A stretch of 64,000 nucleotides of DNA. Source: Gemmatimonadota bacterium. Its GTDB lineage: Bacteria; Gemmatimonadota; Gemmatimonadetes; Gemmatimonadales; Gemmatimonadaceae. The notes below the pieces were generated by a model. The model had not been told where the DNA came from. It saw nothing but the letters and a program-made list of their open reading frames with translations, and did not search any database. The stretch lies in assembly GCA_023249375.1 (NCBI GenBank), contig JAHFCT010000005.1, forward strand, positions 1 through 64,000, written 5' to 3'. Positions 1-64,000 of the stretch are shown piece after piece; the stretch's first letter is position 1, and each line of letters starts with the position of its first letter. Both the position numbers and the translations under genes were made by a program.

Positions 1-503
1 TAGAACGGCAAATCGTCGTCCGCCTCGAGCCCACCCGGGAACTCCTCGAAGTCGCCCGACGGCGCGCTGGCCGCGCCGCTCTTGGCCGGTGAGGCCGCGC
101 GGCCGCGCGACGGCGCGCTGCTGCTGTCGAAATCGCCGCCGCCACCGCCCTTGCCGCCGAGCAGCATGATCTCGCGGACGTTGATCTCGGTGACGTACTT
201 CGTCTGGTTCTCCTTGTCCTGGTACTGGCGGTACTCGATGCGCCCCTCGACGTAGAGCTTTTCGCCCTTCTTGCAGTAGCGCTCGATGATGTCGGCCAGC
301 CCCTGCCCGGCGCCCTTCGCGTTCCACGCGACGCACTTGTGCCACTCGGTCTTCTCCTGCTTCTCGCTCCCGCCCTGCCCGCCCCACGAGCGGCTGGTCG
401 CCAGCGAGAACGACGCCACCTTGCTCCCCGTCGACGTCGTGCGGATTTCGGGATCGTTCCCGAGATTCCCAATCAGCGTCACCTTGTTCAAGCTGCGGCT
501 CAC
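1..503 (-). CDS. ssb: Single-stranded DNA-binding protein Ssb
   Basis: Binds single-stranded DNA and recruits replication and repair enzymes. The N-terminus (MSRSLNKVTLIGNLGNDPEI) is a textbook OB-fold start. The body is followed by a Gly/Ser/Pro-rich tail and the acidic tip DDDLPF, the usual docking peptide for partner proteins. The protein has 167 residues; the last base of its stop codon lies beyond the left edge. The GTG start is preceded by AGGAGG four bases upstream. It appears monocistronic, with a promoter candidate just upstream. Confidence 0.96.
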   Translation of the reverse strand, partial: MSRSLNKVTLIGNLGNDPEIRTTSTGSKVASFSLATSRSWGGQGGSEKQEKTEWHKCVAWNAKGAGQGLADIIERYCKKGEKLYVEGRIEYRQYQDKENQTKYVTEINVREIMLLGGKGGGGGDFDSSSAPSRGRAASPAKSGAASAPSGDFEEFPGGLEADDDLPF

Positions 504-547
504 AACTCCTCCTGTCGTATGAAGTCCGTACGTCGTCGTTGACGGTA

Positions 548-576
548 AATGTACCCCCACGGTCTGACACCACCAA
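548..576 (-). promoter_or_regulatory. Candidate sigma-70 promoter of ssb
   Basis: Read on the minus strand, TTGGTG and TACATT are separated by 17 bases, about 40 bases before the ssb start. Two copies of GGTGTCAG in the same orientation (plus-strand 564-571 and 587-594, 23 bases apart) overlap the -35 region and lie just upstream of it. They could be an operator, but this is by eye only. Confidence 0.45.
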
Positions 577-639
577 TCCGATGCACCTGACACCGTCTCA
601 TTGCGGAGGCCTCGCGGAGCGCCGCTGGAAATCGCGCCG

Positions 640-1077
640 CTAGAGATCGCGCCGCAGCACCAGCGCGTCTTCGCTCGGATTCTTGTAGTACATCGGCCGC
701 CGGCCCACCTCATGGAAGCCGCGCGCCTCGTACAGTTGCCGCGCCGCCGCATTCGACGCGCGCACCTCGAGAAACATCACCATCGCCCCGTCGGCATGTG
801 CCTGCGCGAGCAGCGCCTCCATCAACCTCGCCCCCAGCCCGGCCCCGCGCCGCGCGGGATCGACCGCGAGGTTGGCGAGTTCACACTCCTCACCCGACGT
901 CCACACCACCGAGTAGCCGGCGATGCCCGTGCCGTCTTCCACAACGCTCACGCGAACAAAGTCGCGCGCGAGTGATTCACTGAAGCTCTTGCGTGACCAC
1001 GGATCGCCGAACGACGCCTGTTCGATGACCGCGATGGCGTCGAGATCGGCTTCGGTGGCCGAACGAACGGTGATCAC
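640..1077 (-). CDS. rimI: Ribosomal-protein-alanine N-acetyltransferase RimI
   Basis: GNAT-family enzyme that acetylates the N-terminal alanine of ribosomal protein S18, using acetyl-CoA in the cytoplasm. The 145-residue length is normal for RimI. The acetyl-CoA loop RRGAGLGARLM lies mid-protein, followed by the ASNAAARQLYEARGF segment typical of the family. I chose the GTG at 1077 because it forms a GTGA overlap with the tsaB stop; longer reading upstream is GC-rich noise. It is last in uvrB-tsaE-tsaB-rimI, a common linkage of tsaB with rimI. Confidence 0.92.
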   Translation of the reverse strand: MITVRSATEADLDAIAVIEQASFGDPWSRKSFSESLARDFVRVSVVEDGTGIAGYSVVWTSGEECELANLAVDPARRGAGLGARLMEALLAQAHADGAMVMFLEVRASNAAARQLYEARGFHEVGRRPMYYKNPSEDALVLRRDL

Positions 1078-1739
1078 GAACCGCCCGCCAGCGGCCGACC
1101 GTGCGCCGCCTCCCACCGCACCTGCGCCTCGGCGAGCCGTCCGTATGAGGGTTCCCACGCATCGAGGTCGACCGGTCCGTCCGCGACGCACCGGTCGAGC
1201 AGCGCGGCGACGCCGCGCGCGTGCGGCGGCCGCGGCGGCGATTCCAACGGCCCCACGATCACCGCGTCCGTCGCCCGCAACTCGTCAACCGTCGCGAGTG
1301 CCGCCACCCCATCGATCGTCACGCGCCCGTCGGGATGCATCACAACGGGCTGCGCGTATCGCTCGCCACGCATCGCGTCGAGCGTCGCGATGTAGCGGCC
1401 TGCGGCGAGCGGCGGCTCCGATCCTGCCACCACGAGCGCCAGCGACGACATCGCGAACAGCGGCACGCCCGCCCCGTGCGCGATGCCCTTGGCGATGGCC
1501 GCCGCGATGCGCAGCGACGTGAAACTCCCCGGCCCGGCCCCGCACACCACGCGCGCCACGTCGCGCGGCACCGCCCGCGCGTCGGCCAGCACCGCGAGCA
1601 CCGCCGGCATCAGCCGCTCCTCGTGCTCGCCGCGCATCAGCGCCTCGCGCGCCGACACGAGCACGCCGTCGCGCAGCACCGCGACGGTCCCGACGTACGT
1701 CGACGCATCGAGCGCCAGCGTCAAACCCGGCGCGCTCAC
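1074..1739 (-). CDS. tsaB: tRNA t6A biosynthesis protein TsaB
   Basis: ASKHA-fold partner of TsaD in making N6-threonylcarbamoyladenosine (t6A) in ANN-decoding tRNAs. The N-terminus LTLALDASTYVGTVAV and the motif GAGPGSFTSLRIA are diagnostic. The protein has 221 residues, normal for TsaB. The GTG start overlaps the tsaE stop (GTGA), and the gene's own stop overlaps rimI the same way, so translation is probably coupled along the operon. TsaD and TsaC are not in this window. Confidence 0.93.
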   Translation of the reverse strand: MSAPGLTLALDASTYVGTVAVLRDGVLVSAREALMRGEHEERLMPAVLAVLADARAVPRDVARVVCGAGPGSFTSLRIAAAIAKGIAHGAGVPLFAMSSLALVVAGSEPPLAAGRYIATLDAMRGERYAQPVVMHPDGRVTIDGVAALATVDELRATDAVIVGPLESPPRPPHARGVAALLDRCVADGPVDLDAWEPSYGRLAEAQVRWEAAHGRPLAGGS

Positions 1740-2188
1740 CACGTCGCCCTCCGCCGCGTGTCGTCGCCCTCGACATGCGCGAGCGTGATCGCCAGCGCGT
1801 CGTCCGGCAGCAACGCCCCCGCGCGATCGGGCCATTCGATGACGACGAGCGCGCGTTCCGCCAGCAGCGACTCCCATCCGATGTTGGCCAGTTCGTGCGG
1901 GCCGCGGATGCGATAGAGGTCGAGATGATAGAACCGGCGGTGCTCGCGCGCCGTGTACTCGTGCACCAGCGCGAACGTCGGACTGGTCACGGGCTCCACT
2001 ACGTCGAAGCCGCGCCCGATCGCGCGGGTGAGCGTCGTCTTGCCCGCACCCAAGTCGCCGGCAAGCGTGATGACACTTGGCAGCAGCGTCTTGGCCATCT
2101 CGCCGATGTTCATCCCGAAGAACGTGAGCTCCTCGAGCGTCATCACCCGATCCCCGTGACCGAGCAATGCGGACAGTGGAGCGTCCAC
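1736..2188 (-). CDS. tsaE: tRNA t6A biosynthesis ATPase TsaE
   Basis: P-loop ATPase that drives turnover of the TsaB-TsaD complex. The Walker A motif GDLGAGKTTL is clear and is followed by the family segment SPTFALVHEY and the HLDLYR motif. The protein has 150 residues. The GTG at 2188 is one base after the uvrB stop; a start about 15 codons further in (MTLEEL) is also possible. It sits between uvrB and tsaB in the same operon. Confidence 0.93.
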   Translation of the reverse strand: MDAPLSALLGHGDRVMTLEELTFFGMNIGEMAKTLLPSVITLAGDLGAGKTTLTRAIGRGFDVVEPVTSPTFALVHEYTAREHRRFYHLDLYRIRGPHELANIGWESLLAERALVVIEWPDRAGALLPDDALAITLAHVEGDDTRRRATW

Positions 2189-2189
2189 G

Positions 2190-4262
<2,073 letters not shown>

Positions 4263-4269
4263 TCGGTGC

Positions 4270-4277
4270 AATATAAT
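4270..4277. promoter_or_regulatory. Candidate -10 elements between uvrB and the chemoreceptor
   Basis: The minus strand carries TATATT at 4270-4275, ending seven bases before the uvrB ATG, which would put the RNA start at or next to the first codon. The plus strand of the same spot reads TATAAT (4272-4277), a perfect -10 match pointing towards the chemoreceptor about 190 bases away. No good -35 was found for either. The rest of this 207-base gap holds a small CCGCC/GGCGG hairpin (4345-4357) and a TTCAGGG inverted repeat (4381-4387 with 4410-4416). Confidence 0.35.
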
Positions 4278-4469
4278 GATTCGGTGTTTATTCGGTAGCC
4301 CGTCGCACTGAGCGCGCGACAAAAGTCGGACGCGGCTCGATCTGCCGCCTTCGGCGGTCCGACGCGCGTGCTTTGTCGAATTCAGGGACGCGGAGTCAAG
4401 GTCGGCGCGCCCTGAACCGATCCTCTCGGTAGTTGAAGTCCTGACGAGTCCACCTAACCAGCCGCGACC

Positions 4470-6266
4470 ATGACGTCCTCTCGCGCCGACGCGAGTCGTT
4501 CACATACCGCTGTCGATGTCCTCGACGCCGGATACCGCTTCTCGGACCGATTCTTCGGGCTGTACATCGCCGCCCATTTTCCGGTCGCTCTCGTTCTCGC
4601 GGCACAATACGGCACCTGGTGGGCAGCGATCATTGTCGGTGGCGCGCTGGCAGCCGCCGCGCTCGCCACGACCCGACTGATGCCCGGCACGATGGCGAGC
4701 CGCGCGACGGTCGCCATCACGCTGATGGGCTTTTCGGCGCTCTTCATACATCAGACGCACGGCGTCGCCGAGGCGCATTTTCACGTCTTCGCGTCGCTCG
4801 CGTTCCTCATCTACTATCGCGACTGGCGGGTGCCGGCCATCGCGGCAGCCACCATCGGCGCGCACCACATCGTCTTCTATCTGCTGCAGGTCGACGGCGC
4901 CGGGGTCTTCCTCTTCACCGCCTCGAAGCTGAGCACGGGCCTCAGCGGGCTGATTCCGCTTGCCATCCACCTCGGTTTCATCGCGCTCGAAGCGGGGACG
5001 ATCATCTTCCAGGCGCAGCACTTCGCCGGGGAAGCACGCACGACGAATGCCGTGTTCGAGACCGCCAGCCGATTGGCGATTGGCGACGTGTCGTACGAGC
5101 CGGAAGGCGACGGCGTCGCCGCCGCCGTGCGGCAGGTCGTGCTCTCCGTGCGCGGACTGGTCTCGCAGCTGCGCGAACTGGCGCAATCGGTCGATCGCGG
5201 CGATCTCTCGGCTCGCGTGAGCACCGTCGGCTCACAGGGCGCGTTCCGCGAAGCGCTCGAGGGGGCCAACGCCACGGTTCAGGCCGCCGAGCGGTCGGCG
5301 CGTGCGGCGCGCGATGAGCAGGAGCACGCCGCGCATTTCCTCAGCGATCTCAGCGACGTCGTCGCGCGCCTCGAGGCGCGCGATCTGTGCCAGGGACTGA
5401 CGGGACGCTATGCCGCCACGTACCAAACGACCGCCGAGGCGCTCAACCGCGCGATTACCACGCTCGACGCCGCACTCGCCGACGTCGCCGGCGCATCGAC
5501 CGAAGTCTCCGCCGCTGCCGCCCAGATCACGGCGGGGAGCGAAACGCTCTCACACGGGGCGTCGCGTCAGGCGGCGGCGCTGCAGGAAGTGTCGTCAAAC
5601 CTGCAGGAACTCTCCTCGATGTCGAGCAAGAGCGCCGAGCACGCCGAGACCGTGCGCAGCCTCGTCGACGCGGCCGCCGACGCGTCCGTCGCCGGCGGCG
5701 ATTCCATTCAGCGGCTCGGCGCCGCCATCGGCGAGATCAGCGCGTCGAGCGCGGCGACGCAGAAGATCGTGCGCACCATCGACGAGATCGCCTTCCAGAC
5801 CAACCTGCTCGCGTTGAACGCGGCGGTGGAAGCGGCGCGCGCCGGAGATGCCGGCCGCGGCTTCGCCGTGGTGGCGGAGGAAGTGCGCGCGCTCGCGATT
5901 CGCAGCGCGGCGGCCGCCAAGCAGACCGCCGAGCTGATCGAGGGCGCGGTGCTGAGTGCGGCGCGCGGCACGTCGATCTCGGCGGAAGCGCGCACGGCGT
6001 TCGATCAGATCGGTGCGGGAGTCGCTCGCGTGCAGGCGGTCATTGGCGAGATCGTCGAGGCGGCCGACCAGCAGCGGCGCGGCGCCGCCGATATCGCGCA
6101 AGCGGTCGAGTCGGTGAACCGCGTCACGCAGGACACCGCGGCGACATCGGAAGAGTCGGCCGCCGGCGCCCGTGAACTGGCGGCGCAGGCGGAGTCGATG
6201 TCGGAACTCGTCGGAAGCTTCCAGCTCTCCGGCGGCGCTTCACCGCCGCGCCTTCGCGTCGCGTAG
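4470..6266 (+). CDS. Methyl-accepting chemotaxis protein with six-helix histidine-rich membrane sensor
   Basis: Chemoreceptor that would signal to CheA/CheW. Residues about 29-182 form six probable membrane helices with no periplasmic ligand domain. Conserved-looking histidines lie near helix ends (H94, H97, H103, H105, H132, H133, H167), including HGVAEAHFH and AHHIVFY. A linker with HAMP-like character follows. The signalling tip is at about residues 432-475 ([33 protein letters not shown]). There is no C-terminal CheR-docking pentapeptide. A similar G-x-x-E-x-HFH / Y-x-D-W / HH pattern recurs, to my memory, in membrane sensor domains of other receptors and GGDEF proteins. No che genes are nearby, so ligand and pathway are unknown. 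Confidence 0.9.
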
Positions 6267-6281
6267 GAGTCCGTCGTCGGC

Positions 6282-6719
6282 CTAGAAGTGCGGCAACAGC
6301 GGGCGCTGCCACGGCACGCCGGCGAGGATGAGCGCGAGTGAGAGCGCCACGCCGATCGCGGCCCGGCGGTGCCGCACGGCGTCGTCCGGCCCGCGCCGCG
6401 CGATGATCCCTGATGCCGTGGCGGCGACGACGCCGAGCAGCATCACGAACGGATGCTCGGCGACGAAGAACCGCACGCCGGGCTCGCGCATCGCCGCGCC
6501 CAGGTCGCCCATCGCCTGCCGCGTCAGCGGGCTCACGCCGTAGAGGATGACGCCGAGCAGGAACTGCACGTGCACGGACATCGTGAAGAACGAGAGCGCG
6601 CGCTTGGCGCCGCCCGCGTACTCGACGCCGCCGTTGACGCCCTTCAGTGCGCGGAGCAGCGCGACGACGGCGAGGATGAGGACGAGCCAGCGGAGGAGGT
6701 TATGGAGGGCGAGAAGCAT
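6282..6719 (-). CDS. Four-helix integral membrane protein, cytochrome-b-like conserved hypothetical
   Basis: The 145-residue product has about four hydrophobic segments. It contains ALHNLLRWLVLILAVVALLRA at the start, HVQFLLGVILYG, a histidine in AEHPFVMLLGV, and ends AGVPWQRPLLPHF. This pattern matches a widespread uncharacterised membrane family sometimes labelled cytochrome b; the histidines near helices would suit haem binding but this is not shown. I chose the ATG at 6719 because the preceding residues are encoded by a repeat-rich leader. It converges on the chemoreceptor gene. Confidence 0.75.
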   Translation of the reverse strand: MLLALHNLLRWLVLILAVVALLRALKGVNGGVEYAGGAKRALSFFTMSVHVQFLLGVILYGVSPLTRQAMGDLGAAMREPGVRFFVAEHPFVMLLGVVAATASGIIARRGPDDAVRHRRAAIGVALSLALILAGVPWQRPLLPHF

Positions 6720-6720
6720 G

Positions 6721-6769
6721 GGAGATTGAGGACAGGGATCACGGATCTCGATCAAGGATCACGAATCAG
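6721..6769 (-). repeat. Heptad-periodic repeat in the leader of the membrane-protein gene
   Basis: Plus-strand units GGATCAC, GGATCTC, GATCAA, GGATCAC and GAATCAG follow one another, nearly all 7 bases long, directly before the ATG at 6719. A 19-base stretch (6729-6747) is repeated exactly in inverted orientation at 6960-6978 on the other side of the same intergenic region. Confidence 0.75.
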
Positions 6770-6920
6770 GAAGTTGATCGCGATGGTCTGGTGGAGCGGG
6801 TGGGTTGCGTTGCGGCGGCACAGCGAGGCCTTGGCGCCACTCGGACGGCAGGCGAACTCGTGACAGTCTGGCGGCACAGGGCGATTCGGACAGCACCCGA
6901 ACATTCAGGCCGCGCCCGTC

Positions 6921-6984
6921 TAATCGCAATCGCAATCCGGAATCCTGATCACGGATCGTGATCCGTGATCCCTGTCCTGAATCG
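6921..6984. repeat. Heptad-periodic repeat just after the relA stop codon
   Basis: Degenerate 7-base units with AATC or GATC cores run up to the relA stop and include the palindrome GATCACGGATCGTGATC and two perfect GTGATCC units. Bases 6960-6978 form the inverted partner of 6729-6747. The roughly 150 bases between the two repeats show nothing else I recognise. Confidence 0.7.
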
Positions 6985-6987
6985 CCC

Positions 6988-9177
6988 TTAGCCGTCCGCC
7001 GTCAGCCGCTCCCGCCGCGACACTTCGGTGACGCCCTTCACGCGCCGCGCGGCCCGAATGATCTTGTCGAGATGGGCGAGATTCTCCACTTCCACCAGCG
7101 CGGCCCCGGTGACGCGGCCATCGATTGACTTGAGTTCGAGCGTCTTGATGTCCGTGCCGGTCGCGCTCACGGCGGACGCGAGATCGGCGTAGAGGCCGCG
7201 CCGGTCGTTCCCCTCGATGTGCAGCCGGATGATGAAGCGCTCGCCCTCGCGTTCCTTCCAGTCGATCTCGAGGCGGCGTTCGGGTTCGTGAACCAGAAAC
7301 AGCAGATTCGGACAGTCGCCGCGGTGGATGCTCACGCCGCGGCCGCGCGTCACGTAGCCCACCACCTTGTCGCCGGGCACCGGCTGGCAGCATTGCGCGT
7401 AGCGTACCATCAGGCCGTCGGCGCCCTGCACGCGGATGCCCTTCGACGTGTCCGACCGCTTCATGCGGTCCAGCAGGCGCTCGAGCGGGCTCGCCTTGAG
7501 CTGCTGCGGGTCCGTGTGCTCGTCGACTTCGGGGAAGAGCGCCTTCAGCAGCTGCGTGATGTTGATGTCGCCCTGCGCGATCGACGCGAGCACGTGGTCC
7601 GCATCGAAGAGCTTGAGCACGCCCGCCGCCTTGGCGAGGTCGTCGTCGCTCAGCTTCGCCAGTTTGCGGCGGCGCAGTTCGCGGTCGAGGATTTCGCGCC
7701 CGATCTGCCGCGATGCCTTGTGCTCCTCGACGCGCAGCCACTGGCGGATCTTGTGCCGCGCGCGGCCGGTGTGCACGTGGGCCAGCCAGTCACGGCTGGG
7801 CCGCGCCGTGGCCGACCGCGCGATCTCCACCGTTTCCGAGTTGCGCAGCTCGCGCGACAGCGGCACGATGCGACCGTTCACCTTGGCGCCCTGTACGTGC
7901 AGGCCAAGCTCCGAGTGCACGGCAAAGGCGAAGTCGATGGGCGTCGCCCCTTTGGGGAGCTGGATCACGTCGCCCTTCGGCGTGAACACGAAGATCTCGT
8001 CCTGATACAGATCGAGCTTCAGGAACTCGAGGAACTGGTCCGGCGTCTCGGCGTCGAGCTGCAGTTCCAGCACCTGGCGGAACCAGTGCAGCGCGCGGTC
8101 CAGGTCATCGCCGCGGTTCTTCTCGCCTTCCTTGTACCGCCAGTGCGCCGCGATGCCGTAGTCGGCCGTGCGATGCATCTCCATCGTGCGGATCTGGATC
8201 TCGAAGAGCTGGCCATCCGGCCCGAAGACCGTCGTGTGCAGCGACTGGTAGCCGTTTGACTTCGGCTGCGCGATGTAGTCCTTGATGCGCTCCTGCAGCG
8301 GCGACCACGCGCCGTGGATGACGCCGAGGGCGTGATAGCATTCGGGCACATTTTCGACGAGCACGCGGATGGCGTAGAGGTCGTAGACGTCATCATACGA
8401 CTTGTCGCCCTTCTGCATCTTCTTGTTGATCGACCACAGGTGCTTTGGCCGGCCGCTCACCTCGTGTACCAGGACCCCGCTTTCCTTGAGCCGCTGCATC
8501 AGCGGTGTCGACATCTTCTGGATGAGCGCCTCGCGATCGCCGCGCGTCTGCTGCACGAGACGCGCGAGCGTGCGGTACTCCTCGGGCTCGAGGTAGCGGA
8601 ACGCGAGATCCTCGAGCTCGGCTTTCATCGCCGCGAGGCCGAAGCGATGCGCCAGCGGCGCGTAGAGGTCGCGCGTCTCCAGCGCGATGCGACGCCGCTT
8701 CTCCTCGGGCATGTGCTCGAGCGTCCGCATGTTGTGCAGGCGATCAGCCAGCTTGATGAGGATGACGCGCGCGTCCTTCGCGATCGAGAGCAGCAGCTTG
8801 CGGTAGTTCTCGACCTGGCGCTCCTCACGCGAACCGGTCGGCAGATGGCCGATCTTCGTGACGCCATCGACGATCTGCGCCACCTCGCGCCCGAACTCGC
8901 GCTCCAGCTCCTCGCGCGTGATCTCGGTGTCCTCGATGACATCGTGCACCAGCGCGCTGGCCACCGTCACCGTGTCGAGCTGCAGCTCGGCGAGGATCTT
9001 GGCCACCTCCACGCAGTGCGTGACGTAAGGATCGCCGTTCATCCGCGTCTGGCCGAGGTGCGCCTTCTCGCTGAACCGGTAGGCGCGCGACAGCAGATCG
9101 GCGTCGAGGCGCTCTGGATGCGCGTCGGCCGTGAGTTCCCAATTCGGGATGATGTCGGCGAGGACGGGGGAGATCAC
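6988..9177 (-). CDS. rel: Bifunctional (p)ppGpp synthetase/hydrolase, RelA/SpoT family (Rsh)
   Basis: Makes and degrades the stringent-response alarmones. The protein has 729 residues in the standard long-RSH order. The HD hydrolase domain has HDVIEDT at about 78-84. The synthetase domain contains YDDVYDLYAIRV and NGYQSLHTT. A TGS domain begins FTPKGDVIQLPKGATP, and a C-terminal ACT domain follows. The intact HD motif and RIKD (the RXKD form) fit a bifunctional enzyme rather than a synthetase-only RelA. The GTG start lies inside repeat-rich sequence and has no ribosome binding site, so the true start could be slightly downstream. Confidence 0.94.
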   Translation of the reverse strand: MISPVLADIIPNWELTADAHPERLDADLLSRAYRFSEKAHLGQTRMNGDPYVTHCVEVAKILAELQLDTVTVASALVHDVIEDTEITREELEREFGREVAQIVDGVTKIGHLPTGSREERQVENYRKLLLSIAKDARVILIKLADRLHNMRTLEHMPEEKRRRIALETRDLYAPLAHRFGLAAMKAELEDLAFRYLEPEEYRTLARLVQQTRGDREALIQKMSTPLMQRLKESGVLVHEVSGRPKHLWSINKKMQKGDKSYDDVYDLYAIRVLVENVPECYHALGVIHGAWSPLQERIKDYIAQPKSNGYQSLHTTVFGPDGQLFEIQIRTMEMHRTADYGIAAHWRYKEGEKNRGDDLDRALHWFRQVLELQLDAETPDQFLEFLKLDLYQDEIFVFTPKGDVIQLPKGATPIDFAFAVHSELGLHVQGAKVNGRIVPLSRELRNSETVEIARSATARPSRDWLAHVHTGRARHKIRQWLRVEEHKASRQIGREILDRELRRRKLAKLSDDDLAKAAGVLKLFDADHVLASIAQGDINITQLLKALFPEVDEHTDPQQLKASPLERLLDRMKRSDTSKGIRVQGADGLMVRYAQCCQPVPGDKVVGYVTRGRGVSIHRGDCPNLLFLVHEPERRLEIDWKEREGERFIIRLHIEGNDRRGLYADLASAVSATGTDIKTLELKSIDGRVTGAALVEVENLAHLDKIIRAARRVKGVTEVSRRERLTADG

Positions 9178-9235
9178 GATTGAGGACCTAGATCACGAAT
9201 TCCGATCCTGGATTCCGATTTCGGAATTGGATGGC
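9178..9235 (-). repeat. Heptad-like repeat in the relA leader
   Basis: Read towards relA, units such as GAAATCG, GAATCCA, GGATCGG and the segment ATTCGTGATC lead into TCCTCAATC just before the GTG start. The ATTCGTGATC and TCCTCAATC pieces are shared with the leader of the membrane-protein gene at 6720-6780. Confidence 0.6.
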
Positions 9236-9256
9236 GATGGCACGGTGCGCCGCTGA

Positions 9257-9298
9257 CAGAAAACGGGGCCCGCCGCGGCTGCGGAGGGGACCCCGTTT
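9257..9298 (-). terminator. Rho-independent terminator after radC
   Basis: On the minus strand an AAACGGGG(T)CCC arm pairs with GGGCCCCGTTT across a 15-base GC-rich loop and is followed by TTTTCTG. It lies 90 bases beyond the radC stop and 80 bases before relA. The rest of the 9299-9387 gap shows no gene. Confidence 0.65.
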
Positions 9299-9387
9299 GC
9301 AGATGCTTCTCCTCTCAAACTGACGCCCAGATGCGCGGTGTCAAGGGGATGCCGTGCAATACGCCGATGTAGTGCCGCCCATGGCGC

Positions 9388-10080
9388 TCACATCATCCCC
9401 GCCTCCGCAAACGACAGATACCGCCCGCGACCGACAATCACGTGATCGTGCACCGGAATGTCGAGCAGCCGCCCCGCCGCCACGAGCTGATCGGTCACCG
9501 CCCGGTCATCGGCGCTCGGCGTGGGATCGCCGCTCGGATGGTTGTGCACGAGGATGATCGCCGCCGCGCGCTCCGCGATGGCCTCGCGAAACACCTCGCG
9601 CGGATGCACAAGCGACGAGTTCAGGATGCCGCGCGTGACGCAGACGTCGCGTTCCAACCGGTGCTGCGCGTCCAGAATAGCCACGTGGAATTCCTCCACC
9701 GGCAGGTCTTCCAGCCGCGGCGCGAACGCGCGCCACACGTCCCGCGGCGCCCGCAGCGGCAGCGCCTCGCCCGGTGTTTCGCTCGCCAGTCGCCGCCCGA
9801 GTTCGAGCGCGGCGTGAATCGCCACGGCGCGCGTCGCGCCGAGTCCCGGCACCTCGGCGAGCGACGCGAGCGGACGGTCGCCCACGCGACGCAGCGATCC
9901 GTCTGAACGACTGAGCACCTCATGAGCCAGGGCCAGCGCCGGCCGCCCGCGGGTGCCGGGACCGATGACGAGCGCGAGCAGTTCAGGAGCGGAGAGGGCG
10001 CGCGCGCCGAGGGCGCGCAGCCGTTCGCGCGGCCGATCGGTGGGCGAAAGCCCCTGCGGGGCGAGAGGAAGTGCGCTCAT
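9388..10080 (-). CDS. radC: RadC-family JAB/MPN domain protein
   Basis: UPF0758/RadC family protein of 230 residues. An N-terminal helix-hairpin-helix-like part (SLAEVPGLGATRAVAIHAAL) precedes a JAMM metalloprotease-like domain with HNHPSGDPTPSADD. Despite the name, a role in DNA repair is not established for the family. I chose the ATG at 10080 (MSALPLAPQGL); the five codons before it are not needed. The gene is downstream of a strong hairpin that separates it from the next gene. Confidence 0.93.
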   Translation of the reverse strand: MSALPLAPQGLSPTDRPRERLRALGARALSAPELLALVIGPGTRGRPALALAHEVLSRSDGSLRRVGDRPLASLAEVPGLGATRAVAIHAALELGRRLASETPGEALPLRAPRDVWRAFAPRLEDLPVEEFHVAILDAQHRLERDVCVTRGILNSSLVHPREVFREAIAERAAAIILVHNHPSGDPTPSADDRAVTDQLVAAGRLLDIPVHDHVIVGRGRYLSFAEAGMM

Positions 10081-10130
10081 GCCGCACCGTAACACCCGAG
10101 ACGCCGCGGGCCCTCATCCATCAAACGCAG

Positions 10131-10159
10131 GTCGGCGCGCGGTATTCCCGCGCGCCGAC
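10131..10159 (-). terminator. Strong hairpin between the secreted-protein gene and radC
   Basis: A perfect 12-bp stem GTCGGCGCGCGG/CCGCGCGCCGAC with a five-base loop lies 28 bases past the stop at 10187. There is no T-tract, so it may stabilise the 3' end or pause polymerase rather than terminate by itself. Confidence 0.5.
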
Positions 10160-10186
10160 GTGCACACCGATCCGTGCGGCTCGGCT

Positions 10187-11602
10187 TTACGGAGTCGGCG
10201 GCACCTTCGACGACGACGCGGCCGCGCCGACGGCCGCACGCGATTCCGCGCTGCGCGACGACTGCGCCTGCGACGCCGTCTGGCCGGACGAGGATGACGA
10301 CGTACTGGGCGTCGGCGCACTTGCCGCGGCACCCGATGTGCCTGACGAAGCAGACGACGAGCCCGACGACGAGCCCGTGGCTGACGACGTGCCGTTATAC
10401 GTCGTGCCAACGCGCGACCCGCCGCGATAGCCACCTGATGCCGAGGGGTCACCCGCACTCCCCGCCCTGTAACCCTGTTCGCTGGGAGTCAGCGTTCGGC
10501 TCGGCGGCACCCACGCGCCCGTCGTGTTGATCGCGCGCCCCGTGAACGACTCCATCGGCGGCTGCGCGCCCATGACAATAGTGGCCCTTCCGGGCGCTGC
10601 CGGATTCTGGACGCCGTGACGGTACGAGCGATATCCCTCGTCCGCCGGCGCGCCGACCACCGCTGGCGTCGGACGCACCCCGCGCGGAACTACGCGGTAC
10701 CCTTCCTCGAGCGTTGCGCTCGGCGTCGCGGGCGTCGAGCCAATGCCACGGCGGATCACGCGCGCATCTTCGATTTGGGCGTCCGTCTTGGGCGGGATCT
10801 TGCGAGCGGGGAACCTCAGATCTTCCGTCTTGCCGCTGTCGGCGCCCGGAGTCGTGGGCGGTGCCTGCTGTGCCTGCGTAGGCCGCGGCCCTGGACAGAC
10901 GAACATTCCCGAGCCGAAGTAGAACTCGGCGGACACCGTGTACACGCCGCTCGGGCAACGGAACTGGACGCTCTGGACCGCAAATTGCTGGCGGTACATA
11001 TCGTCGGCGATCTCCAGCATGTCAACCACGACATCATCCACGCCGGCACCAGCAGGAGTCACCGCGTTCACGATGTCGTCGAGCATCGCTTCGGGCGCGT
11101 ACACGCTGTTCGAGATCGCGCGGAATCCCACCACCTGCTGCAGCCAGTGCTGCGCCCCCTCGGGCGAGCCCACGCGGCGCAACGGCTTGCGCGAGGCCAC
11201 GAGCAGCAACGTTCGCACCATGCCGAACGACTGCGAGCCGGTCCAGCCGGTCTCGTAGTAGTACGATGCGATGCGGCCGGCGCCGTCGAGCATGTAGATG
11301 GGCCGCGCGTAGGGCATCGAGTTGTTCCAGCCGGCGTAGTTGTACTGCGACCGGAACGGGCGCGAGAGCAGGTACTCACCCGCGTCGGCCGCGTGTGTCG
11401 ACTCGTACGATGACCGCGGGTAGATCTGCTGCACCCCCTGTCCGGGGATGACTTCGAAGACCACGACGTACGCGGGCTGGTCGATGTAGAACACGCCCTC
11501 GCCCGAGCCATGGCGCAATGACGCCTCGAGCGGCCGGTCAGCCTGCGCGGCCGCCGCGGCGGCGCTGATCGCCACGAGTGCCGCAACCTCTAGCATGCGC
11601 AT
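10187..11602 (-). CDS. Secreted protein with DUF4384-like N-terminal domain and Ser/Ala-rich tail
   Basis: Unknown function. Residues 1-20 are a signal peptide ending AAAAAAQA. The segment FYIDQPAYVVVFEVIPGQG with IYPRSSYES resembles the beta-rich start of DUF4384-type domains, but I hold this loosely. Two cysteines (FRCPSG, FVCPGP) lie near residues 220-240. The last 150 residues contain repeated Y-R-x-G elements (EEGYRVVPRGV, DEGYRSYRHGV, EQGYRAGSAG) and then a low-complexity Ser/Ala/Gly/Thr tail. GGAGG stands just before the ATG. Export to the envelope is likely. Confidence 0.72.
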   Translation of the reverse strand: MRMLEVAALVAISAAAAAAQADRPLEASLRHGSGEGVFYIDQPAYVVVFEVIPGQGVQQIYPRSSYESTHAADAGEYLLSRPFRSQYNYAGWNNSMPYARPIYMLDGAGRIASYYYETGWTGSQSFGMVRTLLLVASRKPLRRVGSPEGAQHWLQQVVGFRAISNSVYAPEAMLDDIVNAVTPAGAGVDDVVVDMLEIADDMYRQQFAVQSVQFRCPSGVYTVSAEFYFGSGMFVCPGPRPTQAQQAPPTTPGADSGKTEDLRFPARKIPPKTDAQIEDARVIRRGIGSTPATPSATLEEGYRVVPRGVRPTPAVVGAPADEGYRSYRHGVQNPAAPGRATIVMGAQPPMESFTGRAINTTGAWVPPSRTLTPSEQGYRAGSAGDPSASGGYRGGSRVGTTYNGTSSATGSSSGSSSASSGTSGAAASAPTPSTSSSSSGQTASQAQSSRSAESRAAVGAAASSSKVPPTP

Positions 11603-11754
11603 AGCCCCTCCAGTTCTGGATGGCTGGGAACTGCCTCTACTGGAAGACTCGCGAGTGCCCGCTTGCCGCGCAATAGCCAGTGTGCGGAGCCTCTAAGCGT
11701 CGGTGGCACGAGCGATGCGTGCAGAGACTCGCTGAGGCGTGGTCACGGCCCCGC

Positions 11755-14994
<3,240 letters not shown>

Positions 14995-15004
14995 GCAATC
15001 CCCT

Positions 15005-15565
15005 CTATCGGTACAGGCCGTGCGCCGCGATATACGCCGCGACGGCATCCGGCACGAAGCCCTGGATGGAACGCCCCGCCGCCACACGAGCGCGGATCTC
15101 GGTCGCCGAGATGTCCACGCGCCGCGTCGACAGTGCCGTCACGCCGGCCGGCAGGGAGAATCCGTCCCCGCTCCGGGTGAGCACCACGATCTCCGCCAGC
15201 GCCCGTATGGTCTCGGGCTCCCGCCACTTCGGCAGCAGCGCCGCCGCATCTGTCCCTATGAGCAGGAACAGTGCCGCGCCAGAGTACCGCTCCCGGAATG
15301 CGCGGAGCGAGTCGACGGTGAAAGATAACCCACCGCGGTCCAGTTCCAGCGCATCGACGCTGAATCGGGCGTCCCCCTCGGCCGCCAGCCTGGTCATGGC
15401 CAGCCGGTGCTCCGCCCCCGAGGCATCCGCCCCCTTCAGCGGCTGCTGGGCCGCGGGCACCCAGATGACCCGGTCGAGCGCCAGCGACTCGGCGGCGTCC
15501 ACCGCCGCCAGGAAGTGTCCGAGGTGCGGCGGATCGAACGTCCCGCCGAAAATGCCGATCTTCAC
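15005..15565 (-). CDS. nadD: Nicotinate-nucleotide adenylyltransferase NadD
   Basis: Transfers AMP from ATP to nicotinate mononucleotide in NAD synthesis. The nucleotidyltransferase signature GGTFDPPHLGH is at residues 7-17 and the second motif ISATEIRARVAAG near the C-terminus. The 186 residues are standard. The GTG start is three bases past the bamD stop. It lies between bamD and secA in one transcription unit. Confidence 0.95.
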   Translation of the reverse strand: MKIGIFGGTFDPPHLGHFLAAVDAAESLALDRVIWVPAAQQPLKGADASGAEHRLAMTRLAAEGDARFSVDALELDRGGLSFTVDSLRAFRERYSGAALFLLIGTDAAALLPKWREPETIRALAEIVVLTRSGDGFSLPAGVTALSTRRVDISATEIRARVAAGRSIQGFVPDAVAAYIAAHGLYR

Positions 15566-15568
15566 GAG

Positions 15569-16375
15569 CTAGGGCGCCGGCTTGGCCGGCACTGCGCTGG
15601 AGTTTCCGGCCGGAGTGGCCGTCGAGTCCTTGGGCTCCATGCCCACGCACGCTTTGAGCACGCCCGGGTCCGTCGGGTAGAGCGTATGGAGCGTCGCGCA
15701 CACTTCGCGCGCATCCTCCTTGTAGTTCATCACGGGCGAGCGATACGCCTCCACCATGCGAATCATGGCCTGCCGCGCGCGGTCGGTGTTGGGATAGTTC
15801 TTGACGACGTCGCGGAAGTAGATGATGGACGAATCGTATGCCTTGCGGCGGAAGTACGCGTCGCCCGTGTCGTAGTCCTTGGTGGCGAACCACTCCTCAA
15901 GACGCTTCAGCTCGGCGTCGGCGTCCTTCTTGAGCGGCGAGTCCGGGTACAGCGTGAGGAGCAGGCGGTACTGCACCTGCGCGAGCTGGCCGTACTGCGG
16001 ATCAAGTCCGGGACGGCGCCAGAGGCGCGAATAGCTGCGCCCCGATTCGAAGAGCGCGTCATCGGCCAGCGAGTCGTCGGCAAAGCTCTCGGCGAGCTTG
16101 CTGAACTCCTGCGCGGCGAGCAGATGCTCGTAGCGGCCGGTGTGCCCCTTGGCGAGATACCAGTGCGCGCGCGGCAGCAGCGAATCGCGGCTCGACAAAT
16201 CGAGCGTCAGCTTCTCGAACCCCGCCACCGCGTCGTCCCACTTCTTTTTCTGCAGCCGGTCGAGCGAGGCGCGGAACAGGGCGTCGGTGTTCGTGAACTT
16301 ATTGGGCAGAAAGCCGGGCTTGCACGCCGCGAGCGCGACGAGCAGGAGTACGGAGAGGCGAGTGCGAAGAGTCAC
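15569..16375 (-). CDS. bamD: Outer-membrane assembly lipoprotein BamD (YfiO)
   Basis: TPR lipoprotein of the BAM complex, which inserts beta-barrel proteins in the outer membrane. The 268-residue protein begins with a short signal ending in the lipobox LAAC, so Cys18 would be lipidated. TPR-like repeats follow, including FRASLDRLQKKKWDDAVAGF and YFRRKAYDSSIIYFRDVVKNYPN. The GTG at 16375 is chosen because it starts directly at the signal peptide. Its presence implies a diderm cell. It is downstream of the sugar-nucleotide genes after a 40-base gap. Confidence 0.88.
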   Translation of the reverse strand: MTLRTRLSVLLLVALAACKPGFLPNKFTNTDALFRASLDRLQKKKWDDAVAGFEKLTLDLSSRDSLLPRAHWYLAKGHTGRYEHLLAAQEFSKLAESFADDSLADDALFESGRSYSRLWRRPGLDPQYGQLAQVQYRLLLTLYPDSPLKKDADAELKRLEEWFATKDYDTGDAYFRRKAYDSSIIYFRDVVKNYPNTDRARQAMIRMVEAYRSPVMNYKEDAREVCATLHTLYPTDPGVLKACVGMEPKDSTATPAGNSSAVPAKPAP

Positions 16376-16415
16376 GTCGGAAAGGTACCCGGCAAGGGGG
16401 CGATGGTTCGGAGTG

Positions 16416-17375
16416 TCAGCGGCCGCGCGGGGCCATGCGCGGCGACCCGACGAGCGTGCGGAAGTAATCGATGGTGCGCTGGACACCGGTGCGGACGTCC
16501 ACCTGTGGTTCCCAGCCCAGCATCGCGCGGGCGCGGGTGATGTCGGGCTTGCGCACCTTGGGATCGTCCTCGGGGAGCGGCTCGAACGTGATGGGCGCGC
16601 GCGATCCCGTCAGCTCCACCACGATCTCGGCGAGCTGCTTCACCGTGTACTCGTCGGGATTGCCGACGTTGCACGGATTGGCGTCGCCCTTCAGGAAGAG
16701 CTGGTACAGCCCCTCCACTTCGTCCTCGACGTAGCAGAACGAGCGCGTCTGCGAGCCATCGCCGTAGATGGTGATGGGCTCTCCATTGAGCGCCTGCACG
16801 ATGAAGTTCGAGACGACGCGCCCGTCGCGCGGACGCATGCGCGGACCGTAGGTGTTGAAAATGCGGACAATGCGGGTGTCGATGCCGTGAAAACGGTGAT
16901 ACGCCATCGTGATCGCTTCGGCGAAACGCTTGGCCTCGTCGTACACGCCACGCGGCCCGATGGGATTCACGTTGCCCCAGTACGATTCCACCTGCGGATG
17001 CACGAGCGGGTCGCCGTACACTTCGCTTGTGGAGGCGAGGAAGAAGCGTGCGCCCTTGGCCTTGGCGATGCCCAGCGCGTTGTGCGTGCCGAGCGACCCG
17101 ACCTTGAGCGTCTGGATGGGCAGCTCGAGATAATCGATGGGGCTGGCCGGCGAGGCAAAGTGCAACACGCCGTCGAGTGGCCCGGCAACGTACGTGTACT
17201 CCGAGATGTTGTGGCGCAGGAACGAGAAGCGCTCGTTCCCCATCAGGTGCGCGATGTTGTCCGGATGCCCCGTGATGAAGTTGTCGAGCCCGACCACCTC
17301 ATGGCCGTCGCGCAGGAAGCGGTCGCACAGGTGCGAGCCGAGGAAGCCCGCCGCGCCGGTGATGAGAACTTTCAT
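16416..17375 (-). CDS. uxs: UDP-glucuronate decarboxylase (UDP-xylose synthase)
   Basis: Extended SDR that converts UDP-glucuronate to UDP-xylose. It has [11 protein letters not shown] for NAD binding, STSEVYGDP, catalytic YDEAK, and the family segments [19 protein letters not shown] and [14 protein letters not shown]. The 319 residues fit soluble bacterial UXS. Its ATG overlaps the ugd stop (ATGA), and ugd makes its substrate, so the two act in sequence. Confidence 0.93.
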
Positions 17376-18676
17376 GCCTGCTCCCGCCCGATCGACCGGT
17401 AGGTGAAGCCGAACTTCGCCATCTTGGCCGGATCGTAGAGATTGCGGCCGTCGATGAGCACCGGCGTCTTGAGCGCCGCCTTGATGCGCCCGAAATCCGG
17501 GAACCGGTACTCGTTCCAGTCGGTGACGACGACGAGCGCGTCGGCACCCTGCAGCGCGTCGTAGCCGTTGTCGGCAAACTGGATCGTATCGCCAACGCGG
17601 CGCTTCGCTTCGTGCATCGCCGCAGGGTCATGCGCGCAGACCGTGCCGCCCGCCGCGAGGACCTGGTCGATAAGCACCAGCGCCGGCGATTCGCGCATGT
17701 CATCGGTGTTCGCCTTGAAGGCCAGACCCCACACGGCGATATGCTTGCCCTTGAGCGAGCCGAGCGCGGCCTCGAGCTTCTGCCCGACGACCGACTTCTG
17801 CCGGTAGTTGGCTTGTTCCACCGCTTCGAGCACGGCGAGCGGGGCGCTCACGCCGTGCGCCGTGCGCAGCAGCGCCTGCACGTCCTTGGGAAAGCAGGAG
17901 CCGCCGTATCCGGGACCCGGGAAGAGAAACGCGGGTCCGATGCGACTGTCACTGCCGATGCCCTTGCGCACGAGATCGACGTTGGCGCCCACCTTCTCGC
18001 ACAGCCCCGCAATCTCGTTCATGAACGAGATGCGCGTGGCGAGCATCGAGTTGGCGGCGTACTTGGTCATCTCCGCCGATGGAATATCCATGAAGATGAT
18101 GGGCTTCCCGGTGCGTACGAACGGCGCGTACAGCTCCGCCATCACCGACCGCGCGAAGTCGCTCTCCACGCCGAGCACCACGCGATCGGGCTTGAGGAAG
18201 TCGTCGATCGCCGCGCCTTCCTTGAGGAACTCGGGGTTCGAGCAGACGTGGAACGGGAACTTGGCGTTTACCGCCACCGCGTTGCGCACCTTCTCCGCCG
18301 TGCCCACCGGCACCGTCGACTTGGTGACGACCACGGTTTCGCGCGCCATGTGCTTGCCGATGCTGTCGGCCACGGCGATGACGTGCTTGAGATCCGCGGA
18401 CCCGTCTTCATCGGGCGGCGTGCCGACGGCGATGAAGACCACGTCAGCCGACGCGACGGAGGCCGCGATATCGGTGGTGAACTTCAAGCGCCCAGCCGAC
18501 TGGTTCCGTTCAACCAGCGTGTCGAGTCCGGGTTCGAAGATCGGCAGGACGTTCTTCTTCAGTCCGTCAATCTTGCCCTGATCGATATCGGCGCACGTGA
18601 CATTGCTGCCGGTTTCGGCGAAGCAGGCGCCGGCGACGAGGCCGACGTACCCTGAACCGACGACAGTGATGTTCAT
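17372..18676 (-). CDS. ugd: UDP-glucose 6-dehydrogenase Ugd
   Basis: Oxidises UDP-glucose to UDP-glucuronate with NAD+. The N-terminal Rossmann motif [15 protein letters not shown], the [11 protein letters not shown] segment and the catalytic cysteine in [10 protein letters not shown] are intact. The 434 residues are normal. Its product feeds uxs, which overlaps it. A run of seven-base repeats sits between its ATG and the preceding gene. Confidence 0.96.
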
Positions 18677-18687
18677 CGACAGAGAGA

Positions 18688-18729
18688 GTAGATGGTAGAC
18701 GGCAGGTGGCAGACCGTGGACAGACGGTC
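18688..18729 (-). repeat. Heptad repeat directly upstream of ugd
   Basis: Six consecutive 7-base units on the plus strand (GTAGATG, GTAGACG, GCAGGTG, GCAGACC, GTGGACA, GACGGTC) end 11 bases before the ugd start and reach the stop of the previous gene. Read in the direction of ugd the consensus is CGTCTRC, the same as the repeat before the S9 peptidase at 56399. Confidence 0.7.
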
Positions 18730-20077
18730 AGGCGGGTTGCGGAACGCGGGGCGCGTCCGGCGTGAGCGAGACGATGCGCGCCTTGCCGGGCGTGAGGCCG
18801 GCAGTGGCGTGGCGCGTGTCAACGACGAGCGACGCGAGGTCCACCACGCGCTGGTAGTCCACGGCCTTGTGATTGGTGACGATGACCACGACGTCGGCGG
18901 CGATCAGCACTTCGTCCGTCAGCGTCACGCCCACCACTTCGTGCCCGTCCTCACGGTAGCGTGCCACGTGCGGATCGTGATACTCCACATGCGCGCCCTG
19001 CTCCTCGAGCAGCTTGATCACGTCGAGCGCCGGACTCTCGCGCATGTCGTCGATGTCGTTCTTGTACGCGACACCCAGCACGAGGGCACGCGAGCCGTTG
19101 ACCGACTTGCGTGCGTCGTTGAGGGCCCGCGCCACCTTCTGCACGACGTACGCCGGCATCGCGCTGTTGATCTCGCTCGCGAGGTCGATGAAGCGCGTCT
19201 TGTAGTTGAGGGTCCGCATCTTCCACGCGAGGTAATGCGGGTCGAGCGGAATGCAGTGGCCGCCGATGCCGGGGCCCGGCGTGAACTTCATGAAGCCGAA
19301 CGGCTTGGTGCTCGCGGCCTCGATGACTTCCCACACATCGACGCCCAGCCGGTCGCAGACGATCGCCATCTCGTTGACGAGCCCGATGTTCACCGAGCGG
19401 AACGTGTTCTCGAGCAGCTTCACCAACTCGGCCGCTTCGGGCGACGACACGGGAACGGTGCGGTCGATGCACGCCGAGTAGAGCCGTGTCGCCATCGCCG
19501 TGCAGGCGGCGGTGATGCCACCCACCACCTTCGGCGTGTTCTTGGTGTTGTAGACCGGATTGCCCGGATCGACGCGCTCGGGAGAGAACGCGAGGAACGC
19601 GTCCTCGCCGATCGTCAGCCCGCGCGCTTCGAGGCGTGGCATCATGAGGTCGCGCGTCGTGCCGGGATATGTCGTGCTCTCGAGCACGACGAGCATGCCC
19701 GGGTGCGCCTGCCGCGCCACGGCGTCCGAGGCGGCGATGACGTAGGTCATGTCCGGATCGCGCGTCTTGGCCAGCGGCGTCGGCACCGCGATCGATACGG
19801 TGTCGGACTCGGCGAGCCGCGTTTCGTCGGTCGTGGCGACGAAGAACCCGCTCTTCACGTGCTTCGCCACCTGCGCCGCCGACACGTCCTGAATGTGCGA
19901 CTCGCCGCGCATGAGCAGGTCGACCACGCGCTGCTGCACGTCATAGCCGATGACGTGGAAGCCGGCTTCGCAGAGCTCCATCACCAGCGGGAGCCCCACA
20001 TAGCCCAGCCCCACCACGGCGCAGACGGCCTGGCGAGAATCGATGCGCTGCTGCAGCCGGTCGCGAATACTCGTCAT
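18728..20077 (-). CDS. wbpA: UDP-N-acetyl-D-glucosamine 6-dehydrogenase (WbpA-type nucleotide-sugar dehydrogenase)
   Basis: Oxidises the C6 hydroxyl of UDP-GlcNAc, or possibly UDP-ManNAc, to the uronic acid. It has VVGLGYVGLPLVMELCEAGF and the catalytic cysteine in GPGIGGHCIPLDPHYL; this GGHCIPxDP form distinguishes the family from Ugd. Three adjacent starts (GTG ATG ATG) occur. I use the last ATG, 7 bases from the AGGA ribosome binding site; the others add one or two residues. It follows the wbpE-type aminotransferase by 13 bases, and with wbpB and wbpD nearby the diacetamido-uronic acid pathway is the likely role. Confidence 0.88.
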   Translation of the reverse strand: MTSIRDRLQQRIDSRQAVCAVVGLGYVGLPLVMELCEAGFHVIGYDVQQRVVDLLMRGESHIQDVSAAQVAKHVKSGFFVATTDETRLAESDTVSIAVPTPLAKTRDPDMTYVIAASDAVARQAHPGMLVVLESTTYPGTTRDLMMPRLEARGLTIGEDAFLAFSPERVDPGNPVYNTKNTPKVVGGITAACTAMATRLYSACIDRTVPVSSPEAAELVKLLENTFRSVNIGLVNEMAIVCDRLGVDVWEVIEAASTKPFGFMKFTPGPGIGGHCIPLDPHYLAWKMRTLNYKTRFIDLASEINSAMPAYVVQKVARALNDARKSVNGSRALVLGVAYKNDIDDMRESPALDVIKLLEEQGAHVEYHDPHVARYREDGHEVVGVTLTDEVLIAADVVVIVTNHKAVDYQRVVDLASLVVDTRHATAGLTPGKARIVSLTPDAPRVPQPA

Positions 20078-20090
20078 CATCACGTCCTGG

Positions 20091-21203
20091 TTACTTGCCG
20101 AAGAATCCGCGCACCGCCGACACGACTTCGTCGAGCTGCGCCGGAGTGAGCTCGGGATAGATCGGGAGCGAAATCACTTCTTTGGACGCGCGCTCCGATT
20201 CGGGGCACTGCCCTTCCTTGTAGCCGAGGTAGCTGAAGCACGGCTGCAGATGGAGCGGCAGCGGATAGTAGACCGAGTGGCCGATCCCCTTGCTCGCAAG
20301 GTGCGCCTTGAGTTCGTCGCGGCGTGCGACGCGCAGCGTGTACTGGTTGAAGATCGACTCGCTCGCCGGTTCGGTGTACGGCGTCGTGATTTCCGCGACG
20401 TCGGCAAAGGCCTGGTTGTAGAACGCGGCGTTGGCGCGGCGCTTCGCACTCCACGCCGGCAGATGCGGCAGCTTGGCGAGCAGCGCCGCCGCCTGCAGCG
20501 CGTCGAGGCGCGAGTTGTATCCGACAATCTCGTGGAAGTAGGTCGAGACGCTGCCGTGCGTGCGCAGCCGCTTCATCTCGTTGAACAGCCCTTCGTCCTG
20601 CGTCACCACCGCGCCGCCGTCGCCGTAGCCGCCCAGGTTCTTGGACGGGAAGAACGAGAACGTGCCGATGGTCACCGCCTCGCCGGCCATGCGCCACGTC
20701 CCATCGATCTTGCGCCGCGCGCCGATGCTCTGCGCTGCGTCTTCGATGACCGGAATGCCTTTGGCGATCTTGTTGATCTCCTCTACCGCCGCGACCTGGC
20801 CGAAGAGGTCCACCGGAACGATCGCCTTGGTCTTCGACGTGATGGCCGCCGCGGCCGCCGCGGGATTGATGTTGAACGTCCGGGCATCGATGTCCACGAA
20901 GACCGGTTTGGCGCCGACATTGTGGATGGCGCCTCCCGTGGCGAAGAACGTGAACGGTGAGGTAATGACCTCGGTGCCGGTTACCGCGCCGACGGCGCGA
21001 TAGGCGATGAGCAGTGCGTCCGTGCCGCTGGCGCACCCCACGGCGTACTTGGCGTTCGACAGCTTCGCCACTTCGGCTTCGAGGTCGGCCACCGGCTTGC
21101 CGAGGATAAACGCCTGGTCATCGACGACTTTCATGATGGACGCGACGACTTCGTCGCGGATGGTCGCGTGCTGGGCGCGGAGATCAAGCAACGGGACGGA
21201 CAT
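20091..21203 (-). CDS. wbpE: DegT/DnrJ/EryC1/StrS aminotransferase (WbpE-like)
   Basis: PLP enzyme expected to aminate the 3-keto group of UDP-3-keto-GlcNAcA. The PLP lysine is K188 in FFPSKNLGGYGDGG, with GCASGTDALLIA and VIEDAAQSIGA as cofactor-site motifs. The 370 residues fit the family. Gene neighbours (6-dehydrogenase, 3-dehydrogenase, N-acetyltransferase) match the Pseudomonas wbp and Bordetella wlb pathway. A 234-base gap upstream carries a TATAAA that may be its promoter. Confidence 0.88.
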   Translation of the reverse strand: MSVPLLDLRAQHATIRDEVVASIMKVVDDQAFILGKPVADLEAEVAKLSNAKYAVGCASGTDALLIAYRAVGAVTGTEVITSPFTFFATGGAIHNVGAKPVFVDIDARTFNINPAAAAAAITSKTKAIVPVDLFGQVAAVEEINKIAKGIPVIEDAAQSIGARRKIDGTWRMAGEAVTIGTFSFFPSKNLGGYGDGGAVVTQDEGLFNEMKRLRTHGSVSTYFHEIVGYNSRLDALQAAALLAKLPHLPAWSAKRRANAAFYNQAFADVAEITTPYTEPASESIFNQYTLRVARRDELKAHLASKGIGHSVYYPLPLHLQPCFSYLGYKEGQCPESERASKEVISLPIYPELTPAQLDEVVSAVRGFFGK

Positions 21204-21239
21204 GGTGGTCCTATGGGCTGAGGGGAACGCGGTCCCCCT

Positions 21240-21247
21240 TTATAGTT
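21240..21247 (-). promoter_or_regulatory. Candidate -10 element upstream of wbpE
   Basis: Minus-strand TATAAA lies about 35 bases before the wbpE ATG in an unusually AT-rich patch; the sequence 17 bases further up (TAACTT) is a poor -35. The remaining gap to 21437 holds a palindrome CCGCGGCGCCGCGG (21346-21359), possibly the 3' end of the wbpB transcript, and no gene. Confidence 0.35.
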
Positions 21248-21437
21248 GTCGTAACCGGAGAAAGTTACCGGGTTTGACCAACTTTTGGGAGGCATCCGGG
21301 GCGCCAACTGGAGGGCGCTGGGGGACCCAAAAAGCGGTCACAGGGCCGCGGCGCCGCGGTGTTCCCAGTGGCACGACTGCGGAGAAAGGTCGCGTGAACG
21401 CGCCCCTGCGTCTTCCGCCGTCCCCTCCCCCGAGTCC

Positions 21438-22481
21438 CTAGAGCTTGCTCCGGAGTGGCAGTGGCACTTCATGCCCAGTCTTTGCTGACTCGTAGATGCC
21501 GAGAATCAGTTCGAGCGATTTGCGCCCGGAGCGGCCGTCGGTGTCGGGCCCACCCTCGCCGCGCAGCACCGAAAGGACATTGCGATAGTAGCCCGCATGG
21601 CCGTAGCCGTACACGTTCGGCGGGTTCGTCGCGGCGGCGTCGATGAGCTTGTCATCATCGTCATAGGAGGCGAACTGCCAGTGCTCCACCTTGTTCACCG
21701 CCGTACCGCCGATCTTCACCGTCCCCGTCTCGCCAATGAGGGTGATCGACCCCTCCATGTTGCGCGGATAGGTGAGCATCGTGACTTCGATGACGCCGAT
21801 GGCGCCGTTGCGGAACTTGAGGATCGCCGCCCCCGAATCCTCGGCTTCGATGCGCCGCGCCATGGTCGCGGTGCGCGCCATCACGCTCTCCACCGGACCC
21901 ACCAGCCACTGGATCAGGTCGACGTAGTGCGACGCCTGGTTCATGAACGCGCCGCCGTCAAACTCCCACGTCCCGCGCCACGGCGCCTGGTCGTAGTACT
22001 CCTGCGGGCGCGCCCAGCGCACGGTGGCGTTGGCCATGTAGATACGGCCAAAGCGGCCGCGGTCGATGGCGCGCCGCACCAGCTGAATGGCGGGGTTCAG
22101 CCGGTTCTGCTTCACGACGAACAGCTGCACGCCGGCATCGTCACATGCCTGCACCAGCGCGTCGGCTGACGAGAGCGTGATGGCCATCGGCTTCTCGCAG
22201 ACCACATGCTTGCCCGCCTGCGCCGCCTTGATGCCCTGCGCCGGATGCACGCCCGAGGGCGTCGCCACCACGACTACGTCGCATTCCGACTGCTTGAGCA
22301 TGTCGTCGTACGAAGTGAACCACGGCACGCCCCACTGCTCGCCGGCCTCGCGCGCACGGTCCGGAACGATATCGCAGACGGCGCTGAGCGCTACGCCATC
22401 GAGCCCGGCGATCGCGTCAAAGTGGTTCCGCGCGATGCGGCCGCAGCCGACCAGCGCAATCTTGAACTCTTTCGCGCTCAC
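21438..22481 (-). CDS. wbpB: Gfo/Idh/MocA oxidoreductase, WbpB/WlbA-like UDP-GlcNAcA 3-dehydrogenase
   Basis: NAD-dependent oxidoreductase of 347 residues expected to oxidise C3 of UDP-N-acetylglucosaminuronate. It has [16 protein letters not shown] for nucleotide binding, the EKP motif in VVCEKPMA, and [16 protein letters not shown], the histidine-containing active-site helix. Its GTG start overlaps the stop of the acetyltransferase gene (GTGA). Function rests mainly on context with wbpA, wbpE and wbpD. Confidence 0.85.
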
Positions 22482-23062
22482 CGATCACCCGCCGGCAAGG
22501 GCGTCACCTTTTCGCCGCGGCGCGCATACTGCCGGCCGCACGCCGGGCACGTGAGCTGCATCATCTCGTCCTTGAGCTTCACGCCGCACTCGCACATCCA
22601 GCCGGTGCGCTTGGCCGGCACGCCGGTGACAAGCGCGTAGTCGGGGACATCGCGCGTCACGACCGCGCCCGCCCCCACGAAGCAGTACCGGCCGAGCGTC
22701 GTGCCGCAGAGCACCGTGGCATTGGCGCCGATCGACGCCCCGCGTTGCACCAGCGTCCGCTGGTATTCATGCTTGCGCGAGACGGCGCTGCGGGGATTCA
22801 CCACATTGGTGAAGACCATCGACGGGCCGCAGAACACGTCATCCTCCAGCTCCACGCCCTCGTAGATGGAGACGTTGTTCTGGATCTTCACGTTTTCGCC
22901 AATCTTGGTGCCCGGCATCACGACCACGTTCTGGCCGAGCGAGCAGCGCGCGCCAATCACGGCACCCGGCATCACGTGGCAAAAGTGCCAGACCTTGGTG
23001 CCGGCGCCGATGATGGCGCCGTCGTCAACGAACGCCGATGGATGAACCCAAGCTTCAGTCAT
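22478..23062 (-). CDS. wbpD: WbpD/WlbB-like UDP-amino-sugar N-acetyltransferase
   Basis: Left-handed beta-helix acetyltransferase (194 residues) expected to acetylate the 3-amino group of UDP-GlcNAc3NA. Hexapeptide repeats run from [17 protein letters not shown] through [17 protein letters not shown]. The segment [17 protein letters not shown] is characteristic of the WbpD group. The C-terminus carries a small two-CxxC-like ribbon (CECG, CPACG). It overlaps both the upstream methyltransferase stop (8 bases) and wbpB downstream. Confidence 0.88.
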
Positions 23063-23893
23063 GGTCTCTAATCTCGGTAGTGCGCGGCGCGAGCGCCACG
23101 AGGCGGCAGCGGTCGGCCAACAGGGCCCGTCCCTCGGCGAGCGGCACGAAGGCCCCCGCCTCGCCCGGTGCCACCAGCCACTCGTACCCCGGCGGCACGA
23201 GCGCCAGCAGATCGTCGACCGTGCCGTGATGATCGAGGCCGAGGCCGACGTGTGCTTCGACGAACAAGTCCGGCCGATGCAACGCGAGCGTCCGTGCCGC
23301 GCCGCGCAGGGCGTGCAGCTCATACCCCTCGACGTCGATGAACAGCACGTCGGGCACGCCGTGCCGCTCGGCCAGCGTGTCGACGGTCACCGCCGCCGTC
23401 TTGACGCCGACGCCGGCGGCGCGGCTCACCGCGCCGTTCCAGCGATCCTCAAACCAGAGTGTGCCATCCGCGTCACTGATCGCGGCGTGCACGACCTGCA
23501 GTTGGGTATACTGGTTGGCCTGCGCATTGCGCAGCGCCGCGCGCGCGTTGTGCGCCACGGCTTCAACTGCGACGACGGTCCCCTGCGGGCCCACGAGACC
23601 GGCGAGGATCAGCGCCACCACGCCCTGATGCGCGCCAACGTCGAACACGCGCGCGCCCTCGACGAGCCGGCCGCGCGTGTGCAGCAGCGCCATCTCGCTG
23701 CCGAGATCCCAATCGTGGTCATACCACCCCTCGGCGAGCGGATCGGCGATGTGAATGACGAGCGGTCGCCCCGCGTACAGATGCCGCGCATCGTAGGCCC
23801 GGTACCGCGCCACCGCGAGTCGCCGCAGCAGCCGGCGCAGCGGTTCCGCCACGACGCTCGGCAGCAGCACCGAGGCGAGGCGTCGCGCGCGGC

Positions 23894-23897
<4 letters not shown>
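23055..23897 (-). CDS. FkbM-family methyltransferase
   Basis: SAM-dependent O-methyltransferase of 280 residues. The SAM site is in [20 protein letters not shown], followed by [18 protein letters not shown] and [15 protein letters not shown], the FkbM hallmark. The GTG at 23897 overlaps the carB stop (GTGA). In a polysaccharide cluster it most likely methylates a sugar hydroxyl, but the acceptor cannot be read from sequence. Confidence 0.85.
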
Positions 23898-27104
<3,207 letters not shown>

Positions 27105-27121
<17 letters not shown>

Positions 27122-28070
27122 TCAACAAGTCGTCAATGATGTCGGTGCGCGACCGGTGGGGCATCCAGCCGGTCGTCGAGCGGAGTTTCGAGTTGTCGCC
27201 TACCAGCCACGGCACATCCACCGCGCGCCGCAGCGCCGCGTCGCTCACGAGCTCGGCGTCGACGCCAGCGCGCGCGCAGACTTCGCGCGCGAGGTCCTCG
27301 ACAGTCACGCCGGTGCCGGAGCACACGTTGTAGACCTCGCCGGGAACACCGCGCGCGGCGAGCGAAAGATACGCGTTCGCCACGTCCTCGGCGTGCAGGA
27401 AGTCGCGCGTCGTGTGTCCGTTGCCGATGGAGATCTGGCGCGGTGCCGACGCGCGGCGCGCCGCCAGCACGCGGCCGACGAGCGCCGGGAGCAGGAAGTG
27501 TGGCGCCTGGCCAGGCGCCGAGTGATTGAAGCTGCGCGTGCAGACCACGCGCAGTCCGTCAGCGCGCGCCGCCTCGAGCGCAAAGACCTCCTGCGCCCCC
27601 TTGCTCGCCGCATAGATCGTGAGTGGACGGCACGCGGCCTGCTCGGTGAGCGGTCCCTCGCTGACATCGTGCGCGCCGTATTGCTCCGCGCTGCCGACCA
27701 CCACGATGGCCGGATCCAGCGCGCCGGCGGCCCGGCGCCGGCGCACGTCAGCCAACAGCGCCACTGCGGCCATCACATTCGTCTGGCACACGTGCACCGG
27801 CTCTTCACGCGCCGTCGGCACGAACGAGATGCCGGCCAGGTGGAAGATCGCATCCGGCGCCGACGCGTCGAGCACCTCGGCCACCGCGTCCTCGCTCCGC
27901 AAATCGGCGAACATCCAACGGACGCCCTGCCGTTCGTCGTCAGCGAGAATGCCGCCGGGCGCGGGAGCCGTGAGCGACGCGCCGGTCACGTCCCATCCGT
28001 CACGGAGGAGCGATCGGCACAACCACTGCCCTACGAAGCCGGCGGCGCCGGTGACGAGGGCGCGCGGCAC
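27105..28070 (-). CDS. rmd: GDP-4-dehydro-6-deoxy-D-mannose reductase (Rmd-like)
   Basis: Extended SDR of 321 residues that reduces the Gmd product, giving GDP-D-rhamnose (or the talose epimer). [11 protein letters not shown], the serine in [10 protein letters not shown] and YAASK form the nucleotide site and Ser-Tyr-Lys triad. [17 protein letters not shown] is typical of this reductase group. GTG start one base after the gmd stop. Reading as the GDP-fucose synthase WcaG is less likely, because the sequence lacks that enzyme's features. Confidence 0.86.
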
Positions 28071-28071
28071 G

Positions 28072-29118
<1,047 letters not shown>

Positions 29119-29130
29119 TCACGGCGACGG

Positions 29131-29352
29131 TCAGACCGCCGCGGCCTGCCGGCCGCGCGGGGCGCGCGCGACCTTGTTGGCGTGCAGGCAGCGCGTGCAC
29201 ACCTTGACCTTGATGATTTTTCCGTCCTGCACGACGCGAGCGACCTGAAGGTTCGGCTTCCAGGTACGGCGGGTCTTGTTGTTGGCATGCGAGACATTGT
29301 TGCCAAAGGCAATGCCCTTCTCGCAGACGAAGCACTTGTTCCTGGCGATCAT
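29131..29352 (-). CDS. rpmB: 50S ribosomal protein L28
   Basis: Ribosomal protein of 73 residues. [20 protein letters not shown] and CTRCL identify L28. The four cysteines (C7, C10, C52, C55) indicate the zinc-binding form. It is the last gene of the rpmJ-to-rpmB operon, three bases after rplQ and just before the terminator. L28 is usually elsewhere (with rpmG or alone), so its place at the end of the alpha operon is notable. Confidence 0.96.
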
Positions 29353-29355
29353 CGG

Positions 29356-29712
29356 TTAGTTCTCCAAGATCTCGATGCGCGCCATGTCCGCGCCGTCGCC
29401 CTTGCGATGGCCCGTCTTGAGGATGCGCGTATATCCACCGGCACGCTTGGCCATCTTCGGACCGACTTCCTGGAACAGCTTGTCGGCGGCCGCGCGCTTG
29501 TGGACGTGCTTGCCGGCCTCGCGGCGCGCGTGGAGCGTGCCCGCCTTGGCCTTGGTAATCAGTTTCTCGACGAAGGGCCGCAGTTCCTTGGCCTTCGCTT
29601 CCGTCGTTTCAATCGCGCCCTGCTCGATGAGCGAAGTCGCGAGGTTGCGCATGAGGGCGAGCTTCTGCTCGCTCGTCCGGCGCAGCTGCCGGCCTGCCTT
29701 GCGGTGACGCAT
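29356..29712 (-). CDS. rplQ: 50S ribosomal protein L17
   Basis: Ribosomal protein of 118 residues. It begins MRHRKAGRQLRRTSEQKLAL and contains TTEAKAKELRPFVEKLIT and GGYTRILKTGHRKGD, all L17 signatures. It follows rpoA by six bases, the standard rpoA-rplQ order. Confidence 0.97.
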   Translation of the reverse strand: MRHRKAGRQLRRTSEQKLALMRNLATSLIEQGAIETTEAKAKELRPFVEKLITKAKAGTLHARREAGKHVHKRAAADKLFQEVGPKMAKRAGGYTRILKTGHRKGDGADMARIEILEN

Positions 29713-29718
29713 CGGGTG

Positions 29719-30780
29719 TTACTCCTCTTCTTCGTCGTCGGGCGCGTTGGCCGCGGCCCGGCTCGGCGGCGTGCCCCAGTCCGTGACCCGGACGCCGTCG
29801 CCACTGTCCTCGAACTTCATTCCGAAGTTCAATCCTTCACGTTCCAGCAGATCGGCGATCTCCTGGAGCGACTTCTTGCCAAAGTTCTTGACCTGAATGA
29901 TCTGGCCTTCCGTCTGCCGGACGAGATCGCCGAGCGAACGGATGTTCGAGTTCTTCAGGGAGTTCACCGAGCGCACCGAGAGTTCGAGCGCGTCGATGGA
30001 CGTCGACAGCAGCTGCGCGAGCCGCTGCGCGTCGCTCGTGCCGTCGGCGGCGATGGCGGCGCTGTGCGAGCCGAAGCCGGCGAAATGCTGGAAGTGCGTC
30101 TGCGCCAGCGCGGCGGCGTAGCTGACCGCCTCTTCCGGCGACACGGTGCCGTTCGTCTCGACCGTGAGGACGAGGCGATCGTAGTCCGTGCGCTGGCCGA
30201 CGCGCGTCTCGCTGACGTGGAAGTTCACGCGGCGCACCGGCGAGTAGATGGAGTCGATGCGCACGAGGTCCACCGGCAGTGACCGGTCGGCCGGGTGCTG
30301 ATCGGCCTCAACGTAGCCGCGCCCCTTGTTCACGTAGAGCTCGACCGTGAGATCGCGGTCGTCCTGCATCGTGAACAGGTGGTGCTTGCCGTTGATCACC
30401 TTCACGCCGCCCTGGTCTTCGATGTCGCCCGCCACGACCGCACCAGCTCGCGTGCAGTTGATGCGGAGCACCGTCTCCTCGAGGTCGCCCGCGAGCGAGA
30501 GGGTGAGCGTCTTGAGGTTACCGATGATCTGGTGCACGTCCTCAACGACGCCCTGAATCGTCTGGTGCTCGTGGAGCACGCCGTCGATGCGGAAGCCCCA
30601 GACCGCGGAGCCGCGCAGCGACGAGAGCAGCATGCGACGCATCGCATTGCCAAGCGTGTGGCCGTAGCCGCGTTCCAGCGGCTGCAGGCGGAACTCGGCG
30701 ATGTTCGGGTTGTCGTCGCGCTTCGTCATCTCGACGAGCTGCGGCCGAACCAGCCCGCGCAAATCAATAGTCTGAGCCAT
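29719..30780 (-). CDS. rpoA: DNA-directed RNA polymerase alpha subunit
   Basis: Alpha subunit that nucleates polymerase assembly and contacts activators and UP elements. The N-terminal domain includes ERGYGHTLGNAMRRMLLSSL. The C-terminal domain carries SLKNSNIRSLGDLVRQTEG and KNFGKKSLQEI, the helix-hairpin-helix DNA-binding region. It has 353 residues including an acidic EEEE tail. A 167-base spacer with a hairpin separates it from rpsD. Confidence 0.97.
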   Translation of the reverse strand: MAQTIDLRGLVRPQLVEMTKRDDNPNIAEFRLQPLERGYGHTLGNAMRRMLLSSLRGSAVWGFRIDGVLHEHQTIQGVVEDVHQIIGNLKTLTLSLAGDLEETVLRINCTRAGAVVAGDIEDQGGVKVINGKHHLFTMQDDRDLTVELYVNKGRGYVEADQHPADRSLPVDLVRIDSIYSPVRRVNFHVSETRVGQRTDYDRLVLTVETNGTVSPEEAVSYAAALAQTHFQHFAGFGSHSAAIAADGTSDAQRLAQLLSTSIDALELSVRSVNSLKNSNIRSLGDLVRQTEGQIIQVKNFGKKSLQEIADLLEREGLNFGMKFEDSGDGVRVTDWGTPPSRAAANAPDDEEEE

Positions 30781-30893
30781 ACGTCCGTGAGATCCGTGGT
30801 TTGGTCAGGCGACGCGAACTGCGCCACCTACGCCCTGCCTCGCCCCTGACGCGCGGCAGGCCCGTGTGACAGTCAGGGTAGACCGGCGCTGCC

Positions 30894-30939
30894 AAGTGCA
30901 GGGGAGGAGGCACAGCACGCTGCGTCCGCTCCTGCACTT
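30894..30939 (-). promoter_or_regulatory. Hairpin between rpsD and rpoA
   Basis: AAGTGCAGG (30894-30902) pairs with CCTGCACTT (30931-30939), with extra pairing possible inside. It starts nine bases past the rpsD stop and has no T-tract. In many bacteria S4 regulates this operon, so an RNA processing, attenuation or S4-binding role is possible but untested. The rest of 30781-30893 contains nothing I recognise. Confidence 0.4.
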
Positions 30940-30947
30940 CGCCGCGC

Positions 30948-31580
30948 TTACTTCGAATACAACTCCACGACCAGCTGTTCCTGCGCGGCGATCGGGATGG
31001 ACGCGCGCTGCGGGCGCTCGAGCATGCGGCCGCTGAACGTGTCCTTGTCGACGGCCAGCCAGCTCGGCACCTGGCCGCGAGCGGACTGCTCGAGCGCGGC
31101 CTGGATCCCGACATTCTCCCGCGCATGCTGCCGGACGCGGATCTCCTGACCCGGCTGCACCTGGAACGACGGGATATCCACCGTCTTGCCGTTCACTTCG
31201 ACATGGCGGTGCGCGATGAGCTGACGCGCAGCCTTGCGGCTGGCGGCAAAGCCCATGCGATACACCATGTTGTCGAGACGGCTTTCGAGCGCGGCCAGCA
31301 AATTGTGGCCGGTGATGCCAGGCAGCGACGACACCTTTTCGAAGGTGTTGCGGAACTGCCGCTCACTCACGCCGTACATGCGCTTGATCTTCTGCTTCTC
31401 GCGCAACTGCTTGGCGTACTCCGACACCTTCCGGCGGCGCGACGTGTTCTGCCCGTGCTGGCCCGGCGGGAACGGACGGCGCTCGACGGGGCACTTCTCC
31501 GTGAAGCACTTCGTTCCCTTGAGGAACAGCTTGGTGCCTTCACGCCGGCATTGCCGGCAACTGGGACCTGTATACCGCAT
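30948..31580 (-). CDS. rpsD: 30S ribosomal protein S4
   Basis: Primary 16S rRNA-binding protein of 210 residues. Cysteines C8, C11, C25 and C30 near the N-terminus give the zinc-binding form. PFPPGQHG, REKQKIKRMYGVSERQF and the S4 RNA-binding segment SRLDNMVYRMGFA with AARQLIAHRHVEVNG follow. It lies three bases after rpsK in the usual S13-S11-S4-alpha order. Confidence 0.97.
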   Translation of the reverse strand: MRYTGPSCRQCRREGTKLFLKGTKCFTEKCPVERRPFPPGQHGQNTSRRRKVSEYAKQLREKQKIKRMYGVSERQFRNTFEKVSSLPGITGHNLLAALESRLDNMVYRMGFAASRKAARQLIAHRHVEVNGKTVDIPSFQVQPGQEIRVRQHARENVGIQAALEQSARGQVPSWLAVDKDTFSGRMLERPQRASIPIAAQEQLVVELYSK

Positions 31581-31583
31581 GGC

Positions 31584-31961
31584 CTAGACCCTCCGGCGCT
31601 TCGGCGGACGGCAGCCGTTGTGCGGAATCGGCGTGACGTCCTTGATCGACTTGACGGTGAGCCCGGCGGCAGCGAGCGCCTGGATCGCGGACTCGCGCCC
31701 CGACCCCGGCCCCTGCACGCGGACGTGCACCTTGCGCACGCCGGCGGTCAACGCCTCGCGCGCGCACTGCTCGGCGGCGACCGTCGCCGCGAACGGGGTG
31801 CTCTTCTTGGAACCCTTGAACCCGGCCTTGCCCGCCGAGCCCCACGACACCGCGTTGCCGTGGGCATCGGTGATCGTGATGAGGGTGTTGTTGAACGTGG
31901 CGCTGATGTGGGCCACGCCTTCGGCCTCCACCACGCGCTTGGTCTTCTTGCCTGTTGCCAT
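31584..31961 (-). CDS. rpsK: 30S ribosomal protein S11
   Basis: Platform protein of the small subunit, 125 residues. [30 protein letters not shown] and the C-terminus [18 protein letters not shown] are canonical. Its ATG overlaps the rpsM stop by one base (TAATG). Confidence 0.97.
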
Positions 31962-32338
31962 TACTTGGTCACCTTCTTCTTGCCGGCGATCGCGCGACGC
32001 GGGCCCTTCTTGGTGCGCGCATTGGTGTGCGTACGCTGGCCGCGAACGGGCAGCCCACGACGGTGGCGAATGCCGCGGTACGAGCCGATGTCCATCAATC
32101 GCTTGATGTTCATCGCGACCTCGGTGCGCAGGGCACCTTCGACACGGTACGTCTTTTCAATCTCCTGACGGAGCTTGTTGACGTCGGCGTCGCTGAGGTC
32201 CTTGACCCGGATTTCCGGGGCAACGCCAGCGGCTTCAAGGATGCGGCGAGCGACCGTGCGGCCGATGCCGAAGATGTACGTCAGGCCGATGTCCACGCGC
32301 TTTTCGCGCGGCAGATCGACACCAGAAATACGAGCCAT
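31961..32338 (-). CDS. rpsM: 30S ribosomal protein S13
   Basis: Head protein of the small subunit contacting P-site tRNA and L5, 125 residues. [28 protein letters not shown] and the C-terminal [20 protein letters not shown] are canonical. It begins six bases after rpmJ. Confidence 0.97.
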
Positions 32339-32344
32339 AGTCGG

Positions 32345-32461
32345 TTAACCCTGCCGCTGCTTGTGCTTGGGATTGCGCTTGCAGATGATGCGAGTCACGC
32401 CGTCGCGCTTCACGACCTTGCAGTGCTCACAAATCGGCTTCACGCTGCTGCGAACTTTCAC
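32345..32461 (-). CDS. rpmJ: 50S ribosomal protein L36
   Basis: A 38-residue protein, beginning [20 protein letters not shown] and ending KHKQRQG. The C11, C14, C27 and H33 zinc ligands are present. GTG start with GGGAG about six bases upstream. It is the first gene of the operon; infA, which commonly precedes it, is absent. A promoter candidate lies about 50 bases upstream. Confidence 0.95.
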
Positions 32462-32508
32462 ACGAACTCCCGGTGGTACGAAGACGAGGTGTTTTGGGGC
32501 AGACAAGG

Positions 32509-32537
32509 ATCGTAACCACTTGCAGGACTGAATACAA
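32509..32537 (-). promoter_or_regulatory. Candidate promoter of the rpmJ-rpsM-rpsK-rpsD-rpoA-rplQ-rpmB operon
   Basis: Minus-strand TTGTAT and TACGAT are exactly 17 bases apart, about 50 bases before rpmJ. The surrounding stretch to 32600 is the most AT-rich in this part of the window, as expected for a strong promoter region. Confidence 0.5.
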
Positions 32538-32631
32538 GCGGGCCCCTTGACTTTATTTTCATGCTGACGTGTACAAAATGCGCTACACGCGATTTTTGGC
32601 CTTTATTCGGCCCCGTCGACGGCCGCCAGCG

Positions 32632-33345
32632 TTAGCGCCGGAGCTCGCCCAGCACCGCGCGCATCGCCGCGGCTGGCTCCGCCGCCGCCGTCACCGTGCG
32701 GCCGATCACGACATACGACGCGCCGGCCTCCGCCGCTTCGCGCGGCGTCATCACCCGCGCCTGGTCGTGCGACGGCGTGCCGTCCAATCGAATGCCCGGT
32801 ACGAGCGTGCGCAGCGCGTCGGCGTACGCGGCGCGGATCACGGGCACTTCCGTCCCGGCGCAGACCACCCCATGCGCTCCGGCACGCTGCGCCGCGCCGC
32901 CGAGTCGCAGCACCTCCTCCGCGACACTGGGCACGCGGTGTCCGCGCGCCGTCTCAAGATCGCCCTGCGTCATCGACGTGAGCACGGTCACGGCGAGAAT
33001 CCCGGTCGCCGCGCCGCCGCCCTCGACCGCCGCGCGCAGCATCGCCTCTCCACCCACCGCGTGGACGGTGAGGAGCTGCACTCCCAGCGCCGCCGCGCTT
33101 TGCGCCGCGCCGCGCACCGTGTTTGGAATGTCGTGCAGCTTGAGGTCGAGGAAGACGCGCTTTCCCGCCTCGCGCAGCCACTCGACCACGCGCGGCCCCT
33201 CGGCCGTGTAGAGCTGCAGTCCCACCTTGTAGTAGTCGGCACTCTCGCCCAACGCCTCAACGAGCGCGCGCGCGGCGTTCATCGTCGGCACATCGAGCGC
33301 GACAATCGGCGTCGGAGGCCGGTGAAGATCAGACGGAGCACTCAT
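32632..33345 (-). CDS. pyrF: Orotidine-5'-phosphate decarboxylase PyrF
   Basis: Final step of UMP synthesis. The 237-residue protein has IVALDVPTM at the N-terminus, the catalytic array DLKLHDIPNTV, and PGIRLDGTPSHDQARVMTP with VIGRTVT at the phosphate-binding end. The ATG overlaps the pyrD stop by one base (TGATG). Ends the smpB-to-pyrF operon. Confidence 0.95.
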   Translation of the reverse strand: MSAPSDLHRPPTPIVALDVPTMNAARALVEALGESADYYKVGLQLYTAEGPRVVEWLREAGKRVFLDLKLHDIPNTVRGAAQSAAALGVQLLTVHAVGGEAMLRAAVEGGGAATGILAVTVLTSMTQGDLETARGHRVPSVAEEVLRLGGAAQRAGAHGVVCAGTEVPVIRAAYADALRTLVPGIRLDGTPSHDQARVMTPREAAEAGASYVVIGRTVTAAAEPAAAMRAVLGELRR

Positions 33346-34274
33346 CAGGACGGCCACTCCAGGGAACCGCGAAGGTCGGCGAGCGTGGTGATGCCGTGCG
33401 ACTCGCACCAGCGTGAAAGGTCGCGCACGACCGTCTCCGCCGCGTGCGGATCCGCCATGCTTGCCGTGCCGAGGGCGACGAGCGATGCGCCCGCGATGAT
33501 CAACTGCAGCGCATCGTTGGCGCTGCGCACGCCGCCCGTGCCGATGACCGGAATGCCGCGCAGCGCCTGCGTGACGCGGTAGGTCGCAAGCGCCGCAACG
33601 GGGAGAAGCGCCGGGCCGCTCACGCCGCCGCTCCCAAAGCCGAGCGCTGGCCGGCGCAACCCCGTGTCGACGACAAGGCCGGGCATCGTATTGAACAGCG
33701 TCACGCCAGTCGCGCCCGCGCCCATCGCCACCCCTGCCGTCGACACGACATCGGGCAGTGTGGGCGAGAGTTTCACGAACAGCGGCTTGGACGTGGCGGC
33801 GCGCGCGTCCGAGACGAGCGCGCGCAGCGCGTCAGGATCAGCGCCAAACTCAAGGCCGCCCTTTCGCGTGTTGGGGCAGCTCACGTTCAGCTCGAACGCG
33901 TGAAAACCCGGCGACGCGTCGAGTCCGGCGACCACCCGCGTGAAGTCCTCGATCGTGCGCCCCACCACGTTCACGAGGACGCGCGGCGATTTCACGTGGG
34001 CGGCAAGCCACGGCAGCGCCTCGGCGCGCACCGCATCGAGCCCAGGGTTGGCGAGCCCGACGGCGTTGATCATCCCACCGTCAAAATCCCACACGCGCGG
34101 CGCCGCGTTGCCGTGGCGCGGCTCGGGACTCACCGCCTTGGTGACGAATCCGCCGACACATTCGAGGTTGATGACGCCGGCGAGTTCGCGGCCGTATCCC
34201 GCCGTGCCCGACGCGAGCAGCACCGGATTGGCGAACTCGAGCCCGGCCACCGTCGTGCGCAACGCCTCTGTCAT
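33345..34274 (-). CDS. pyrD: Dihydroorotate dehydrogenase, class 1B-like
   Basis: Oxidises dihydroorotate to orotate. FMN-binding TIM barrel of 309 residues with NPVLLASGTAGYG, LNVSCPNTRKGGLEFG (catalytic cysteine, as in class 1), KLSPTLPDVV, and IPVIGTGGVRSANDAL. The cysteine base points to a cytosolic class 1 enzyme; its electron-transfer partner PyrK is not seen here. The ATG overlaps the stop of a tiny lipoprotein gene (ATGA). Confidence 0.94.
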   Translation of the reverse strand: MTEALRTTVAGLEFANPVLLASGTAGYGRELAGVINLECVGGFVTKAVSPEPRHGNAAPRVWDFDGGMINAVGLANPGLDAVRAEALPWLAAHVKSPRVLVNVVGRTIEDFTRVVAGLDASPGFHAFELNVSCPNTRKGGLEFGADPDALRALVSDARAATSKPLFVKLSPTLPDVVSTAGVAMGAGATGVTLFNTMPGLVVDTGLRRPALGFGSGGVSGPALLPVAALATYRVTQALRGIPVIGTGGVRSANDALQLIIAGASLVALGTASMADPHAAETVVRDLSRWCESHGITTLADLRGSLEWPS

Positions 34275-34483
34275 GGAATGGCTCCCTGCGCGGCGAGTTT
34301 GTCGCCGACGTTCAGTTCGACCGTGGCGTTGTCGATGTCGGTGTCGTAGTCGCAGGCGGTCAACGAAGACAGAAGTGCGAGCGCGGTGCGCCGTCGCAAT
34401 CGATGGGCGTGGCCAAGGAACACGATTGACGACGGGCGGCGGTCCGTGGTTGCTCGCGGTTGGGACGACAGGCGTTCGCTCAT
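34271..34483 (-). CDS. Small predicted lipoprotein between the amidase and pyrD
   Basis: Unknown function, 70 residues. A basic stretch (HRLRRRT) is followed by the hydrophobic ALALLSSLTAC, a good lipobox, leaving a 27-residue acidic mature peptide (CDYDTDIDNATVEL...). The N-terminal 32 residues ahead of the signal are odd, so a later start is possible. Support for it being real is its fit: its ATG overlaps the amidase stop (ATGA) and its stop overlaps the pyrD ATG (ATGA), continuing the coupling seen along the whole operon. Confidence 0.55.
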   Translation of the reverse strand: MSERLSSQPRATTDRRPSSIVFLGHAHRLRRRTALALLSSLTACDYDTDIDNATVELNVGDKLAAQGAIP

Positions 34484-35793
34484 CGTCCGCCTCCGCTGCC
34501 GATGCGCTGCTGGTACCGCACGAGATACTCCGCCGCTGCGTCGGCAATGGCATTGGCCAGCGTGCGCTGTCCTGACTCGGAGCTGATGAACGCCGCTTCC
34601 GCGCCGTTGGTGCCGAAGCCCACCTCGACGAGCACCGCTGGCATGTACGCGGTCACGAGCACGCGGAAGCCTGCCTGCTTCACGCCGCGGCTTGGCCCGG
34701 GGTGCACGCGCCGCAGCGCTCCCTGAATGGTCTCCGCGAGATCGTTTGATTCGCGCAGATGCTCGTTCTGCGCCATGTCGTTGATAATGAAGCCGAGCGG
34801 GTCGTGCTTGGGCGCATCAGCGTCGGTCTCAAAGCGCACGACTTCATTTTCCATCTGCGCGACGCGGCGTTCGTCCTCAGTCTTTGCTTCGGCGAGGAAG
34901 TACGTCTCAAAGCCGCGCGCGGCCTGCGGGTCGCGCCAGTTGGGATTCGCCGCGTTGACGTGCACCGAGATGAACAAGTCGCCCTTGCTGCGGTTGGCGA
35001 TGCGACCGCGATCGTCGAGCGCAATGAGCGTGTCGGTGCGGCGCGTCATCACCACGGCGAAGCCGCGCCGCTCCAGTTCCTGTTCGAGCTGCAGGGAGAC
35101 ACCGAGCGTGACGTCCTTCTCGCGCACCGGCGTGCGTTCGGGACTCCATCCGCGCATACCGGGGTCGCGACCGCCGTGCCCGGCGTCCACCACGATGACG
35201 CGGCGGCGGTTGGGGCGCGCCGGTGCGTTGCCGCCGGGTGGTTCGACTTTGGGTGCGTGTACCGGCGCCTTTGCCGCGGTTCTAGCCGCCGCGTTTGTCC
35301 CTGCGGCTGCCCCTGCATTTGCCGCCGCGCTTGTCGTCGCGCTTGTCGTCGCGCTTGTCGTCGCGTTTGTCGCGGCGTTTGCGACCGTCGCGTTGGCGAC
35401 GGGCATCAGACGACGGCGCACGGCGTCCCAGCGCAGCCGCGCCCCCGCACGCGGAGCGACGTCGGTGAAGAGCTGCACCGGCACTTCCAAGCGGCCGTCG
35501 CGTTCGCGCGCGGGGGCGATGAGCGGATACATCCTCCCGTCCGACATCGCATACGGCACGCGATCCGCGACTTCGAACGCCACGCCGCCGACCGTGACGA
35601 GGTAGCGGTGATTCGTGAGCCGCTGCAATCGTCCGCCGAGCGCCGAGACGGCGGCGTCAGCGATGACGAACGCGGCCTGCGCGTCCGACCGAACGGCAAT
35701 GGCCGAATCGCGGCCGCTCACGACGAGGCGCAGCGAGTCGGCATGCAGCGCCAGCACCGCCGCGAGCGTCGCCGCGAGCGTCGCCGCGAACAT
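34480..35793 (-). CDS. N-acetylmuramoyl-L-alanine amidase (Amidase_3)
   Basis: Zinc enzyme that cleaves the amide between MurNAc and the peptide stem, acting in the envelope. It has a short N-terminal signal and a copper-amine-oxidase-N or AMIN-like region (about 20-130). A low-complexity Ala/Thr/Asn linker covers about 135-185. The catalytic domain follows, with VIVVDAGHGGRDPG, SLQLEQELERRGF, FISVHVNA and AVLVEVGFGTN, which include the zinc ligands and catalytic glutamate. It has 437 residues. Its ATG overlaps the smpB stop by one base. Confidence 0.92.
   Translation of the reverse strand: MFAATLAATLAAVLALHADSLRLVVSGRDSAIAVRSDAQAAFVIADAAVSALGGRLQRLTNHRYLVTVGGVAFEVADRVPYAMSDGRMYPLIAPARERDGRLEVPVQLFTDVAPRAGARLRWDAVRRRLMPVANATVANAATNATTSATTSATTSAAANAGAAAGTNAAARTAAKAPVHAPKVEPPGGNAPARPNRRRVIVVDAGHGGRDPGMRGWSPERTPVREKDVTLGVSLQLEQELERRGFAVVMTRRTDTLIALDDRGRIANRSKGDLFISVHVNAANPNWRDPQAARGFETYFLAEAKTEDERRVAQMENEVVRFETDADAPKHDPLGFIINDMAQNEHLRESNDLAETIQGALRRVHPGPSRGVKQAGFRVLVTAYMPAVLVEVGFGTNGAEAAFISSESGQRTLANAIADAAAEYLVRYQQRIGSGGGR
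35327..35374. repeat. 12-base tandem repeat in the amidase linker
   Basis: Three perfect copies of GCGCTTGTCGTC and a degenerate fourth lie in frame inside the amidase gene and encode the A-T-T-S linker of low complexity. The repeat number could vary between strains without breaking the frame. Confidence 0.85.
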
Positions 35794-36260
35794 CAGCGAT
35801 TGCTCCGCAGCGCGCGCTCGACGTCGCGCTTGGCGTCGCGCTCCTTGAGGTCGGCGCGCTTGTCATGGAGCTTCTTGCCGCGCCCAAGAGCGATCACGAC
35901 CTTTGCGCGCCCTTTGCGAAAGCGCATCTCCAGCGGGATGATGGTCAGTCCCTTGCGCTCGACGGCGCCGATGAGGCGGCGGATTTCGGCGGAGTGCAGG
36001 AGGAGCTTGCGGGTGCGGGTGGGCTCGTGGTTCCACGCCGTGCCCTTTTCATACGGCGCGATGTGCAGGTTGATCAGCCAAATCTCCCCGTCCTTCACGA
36101 TGCCGTACGCGTCGGAGAGGTTCGCCTTGCCATTGCGCAGCGACTTGACCTCGGTCCCTCGCAGCACGAGCCCCGCCTCGAGCGTGTCGAGGATCTCGTA
36201 GTCGTGCCGCGCCCGCTTGTTGCGGGCGATCAGCTCGGTGTCTGGGGGCGGCTTGGTCAC
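35793..36260 (-). CDS. smpB: tmRNA-binding protein SmpB
   Basis: Partners tmRNA in rescuing stalled ribosomes. [42 protein letters not shown] and the basic C-terminus [20 protein letters not shown] are all characteristic. The 155 residues are standard. GTG start. No ssrA gene is visible in the window. Confidence 0.97.
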
Positions 36261-36310
36261 GGACGGAAGGCGGAGTGGGACGACGCTGCGGAAATCTACA
36301 CCGCAACGCC

Positions 36311-36339
36311 TTGATTCACCCTACACGGCCGGATACGTT
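36311..36339 (+). promoter_or_regulatory. Candidate promoter of tRNA-Leu
   Basis: TTGATT and TACGTT are 17 bases apart and end ten bases before the tRNA, which is the expected place for a tRNA promoter. Confidence 0.5.
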
Positions 36340-36348
36340 TCGACTCCT

Positions 36349-36432
36349 GCCGAAGTGGTGGAATTGGTAGACGCGCTGCGTTCAGGGCGCAGTGGGCTTA
36401 CGCCCGTCCGGGTTCGAGTCCCGGCTTCGGCA
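36349..36432 (+). tRNA. tRNA-Leu (CAG anticodon)
   Basis: The acceptor arms GCCGAAG and CTTCGGC pair fully. The anticodon stem CTGCG/CGCAG encloses the loop TTCAGGG, giving CAG, which reads CUG leucine. A long variable arm (GGGCTTACGCCC) and the T-arm CCGGGTTCGAGTCCCGG complete a class II tRNA of 84 bases. The 3' CCA is not encoded. Flanked by its own promoter and terminator. Confidence 0.96.
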
Positions 36433-36463
36433 CTCAGGGATCACCGCACGACCGATTGCGACG

Positions 36464-36500
36464 AAGGGCGGCGCCTCGCGGCGTCGCCCTTTTCGTTTTT
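36464..36500 (+). terminator. Rho-independent terminator of tRNA-Leu
   Basis: AAGGGCGGCGCC pairs with GGCGTCGCCCTT (one mismatch) over a four-base loop, followed by TTTTCGTTTTT. It starts 32 bases past the tRNA. The following 60 bases to the next gene show nothing else. Confidence 0.85.
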
Positions 36501-36562
36501 CCCCATCTTGCACACTCTACCGTGCCCGTTCCCTGGCACTCCGCCGTGCCCGTTCCCCGCAC

Positions 36563-37135
36563 TCAGGAGTTGCTCATTGCCTCGGACGGCTTTCGGTCTT
36601 CGGGAAGTTCGGGTGCGCCGCCGTACGTCTCGCGCAGCGCCACACCGGCCTCCACGAGGTAGCTGTCCATTAGCTGAATGGCGCGTTGCAACGGCGACCC
36701 GGCGGTTCGCGCGGAATCCGATGCGAAGGCGAGGAGCATGCGCCCGAGCTTGTCCGCCGGGCCGATGGTCCCGCCGCGCGATTGCAGCGCTTCGCGGTAC
36801 GTGGTCACCCGATCGTTGAACTGACGCTCGGCGAGCGGGCGGTGTTCGGGCGAGACGTGCGGGTCGATCGCAAACGCGCCGGTGATGGCCGTGGCGATAT
36901 CGGAGGCCGTCGCGTCATCGAGGGCGTCGCGCTGGGCGGCGATGAGCCCGAGCGCGCGACGGGCGTAGCGCAGCTCCCAGCGCGCATGATCGGTGTCGCC
37001 GCCGGCCGCGGCATCCGCGAGCCAGAGCACGTCTGCTTCGTTCGGCTCCCGAAACAGGCGCGCCACCACGCTCTCGGCGCGGCGACGGCGGCGGCGGCGG
37101 GCCAGTGCGGCGCCGATGAACGGGAGTGGTGACAC
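36563..37135 (-). CDS. Uncharacterised protein downstream of an Rrf2 regulator
   Basis: I do not recognise this 190-residue protein. It opens with one hydrophobic stretch (VSPLPFIGAALA) followed by a run of arginines, which could be a short membrane anchor, then is helical and charged. Features seen include RWELRYARRALGLIAAQRDAL and PHVSPEHRPLAERQFNDRV, with no catalytic motif. The GTG start is four bases after the Rrf2 gene stop, so the pair is probably cotranscribed. Confidence 0.6.
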   Translation of the reverse strand: MSPLPFIGAALARRRRRRRAESVVARLFREPNEADVLWLADAAAGGDTDHARWELRYARRALGLIAAQRDALDDATASDIATAITGAFAIDPHVSPEHRPLAERQFNDRVTTYREALQSRGGTIGPADKLGRMLLAFASDSARTAGSPLQRAIQLMDSYLVEAGVALRETYGGAPELPEDRKPSEAMSNS

Positions 37136-37139
37136 GGCG

Positions 37140-37592
37140 CTAGTGCAGGACGGGAAGCCCGAAGCGCTGGCGCACCGCCGTCTCCTCCTCGAGGAGGTCG
37201 GAGAGGTGCACGCCTTCCAGCACTTCATCGATGCGCTGCTGCAGCATCTGCCAGACCGGGCGGATGGAGCACTCGTGGGACGACGCGCATCGCGCCTCGT
37301 TCACCGGATGTGAATCGCAGTGCAAGTCGAACGTCACGAGTTCCGACGCCGCGAGGATCTCGCGCAGCGTGATGGACGCCGCCGACCGCGCCAGCGCGTA
37401 ACCGCCGCGCGCACCGCGCGTGCTCGTGACGATGCCGGCACGCCGCAGCCGCAGGAGAATCTGCTCGGCGTAGTCGGGCGGCAGCTGTTCCCGCTCCGCA
37501 ATTTCGCGCCCGCTCACCAATCCGTCGTCAGCGCGTTTCGCGAGGTGCAGGGCGCAGATGACGCCGTATTCGGCCCACGTCGTAATGCGCAT
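37140..37592 (-). CDS. Rrf2-family transcriptional regulator with probable Fe-S cluster
   Basis: Winged-helix regulator of 150 residues. MRITTWAEYGVICALHLAKR and TSTRGARGGYALAR (DNA-recognition wing) are Rrf2 signatures. Cysteines C92, C102 and C108 occupy the region where IscR, NsrR and RsrR bind an iron-sulfur cluster, so it probably senses iron-sulfur status, redox or nitric oxide. The spacing is wider than IscR between the first two. Its targets are unknown; no isc or suf genes are adjacent. Confidence 0.88.
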   Translation of the reverse strand: MRITTWAEYGVICALHLAKRADDGLVSGREIAEREQLPPDYAEQILLRLRRAGIVTSTRGARGGYALARSAASITLREILAASELVTFDLHCDSHPVNEARCASSHECSIRPVWQMLQQRIDEVLEGVHLSDLLEEETAVRQRFGLPVLH

Positions 37593-37633
37593 ACTCGGAA
37601 ATTACCGATGGGAATCGCGCGGTGGAAGTGCCG

Positions 37634-38497
37634 CTACCAGCCGCCGCGGCCGCTGGGGAGCCGCACGGCACTGCGCCGCAATGCCTGCGCACTCACCGTC
37701 GTCGCCTGAATCGTCGGCACGTCGAACGTGCTGATGAAATCGAAGTACCCGCCGCGCGAGACGGGTGCGAGGTACGTGCGCACTCGCGTGGCCACCCAGG
37801 AATGAAGCTTCGCCGCCGCCCACGCCGAGACGTATTTCGCGGGAATCGAATCGGTGCCGTCGTCCCTGAATTGGCAGTAGACCTGGCTGTTGAGCGTGTC
37901 GGTGTTCAGCGCGCCATAGCGCAGCGCAATGGCCATCGTGGCGTTGAGGTCCTGACCGGCATTCCATCGAAGGTCTATACGGGTGCCGGCCGCTGGCGTG
38001 CCGAAGTCCGTCACGAGCAGCGCTTCAGCGGTCTTCGCCTTGAAGCTGATGGCGGGAAAGCCGCTGCTGGTCCCGGGCACGACGAAGCTCACAGAATCGC
38101 CTGGCGTGTACGGCACCGAGAGGTTGGACCGCGTCGCGTACTCCATCTGGTTGCTCACGATGCCCGGAAAGAGCGAATCCGTTCGCCCGGGAAGCTTCAT
38201 CTCGATGGAGGGGCCGGCGTCGAGGAACGGATACACATCGCCGACGCTCACCGAGTTGGCCGACGTGTATGTCTGGAGCCGGCACGAGTCCCACGGCGAG
38301 GTCTCCGCGGGAACACCGAGGCCCGCCGCCGAGAAGAACGACCCGACGGGCACGGCCCGGTAGGTGGTGCCTGCCTGCCGCGCCGTGAGCGTGATGAAAC
38401 CGTACGGCACCGCCTTCAGCTCGGTGCCGCCGAGGCAGGCGACGAGCACGGTCGCGGCGGCCGCGACGGCGAGCGGGATGGCACGGCGGCGGGTCAT
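37634..38497 (-). CDS. Predicted lipoprotein of unknown function
   Basis: A 287-residue protein with a signal ending LVAC, so Cys21 would be lipidated. The mature part is beta-rich with hydrophobic-polar alternation (GFITLTARQAGTTYRAVPVG, SVSFVVPGTSSGFPAISF) but has no motif I know. Its ATG overlaps the stop of the upstream DUF4149 gene (ATGA). It ends the trxB-hydrolase-DUF4149-lipoprotein series. Confidence 0.7.
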   Translation of the reverse strand: MTRRRAIPLAVAAAATVLVACLGGTELKAVPYGFITLTARQAGTTYRAVPVGSFFSAAGLGVPAETSPWDSCRLQTYTSANSVSVGDVYPFLDAGPSIEMKLPGRTDSLFPGIVSNQMEYATRSNLSVPYTPGDSVSFVVPGTSSGFPAISFKAKTAEALLVTDFGTPAAGTRIDLRWNAGQDLNATMAIALRYGALNTDTLNSQVYCQFRDDGTDSIPAKYVSAWAAAKLHSWVATRVRTYLAPVSRGGYFDFISTFDVPTIQATTVSAQALRRSAVRLPSGRGGW

Positions 38498-38976
38498 CGG
38501 GCGTCTCCGGACGTGGGGGCGTGTTCAACAGTGGCGCGCGCGAGCGGAACGAGCAATGCGGCCATCGCGATCGTGGCGAGCCCCAGCAGCGCCACCGAGA
38601 TGGCGTGCAGCACGCCGAACATCGCGCGCCGCGGATCGGAGGGCGCGAGCTGATCGATGGGAATCACCGCCGTCGCGCGCAGCGCGGCGATGCGCGGATT
38701 CACGAGCCACAGCGCGGCCGCGGCCGCGAGCGCCGCGACGACCGGCGCCGCGACGCCGAGCGCCGAGCGCCGGAGCGACGGGGCGATGACAAGCGCGAGC
38801 GCGGGAACGACGAGCGCGCCCGCAAAGAGCACTGGCAGCACGCGGCCCACCATGTCGCCGGCGAGCGCGCGCGTCGGAAGGACGGCGAATGCGCCGGGGG
38901 CGACGACGGCGACGGTAATCAGCGCTGCACCAATCCACAGCGCGACCAGCACGGCCGCAGCAAAGGGACGCGTCAT
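38494..38976 (-). CDS. DUF4149-like four-helix membrane protein
   Basis: The 160-residue product has four hydrophobic helices. VALWIGAALITVAVVAPGAFAVLPTRALAG, with GRVLPVLFAGALVV after it, matches the DUF4149 (TMEM205-like) pattern. Function is unknown. The ATG overlaps the upstream hydrolase stop, and its own stop overlaps the lipoprotein start, so all are in one coupled operon. Confidence 0.7.
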   Translation of the reverse strand: MTRPFAAAVLVALWIGAALITVAVVAPGAFAVLPTRALAGDMVGRVLPVLFAGALVVPALALVIAPSLRRSALGVAAPVVAALAAAAALWLVNPRIAALRATAVIPIDQLAPSDPRRAMFGVLHAISVALLGLATIAMAALLVPLARATVEHAPTSGDAR

Positions 38977-39614
38977 CGGACGATCAGGCGCGCCGCGCCG
39001 GTGAGGAACGGATTGCTGCGGTTCTCTTCGCCAATCGACGTCGACGGGCCGTGCCCCGGGTACACCACGGTTTCCGGCGGCAGCGCCGCGAACCGCTCGA
39101 GCGAATGTTGCAGCGCCAGCGGATCGCTGAGTGGAAGGTCGGTGCGGCCGATGGAACCCGCGAAGAGGCAATCACCGCCAAAGACGACGCCCTGCCCGAC
39201 GAACGCGACGTGTCCGGGCGCGTGTCCGGGCACGTGGATGACGTCGAACGACAGCGCGCCGAGCGTCATCACGTCGCTATCGGCGAGTTCCCGCTCGGGG
39301 GCGGGCGGCGTCTCGATGCGCAGTCCGTACAGCAGTCCTTGCTGTGTCGCGCGATCATACAGTGGCCGGTCGAGCGGATGCAGATGGATCGGCACGTCAA
39401 ATGCGCGCTTCACGGCCGCGATGGCGCCCACGTGGTCGATGTGCCCGTGCGTGATCCACAGCGCCTGCAGCGTCGCGCCGCTCTCACGAATGATGGAGAT
39501 CAGCCGTTCGCCCTCGTCGCCCGGATCGATGAGCACGGCGTCGCTCGTCGCCTCGTCGGTGACGAAGTAACAGTTCTCCTGAAACGGACCGACGGTGAGC
39601 GTCTGAACGCGCAT
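38973..39614 (-). CDS. Metallo-beta-lactamase-fold hydrolase, glyoxalase II-like
   Basis: The 213-residue protein contains THGHIDHVGAI (HxHxDH zinc motif), HVPGHAPGHVAF and VYPGHGPST, the ligands of a dinuclear site. The short form without the C-terminal glutathione domain fits YcbL-type hydrolases, so the substrate is uncertain. The start overlaps the trxB stop (TAATG), suggesting a link to thiol metabolism. Confidence 0.85.
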   Translation of the reverse strand: MRVQTLTVGPFQENCYFVTDEATSDAVLIDPGDEGERLISIIRESGATLQALWITHGHIDHVGAIAAVKRAFDVPIHLHPLDRPLYDRATQQGLLYGLRIETPPAPERELADSDVMTLGALSFDVIHVPGHAPGHVAFVGQGVVFGGDCLFAGSIGRTDLPLSDPLALQHSLERFAALPPETVVYPGHGPSTSIGEENRSNPFLTGAARLIVR

Positions 39615-40594
39615 TACTTGGTGAGCATGGGCATGGGCGCCGGCACTGGCTGTCCGGTGCGCCGGGCCGTGAGGTACTTCTCCACCGCAATCGCCGCCGT
39701 GGTCGCATCGCCCACGGCGGTGGTGACCTGCCGCGTCAACTGCACGCGCACATCGCCGGCGGCGAACAGTCCCTCGATGGACGTCATCATGTTGGCGTCG
39801 GTGAGGATGTAGCCGGCGCTGTCGTGCTGGAAGTGGCCATCGATGACACCCGTGTTCGGGCGGAATCCGACGAAGACGAAGCAGCCCGTGGCGGCGAGCT
39901 CGCGCGACTCGCCGGTCTTGAGGTTGCGGACGCGCGCGTGCGTCATCAGTCCCTGCGCATCGCCGTGGATCGAATCGACGACGGTGTCGTACACCGCTTC
40001 GATCCTGGGGTTCGACAGTGCGCGCTTCTGCACGATCTTGGAGGCGCGGAACTCGTCACGCCGGTGCACGAGGTAGACCTTGCTGGCGTAGCGCGTGAGG
40101 AAGTCGGCCTCTTCGAGCGCCGCATCGCCGCCGCCGACCACCATGATGGTATGTCCCTTGTAGAACGCGCCGTCGCAGATGGCGCAGTAGCTGACGCCTT
40201 TACCGGCGTACTCCATCTCACCGGGCACGCCAAGCTTCACGGGCGTGCCGCCGGCCGTCACGATCACCGCGGGGGCGCTGTAACTGTCGCCGCCTTCCGT
40301 CGTGACGAGGAACGCGCCGTCTGCCTGCTTGGAAACCTTCTCCACGCGCACGAACGTGTGCAGGTCCATGCCAAACTTCATGGCATGCGCCTGGAACTTG
40401 TCGGCGAGTTCGGAGCCGAGGATGTGTTCGAAGCCCAGATAGTCTTCGATGATCTCGGTATTGAGCAGTTCGCCGCCAGGGAGTCCCTGCTCAAGCACGG
40501 CCGTCTTGAGCATCGACCGGCCCGCGTACATGCCGGCGCAGAGCCCTGCCGGGCCCGCGCCAATGATGACCACCTCGTATTCGTGCGTTGCCAC
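39614..40594 (-). CDS. trxB: Thioredoxin-disulfide reductase
   Basis: FAD/NADPH enzyme of 326 residues. VVIIGAGPAGLCAGMYAGR binds FAD, the redox pair is C137/C140 in YCAICDGAF, GGGDAALEEADFLTR binds NADPH, and LFAAGDVR is near the C-terminus. The GTG start has no visible ribosome binding site. A thioredoxin gene is not in the window. First gene of a four-gene coupled operon. Confidence 0.95.
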   Translation of the reverse strand: MATHEYEVVIIGAGPAGLCAGMYAGRSMLKTAVLEQGLPGGELLNTEIIEDYLGFEHILGSELADKFQAHAMKFGMDLHTFVRVEKVSKQADGAFLVTTEGGDSYSAPAVIVTAGGTPVKLGVPGEMEYAGKGVSYCAICDGAFYKGHTIMVVGGGDAALEEADFLTRYASKVYLVHRRDEFRASKIVQKRALSNPRIEAVYDTVVDSIHGDAQGLMTHARVRNLKTGESRELAATGCFVFVGFRPNTGVIDGHFQHDSAGYILTDANMMTSIEGLFAAGDVRVQLTRQVTTAVGDATTAAIAVEKYLTARRTGQPVPAPMPMLTK

Positions 40595-40692
40595 GTGATG
40601 TCGGAATGAAGGGAGTGCGTCGCGACAGGGACTGCCCTGCCCGTCCTTGAAAGATCACCCAGCCGTCAAGGGCGCTGAAAGGGGGCGCACGC

Positions 40693-41424
40693 TCAGCGCA
40701 GGTGCCGCCCGCCGTCGACGAACAGCAGCGTGCCGGTCACGTAGGGCGCCGACGCCAGATACACTACGGCCTGGGCCACGTCATCGGGCGAACCCAACCG
40801 CTTGAGCGGCGTGCCGGCCTCGAACTTCTTGCGCGCCGTGTCGGGCCAGTCTTCGGGAGGAAGCACCGCCCCCGGCACGACGGCGTTCACGCGCACGCGC
40901 GGCGCGAGCTGCGCCGCCAGCTGACGGGTGATGGTTTCGAGCGCGCCTTTGCTGGCGGCGTGCGGCACGAGCATGGGCCACGATTCGTGCGCCAGATGAT
41001 CGGCGATGTTCACGATGGCGCCGCCCCGCTTGCCCATCGCGCGCGCCGCGGCGAGCGCGAGGAAGAACGGCGCCCGCGCATTGATGGCGAAGGTCTCGTC
41101 CCAGTCCGCCGGTGTCACCGCATCGAGCGACACGCGCCGCATGATCGCCGCCGAGTTGACCAGCACGTCGAGCGAGCCAAACGCCGAGGCGACCTCGCCG
41201 ACAAGGCGATCCGGAGCTTCCGCGTCACGCAGATCGGCAGCAAAGAGGCTCGCTTCTACCCCGAGACCGCGCAGCGCAGATGCGGTGCGCTTCGCGCCGG
41301 CCGCCGACGCGCGGTGATGCACCGCGACGCGCATCCCCTCCGCGCCGAGCGCGAGCGCGATGGCCTGCCCCACGCGCTGACCCGCGCCAGTAACCAGCGC
41401 CACCTTGCCCTTGAGCGCGCTCAT
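40693..41424 (-). CDS. SDR-family oxidoreductase, pteridine-reductase-like, with altered active site
   Basis: Classical-length SDR of 243 residues. The TGxxxGxG site reads TGAGQRVG (12-19), resembling pteridine reductase/FolM-type enzymes. The catalytic YxxxK reads HAASK, so tyrosine is replaced by H155 while K159 is kept; the usual serine is also replaced (NIADHLAH). The C-terminus SAPYVTGTLLFVDGG is standard. Start overlaps the PHP gene stop (ATGA). Substrate unknown. Confidence 0.85.
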   Translation of the reverse strand: MSALKGKVALVTGAGQRVGQAIALALGAEGMRVAVHHRASAAGAKRTASALRGLGVEASLFAADLRDAEAPDRLVGEVASAFGSLDVLVNSAAIMRRVSLDAVTPADWDETFAINARAPFFLALAAARAMGKRGGAIVNIADHLAHESWPMLVPHAASKGALETITRQLAAQLAPRVRVNAVVPGAVLPPEDWPDTARKKFEAGTPLKRLGSPDDVAQAVVYLASAPYVTGTLLFVDGGRHLR

Positions 41425-42302
41425 TCTTCGCGCACCGGCACGGCGCGCCGCCGCATCTCGAGACGCTCTTCGTGGCGCGCGAGCCACTCGGACGGAACCT
41501 GCACGGCGCCGAGCATGCGCGGCCCGGCGGCGGCACCGTGCCAGTCGGAACCGCCGCTCGGCACGAGATGGAAGAACTCGACGAGTGCCCCGATGCGCGC
41601 AACGTCGGATGCGTCGTGACCGGGATGACGAACTTCGGCACCGTCGATGCCAGCAGAGACGAGACGCTCGAACTTCCCGCGGCGACCTTCATCCCCGGGA
41701 TGCGCCCAGATGGCGAGCCCGCCGGCCTGGTGAACGAGCGTCACGCCGTCGGCGACGTCGAGCCGCGGCTTCTCGACGAACGCCGGGCGTCCCGCGGCGA
41801 GCCACTTGTCGAACGCCTCACGCGAGTCGGCAACGAATCCGCCGCCAATCAGCGCGCGCGCCACGTGCGGCCGTCCCACGGCGCCACCCGCCGCCTCGCG
41901 CAGCACCGACTCCATGGTCACCGCGATGCCGTTGGCGTTGAGCGCGGCCACCATCGCCTCGGCACGCACCGTGCGTCCATCGCGAAACGTCTCGAGCGCG
42001 CCGCCAATGGCGCCGACGTCGGCCAGATGAAGGCCGAGCAGGTGCACTTCGTCCTTGCCGTCCATCACGCTGAGTTCAACGCCCGCGACGACGCGCACGC
42101 CGAGCGGTTCGGCGGCAGCCATCGCCTCGGCGACGCCGGCCACGGTGTCGTGGTCGGTGAGCGCCACGACAGTGAGTCCCGCGCGCGCCGCCGTCTCGAC
42201 GAAGAGCGTCGGCGACGCGGTGCCGTCGGACGCGGTGCTATGCGCGTGGAGGTCGATGCGAATGGCCGCGCTCGGCGCGGACGCTGCGGTCGGCGTCGTC
42301 AT
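41421..42302 (-). CDS. PHP-domain phosphoesterase, YciV/RNase AM-like
   Basis: The 293-residue protein opens with IDLHAHSTASDGTASP and continues ALTDHDTVAG, GVELSV and VHLLGLHL, the PHP metal-binding motifs, with IWAHPGD and GGSDWHG at the end. Close relatives hydrolyse 3',5'-nucleoside bisphosphates and trim rRNA 5' ends. Operon with the SDR. Confidence 0.87.
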   Translation of the reverse strand: MTTPTAASAPSAAIRIDLHAHSTASDGTASPTLFVETAARAGLTVVALTDHDTVAGVAEAMAAAEPLGVRVVAGVELSVMDGKDEVHLLGLHLADVGAIGGALETFRDGRTVRAEAMVAALNANGIAVTMESVLREAAGGAVGRPHVARALIGGGFVADSREAFDKWLAAGRPAFVEKPRLDVADGVTLVHQAGGLAIWAHPGDEGRRGKFERLVSAGIDGAEVRHPGHDASDVARIGALVEFFHLVPSGGSDWHGAAAGPRMLGAVQVPSEWLARHEERLEMRRRAVPVREE

Positions 42303-42336
42303 GGCGCGAGTCCGGCGTCGAGATGAGAGCGAGGCA

Positions 42337-42597
42337 CTACGAGAGCTCCACGATGGTATAGATGCGTGCCGGATCGAGCGGTGCTTCGACGGCCGTCGCG
42401 TGCGCGCTCTTGAGCGTGGCCGAGTCCGGCGCTTCGGTGAACTCGATGAAGGCGCCCGAGAGCGCGGCTTCCTCGAAGACCCAGAACTGGCACCCGGCTG
42501 CCTTGTAGTGCGCCTCGCGCGAGCGCATGCGCTCCAGGAACTTCACGCGGTCACCAGGAGTGACCACGGTGCGTTGCATGCTCAGCGCGCGGGACAT
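42337..42597 (-). CDS. Small uncharacterised protein
   Basis: The 86-residue product contains FLERMRSREAHYKAAGCQFWVFEE and GAFIEFTEAPDSATL, which looks like a ferredoxin-like alpha/beta fold of the dimeric barrel type, but I cannot place it in a family. A start at MQRTVV (42579) is also possible. It sits between the PHP gene and the E2 gene, in the same direction. Confidence 0.6.
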   Translation of the reverse strand: MSRALSMQRTVVTPGDRVKFLERMRSREAHYKAAGCQFWVFEEAALSGAFIEFTEAPDSATLKSAHATAVEAPLDPARIYTIVELS

Positions 42598-42656
42598 GGG
42601 GGGCTCGGCGAATAAGAGTCGGGAGCGACGGCAGCGGGGCCGTCAGCTCCGGTGAA

Positions 42657-44000
42657 TCAGAAGCCCTGTTCCGGAATATTCTCCAGCGTCTTCCGCAAGT
42701 CAGCGACGAACCGATCGGCGTCGGCGCCGTCCACCACCTTGTGGTCGAACGAGAAGGCCAGATAGGTGCACGTGCGAATGGCGATGGTGTCTTCGCCGTC
42801 CGGCCCCGTGACGACCTTGGGTCGCTTCTCGATGGCACCGATGCCGAGGATCGACGTGGTACCCACGGGGATGATCGGCGTGCCGAAGAGCGAGCCGAAC
42901 GTGCCGTAGTTGCTGATGGTGAACGTCGCGTCCTGCACGTCGGCGGGATTCAGTCGTTTGGTGCGGGCGCGCAGCGCGAGGTCGTTGGCCGCCTTGCTGA
43001 GTCCGGAAAGCGAGAGATCCTCGGCATTCTTGATCACCGGCACGATGAGGCCGGTGGGCTCAAGCGCGACGGCCAGGCCAATGTTGTAGCGCTTGCGGAA
43101 GATGATGTCAGTGCCGTTCACCACCGCATTCATGATTGGGTGCCGCTTGAGCGTCGCCACCACCGCGTGGATGATGAACGGGAGAAAGCTGAGCTTCTGA
43201 CCCGTGGTGGCTTCGAACTCGGCCTTCATCCTGGCCCGCACGCGCGCGAGGCGCGTGAGGTCGACTTCGTGCACCGTGGTCACGTGTGTCGCCACGCGAA
43301 TGGCCAGCGCCATGTGATCCGACGTCAGGCGGCGGATCTTGGACATCGGCTCGACGACATCACCCGGCCATACGGTCGCCGCCGGCGCGTGCGCATCGGC
43401 GGCAGGGACGATCATTGGTGGGGGAACAGCCGCGGGCAGCGTTGGCGCACCGGCCGCACCGGTCTCGAGAAACGACGCGAGATCCTTCTTGGTGACGCGC
43501 CCGGCGATGCCGGAGCCCGTGAGCGCCGCGAGCTCGACACCGTGCTCCGCGGCCATGCGGCGCACGAGTGGCGACGAACGCGTGCGGACGCGCTCTTCGA
43601 ATGAATGCGGCACCAGCGTGTGCGTGGCCGCTGCCGGTGCGGTAACAGCTGGACGCGCCGCGGCGGGCGGCGGGGACGCCGGCGCCATCGGTGCCGGCGC
43701 CACCGGCGGCGCCGCAACAGGCGCCTGTGCCGGCGCGACTGGCACAATCGACGCGCCCTTCTCCGTCTCGATGCGCGCGACCACCGTCTGCACCGCGACC
43801 GTCTTGCCTTCGCCCACGAGGATCTCGGCGATCACGCCGCTCACCGGCGACGGAATCTCGGCATCCACCTTGTCGGTGGAGATTTCGAAGATGGGTTCGT
43901 CGCGCTTGACGTCGTCGCCGACGTTCTTCAGCCACCGCGACAGCGTCCCCTCGGCGATCGACTCGCCCATCTGGGGCATTTCCACGTCCACACGGGCCAA
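42657..44000 (-). CDS. 2-oxoacid dehydrogenase E2 (dihydrolipoyl acyltransferase)
   Basis: Core acyltransferase of a 2-oxoacid dehydrogenase complex (447 residues). The lipoyl domain (VEMPQMGESIAEGTLSRWLK with the lipoyl lysine in ISTDKVDAEI) is followed by an Ala/Pro linker and the peripheral-subunit-binding domain (SSPLVRRMAAEHGVELAAL, GRVTKKDL). The catalytic domain ends with FSFDHKVVDGADADRF. I chose the TTG at 44000 because AGGAGG stands five bases upstream and it gives the family start MARVDVEMPQMGES. The single lipoyl domain and sequence fit a branched-chain or 2-oxoglutarate type. E1 and E3 genes are not nearby. Confidence 0.93.
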   Translation of the reverse strand: MARVDVEMPQMGESIAEGTLSRWLKNVGDDVKRDEPIFEISTDKVDAEIPSPVSGVIAEILVGEGKTVAVQTVVARIETEKGASIVPVAPAQAPVAAPPVAPAPMAPASPPPAAARPAVTAPAAATHTLVPHSFEERVRTRSSPLVRRMAAEHGVELAALTGSGIAGRVTKKDLASFLETGAAGAPTLPAAVPPPMIVPAADAHAPAATVWPGDVVEPMSKIRRLTSDHMALAIRVATHVTTVHEVDLTRLARVRARMKAEFEATTGQKLSFLPFIIHAVVATLKRHPIMNAVVNGTDIIFRKRYNIGLAVALEPTGLIVPVIKNAEDLSLSGLSKAANDLALRARTKRLNPADVQDATFTISNYGTFGSLFGTPIIPVGTTSILGIGAIEKRPKVVTGPDGEDTIAIRTCTYLAFSFDHKVVDGADADRFVADLRKTLENIPEQGF

Positions 44001-44011
44001 GGGGGCCTCCT

Positions 44012-44293
44012 CTACGGTTCCGAACGCTTCGGGGAGCGAAGCGCCCACATGACGAGAGTCGGCAGCGTGATCATTCCAATCGCGCCGCCGACCACCGTGA
44101 ACTCCAGCCAGTTGCACGCCGGCACCCCGTCGCAGGGCTTGGCGTGCGTCACGTACGCCACGAACTTCGAGACGAACGCCGCAATCATGCCGCCCGAGAA
44201 GAATCCGAGCGGCATCATGAAACATCCGATGGCCAGCGTGCGCGCCCACGGCGCGCCCTGCCCACCCGACGGCGTCTCCGGCATCTCCTGCAT
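44012..44293 (-). CDS. Small two-helix membrane protein
   Basis: The 93-residue product has two hydrophobic helices (LAIGCFMMPLGFFSGGMIAAFV and FTVVGGAIGMITLPTLVMWAL) joined by a loop with two cysteines (CDGVPACNW). I do not recognise the family. Immediately upstream of E2, whose ribosome binding site lies at its stop codon, so they may be cotranscribed. Confidence 0.65.
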   Translation of the reverse strand: MQEMPETPSGGQGAPWARTLAIGCFMMPLGFFSGGMIAAFVSKFVAYVTHAKPCDGVPACNWLEFTVVGGAIGMITLPTLVMWALRSPKRSEP

Positions 44294-44343
44294 TCTAGCG
44301 ACCCCCGCGACGCGAGCGCGCCTGCCCCGGCCCGGCCATCACG

Positions 44344-44655
44344 TCAGAACGCCGCGGTCATCTCGTGCCGGGCGTCCGCCTGGCGATGAAGCTGCACAAA
44401 GAACTTCTTGACGTTGCGATCGATGCGGCTCTCACCCATCTGGTCGGTGGTGCCTTCGACGAACGTGTAGTGGCCGCCTTCCATCTTGACGGCCACCGTG
44501 AGCGTGGCGCTCACGTCGGGCGCGCCGACCACGCCCGAATAGGTGCGCGAACGGTTGGTCGTGTGCGTGAGCGTCAGCCCGATCGTCGGAAAGAACGCAT
44601 CGGCCTCGGCGAGCACGGCATCGGGATGAACAGTGGTGCGATGGAAATGCTTCAT
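44344..44655 (-). CDS. Uncharacterised small cytoplasmic protein
   Basis: The 103-residue product begins MKHFHRTTVHPDAVLAEADA and contains beta-strand-like TLTHTTNRSRTYSGVVG and TLTVAVKMEGGHYTFVEG. It ends with a helix rich in charged residues. No family recognised. The start was placed at the first ATG after the neighbouring lipoprotein gene; the two are close and same-direction. Confidence 0.55.
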   Translation of the reverse strand: MKHFHRTTVHPDAVLAEADAFFPTIGLTLTHTTNRSRTYSGVVGAPDVSATLTVAVKMEGGHYTFVEGTTDQMGESRIDRNVKKFFVQLHRQADARHEMTAAF

Positions 44656-44662
44656 GAGATTC

Positions 44663-45124
44663 TCAGGGCTTGGCTGGCTTGGCGGTCGTGGATGGCGCTC
44701 CGGGTTCATCACCGACAAAGACGGTCTGGTGCCAGTCCTCGACGGTCTTCTGCAGCAACTGCGTCGCATCGCGCCGGAACTGAATCCCCAGCGCCCATTC
44801 ACCGGCGGCGGGGAACATCAGCGTGGCGTGATACGTGCCGACCTCGGGCCCGTACTTGAACCCGTCCCACTTGGTGATGTGGTCGGCATTGGTAACGTAG
44901 ATACGTCCCTGCCCATCCGCGATGGGTTCCTTCGTTTTTTTGTCCTTGACGACGATCGTGTAGTGGATGGGCTCGAGCGAGACGGGGGGCGTGATGTCGC
45001 TCCACGCCCGAATCTCGAAGTCCTGCGTCCAGAGGCGGATGTCGGAGTTCGGGCGGTCGGCCGGCGCGCAGGACACGGCGGCCGGCAGAAGCGCCGCGAT
45101 GGCCAGGCGTCGCAGTGAAATCAC
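44663..45124 (-). CDS. Lipoprotein with FixH/YtkA-like domain
   Basis: A 153-residue protein. The signal ends AAVSC, a workable lipobox. The mature part (YTIVVKDKKTKEPIADGQGR and GTYHATLMFPAAGEWALGI) has the beta-sandwich pattern of YtkA-like domains, which often bind copper or assist periplasmic cargo. GTG start overlaps the inositol-phosphate synthase stop (GTGA). Partners and function unknown. Confidence 0.7.
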   Translation of the reverse strand: MISLRRLAIAALLPAAVSCAPADRPNSDIRLWTQDFEIRAWSDITPPVSLEPIHYTIVVKDKKTKEPIADGQGRIYVTNADHITKWDGFKYGPEVGTYHATLMFPAAGEWALGIQFRRDATQLLQKTVEDWHQTVFVGDEPGAPSTTAKPAKP

Positions 45125-46443
45125 GGTTGGTACTCCAGGCCCAGGTGGGTAATCTGCTCCTCCCCCATCAGGTGGCGGAGCGTGTTCTTCAGCTTCGTCT
45201 GCTGAATGAAAAGATCGTGCTCCGCGAGCAGCCCCGCAGGGGCCATCGGTGACTTGTAATAGAAGCTTAACCATTCTTGAATGCCCTTCATGCCCGCGCG
45301 GTGCGCCAGATCGCTGAACAGCGCCAGGTCGAGCACGATGGGGGCCGCGAGGATGGAGTCGCGGCACAAGAAGTTCACCTTGATCTGCATCGGGTAGCCC
45401 ATCCAGCCGACAATATCGATGTTGTCCCATCCTTCCTTGTTGTCGCCCCGCGGCGGGTAGTAGTTGATGCGCACCACATGCGAGAAGCCGCCATAGAGTT
45501 CGGGATACATCTCGGGCTGCAGGATGGTGTGCAGCACGCTGAGCTTCGACGCCTCCTTGGTCTTGAACGACGCGGGATCGTCGAGCACCTCGCCGTCGCG
45601 ATTGCCGAGGATGTTCGTCGAGTACCAGCCCGCGAGGCCGAGCATGCGCGCCTTGAGCGCCGGCGCGATCACCGTCTTCATCCACGTCTGGCCCGTCTTG
45701 AAGTCCTTCCCTGACACGGGCACGCCCTCGCGGTCGGCCAGCGCCAGTAGCGCCGGCGTGTCGACCGCGAGATTGGGAGCGCCATTGTTGTACGGCACGC
45801 CCTCCATGATGCACGCCCACGCATAGAGCATCGACGGCGCGATGTCGGGATGGTTGTCCTCCATCGCCGTCTCGAACGACTTGATGGTCTGATGCACGGC
45901 GGATGTCGTGATGTAGATCTCCGTCGACCCGCACCAGACGGCCACCAGCCGGTCGCAGCCGTGCGTCGCTTTGAAGTTCCGGATGTCCTGCCGCAGCTGC
46001 TCCGCCAGGTCGCGCTTGGTCTTGCCCTGCTTCACATGCGTGCCGTGGATGCGGGTCACGTAGTGCTGGTCGAAGACCGCCGGCATCGGCGTGATGGACT
46101 GCAGGAAGTCCTTGAGCGGCTCGAGATGCTTGTCTTCCAGCACGCCCGCCTTCTTGGCGGACGTGTAGGCGTCGTCGGGAATCGGGTCCCACGCGCCGAA
46201 TACGATGTCGCCGAGCCCGGCCAGTGGAACGAACTCGTTGATGAGCGGCGAGCGCTTGTCCGCACGCTGACCAAGCCGAATGGTGGCCATCTGGGTGAGC
46301 GACCCGATGGGCTTGCTCAACCCGCGGCGGATGGACTCCACGCCGGCAATGAACGTCGTGGCGACCGCGCCCAGGCCCGGCGTGAGGATGCCGAGTTTGC
46401 CCTGTGCGGGGCGAATCGTTGCGGACCTCTGAGCAGCTGGCAT
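45121..46443 (-). CDS. ino1: Inositol-3-phosphate synthase
   Basis: Converts glucose-6-phosphate to 1L-myo-inositol-1-phosphate, an NAD-dependent reaction. GLGAVATTFIAGV near the N-terminus binds NAD. NGAPNLAVDTPALLALA and STNILGNRDGEVLDDP with FKTKEASKLSVL are the conserved active-site segments of Ino1. The 440 residues fit bacterial and archaeal types. The next gene upstream (19-base gap) is a CDP-alcohol phosphatidyltransferase, so its product probably becomes a phospholipid head group. Confidence 0.93.
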   Translation of the reverse strand: MPAAQRSATIRPAQGKLGILTPGLGAVATTFIAGVESIRRGLSKPIGSLTQMATIRLGQRADKRSPLINEFVPLAGLGDIVFGAWDPIPDDAYTSAKKAGVLEDKHLEPLKDFLQSITPMPAVFDQHYVTRIHGTHVKQGKTKRDLAEQLRQDIRNFKATHGCDRLVAVWCGSTEIYITTSAVHQTIKSFETAMEDNHPDIAPSMLYAWACIMEGVPYNNGAPNLAVDTPALLALADREGVPVSGKDFKTGQTWMKTVIAPALKARMLGLAGWYSTNILGNRDGEVLDDPASFKTKEASKLSVLHTILQPEMYPELYGGFSHVVRINYYPPRGDNKEGWDNIDIVGWMGYPMQIKVNFLCRDSILAAPIVLDLALFSDLAHRAGMKGIQEWLSFYYKSPMAPAGLLAEHDLFIQQTKLKNTLRHLMGEEQITHLGLEYQP

Positions 46444-46462
46444 ATGAAGAGAGAAGCCAAGG

Positions 46463-47134
46463 TCATGGAGTCGGGTGATCGGCGGCGGGTTGCGCGTCGG
46501 GTTCTGGCGCCTCGGCCGCGGCCTTCGTCACCCAGTGGACGTACGCGATGCGCTGCATCGCGGTCACGATCGCGGTGGCCGAGAGCACCGAGAGTATGAG
46601 GCGCAGCACGAGCCCGTCGAGTGCAAGCCCGAAGAGCGCTTGAGGCGCGGCGAGGAGCGTGATGCGCTCCGCGCGCTCCATCATCCCTACGCCCTTCATC
46701 GCGATGCCCAGCGTCTCGGCGCGGGCTCGCGTGTAGGAGATGGAGAAGGTGGCAATCATGCCGAGCAGTCCGACCGCGACCATCGGCATCGACCGATGCC
46801 ACGCATTCGCCGCGAAGAAGAACGTGAGCCCACCGAAGAGGAACCCATCGGCGATGCGGTCGAGCGTGGAATCGTAGAACGCGCCAAAGGTCGTGGCGCG
46901 GTTGGTGCGGCGTGCGACCGCGCCATCGGCGAGGTCAAAGACGGCGGTGACCGAGAGAATCCATCCGCCGGTGCTGATGTGCCCCATCGCAAACGCGACG
47001 CCCGCGCCGCAGGTGCAGAGCGTGCCGATGGTGGTGAGTGCGTTGGGGCTGACACGACGCCGCACGAGGAACCCGATGAAGGGCTCAACGACGCGAAGAT
47101 ACCCGGCTATGATCGAGTCCCAGAGGGAGCGCAT
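46463..47134 (-). CDS. CDP-alcohol phosphatidyltransferase, probable phosphatidylinositol-phosphate synthase
   Basis: Membrane enzyme of 223 residues joining CDP-diacylglycerol to an alcohol. The signature D-x2-DG-x2-AR-x8-G-x3-D-x3-D is intact (DLADGAVARR, TFGAFYDSTLDRIAD), with several membrane helices. RAERITLL resembles the inositol-phosphate-binding region of mycobacterial PgsA-type enzymes. With ino1 directly downstream, the acceptor is probably inositol phosphate, not glycerol phosphate, but this is inference. Confidence 0.82.
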   Translation of the reverse strand: MRSLWDSIIAGYLRVVEPFIGFLVRRRVSPNALTTIGTLCTCGAGVAFAMGHISTGGWILSVTAVFDLADGAVARRTNRATTFGAFYDSTLDRIADGFLFGGLTFFFAANAWHRSMPMVAVGLLGMIATFSISYTRARAETLGIAMKGVGMMERAERITLLAAPQALFGLALDGLVLRLILSVLSATAIVTAMQRIAYVHWVTKAAAEAPEPDAQPAADHPTP

Positions 47135-47214
47135 CGAAAGTCGTTGGGTCGGAACGGCATCGGCAGTCGGCGCGCGCTGACCTGCGCTCCGCGGGGGACG
47201 GCGCTGCTCAAAAC

Positions 47215-47243
47215 AGTCTATGACGCAACCGACGCGGGATCAA
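47215..47243 (-). promoter_or_regulatory. Candidate promoter of the inositol lipid genes
   Basis: Minus-strand TTGATC and TAGACT are 17 bases apart, about 80 bases before the phosphatidyltransferase start. The gap 47135-47284 contains no gene. Confidence 0.5.
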
Positions 47244-47284
47244 CACAGTCACGAGTGGGCTGTTCCCCGATCCCGCCGTCGGCC

Positions 47285-48436
47285 TTAGCGGTACATCATC
47301 ACCGCTCGGGCACGCTTCTGGAACGCGACGAGCGCCGGCAAGCTGGCATCGACCAGCGAATCGGGGTCTGCACCGCGCGACACGAGCAGCAGCGCCTGGC
47401 CGAGGCCTGGAGCCGACGCGGCGCCCGCAAGCCGCAGGGAATCGCCGTGCACTTTCCATACGGCCCACGCCAGGTCGAGCGTCAGGCGCCCCGTCTGCAC
47501 CCGTTCGCGATCGAGCACACGAATGCGGATGGCAGGAACGCTGAATCCGTCATACTTGCCATCGGTGGGGCGATGCGGAGCGAAGTGTTCGGCTTCGAAC
47601 TTGACACCGGGATGCGGACGGTCGGCGAGTTCATCGAGCACGCGCTTGGTATCGAGCCAGGGCGCGCCCACGCGAAGCAGCGGCTCTGCCGTCCCACGGC
47701 CGAGCGAGAGCGTCGTGCCTTCGAGCGGAAGCAGCACCGCCGCGACGAGCAGGTCGTCAACGTCCTTGACCTCGTCCACGGGCGAACTCCACGGCAGTTT
47801 GCTCTCGCGGCCCCAGAAGTTCCGGCGGCGCACGCCGCGCGCCGGCACGACGTGCAGGTCGGCGTCGGCAGGCAGCGACGACTTATACAGCCGCAGCGCC
47901 TCGCCCACCGAGAGGCCGTACCGCACGGGGAGCTCCACGTCGCTGCCGTCCACCGGCCGCCACATCGGTCCGTCGTGCGTCTCGCCGCCGAGCGACGGCG
48001 TATGGTCGAGGATCACGACGCGCGCTTTGTGCTGCGCCGCGATGGCGACCAGCCGATGCAGCTTCCCCAGCGACGAGCGCGCCGCAAATCCACCGTCATT
48101 CAGGTCGATGACCGCGCCATTGATGCCGCGCCAGCTCGCGTCATTGAGCGCGGAGTCGGGGCTGATCACGGCAAGCAGGTGCACGTTCATCCGCCGCACG
48201 CGTCCGTCGTCACGCAGTTCCTCCGGGCTCGGCAAGCCGGCGTGGGCGCCCGGCGACGTCGTAATCCAGAGGACGCCACGTCCGGCCAGCAGGCGCAGAC
48301 TGTCTTCCACCAGCACGGTCATGCTCGCCCGCACTTTCTCCGGACGCGCAATACCCGCAGATTCCCTAGGTGGCCCCGACGACGCACACGCCGCCACGAA
48401 TGCCACTCCGACTATCCACGCCAAGGTCCGATGCAC
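47285..48436 (-). CDS. NamZ-like (DUF1343) exo-N-acetylmuramidase, predicted lipoprotein
   Basis: Relatives release terminal N-acetylmuramic acid from peptidoglycan. The 383-residue protein has a signal ending FVAAC. The DUF1343 plan is recognisable: RYGLSVGEAL, LHVVPARGV, LLPLEGTTLSLGRGTAEPLL, VGAPWLD and VKFEAEHFAPH. The segment that normally reads DVGxRxYTY reads LNDGGFAARSS and other core positions differ, so activity is uncertain. GTG start abuts the start codon of the divergent NagZ fusion. Next to NagZ it fits peptidoglycan recycling. Confidence 0.82.
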   Translation of the reverse strand: MHRTLAWIVGVAFVAACASSGPPRESAGIARPEKVRASMTVLVEDSLRLLAGRGVLWITTSPGAHAGLPSPEELRDDGRVRRMNVHLLAVISPDSALNDASWRGINGAVIDLNDGGFAARSSLGKLHRLVAIAAQHKARVVILDHTPSLGGETHDGPMWRPVDGSDVELPVRYGLSVGEALRLYKSSLPADADLHVVPARGVRRRNFWGRESKLPWSSPVDEVKDVDDLLVAAVLLPLEGTTLSLGRGTAEPLLRVGAPWLDTKRVLDELADRPHPGVKFEAEHFAPHRPTDGKYDGFSVPAIRIRVLDRERVQTGRLTLDLAWAVWKVHGDSLRLAGAASAPGLGQALLLVSRGADPDSLVDASLPALVAFQKRARAVMMYR

Positions 48437-51331
48437 GCTCGTCGTCTCGCCTCGCTAATGGCCATTGCCGCGCTCGCCGCGGCCTCGTGCGGCCGCTTAC
48501 GTACCGCGGCCCCGGTTGCCCCTGATGTAACACGCGGTGCACCGCCGAAGTTCACTCCATCGCTCACCGCGCCGCTCAACGATGCGGCGCGGACGTGGAT
48601 CGAGCAAACCCTCGCCAGCCTGTCCCTCCGCCAAAAGGTCGGGCAGATGACCTCGGCCTGGGTGCTCGGCGACTACACCAGCACCAGCGATCCCAGCTTC
48701 ATAGAAGTTCGCGACTGGGTCGTCAAGGACGAAGTGGGGTCGGTGACCATGTCGCTTGGCACACCCATTGAGGTGGCCGCCAAGCTCAACGATCTGCAGC
48801 GCCTGGCGCGCATCCCGATGCTCGTGCACTCGGACCTCGAGCCCAATCTCGGGCGGCTCGAGGGCGGCATCTTTGCGCCCTACACCTACGGCGCCGGCTC
48901 GGCGACGGTCATTCCGTCGAACATGGCGATCGGTGCCACCGGTGATACGTCACTGGCGCGGCGCGCCGGCGAGGTCACCGGGCGCGAAGCACTCGCCGTT
49001 GGCATCAACGTCGTGTTCGCGCCGACGGTGGACGTGAACAACAATCCCGCGAACCCGGTGATCAACACACGGTCGTTCGGCGAGGACCCGCAGGCGGTGG
49101 CGCAGATGTCGGCGGCGTTCGTGCGTGGCGTGCAGTCGGCGGGCGCGGCGGCGACGGCCAAGCACTTCCCCGGCCACGGTGACACCGACACGGACTCGCA
49201 TCTCGCGCTGCCGGTGGTGAAGAGCTCACGTGAGCGGCTCAATCAGGTTGAGCTGGTTCCGTTCCGTGCAGCCATCAACGCCGGCGTGCAGGGCGTGATG
49301 TCGGCGCACATCGCGCTGCCGGCCCTGGGCAAGGACAGCACGCCGGCTACGCTGCGCAAGGACGTCATCACCGGCCTCCTGCGCGACACGCTTGGATTCA
49401 AGGGCGTGGCGTACACCGACGCGCTCTCGATGGAAGGCATCGGCGCGGGATACACCATCGAGAAAAGCGCGGTGGCGGCGGTGCTCGCCGGCGCCGACGT
49501 GCTGCTCAAGCCGTCCGACATCCGCCGCGCCATCGACGCGGTCGTGGCGGCCGTGGAGCACGGCGACATTCCGGTGGCGCGCATTGACGCCTCGGTGCGC
49601 CGCCTGCTTGAGGAGAAGCTGCGCGTTGGCGTGATCCAGCGGCCGTTCGTTTCGCTCGAGGCGCTGCGTGATACCGTCGGCGCGCTCCCGCACCGCAAGC
49701 TCGCGCAGGAGATCGCCGAGAAGGCCATCACCCTCGTGCGCGATCGCGGCAGCCTGGTTCCGATGACGCGCGGCACGCCGACGCTCATCCTCAGCTACGC
49801 CCCCGAAGCGGACATCACCGCGGGCCGCGCGTTTGCCGCTTCGCTCCGCGGTGCGCTGGGACCGGGGACTCGCGCACAGCGCATTGGACCGCGCACGCCG
49901 CGCGCCGAGCTCGATTCGCTGGGCCGCGGCGCGTCACGCGTGATCTTCAGCACGCACGGCCGCACCATCGAGGGCGAGGGCAAGCTCGCCGTCGCGCCGC
50001 AGGTGGCGCAGTGGCTCGATTCCGTGGCGGCGGTAAGTCCGGTCGTGCTCGTGGCGCACGGCAACCCGTACGTCATTCGGCAGTTCCGCCGCGTCGGCAC
50101 GTACATGATGGCCTATGGCACTGGTGCCACCGTGGAAAACGCGTCGGCGCTGGCCCTCGCCGGCCAACGCGCCATCAGCGGCCACTCGCCGATTTCGCTC
50201 CCCGGCTTCTACTCGCGCGGTGACGGCATTCCGCGCCCACTTCCGTTTGCGCTCGAAGCGCTCCCGACTGTCATGAAGGACTCGCTGCAGCACCTGCTTG
50301 ATCGCGCCGTGCGCGACTCGGCGTTCCCGGGGGCGGTGGCCGTGGTCGGCCGCCGGGATCGCGTGCTCGCCACCGTGAGCGCCGGACACCTCGACTGGAA
50401 GCCGTCGCCCGCTCCCGACGCCCGTACGCTTTGGGATATGGCCTCGCTGACCAAGGTCACCGCCACCACGAGTGCGGTGATGCAGCTGGTCGAGCAGCAG
50501 CGCGTGGACATCAACGCGCCGGTGCAGAAGTACCTCCCCGACTGGCAGGGACCGAACAAGGAGAAGGTGCTCATTCGCCACCTGCTCACGCATGCGTCGG
50601 GTCTGCCGGCGTGGCGTCCGCTGTACAAGGAAGCGACCAACGCCGAGCAGGCAATGCAGCTCGTCTTCCAGACGCCGCTCGACACGCTGCCGGGCGCGCG
50701 GATGCTGTACAGCGATCTCAACTTCATTCTGCTCGCGCAGGTGGTGCAGCGCGTCAGTGGAGAACGCATCGACGCCTACACGGCGGCCCACGTCTTCGGT
50801 CCGCTCAAGATGACCGACACGCAGTACCGGCCCGACAAGTCGCTGATGGAACGCATCGCACCCACCGAGGTGGATCCGTGGCGCCAGCGACAGATTCGCG
50901 GCGAGGTGCACGACGAGAACGCCTTCATCCTCGGCGGCGTCTCCGGACACGCCGGCCTCTTCTCGACAGCCGCCGACGTCACGCGCCTCTGCCAGGCGTA
51001 CCTGAACGGCGGCACGCTCGACGGCGCGCGCGTGTGGAGCCCCGAAACGATCAAGCTCTTCACGACCGTCGTTGACTCGACCTTTTCCAACCGCGCGCTC
51101 GGATGGGAAACGCCCAACGGCACCAACTCGGCGGGGCGCGTGATGAAGCGCCCGGCCTTTGGCCACACCGGCTTCACGGGCACCAGCATCTGGATCGATC
51201 CGGCAAGAGATCTGTTCGTGGTGCTGATGACCAATCGCGTGAACCCGACCCGGCAGAACAACAAGATTGGGGGCGTCCGTCAGACGGTGGCCGACATGGC
51301 GGAGGCGCTGGCCGCGGCGGCAAGGCCTTAG
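48431..51331 (+). CDS. nagZ: NagZ beta-N-acetylglucosaminidase fused to a serine beta-lactamase-like domain (lipoprotein)
   Basis: Two-domain envelope enzyme of 966 residues. The signal ends AAASC, so Cys20 would be lipidated. The GH3 domain has KHFPGHGDTDTDSH (244-257), carrying the NagZ-specific Asp-His loop, and nucleophile D330 in YTDALSMEG. After a GH3 C-terminal-like domain, a class C beta-lactamase/PBP-like domain has SLTK (S672, K675), YSD and HTG (from 912). Such fusions are common in Bacteroidota and release GlcNAc from peptidoglycan while the second domain may act on peptides. I chose the ATG at 48431 because it begins the signal peptide; the frame is open far upstream but is not coding there. 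Confidence 0.93.
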   Translation: MHARRLASLMAIAALAAASCGRLRTAAPVAPDVTRGAPPKFTPSLTAPLNDAARTWIEQTLASLSLRQKVGQMTSAWVLGDYTSTSDPSFIEVRDWVVKDEVGSVTMSLGTPIEVAAKLNDLQRLARIPMLVHSDLEPNLGRLEGGIFAPYTYGAGSATVIPSNMAIGATGDTSLARRAGEVTGREALAVGINVVFAPTVDVNNNPANPVINTRSFGEDPQAVAQMSAAFVRGVQSAGAAATAKHFPGHGDTDTDSHLALPVVKSSRERLNQVELVPFRAAINAGVQGVMSAHIALPALGKDSTPATLRKDVITGLLRDTLGFKGVAYTDALSMEGIGAGYTIEKSAVAAVLAGADVLLKPSDIRRAIDAVVAAVEHGDIPVARIDASVRRLLEEKLRVGVIQRPFVSLEALRDTVGALPHRKLAQEIAEKAITLVRDRGSLVPMTRGTPTLILSYAPEADITAGRAFAASLRGALGPGTRAQRIGPRTPRAELDSLGRGASRVIFSTHGRTIEGEGKLAVAPQVAQWLDSVAAVSPVVLVAHGNPYVIRQFRRVGTYMMAYGTGATVENASALALAGQRAISGHSPISLPGFYSRGDGIPRPLPFALEALPTVMKDSLQHLLDRAVRDSAFPGAVAVVGRRDRVLATVSAGHLDWKPSPAPDARTLWDMASLTKVTATTSAVMQLVEQQRVDINAPVQKYLPDWQGPNKEKVLIRHLLTHASGLPAWRPLYKEATNAEQAMQLVFQTPLDTLPGARMLYSDLNFILLAQVVQRVSGERIDAYTAAHVFGPLKMTDTQYRPDKSLMERIAPTEVDPWRQRQIRGEVHDENAFILGGVSGHAGLFSTAADVTRLCQAYLNGGTLDGARVWSPETIKLFTTVVDSTFSNRALGWETPNGTNSAGRVMKRPAFGHTGFTGTSIWIDPARDLFVVLMTNRVNPTRQNNKIGGVRQTVADMAEALAAAARP

Positions 51332-51392
51332 CACACAACGAGATGGCGCGGGGGAGCCGAAGGCTGATCTTCCCCGCGCTCACGCGGAGCAG

Positions 51393-51421
51393 TTGAAGGG
51401 GGGCACTCCCCTCTATAGATT
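51393..51421 (+). promoter_or_regulatory. Candidate promoter of erpA
   Basis: TTGAAG and TAGATT are 17 bases apart, about 45 bases before the ATG, with a GGAG ribosome binding site six bases before it. Upstream of it, a GC-rich inverted repeat (about 51347-51380) may end the nagZ transcript. Confidence 0.5.
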
Positions 51422-51471
51422 CCGACGTACCAAAGGCGGTTTCCACCGCCCCCCAACTCCCGGAGTTTGTC

Positions 51472-51828
51472 ATGAGCACGATGAATACTCCCGAAATCGC
51501 CCTGACGATTTCCGCCAACGCCACCACCGAGGTCAAGAAGTTCATGGCCGCGGAAGGCGTGTCGCCCGATGTGGGCGGTTTGCGCGTGAGCGTCCAGCCG
51601 GGCGGCTGTTCGGGCTTCAAGTACAGCTTGCTGATCGAAGACCAGGCGGCCGAGGACGACACGGTGCTGCCGCAGGAAGGCTTCCGCGTCTTCGTTGATC
51701 CTTTCTCGATGCAGTATCTCAATGGCGTCCAGATCGACTACACGACGTCGATGCAGGGCTCCGGCTTCACCTTCAAGAACCCGAACGCGACCGGCGGCTG
51801 CGGTTGCGGCAGTTCTTTCTCCGCATAA
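51472..51828 (+). CDS. erpA: Iron-sulfur cluster insertion protein, A-type carrier (ErpA/IscA)
   Basis: A-type carrier of 118 residues that delivers Fe-S clusters to target proteins. C46 in QPGGCSGFKY and C110, C112 in GGCGCGSS are the conserved ligands, with FVDPFSMQYLNG between. ATG chosen for GGAG six bases upstream. It sits 17 bases before the NagB fusion gene, an unusual neighbour. Confidence 0.94.
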   Translation: MSTMNTPEIALTISANATTEVKKFMAAEGVSPDVGGLRVSVQPGGCSGFKYSLLIEDQAAEDDTVLPQEGFRVFVDPFSMQYLNGVQIDYTTSMQGSGFTFKNPNATGGCGCGSSFSA

Positions 51829-51844
51829 CCACGAGTTTTTCGCG

Positions 51845-53833
51845 ATGACGTCTGGCCTTCGCCACGACGCCGCAGATGCCCGTAAGGCCCGCGACACCGC
51901 CACGGCGGTGCATCGCGGGCCTTCCGTCTCCGGCGCCCTCACCGCGCTCGAGCGCATCCCCACGGTCGTCCTCGACGACCACCTCGACATCGCGCGCCAT
52001 GTCGCGCAGCGGATCGCCAGCGTCATCCGCGCCCGCAACGCCGAGGGGCGCGACGCCGTCCTCGGCCTTGCCACCGGCTCGACGCCGATCGGCGTGTATC
52101 GCGAGCTGATTCGCATGCATCGCGACGAAGGGCTCAGTTTCCAGCGAGTGGTCTCGTTCAATCTTGACGAGTACTACCCGATGGCGCCCGACAACATCCA
52201 CTCGTACCATCGCTTCATGTGGGAGAACCTGTTCTCCCACGTGGACGCCGACCGGGCCCGGGTGCACATCCCCGATGGCACGGTGGCGCGCGCGGACCTC
52301 GAGGCCTGGTGCAAGGGCTACGAGCAGGCGATTCGCGATGCCGGTGGCATCGACGTGCAGATTCTCGGCATCGGCAAGACGGGGCATATCGGCTTCAACG
52401 AGCCCGGCTCGGGTGAGCAGAGTCGCACGCGCCCGGTGCACCTCGACGCCGTGACGCGCCGCGACGCGGCCGCCGATTTCTTTGGCGAAGAGTTTGTGCC
52501 GCGCGAAGCGGTGACGATGGGCGTGGCCACGATCTTCGAGGCGCGCGAGATCATCATTATCGCCACCGGCGAGCACAAGGCGCGCGTGGTGAACCGCGCC
52601 GTGGAAGGTCCCATCGACATCGAGGTGGCCGCGACGTTCCTGCAGCGCCATCGGGCGACGACGTTTTACGTGGACGCCGCGGCCGGCAGTGAACTCACGC
52701 GCACGGCGACGCCGTGGCTGCTCGACGAAGTCGAGTGGACGCCGATGCTCACGCTGGAGGCCGTCACCTGGCTCTCGCGGAAGGTGGGCAAGGCCATCCT
52801 GAAGCTCACGCAGCACGACTACGCCGAACACAAGCTGTCGTCGCTCGTCGCCCGCCACGGCAGTCCCGGCGCCGTCAACGGCCTTGTCTTCAACGAGTTG
52901 GGCGCGAAGATCCGCGGCAAGAGCAAGCTGCCGCAGGGCAAGCGCATCGTCTGCTTCTCGCCGCATCCCGACGACGACGTCATCTCGATGGGCGGCATCC
53001 TGCGCAAGCTCACGGAGAACGGCAACGACATCATCGTGGCCTACATGACGAGCGGCAACATCGCCGTCTTCGACTACGATGTGCGCCGGCACGTGGACTT
53101 CCTGATGCGCATGCACCGCGATCACCGCATCGGCGGCGCCGAGGTGGATACCGAAGCGCAGAAAGTGCACGACTTCCTCGCCGCCAAGAAGCCGGGCGAC
53201 GTCGACATTCCCGAAGTCGCCGACATCAAGCGCGTCATCCGCGAAGCCGAGGCGATCAGCGGCCTCGAGACGGTGGGGCTGAGCGCCGCGAACGGCCGCT
53301 TCCTCAACCTGCCGTTCTACCAGACGGGTGAGGTCAAGAAGGATCCCATCGGCCCCGCCGACGTGGCGATCGTCCGCGCGCTGCTCGAGGAAACGAAGCC
53401 GGAGATGATCTTCGTCGCCGGCGACTTGTCCGATCCGCACGGCACGCACCGCATGTGCAAGGAAGCCATCGACGAGGCCATCGCGGAACTGTGGCCGAAT
53501 CGCCTGCGCGGTCCGCAGGCGCATCGCATGCACCGCGCCTCCGACCCGCAGCCAAAGGCGGAGGCACCTGAAGTCTGGCTGTATCGCGGCGCGTGGCAGG
53601 AGTGGCCGGTGACCGAGGCTACCTGGCTCGTGCCGATGTCACAGGAAGAGCTGCGCCTCAAGATCCAGGCAATCTTCAAGCACCAGAGCCAGAAGGACTC
53701 GATGCCCTTCCCCGGTCAGGACGATCGCGAGTTCTGGCAGCGCGTGGAACAGCGCAACAAGGACACCGCAGGCATCCTCGACGAGCTTGGACTCGCCGAG
53801 TACTTCGCCATGGAGGCGTATGTCGTCGACTAG
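51845..53833 (+). CDS. nagB: Glucosamine-6-phosphate deaminase NagB fused to a PIG-L/LmbE-type domain
   Basis: The N-terminal half (about 35-330) is NagB: LGLATGSTPIGVYREL, FNLDEYY (D108, E109) and GKTGHIGFNEPGS (H181). It converts glucosamine-6-phosphate to fructose-6-phosphate. The C-terminal half (about 365-620) is LmbE/PIG-L-like with SPHPDDD (373-378), the metal-binding PHPDDx motif, and DPHGTH. It has 662 residues, against about 266 for E. coli NagB. The fused form occurs in Bacteroidota-like genomes and its second activity is undefined. A 40-residue N-terminal leader is variable-looking. Confidence 0.9.
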   Translation: MTSGLRHDAADARKARDTATAVHRGPSVSGALTALERIPTVVLDDHLDIARHVAQRIASVIRARNAEGRDAVLGLATGSTPIGVYRELIRMHRDEGLSFQRVVSFNLDEYYPMAPDNIHSYHRFMWENLFSHVDADRARVHIPDGTVARADLEAWCKGYEQAIRDAGGIDVQILGIGKTGHIGFNEPGSGEQSRTRPVHLDAVTRRDAAADFFGEEFVPREAVTMGVATIFEAREIIIIATGEHKARVVNRAVEGPIDIEVAATFLQRHRATTFYVDAAAGSELTRTATPWLLDEVEWTPMLTLEAVTWLSRKVGKAILKLTQHDYAEHKLSSLVARHGSPGAVNGLVFNELGAKIRGKSKLPQGKRIVCFSPHPDDDVISMGGILRKLTENGNDIIVAYMTSGNIAVFDYDVRRHVDFLMRMHRDHRIGGAEVDTEAQKVHDFLAAKKPGDVDIPEVADIKRVIREAEAISGLETVGLSAANGRFLNLPFYQTGEVKKDPIGPADVAIVRALLEETKPEMIFVAGDLSDPHGTHRMCKEAIDEAIAELWPNRLRGPQAHRMHRASDPQPKAEAPEVWLYRGAWQEWPVTEATWLVPMSQEELRLKIQAIFKHQSQKDSMPFPGQDDREFWQRVEQRNKDTAGILDELGLAEYFAMEAYVVD

Positions 53834-53854
53834 CCGCACGTCGCAGGGCACGCG

Positions 53855-55369
53855 GTGACGCCGAGCCGGTTCGGCATCCTCGACTTCGTCGTCCTCGTCG
53901 CTTATCTCGCCGGCACCACGGCGCTTGGCGTCTGGCTGGGCCGGGACCAGAAGAATTCCAAGGATTACTTCGTCGCCGGCCGCAACATTCCGTGGTGGGC
54001 GGTGATGTTCTCCATCGTCGCCGCCGAGACGAGCGCGCTGACGTTCATCTCGGTGCCCGGGCTTGCCGTTATCGGAAACTTCGGGTTCTTGCAAGTCTGC
54101 ATGGGTTACGTGCTTGGGCGCGTGGTGGTGGCCACGGTGCTGCTGCCGCGGTATTTCGAAGGCGATCTCGTGACGGCGTACGCGCTGCTCGAGACGCGCT
54201 TCGGGCCGGCGACGCGGCGCTTCACGTCGGTGGTGTTCATGGCGACGCGCGGCATGGCCGACTCGGTGCGCGTGTTTGCGTCGGCCATTCCGATTGCCAT
54301 CGTCATCGGCCCGGTGCTGCCGCGGCAGTACGTGATGCCGGCCGCCATCATCGTGCTCGGCGTGCTGACCATCATTTACACGTACCGCGGCGGCATGCGC
54401 GCCGTGGTGTGGACGGAGCTAGTGCAGGCAGGGGTGTACGCCACGGGCGGCATCGCGGCGGCCGTGCTCGTTGGGCACGCCGTCACCGGCGGCTGGCCGC
54501 ACATTCTCGAGGCAGCCCGCGCGCAGGACAAGCTGCGCGTCTTCGACTTCTACACCGGCTTCGACCGGCCGCACACGGCGTTTGCCGGCATCATTGGCGG
54601 CGCGGTGCTGACGATGGCGTCACACGGCGCCGACCAGACCATCGTGCAGCGCATGCTGTCGGCGCGCTCGCTGCGCGACGCGCAGAAAGCCATCATCGGC
54701 AGCGGCATCGCGGTGCTGGTGCTGATGACGCTCTTCCTCACGGTCGGCATTGGTCTCTGGTCGTATTATCAGGGCGCCGCGTCGTTCGCGTCACCCGACC
54801 AGATCTTTCCGACGTTCATCTTCGAGCGGATGCCGCACGGGCTCATCGGCCTGCTGGTGGCGTCGATCGTCGCCGCGACCATGAGCACGCACTCGGGAGC
54901 CATCAACTCGCTGGCGGCGACGACGACGCACGACATCTACGTGCCGCTGATGAAGGGCAAGGCGACCGAAGCGTCCACGTTCCGCGCCGGCCGCTGGTTT
55001 GCGCTCGCCTGGGGCGTCGCGCTGACCTTTGGCGCGCTGCTCTTCCCCGAGGGGAAGACGCCCGTCGTCGTCATCGCGCTGTCGATTGCGTCGTTCACGC
55101 AGGGCGCGCTCCTCGGCGGTTTCTTTCTCGGGATTTTCGTGAAGCGCGCCAAGCAGCGTGATGCGATCGTCGGCATGTCGGTGGGCATCGCCATCATGGC
55201 GTTCGTCGTCTTCGCCAAGCCGCTCTCGGCCGCGTATCCGTCGCTCGCCGCGGCCCTCGGCCCGTTCGCCAATGTCGCGTGGCCGTGGTACGTGCTTATC
55301 GGTACGACCATCACGATGACCGCCGGCACCCTCAGTTCGTTCGTGCGTTCGCCATCTGACGCGGGCTAA
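53855..55369 (+). CDS. Sodium:solute symporter (SSS family)
   Basis: Inner-membrane transporter of 504 residues with about 13 hydrophobic helices. FVVLVAYLAGTTALGVWLGR, the sodium-site-like SIVAAETSALTFISVPG, and GADQTIVQRMLSARSL are characteristic. Substrate not readable, but lying between nagB and a GlcNAc-kinase-like gene it probably imports an amino sugar such as GlcNAc or MurNAc. GTG start 21 bases after nagB stop. Confidence 0.88.
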   Translation: MTPSRFGILDFVVLVAYLAGTTALGVWLGRDQKNSKDYFVAGRNIPWWAVMFSIVAAETSALTFISVPGLAVIGNFGFLQVCMGYVLGRVVVATVLLPRYFEGDLVTAYALLETRFGPATRRFTSVVFMATRGMADSVRVFASAIPIAIVIGPVLPRQYVMPAAIIVLGVLTIIYTYRGGMRAVVWTELVQAGVYATGGIAAAVLVGHAVTGGWPHILEAARAQDKLRVFDFYTGFDRPHTAFAGIIGGAVLTMASHGADQTIVQRMLSARSLRDAQKAIIGSGIAVLVLMTLFLTVGIGLWSYYQGAASFASPDQIFPTFIFERMPHGLIGLLVASIVAATMSTHSGAINSLAATTTHDIYVPLMKGKATEASTFRAGRWFALAWGVALTFGALLFPEGKTPVVVIALSIASFTQGALLGGFFLGIFVKRAKQRDAIVGMSVGIAIMAFVVFAKPLSAAYPSLAAALGPFANVAWPWYVLIGTTITMTAGTLSSFVRSPSDAG

Positions 55370-55420
55370 GCGCGCAAGCCCCTTGAACGGGCCGCGTCAC
55401 GCGGTCATTCTCCGGACCTC

Positions 55421-56341
55421 ATGAGCTTTCTTATTGTAGGCGTGGACGGCGGCGGCACGAAGACCAAGGTCTCGGTGACCGACGAGAAGGGGCACGAACT
55501 GGCGACGGCGACGGGCGGCGGCAGTGCGGCGCGTCCGGGACAGACCACGCAGGCCGCGGAGATGATTGCGCAGACCGTGGCGGAGGCGCTGGCCGCCTGT
55601 GAACGCACGGGCGAAGTGCCGCGCGTGCTCTGCGCCGGACTCGCCGGCGCCGGCCGCGAGCCGGAACGGCAGGCCGTACGCGATGCGCTCGTGCGACTGG
55701 AGGTTGCGGACCGCGTGATTGTCGAGCCCGACGCGACCATTGCGCTCGAAGACGCGTTCGGCGACGGGCCGGGCATCCTGCTCGTCAGCGGCACCGGCTC
55801 GTCGTGCTTCGGCCGCTCCCCCACGGGCGCGTTCGGGCGGTGCGGCGGCTGGGGACTCAGCATCGGCGACGAAGGGAGCGGCGCGTGGATCGGCCGCAAG
55901 ACGCTGAGCATCGCCGCGGCGGCGGCCGACGGCCGCGAGCCTGAAACGGCACTGCTGCCGGCCGTGCTCACCGCGCTCGAACTCGAGAACAGCGATGGCC
56001 TCGTGGCGTGGGCGGCGCACGCCGACCCGGCGGCGCTGGCGCGACTGGCGACGATCGTCATTACGGTGGCGGCCACGGGTGACCTGCGCGCCAACTCGCT
56101 CCTCGCGCTCGCCACGGAAGAACTGGTGACGCACGTGCGCGCGCTGGCGCGGCAGCTCTTTGCCGACGAGCGCGCGGCCATTCCGGTGGCGCTGGCCGGC
56201 GGGCTGATGGAGCGCGGCTCGTTCGTGCGAAAGCTCGTCGAGCATCGGCTCAAGACCGCGGTGCCGGGCGCGATGGTGCGCGCCGAGCCTGTGGTTCCGG
56301 TGCGCGGCGCCGTGCGCGTCGCCCTGCGGCACGCGAAGTAG
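55421..56341 (+). CDS. BadF/BadG-type ATPase, probable N-acetylglucosamine kinase
   Basis: ASKHA-fold kinase of 306 residues. GVDGGGTKTKVSV is the phosphate-1 site, GILLVSGTGSSCFGR the phosphate-2 site, and RCGGWGLSIGDEGSGAWIGR the segment shared with eukaryotic-type GlcNAc kinase. Phosphorylating imported GlcNAc (or a related sugar) would supply substrate towards NagB; NagA is not seen. It follows the symporter by 51 bases. Confidence 0.88.
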   Translation: MSFLIVGVDGGGTKTKVSVTDEKGHELATATGGGSAARPGQTTQAAEMIAQTVAEALAACERTGEVPRVLCAGLAGAGREPERQAVRDALVRLEVADRVIVEPDATIALEDAFGDGPGILLVSGTGSSCFGRSPTGAFGRCGGWGLSIGDEGSGAWIGRKTLSIAAAAADGREPETALLPAVLTALELENSDGLVAWAAHADPAALARLATIVITVAATGDLRANSLLALATEELVTHVRALARQLFADERAAIPVALAGGLMERGSFVRKLVEHRLKTAVPGAMVRAEPVVPVRGAVRVALRHAK

Positions 56342-56398
56342 CGGCCGCCGCGGCCGGTCCCAACGAGCGGGGCTGAACTTTCGTACATTCGGCAACAG

Positions 56399-56433
56399 CG
56401 TCCGCTGTCCGCCGTCTGCCGTCGACTGTCTCC
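56399..56433 (+). repeat. Heptad repeat directly upstream of the S9 peptidase gene
   Basis: Five consecutive 7-base units (CGTCCGC, TGTCCGC, CGTCTGC, CGTCGAC, TGTCTCC) end 14 bases before the ATG. Same consensus and same orientation to the gene as the repeat before ugd. The rest of the gap 56342-56398 holds a GC palindrome near 56342 and no gene. Confidence 0.72.
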
Positions 56434-56447
56434 CCACCCGAGGCCGT

Positions 56448-58760
56448 ATGTCGATATCCCGCCGCACGCTTGTCGCGCTCGCCGCTGCGCTCGTCGCCAC
56501 GCCGCTGGCCGCGCAGCGCACTGACATGAAGACGAACACGAAGTTCGAACCGTACTTCAACGTCGCGTCTCCCCTTTCGCTCACGTCCGCCGAAAAGACC
56601 GATCGCGTGGCGTGGAAGACGTACGAGAAAGGGATGCGCAACGTCTACACGGCGGCCGCGCCGTCGTGGAAGCCGGTGAACCTCACCAGGTTCACCAAGG
56701 ACGACGGCATCGATATTTCGGACATCGCGCTTTCGGACGACGGATCCGTTGCGGTGTTCGTGCGCGGCTCGGCCACCAACTCGCGCGATTGGGTCGCCAA
56801 TCCGTCGCACGATCCCGATGGGCCAGAGCGTGCCATTTGGGCGGTGAAGACGTCGGGCGGCGCCCCCGCGTGGAAGGTGGCGGTCGGCGCGGCGCCCGCG
56901 CTTGCTCCCGACGGCAAGGCCGTGTTGTACGTGAAGGACGGGCAGATCTACCGTGCGCCCATCGTTCCGATGAAGCCCGGAACGGCCATGGATCGCGGCG
57001 ACAAGCCATTCATCACGGCATGGGGACGGCAGTCGAATCCGCGCTGGTCACCCGACAGCAGGAAGATTGCGTTCGTGAGTGACCGCGAGAATCACGCCTT
57101 CATCGCCGTCTACGACGTGAAGTCGCGCACGCTCGCGTATCTCGATCCCAGCGTGGACTGCGACGGAAATCCCGTGTGGTCGGAGGACTCGAAGCAGATC
57201 GTCTTCACGCGGCGTCCGGGAACGGCGTTCGGCGCCCAGAATCAGGAAGGCGCCGGCGGTATTGGGACGCCGCAGGGCACGACGTTCAACGTGCAGGCGG
57301 CGCTGCAGCGGATGCGCAACGGTGGCTTTGGCCCGGCCTGCGGCGGCGGCTTCGGATTTGGCGGCGGTGGTGGTGGCGGCCGCGGCGCCGGTGCGCCGGT
57401 CAATGCCCAGGCCGCGTCGCGCCCCGGTTTCTTCACGTCGCGTTTCCCCGGCGGCTACACGCTGTCGCTGATGGTGGCCGACGTCACCACGCGCATCGCC
57501 AAGGAAGTGTGGCACAATGAACCCGGTGAGCGCGTGTTCACGACGCTCAATGGCATGCGTCACGCCGCCGGCCATGTGGTCTTTTCGGCCAATGTGCCCA
57601 ACGACGACTGGGACCGCTGGTTCTCGATCAGCCTGACGAGCCCCGGCAAGCCGGTGCTGCTCACCACGACCGATGGCCTCATCGAAGGCGCGGGATCGGC
57701 CGAGCTCTCGGGCGATGGCAAGACGCTGTTCTACACGACGAACGCCAAGGACATCGAGCACCGGCACATCTGGTCAGTGCCGGTGGGTGGCGGCACGCCG
57801 CAGCAGCTCACGACGGGCGACGGCATCGAGGTGTCGCCGACGCACCTCGCGTCGGGCAAGGCGCTCGCCGTGCTCTACTACGACTACAACACGCCCGCCT
57901 CGGTAGGCATCGTCGCCAGTGGCACCGACAAGGCCAAGACAATTTTCCCGGTGCTCGGCAAGGAGTTCCCGCGCGACGCGCACGTCAAGCCGCAGATCGT
58001 GTGGACGAAAGCGGCCGACGGGCAGGCGATCAGCAACCAGCTCTTCCTGCCCAAGGATCTCAAGCCGGGCGAGAAGCGTCCGGCGATGGTCTTCGTGCAC
58101 GGCGGCCCGATGCGCCAGATGCTGCCGGCGTATCACTACATGGAGTTCTACCACTGGGCGTACGCGTACAACCAGTGGCTCGCGGCGCAGGGCTACATCG
58201 TGCTGTCCATCAACTACCGCCGCGGCATCGGCTACGGACGCTCGTTCCAGAACGCGCCGGGCGCGCAGGCGGCCGGCAACAGCGAGTACCAGGACGTCGT
58301 CGCCGGCGGCAAGTACCTGCTCACGCGCGACGATGTCGATGCGTCGCGCGTCGGCATCTGGGGGCTCTCGTACGGCGGCCTGCTCACGTCGCAGGCCTTG
58401 GCGCGCAACAGCGACATCTTCGTCGCCGGCGCCGATTACGCCGGCGTGCACCTCTACGGCAGCTCGCTCGACACGACGGCGCTCTCGTTCCGGTCGTCGG
58501 CGGTTGGCGCCATCGACAGCTGGAAGTCGCCGGTACTGCTCGTGCACGGCGACGATGACCGCAACGTGGACTTCGCGCAGACCGTGGGACTCGTGCAGCT
58601 CCTGCGCGCCCGCAACATCTACCACGAGATGATCATCATCCCCGACGACCTGCACGAGTCGATGCTGCACAAGAACTGGGTGAACACGTGGGAGCGCACC
58701 GACGAGTTCCTCAAGCGCTTTGTGTGGAACAAGGAGAAACCGCCCACGATGGCGCCGTGA
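56448..58760 (+). CDS. Secreted S9-family prolyl oligopeptidase-type peptidase
   Basis: Envelope serine peptidase of 770 residues with a signal ending TPLAAQ. A beta-propeller with repeated WSPDSRKIAFVSD and WSEDSKQIVFTRR blades is followed by an alpha/beta-hydrolase domain. Catalytic serine lies in GLSYGGLL, aspartate in HGDDDRNV and histidine in DDLHES. An insertion near residues 286-325 is a Gly-rich run (FGFGGGGGGGRGAG). Family members trim N-terminal dipeptides or act on oligopeptides. The next gene overlaps its stop by one base. Confidence 0.92.
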   Translation: MSISRRTLVALAAALVATPLAAQRTDMKTNTKFEPYFNVASPLSLTSAEKTDRVAWKTYEKGMRNVYTAAAPSWKPVNLTRFTKDDGIDISDIALSDDGSVAVFVRGSATNSRDWVANPSHDPDGPERAIWAVKTSGGAPAWKVAVGAAPALAPDGKAVLYVKDGQIYRAPIVPMKPGTAMDRGDKPFITAWGRQSNPRWSPDSRKIAFVSDRENHAFIAVYDVKSRTLAYLDPSVDCDGNPVWSEDSKQIVFTRRPGTAFGAQNQEGAGGIGTPQGTTFNVQAALQRMRNGGFGPACGGGFGFGGGGGGGRGAGAPVNAQAASRPGFFTSRFPGGYTLSLMVADVTTRIAKEVWHNEPGERVFTTLNGMRHAAGHVVFSANVPNDDWDRWFSISLTSPGKPVLLTTTDGLIEGAGSAELSGDGKTLFYTTNAKDIEHRHIWSVPVGGGTPQQLTTGDGIEVSPTHLASGKALAVLYYDYNTPASVGIVASGTDKAKTIFPVLGKEFPRDAHVKPQIVWTKAADGQAISNQLFLPKDLKPGEKRPAMVFVHGGPMRQMLPAYHYMEFYHWAYAYNQWLAAQGYIVLSINYRRGIGYGRSFQNAPGAQAAGNSEYQDVVAGGKYLLTRDDVDASRVGIWGLSYGGLLTSQALARNSDIFVAGADYAGVHLYGSSLDTTALSFRSSAVGAIDSWKSPVLLVHGDDDRNVDFAQTVGLVQLLRARNIYHEMIIIPDDLHESMLHKNWVNTWERTDEFLKRFVWNKEKPPTMAP

Positions 58761-59734
58761 TGCGGCGTGGCCCAATTGCCAGGCGCTCAGCCCTGCCGCT
58801 GCTCGCGGCAGGGCTGGTGTCATTCCCGCTTGCGGCAGGGCTGGTCTCATTCCCGCTCGCGGCACAGCAAGTGGCCGACACCGCGTTTGCGCCGCGCATC
58901 GCCGCGCCTGCCTATGCCGGCAACGGCCCAGTGGTACTCCTCGACGAAGCGCATAACAACTTCCACACGCTGGATGGGCGCTACCTCGTCTTCGGCAAGG
59001 TGCTGCGCCTCGATGGCTATCAGGTGCGTCCCAGCCGCACGGCGTTTTCCGCCGGTGCGCTTGCCGGCGCGCGCGTGCTCGTCATTGCCAACGCGTTGCA
59101 CGCCAGCAACGCCGGCGGCAAATGGGAGCTGCCGACGCCATCCGCGTTCACCAGCGCCGAGATTGCCGCGGTGCGCGACTGGGTGCAGGGTGGCGGCTCG
59201 CTGTTGCTCGTCGCTGATCACATGCCCTTCCCGGGCGCGGCCGGCGCGCTGGCCGCGGCGTTCGGCATCCACATGCGGAACGGCTTCGCGTACGACTCGA
59301 CCCGCAAGGTCAGCAAGTTCACCTTCACTCGCCGCAGCGGCCGCCTCGCGTCGCACCCGCTTACCGACGGACGCAGCGCCGCGGAGCGCATCGACAGCGT
59401 AGTCGCATTCACGGGCCAGGCGTTCACCGTGGACGCCCCCGGCCGCGCCCTGATGACACTCGCGCCCGGGACCACGGTCCTCGAACCACGCGTCGCGTGG
59501 CAGTTCGACGACCAGACACCGTCCGAATCCGGTGCGGGCCTGCTGCAAGGCGCGGTCGTTGCGTTCGGCAGCGGACGGGTCGCCGTCTTCGGCGAGGCGG
59601 CAATGTTCTCGGCGCAAGTCACGGGCGCACAGCGCAGCCCGATGGGGATGAACGACCCCGTCGCCCCGCAGAACGCCCAGTTCCTGCTCAACGTGATGCA
59701 CTGGCTGACGGGACTGATTCCACTCGACAAGTAG
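58760..59734 (+). CDS. DUF4350-like secreted protein with duplicated signal segment
   Basis: A 324-residue protein of unknown function. The mature part (VVLLDEAHNNFHTLDGRYLV, ARVLVIANALH, GGSLLLVADHMPFPGAAGAL, RVAVFGEAAMFSAQV) follows the DUF4350/GldG-like pattern of a GATase-like fold without an obvious catalytic triad. The signal peptide contains AAGLVSFPL twice, from an exact-type 27-base duplication. ATG overlaps the S9 stop (TGATG), so it is cotranscribed with the peptidase. Confidence 0.75.
   Translation: MRRGPIARRSALPLLAAGLVSFPLAAGLVSFPLAAQQVADTAFAPRIAAPAYAGNGPVVLLDEAHNNFHTLDGRYLVFGKVLRLDGYQVRPSRTAFSAGALAGARVLVIANALHASNAGGKWELPTPSAFTSAEIAAVRDWVQGGGSLLLVADHMPFPGAAGALAAAFGIHMRNGFAYDSTRKVSKFTFTRRSGRLASHPLTDGRSAAERIDSVVAFTGQAFTVDAPGRALMTLAPGTTVLEPRVAWQFDDQTPSESGAGLLQGAVVAFGSGRVAVFGEAAMFSAQVTGAQRSPMGMNDPVAPQNAQFLLNVMHWLTGLIPLDK
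58805..58858 (+). repeat. 27-base tandem duplication inside a signal-peptide sequence
   Basis: Two adjacent 27-base copies differ at two positions and encode AAGLVSFPL twice; a short third fragment (GCGGCA) follows. The frame is kept, lengthening the hydrophobic core of the signal peptide. Confidence 0.9.
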
Positions 59735-59752
59735 CGACGGCGCCCAAACACG

Positions 59753-59784
59753 AGAGGCGACGGCTGAATGCCGTCGCCTCTTTT
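59753..59784. terminator. Terminator between convergent genes
   Basis: AGAGGCGACGGC pairs perfectly with GCCGTCGCCTCT over the loop TGAAT and is followed by TTTT on the plus strand, 20 bases past the DUF4350-like gene. The minus-strand side lacks a strong T-tract but may serve the facing lipoprotein gene as well. Confidence 0.85.
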
Positions 59785-59800
59785 GTGCTCCGTGGCCGCG

Positions 59801-60208
59801 TTACTTGAGTTCGCCCGTACTAATGCAGTTCGCCGCGAACCAACCCTCCATGCCGATGCCCTTCGAGCGCTCCCAGCCCGCGGGCGCCGTTGGCGTGGCC
59901 CCTGGCGACTGCGTGCTGAACCAGTCGCAGCCGGTGCCGCTGGTCTCGCGGGCGGGGAGTGGCGCGAGCGACGATCCGCTGCCCTTCGCGCTCGACGATC
60001 CGCCGCCGTACGACGCGACGGCATTGGACCCGCGACTCGGCGCGGCCGAACCTCGCGCCGCGGCGACATCGGCGTGAAACGCGATGCCCACATCCCCACC
60101 AGCGAGCGTCGAGCCCGGGATCCGTTCTGGCGCGCACGCGGCCACCAGCACCCCACAGAGAGCCAGCGTGGTGCCGTAGGTCTGCCGAGTCGTGAAGCGG
60201 GTGTTCAC
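59801..60208 (-). CDS. Small Ser/Gly-rich lipoprotein, PERIPGST paralogue 1
   Basis: Unknown function, 135 residues. The signal ends LVAAC, giving mature CAPERIPGSTLAGGDVGIAF. A Ser/Gly-rich middle (SSSAKGSGSS) is followed by a C-terminal segment with two cysteines (GTGCDWF, AANCIS) that could form a disulfide. The first 20 mature residues match the neighbouring gene at 60374, so this is a tandem duplication. Own promoter candidate (60244-60272). Confidence 0.72.
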   Translation of the reverse strand: MNTRFTTRQTYGTTLALCGVLVAACAPERIPGSTLAGGDVGIAFHADVAAARGSAAPSRGSNAVASYGGGSSSAKGSGSSLAPLPARETSGTGCDWFSTQSPGATPTAPAGWERSKGIGMEGWFAANCISTGELK

Positions 60209-60243
60209 GTGTGCGCCGAAGGGATGGAGTGGACGAACGATGT

Positions 60244-60272
60244 AACATGACCGCCCTCGGAGAGAGCGTCAA
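60244..60272 (-). promoter_or_regulatory. Candidate promoter of lipoprotein paralogue 1
   Basis: Minus-strand TTGACG and CATGTT are 17 bases apart, about 35 bases before the GTG start. The paralogue next door has a similar element (TTGCGA, TATGTT). Confidence 0.4.
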
Positions 60273-60325
60273 CAGAGGGACGATTCGTCGCCGGCAATAT
60301 CACGCGCCGGCGGGACCGCTGAAAC

Positions 60326-60358
60326 GAAAGCGGGGCGGCCCAGTGGGCCGCCCCGCTT
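60326..60358 (-). terminator. Terminator of lipoprotein paralogue 2
   Basis: A perfect 14-bp stem AAGCGGGGCGGCCC/GGGCCGCCCCGCTT with a three-base loop, 15 bases past the stop at 60374; on the minus strand it is followed by TTTCGTTTC. Confidence 0.8.
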
Positions 60359-60373
60359 CGATTGATCCGACCT

Positions 60374-60838
60374 CTACTCGTCGGACTCGCCGCATTTCTT
60401 CTTGCTCTCCTTCGCCGCCTTGCACCCCTTGTCGCCGTGGGATGACGACGAGGACGATTCGTGGTCCTTGCCCTCGCCGTGGCCAATCGAGCCGCCACTG
60501 CTTCCGCTTGAACCGCTGGTCGATGAACCGGAGCCGCTGGCGGCAGATCCGGCACCGCCACCGGTTGAGCCAGAACCGGATATCGAGGAACCGGACGTGG
60601 ATCCGGCGCTGGAGCCCGAACCGCACGGCGCGGTGCTGCCCGACAACGCGCTCGACGTCGGCTGGCACGGTGCCTTGCCGGCATTCGCCTGCCGCGCCAC
60701 ACTCAGAAAGGATACGCCTGAATCACCTTGATCTACGGTTGATCCCGGGATTCGCTCTGGCGAGCACGCTGCCAGGAAGACGAGTCCGAGAATGGCGCCA
60801 GTCGACGCCGCGTAGAACTTGCGCTGGGGGGCACGCAT
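60374..60838 (-). CDS. Small Ser/Gly-rich lipoprotein, PERIPGST paralogue 2
   Basis: Unknown function, 154 residues. Signal ends VFLAAC, mature start CSPERIPGSTVDQGDSGVSF. A long run of Ser/Gly pairs (about residues 70-115) resembles a surface-exposed spacer. The C-terminus is charged with two cysteines (GDKGCKAAKESKKKCGE), unlike paralogue 1. The conserved element after the lipid anchor and the diverged tails suggest a shared anchor with different exposed ends. Confidence 0.72.
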   Translation of the reverse strand: MRAPQRKFYAASTGAILGLVFLAACSPERIPGSTVDQGDSGVSFLSVARQANAGKAPCQPTSSALSGSTAPCGSGSSAGSTSGSSISGSGSTGGGAGSAASGSGSSTSGSSGSSGGSIGHGEGKDHESSSSSSHGDKGCKAAKESKKKCGESDE

Positions 60839-60879
60839 TCTAGGTAAACCCTCTCACGAGTGGAGGACAACTCCCTACG

Positions 60880-60907
60880 AACATACGACTTTTTCCCTAC
60901 TTCGCAA
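60880..60907 (-). promoter_or_regulatory. Candidate promoter of lipoprotein paralogue 2
   Basis: Minus-strand TTGCGA and TATGTT are 16 bases apart, about 40 bases before the ATG. Confidence 0.45.
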
Positions 60908-60954
60908 GCGTGCGTGCCGTGCCCGAGGAGGTCACGCCACACCGGCTGCAGGCG

Positions 60955-63309
60955 CTAGCGGCTGTCGCGCAACGCCGGGACGGTCGAGCGGCGCACCTGG
61001 AACCACTCGGTCGCCAGTCGGTCGCCCTTCGACCAGATGCTCACCTCCCACGCTCCTTCCTCCTTGGCGAGATCAAGCCCGGGATGGTACCAGCTCACTT
61101 CCCACTCGGCCGCGATGTGGAAGTCGTACTCAAAGACGGCGCGCCGCGGCGAGACGAGCCGGATGCGCACGTTGATGTCGTCGGGGAGGAAGCTCCACCG
61201 GTTCCACACGAAGAGCGGATCGTTGGGCGCGAGAATCGGCGTCTCGACAAAGCCCTCGCCCTCGCCGCGCAGGAAATGTCCCACCCGCAGTTGAGGCGGC
61301 TCGATGCGTGCATAGTTGGCCCTCGTCACGACGCGGCGGTGGCGCGTGGTATCGAAGCCAATGAGCAGCCGCGCATAGTCGTAGTTGGCCCACACGAACC
61401 ACTCGGCGGCGAGATCGCGATACTGCCGCACGCGGTCGAGATGGCGCGTCGCCAGGTTCTGCTGCTCGGTGGGATCAACGGTGAGATCGTACAGTTCGGG
61501 CTGGCGCCCATCGAGGTGCGCGATGTACTTCCAGCGCCCGTCTCGCAGTCCGAACTGCGCGGGGCGCGAGTCCTTATGGAAGTAGGCGATGCGCGGCTGA
61601 TAGCCGGTGGACGTGAGATCCTGCCCCGGGACGTCCGGATGCGGCAGCCCGAGCAGGTTCGTCATCGTCGCCAGCAGGTCGCCGTGCTGGCCGATGCGCG
61701 GCGACACCACCGCGCCGCCGCCGAGTCCGGGCGCCGCGACGAAGAGGAAGTTGCGGATGTTCTCCTCGTACAGCCGGTTGCGATGCACCCAGTTGTCGGC
61801 GTGCAAGTCGGCGAACGCCTCGCCGTGATCGCCCGTGATGACGATGAGCGACTGGTCGAGGATGCCGCGGACGCGCAAATCGTCCAATAGCCGCCCGATG
61901 GCCGCGTCGGTGTAATGCAGCGAGTTCTTATAGCGCGCCGCATCATCCTCGCCCGACGACGGCCCGAGATCGCCACCCCACGTGCCGTACGGGTGGTGCG
62001 TGGCGATCGTGTGGAACTCGATGAACTGCGGGCGGCTCGCCGGCGACTGGTCCAGCCAGCGCGCGATGAGCGGGCGCAGCGCATCCTCGTTCACGCCCCA
62101 CGAGTGAATTTCCTGCTCCTTCGTGAGCGTCGGCGTGCCGTCCTGATAATGCACCACGGTGTCCCACGGCATGGTGCGATAGAACTCGCGCAGGTAGCCA
62201 AAGCGCAGGTCGGGCGCGGCAAAGAGCGCGGTGCGATAGCCCGCCGCGCGAAAGACGCTGACCATCGTCGGTGCGGCGAGCGGCAGCGTGAGTTCATCAC
62301 CCACGCTGCCCCAGGTGATGCTGCGCCCGCCGGTCATGATTGGCACGTGCGCACGCGTCGTCGCGGGATAGACGCCGTAGATCTGCGGGAAGATGAGCGC
62401 GTCGTTGGCGAGCCGCGCCAGATTCGGCGTCACGGCGGAGTCGGGCAGGCCGCTGGGCAGCAGCTGGTGGGCGCCCACCGACTCGAGGACGAAGAAGATC
62501 ACGTGCCGGCGATGGGCCGCTCGCAGCGTGCCGGCTCTCGCGTAGAGCGCTGCGTCGGCCGCGGTGTCGCGCTTCCACGTCATGTCGCGCAGGCGCCGCA
62601 GCTCGCCGGCGCGCTTGGTGGGCTCGGCGGGCTCCGTGACTTCCTCGGCGTCGCGCCAGAGCAGTCCCGTGAGCGGGAAGCGATCGAGTTCAAATCGGTC
62701 GCGCACGTTGCGCACCAGCGGCACGGCCAGCGCCGCATACGCGCCGAGCGCAATCAGCACCGGCGCCGTGCGCGGCACGTTCGCGGCCCCGCGCGGCGCT
62801 TCGCGGGCGACGATGCGCCGATAGAGCGCCGGGATGAGCACCGCGAGCATCGCGAAGTTGATGTACGTCATCACGTCGGCATCGGACGCTGCGGATCCGA
62901 GCAGCCGCGGAATCGCGATGCCGAGGTCGAGCACGCCGCCGTCCGTCTGCGAGAGCGTCATGTGATCGTGAAAGCGCTTGAACACCAGCTGATCGAACGC
63001 GACGAGCACGAGCACCGCCGTCACGAGGAACCACGCGATGCCGGCGTGCGCGCGCCGCCTCGCGCCCCAGTACACCGCGGCGGCCACGAGCAGGGCGGCG
63101 ATCACCGTCTGCCATTGCAGGAACGGCAGCGCCAGCAGAAACGGCACCGGCGGGCGTTCGCTCGCGAGCGACGGAAGCACGTAGCGCAGAAAGAGCTGGC
63201 CCTGCACCATCACGGTGAATCCGTAGATGACCAGCGCGGCCTGCAGCGCGAGTTGGGCGCGCGTCTCGCGGGTGCGATGCTCGCGGACAGGCGTTGTCGG
63301 CGACGACAT
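60955..63309 (-). CDS. LTA-synthase-like sulfatase-fold membrane enzyme
   Basis: The 784-residue protein has four to five N-terminal membrane helices (to about 240). A sulfatase/phosphoglycerol-transferase domain follows: FFVLESVGAH (metal ligand), YPATTRAHVPIMTGG (candidate nucleophile Thr), HTIATHHPYG, VITGDHGEAFADLH. Relatives add phosphoglycerol or phosphoethanolamine to envelope polymers or lipids; substrate here is unknown. Its C-terminal 150 residues form an extra beta-rich part. ATG overlaps the upstream spermidine-synthase-like stop (TGATG). Confidence 0.85.
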   Translation of the reverse strand: MSSPTTPVREHRTRETRAQLALQAALVIYGFTVMVQGQLFLRYVLPSLASERPPVPFLLALPFLQWQTVIAALLVAAAVYWGARRRAHAGIAWFLVTAVLVLVAFDQLVFKRFHDHMTLSQTDGGVLDLGIAIPRLLGSAASDADVMTYINFAMLAVLIPALYRRIVAREAPRGAANVPRTAPVLIALGAYAALAVPLVRNVRDRFELDRFPLTGLLWRDAEEVTEPAEPTKRAGELRRLRDMTWKRDTAADAALYARAGTLRAAHRRHVIFFVLESVGAHQLLPSGLPDSAVTPNLARLANDALIFPQIYGVYPATTRAHVPIMTGGRSITWGSVGDELTLPLAAPTMVSVFRAAGYRTALFAAPDLRFGYLREFYRTMPWDTVVHYQDGTPTLTKEQEIHSWGVNEDALRPLIARWLDQSPASRPQFIEFHTIATHHPYGTWGGDLGPSSGEDDAARYKNSLHYTDAAIGRLLDDLRVRGILDQSLIVITGDHGEAFADLHADNWVHRNRLYEENIRNFLFVAAPGLGGGAVVSPRIGQHGDLLATMTNLLGLPHPDVPGQDLTSTGYQPRIAYFHKDSRPAQFGLRDGRWKYIAHLDGRQPELYDLTVDPTEQQNLATRHLDRVRQYRDLAAEWFVWANYDYARLLIGFDTTRHRRVVTRANYARIEPPQLRVGHFLRGEGEGFVETPILAPNDPLFVWNRWSFLPDDINVRIRLVSPRRAVFEYDFHIAAEWEVSWYHPGLDLAKEEGAWEVSIWSKGDRLATEWFQVRRSTVPALRDSR

Positions 63310-64000
63310 CAGAACAGGATGGTCGGCCACGCGCGATCGGGCCGCCAGACGCGATATGGCAGCGAGCGCCACCACGTCCCCGCCCCGTTCGACTTGAACT
63401 CGGTGGCCATGTTGTCGTCGGTGATGTTCCACAGGTCGTTGGCCCGGCGCAGCTGCGGCGCCAGATCCTCCGACGCCGCCGCGAGGAACCGATCGAGCGT
63501 GACGCCCGCGCTGTCGCCACGGATGCGCGGCGCGCCGTCGGGGCCGTGGATGCCGAGCATCGCCGTGCGCCGTTCGTCCGCGCGCTGGTCGAACGGCGCG
63601 TCGCTCGCCGCGACGAAGTTCGACACGCGAATCACGTGGCGAAATGCGCCGGCCGCCGTGTAGAGCACGTCAAATGACCCGGTCGTATTGAAGTAGACGA
63701 CGCCGCCGCTCGCGAGGTGCGCGCGCAGTTCACGCAGGAACTCCGACGACAAGATGTGCGTCGCCCCCGAGCGCCAGTGCCACGTGCCGTTGATCACGAT
63801 CATGTCGAACGCACGCTCGGGATGACGGGCCAGCCACCGGCGGCCGTCGTCGAAGTGCAGCCGTACGCGCGGGTCGCTCAGCACGCTCGCGATGTCGGGA
63901 TAGTGCCACATCACGTCGACATACGCGGGATCGATCTCGACGATCGTGAGCGCGTCCACTGCAGGGATATCCGCGAGGATGCGCGCCCACGATCCGGTGC
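63309..64000 (-). CDS. Spermidine-synthase-like methyltransferase-fold protein (5' end outside window)
   Basis: Only the C-terminal 230 residues are visible; the start lies past the right edge. The Rossmann-like core is clear: TIVEIDPAYV, RVRLHFDDGRRWL, FDMIVINGTWHW, SEFLRELRAHLASGGVVYFN, in the order of polyamine synthases. The active-site aspartate pair (GDGRxxL) is altered to DDGRRWL, and TWHWRSGATH is unusual, so it may not make polyamines. Coupled to the downstream LTA-synthase-like gene. Confidence 0.75.
   Translation of the reverse strand, partial: TGSWARILADIPAVDALTIVEIDPAYVDVMWHYPDIASVLSDPRVRLHFDDGRRWLARHPERAFDMIVINGTWHWRSGATHILSSEFLRELRAHLASGGVVYFNTTGSFDVLYTAAGAFRHVIRVSNFVAASDAPFDQRADERRTAMLGIHGPDGAPRIRGDSAGVTLDRFLAAASEDLAPQLRRANDLWNITDDNMATEFKSNGAGTWWRSLPYRVWRPDRAWPTILF

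Follow-up and report, generated by a model that had tools for sequence, protein, structure and literature searches.

The window (the whole stretch of 64,000 nucleotides analysed here) comes from a Gemmatimonadaceae genome and holds a putative amino-sugar salvage island together with its syntenic neighbours. With their coordinates in the window and their strands, the genes are:

45121..46443, minus strand: myo-inositol-1-phosphate synthase (Ino1); Pfam PF07994/PF01658; adjoins the fusion cluster in most family loci
46463..47134, minus strand: CDP-alcohol phosphatidyltransferase, phosphatidylinositol-phosphate-synthase-like (PIPS-like); PF01066; NF045883 145 bits, below the cut-off of 170
47285..48436, minus strand: NamZ-like lipoprotein with a GTG start; NamZ_N/NamZ_C (PF07075/PF20732), E 3.5e-14 and 7.5e-21
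48431..51331, plus strand: lipoprotein joining a GH3 beta-N-acetylglucosaminidase to a class C beta-lactamase/PBP4B-like serine hydrolase; Pfam, E 4e-79 and 2e-62
51472..51828, plus strand: ErpA/IscA-type Fe-S protein; PRK13623 117 bits, at the cut-off of 117
51845..53833, plus strand: fusion of NagB with a PIG-L/LmbE domain; NF002557 885 bits, cut-off 384
53855..55369, plus strand: SSS-family sodium:solute symporter; PF00474
55421..56341, plus strand: putative BadF/BadG-family N-acetylhexosamine kinase (GlcNAc and/or MurNAc); PF01869

The NamZ-like, GH3-lactamase, fusion, symporter and kinase genes are those that the sequence-only reading had gathered into one peptidoglycan amino-sugar salvage island. 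All five are real and lie where it had placed them, profile searches assigning them to their families far beyond chance, and the reading of the region as an amino-sugar salvage island is supported by this work. It had overlooked the ErpA-type gene, which separates the fusion from the GH3-lactamase gene. The NamZ-like and GH3-lactamase genes are divergent, with overlapping start codons, and both their proteins open with lipoprotein-like signals (VAAC and AASC, respectively). The Ino1 and PIPS-like genes are syntenic neighbours, the former probably unrelated to the island in function; their conservation next to it suggests that inositol phospholipids occur in Gemmatimonadaceae.

The fusion matches NF002557 across both its domains (positions 21-648 of 653), with its NagB domain scoring 250.9 bits against TIGR00502 (cut-off 236.9) and its PIG-L domain 63.5 bits against PF02585 (cut-off 28.2). 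The NagB catalytic residues D72, H143 and E148 have their equivalents in D108, H181 and E186 of the fusion, and these, as well as K245, are invariant in 109 of 109 fusion proteins, as are H374, P375, D376, D377, H532 and H535 of the PIG-L domain. LmbE/PIG-L enzymes bind their metal through a His-Asp-His set of ligands and use an Asp as general base (PMC4101496), to which the ligands and base of the fusion (H374, D376, D377 and H535) correspond, so that the metal site is intact. In an AlphaFold model of the whole protein (pLDDT 84.3, pTM 0.75), residues 38-289 match NagB structures with Z up to 36.6 (2bkv), whilst residues about 355-662 match BshB and diacetylchitobiose deacetylase (DAC) with Z 21-22; MshB is the weakest of the listed matches to the PIG-L domain, with Z 17. 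The matches of the model to BshB and MshB establish the fold only. As for the other PIG-L proteins of the genome, a third is encoded by a long ORF on contig C11, and a separate BshB1 (239.8 bits) serves bacillithiol deacetylation, for which reason a role of the fusion in thiol biosynthesis was rejected.

The usual way into GlcNAc catabolism and peptidoglycan recycling leads through NagA, whose absence, first noticed in the window, was borne out genome-wide and beyond. None was found in the genome itself, where all 35 TIGR00221 candidates were scored and the best reached 29 bits, nor in any of 119 Gemmatimonadales (0/119 by TIGR00221). One half of what the sequence-only reading had named as its refutation, a nagA gene elsewhere, therefore did not turn up. 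The E. coli NagA used as query gave at best about 30 bits in the order, over the C-terminal end, and an alignment query of eight NagA sequences, Bacillaceae NagA included, found no NagA in the same 119 genomes. B. subtilis, which carries nagA, gave no TIGR00221 match at 1e-30, so this query has blind spots; the idea of a hidden nagA in the order was nevertheless rejected, as the three queries gave C-terminal amidohydrolase matches only. With a genome completeness of 95.87%, absence from one genome is weak evidence, but absence from 119 is not.

The claim that MurQ is missing as well stands for the window and fails for the genome, where murQ, anmK and nagZ form an operon on a different contig. 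MurQ (G000:C72:35197-36066) is followed there by AnmK (406.9 bits, cut-off 387) and then by a GH3/NagZ-type protein that scores 160.8 bits against PRK05337, under the cut-off of 207, and in whose sequence no signal peptide is seen. MurQ exceeds its cut-off in 112 of 119 Gemmatimonadales, this genome included. Given MurQ, AnmK and NagZ, GlcNAc-6-P should be made and should require deacetylation. A second, stand-alone NagB (428 bits) is encoded at C73:172601-173338, and directly downstream of it lies a 656-aa protein with no NCBIfam match (L041:7541-9511, in G000:C73).

The fusion passes the NF002557 cut-off in 86 of 119 genomes of the order sample and in 186 of 298 of the phylum sample, whilst NagA-like proteins, all below the TIGR00221 cut-off, occur in 6 of the 298, all within a single family (f11). 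The two never meet in one genome (0/298); the hypergeometric probability of finding none in six would be about 0.003 were the genomes independent, but f11 is one clade, so the mutual exclusion amounts to few independent events and is closer to a single contrast. The f11 genomes have a stand-alone NagB (4 of 4 tested), and members of the window's own family without the fusion have no NagB at all (8 of 8 tested), such that NagB and the putative deacetylase are lost together, as one protein performing two steps would predict.

The gene order around the fusion is well kept. In 27 of 38 relatives' loci the ErpA-type gene, the fusion and the symporter follow one another, and the kinase is also there in 26 of these 27, the remaining locus stopping at a contig end. 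The ErpA/IscA-type gene immediately precedes the fusion in each of the 27 syntenic loci, and nothing obvious connects it with sugar metabolism. Where this synteny is not kept, the fusion is solitary or lies beside a serine hydrolase (L054, L069) or, judging from translations, beside GH20- and ROK-like genes (L070). The GH3 and serine hydrolase parts form two adjacent stretches in several genera (L053, L061, L062), and in other genera the serine hydrolase alone was matched, without GH3.

The best PDB match of the GH3-lactamase protein is 6k5j, a GH3 beta-N-acetylglucosaminidase, followed by YbbD/NagZ. The NagZ-type Asp-His dyad motif KHFPGHGxTxxDSH appears in it as KHFPGHGDTDTDSH, and an SLTK motif can also be read; its score against PRK05337 is 155, under the cut-off of 207. 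The symporter, the proposed importer of the amino sugar, is nearest to 5nv9, a putative sodium:solute symporter. The kinase is nearest to 8zo3, an N-acetylmuramic acid/N-acetylglucosamine kinase (E 3e-33), gives an E of only about 1e-6 against other MurNAc-kinase entries, and scores 103 bits against NF046058 (NagK), under the cut-off of 370. With a kinase of the GlcNAc/MurNAc class, the sugar would be phosphorylated while still acetylated.

The role first given to the NamZ-like protein, that of cutting MurNAc ends, is weakened by what has become of its sequence. Although both NamZ_N and NamZ_C exceed their Pfam cut-offs and the gene sits in the same slot as intact NamZ elsewhere, the alignment shows that the PEHG motif and a loop of about 33 residues around and after it are missing. 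Neither PEHG nor EHG is found in any of nine species of the genus (the window's and eight more), all of which keep the ORF intact, whereas the NamZ encoded at this place in other genera has FAPEHG or FSPEHG and the loop that follows. We take PEHG, in the N-terminal domain, to have a catalytic role in NamZ; judged by its sequence, the protein of the window's genus is probably a pseudoenzyme and no active muramidase. A dN/dS of 0.13-0.20 across the nine species indicates purifying selection and, together with the intact ORFs, shows that the gene still serves some purpose, perhaps binding. With NamZ probably inactive, it is probably GlcNAc, and to a lesser degree MurNAc, that the island itself takes in.

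From these parts a pathway can be proposed. The exported GH3/serine hydrolase lipoprotein would free GlcNAc, and perhaps MurNAc, from peptidoglycan or other glycans; the SSS symporter, assuming that this is its substrate, would import the freed sugar, and the BadF-type kinase would turn it into GlcNAc-6-P, or into MurNAc-6-P to be converted by MurQ. Anhydro-MurNAc recycled through the murQ-anmK-nagZ operon would likewise end as GlcNAc-6-P, where both arms would meet. The PIG-L domain of the fusion, as a metal-dependent de-N-acetylase, would then take the acetyl group off GlcNAc-6-P, its presumed substrate, and the NagB domain would deaminate the resulting GlcN-6-P, with the flux presumably running to fructose-6-P. 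Deacetylation by PIG-L, the step on which the proposal turns, is the likeliest reading because an acetylated sugar would be phosphorylated, a domain of the de-N-acetylase superfamily is joined to NagB, and no NagA was found. The fusion is thus probably a bifunctional GlcNAc-6-P deacetylase/GlcN-6-P deaminase standing in for NagA within the salvage island. The wider proposition seems reasonably plausible too, namely that a fusion of PIG-L/LmbE deacetylase and NagB replaces NagA non-orthologously in most Gemmatimonadota and part of the Bacteroidota, leading from GlcNAc-6-P to fructose-6-P in one protein, and that in Bacteroidales its deaminase has decayed and its deacetylase has been kept.

Both propositions have to be weighed against the possibility that PIG-L deacetylates something else (free GlcNAc, a GlcNAc oligomer or an unknown amino-sugar phosphate), with NagB merely belonging to the same pathway. 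The archaeal diacetylchitobiose deacetylase acts on a GlcNAc oligomer, and the PIG-L fold is close to it and to BshB. The Bacteroidota, whose gene contexts were taken from plasmid records, provide evidence on both sides. In Hymenobacter volaticus the fusion is followed by an MFS transporter, GH18, SusC/D and a hexosaminidase; in H. tibetensis one of the copies lies next to ROK proteins and GH20; and in Fibrella it comes after a dihydrodipicolinate-synthase-family protein (the superfamily to which NanA belongs), a sialate O-acetylesterase, GH20 and an MFS transporter. No nagA is annotated in these chitin/GlcNAc, GH20 and sialic-acid clusters of Cytophagales, in which the fusion occupies the position expected for nagA, and a NagA search of four Bacteroidota plasmid records, run without a positive control, came back empty. 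In Parabacteroides distasonis, on the other hand, two nagA-annotated genes adjoin a fusion. There and in Bacteroides finegoldii (the two Bacteroidales fusions, at L204:7920-9905 and L202:8920-10911) the NagB residues are changed, D108 to Y and H181 to N, with E186 to V additionally in P. distasonis, and those of PIG-L are all intact. The two halves are thus separable by evolution, with PIG-L the one retained, and the nagA-annotated genes beside the Parabacteroides fusion, whose NagB site is lost, imply that PIG-L may be useful on its own, apart from the deaminase to which it is joined. Even so, the kinase belongs to the N-acetylhexosamine class, GlcNAc-6-P would arrive from MurQ already acetylated and phosphorylated, and NagA was found neither in the genome nor in the order, so that another substrate, whilst deserving to be kept in mind, seems unlikely.

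Far less probable is a GlcNAc-inositol compound as the substrate, as for eukaryotic PIG-L or MshB. The conserved presence of Ino1 and the PIPS-like gene next door in most family loci invites the thought, but both are absent beside the fusion in 11 of 38 loci, those of the order relatives L077-L080 among them, in Bacteroidota the fusion is found in chitin or sialic-acid clusters, and MshB falls structurally behind BshB and DAC. Equally hard to credit is a fusion that is in effect a plain NagB, its PIG-L domain catalytically unimportant and GlcNAc-6-P used by another, unknown route: MurQ-positive relatives that lack the fusion, NagA and NagB (G011, G019, G032, G053 and G060), which tell against the bifunctional reading as well, do indicate that some members live without this step, but a domain of no importance would hardly keep its LmbE catalytic residues unchanged throughout 109 proteins, or hold on to them where NagB decays.

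The reading of the fusion as deacetylase and deaminase in one, if correct, has consequences for the reconstruction of pathways, in which a genome without nagA appears incomplete: GlcNAc utilization would be complete in most Gemmatimonadota and several Bacteroidota, and a widespread 'deaminase-like' family would gain a second activity. The fused family as such is already known as an NCBI subfamily (NF002557/PRK02122, 'glucosamine-6-phosphate deaminase-like protein'), which the fusion matches at full length and with the same NagB and PIG-L architecture. The NCBI name, however, states a deaminase-like function alone, and whilst the two Bacteroidales members examined have an altered NagB site, the examined members from Gemmatimonadota and Cytophagales keep both sites. 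The deacetylase role of the PIG-L half, as read from the sequences, is a testable prediction; in the literature searched, with subscription journals mostly outside its scope, we found no mention of a NagB/PIG-L fusion, of an alternative deacetylase or of PIG-L in place of NagA. With the LmbE-like deacetylases (MshB, BshB and diacetylchitobiose deacetylase) the domain shares the fold and the HPDD...H metal site, and it differs from them in being fused to NagB and in its proposed substrate. With NagA, an amidohydrolase, it would share the GlcNAc-6-P deacetylase reaction, in spite of belonging to an unrelated protein family.

Taken as a whole, the island represents known amino-sugar salvage in a variant form, to which a missing-enzyme prediction attaches. 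In Tannerella forsythia the murTKQ genes encode a MurNAc transporter of the sodium-symporter superfamily and a sugar kinase beside peptidoglycan-recycling genes (PMC5790795, PMC10465942, PMC7670621), forming a symporter-kinase-etherase operon for peptidoglycan salvage (PMC5790795, PMC7670621). The window's cluster resembles it in pairing a symporter with a sugar kinase, and departs from it in three respects: MurQ is encoded apart from the cluster, on a contig where AnmK and NagZ accompany it; the nearest match of the kinase is another MurNAc/GlcNAc kinase (8zo3); and the NagB/PIG-L fusion belongs to the cluster. Several genera (L058, L059, L061) have another SSS-like symporter, different from the first, next to the serine hydrolase.
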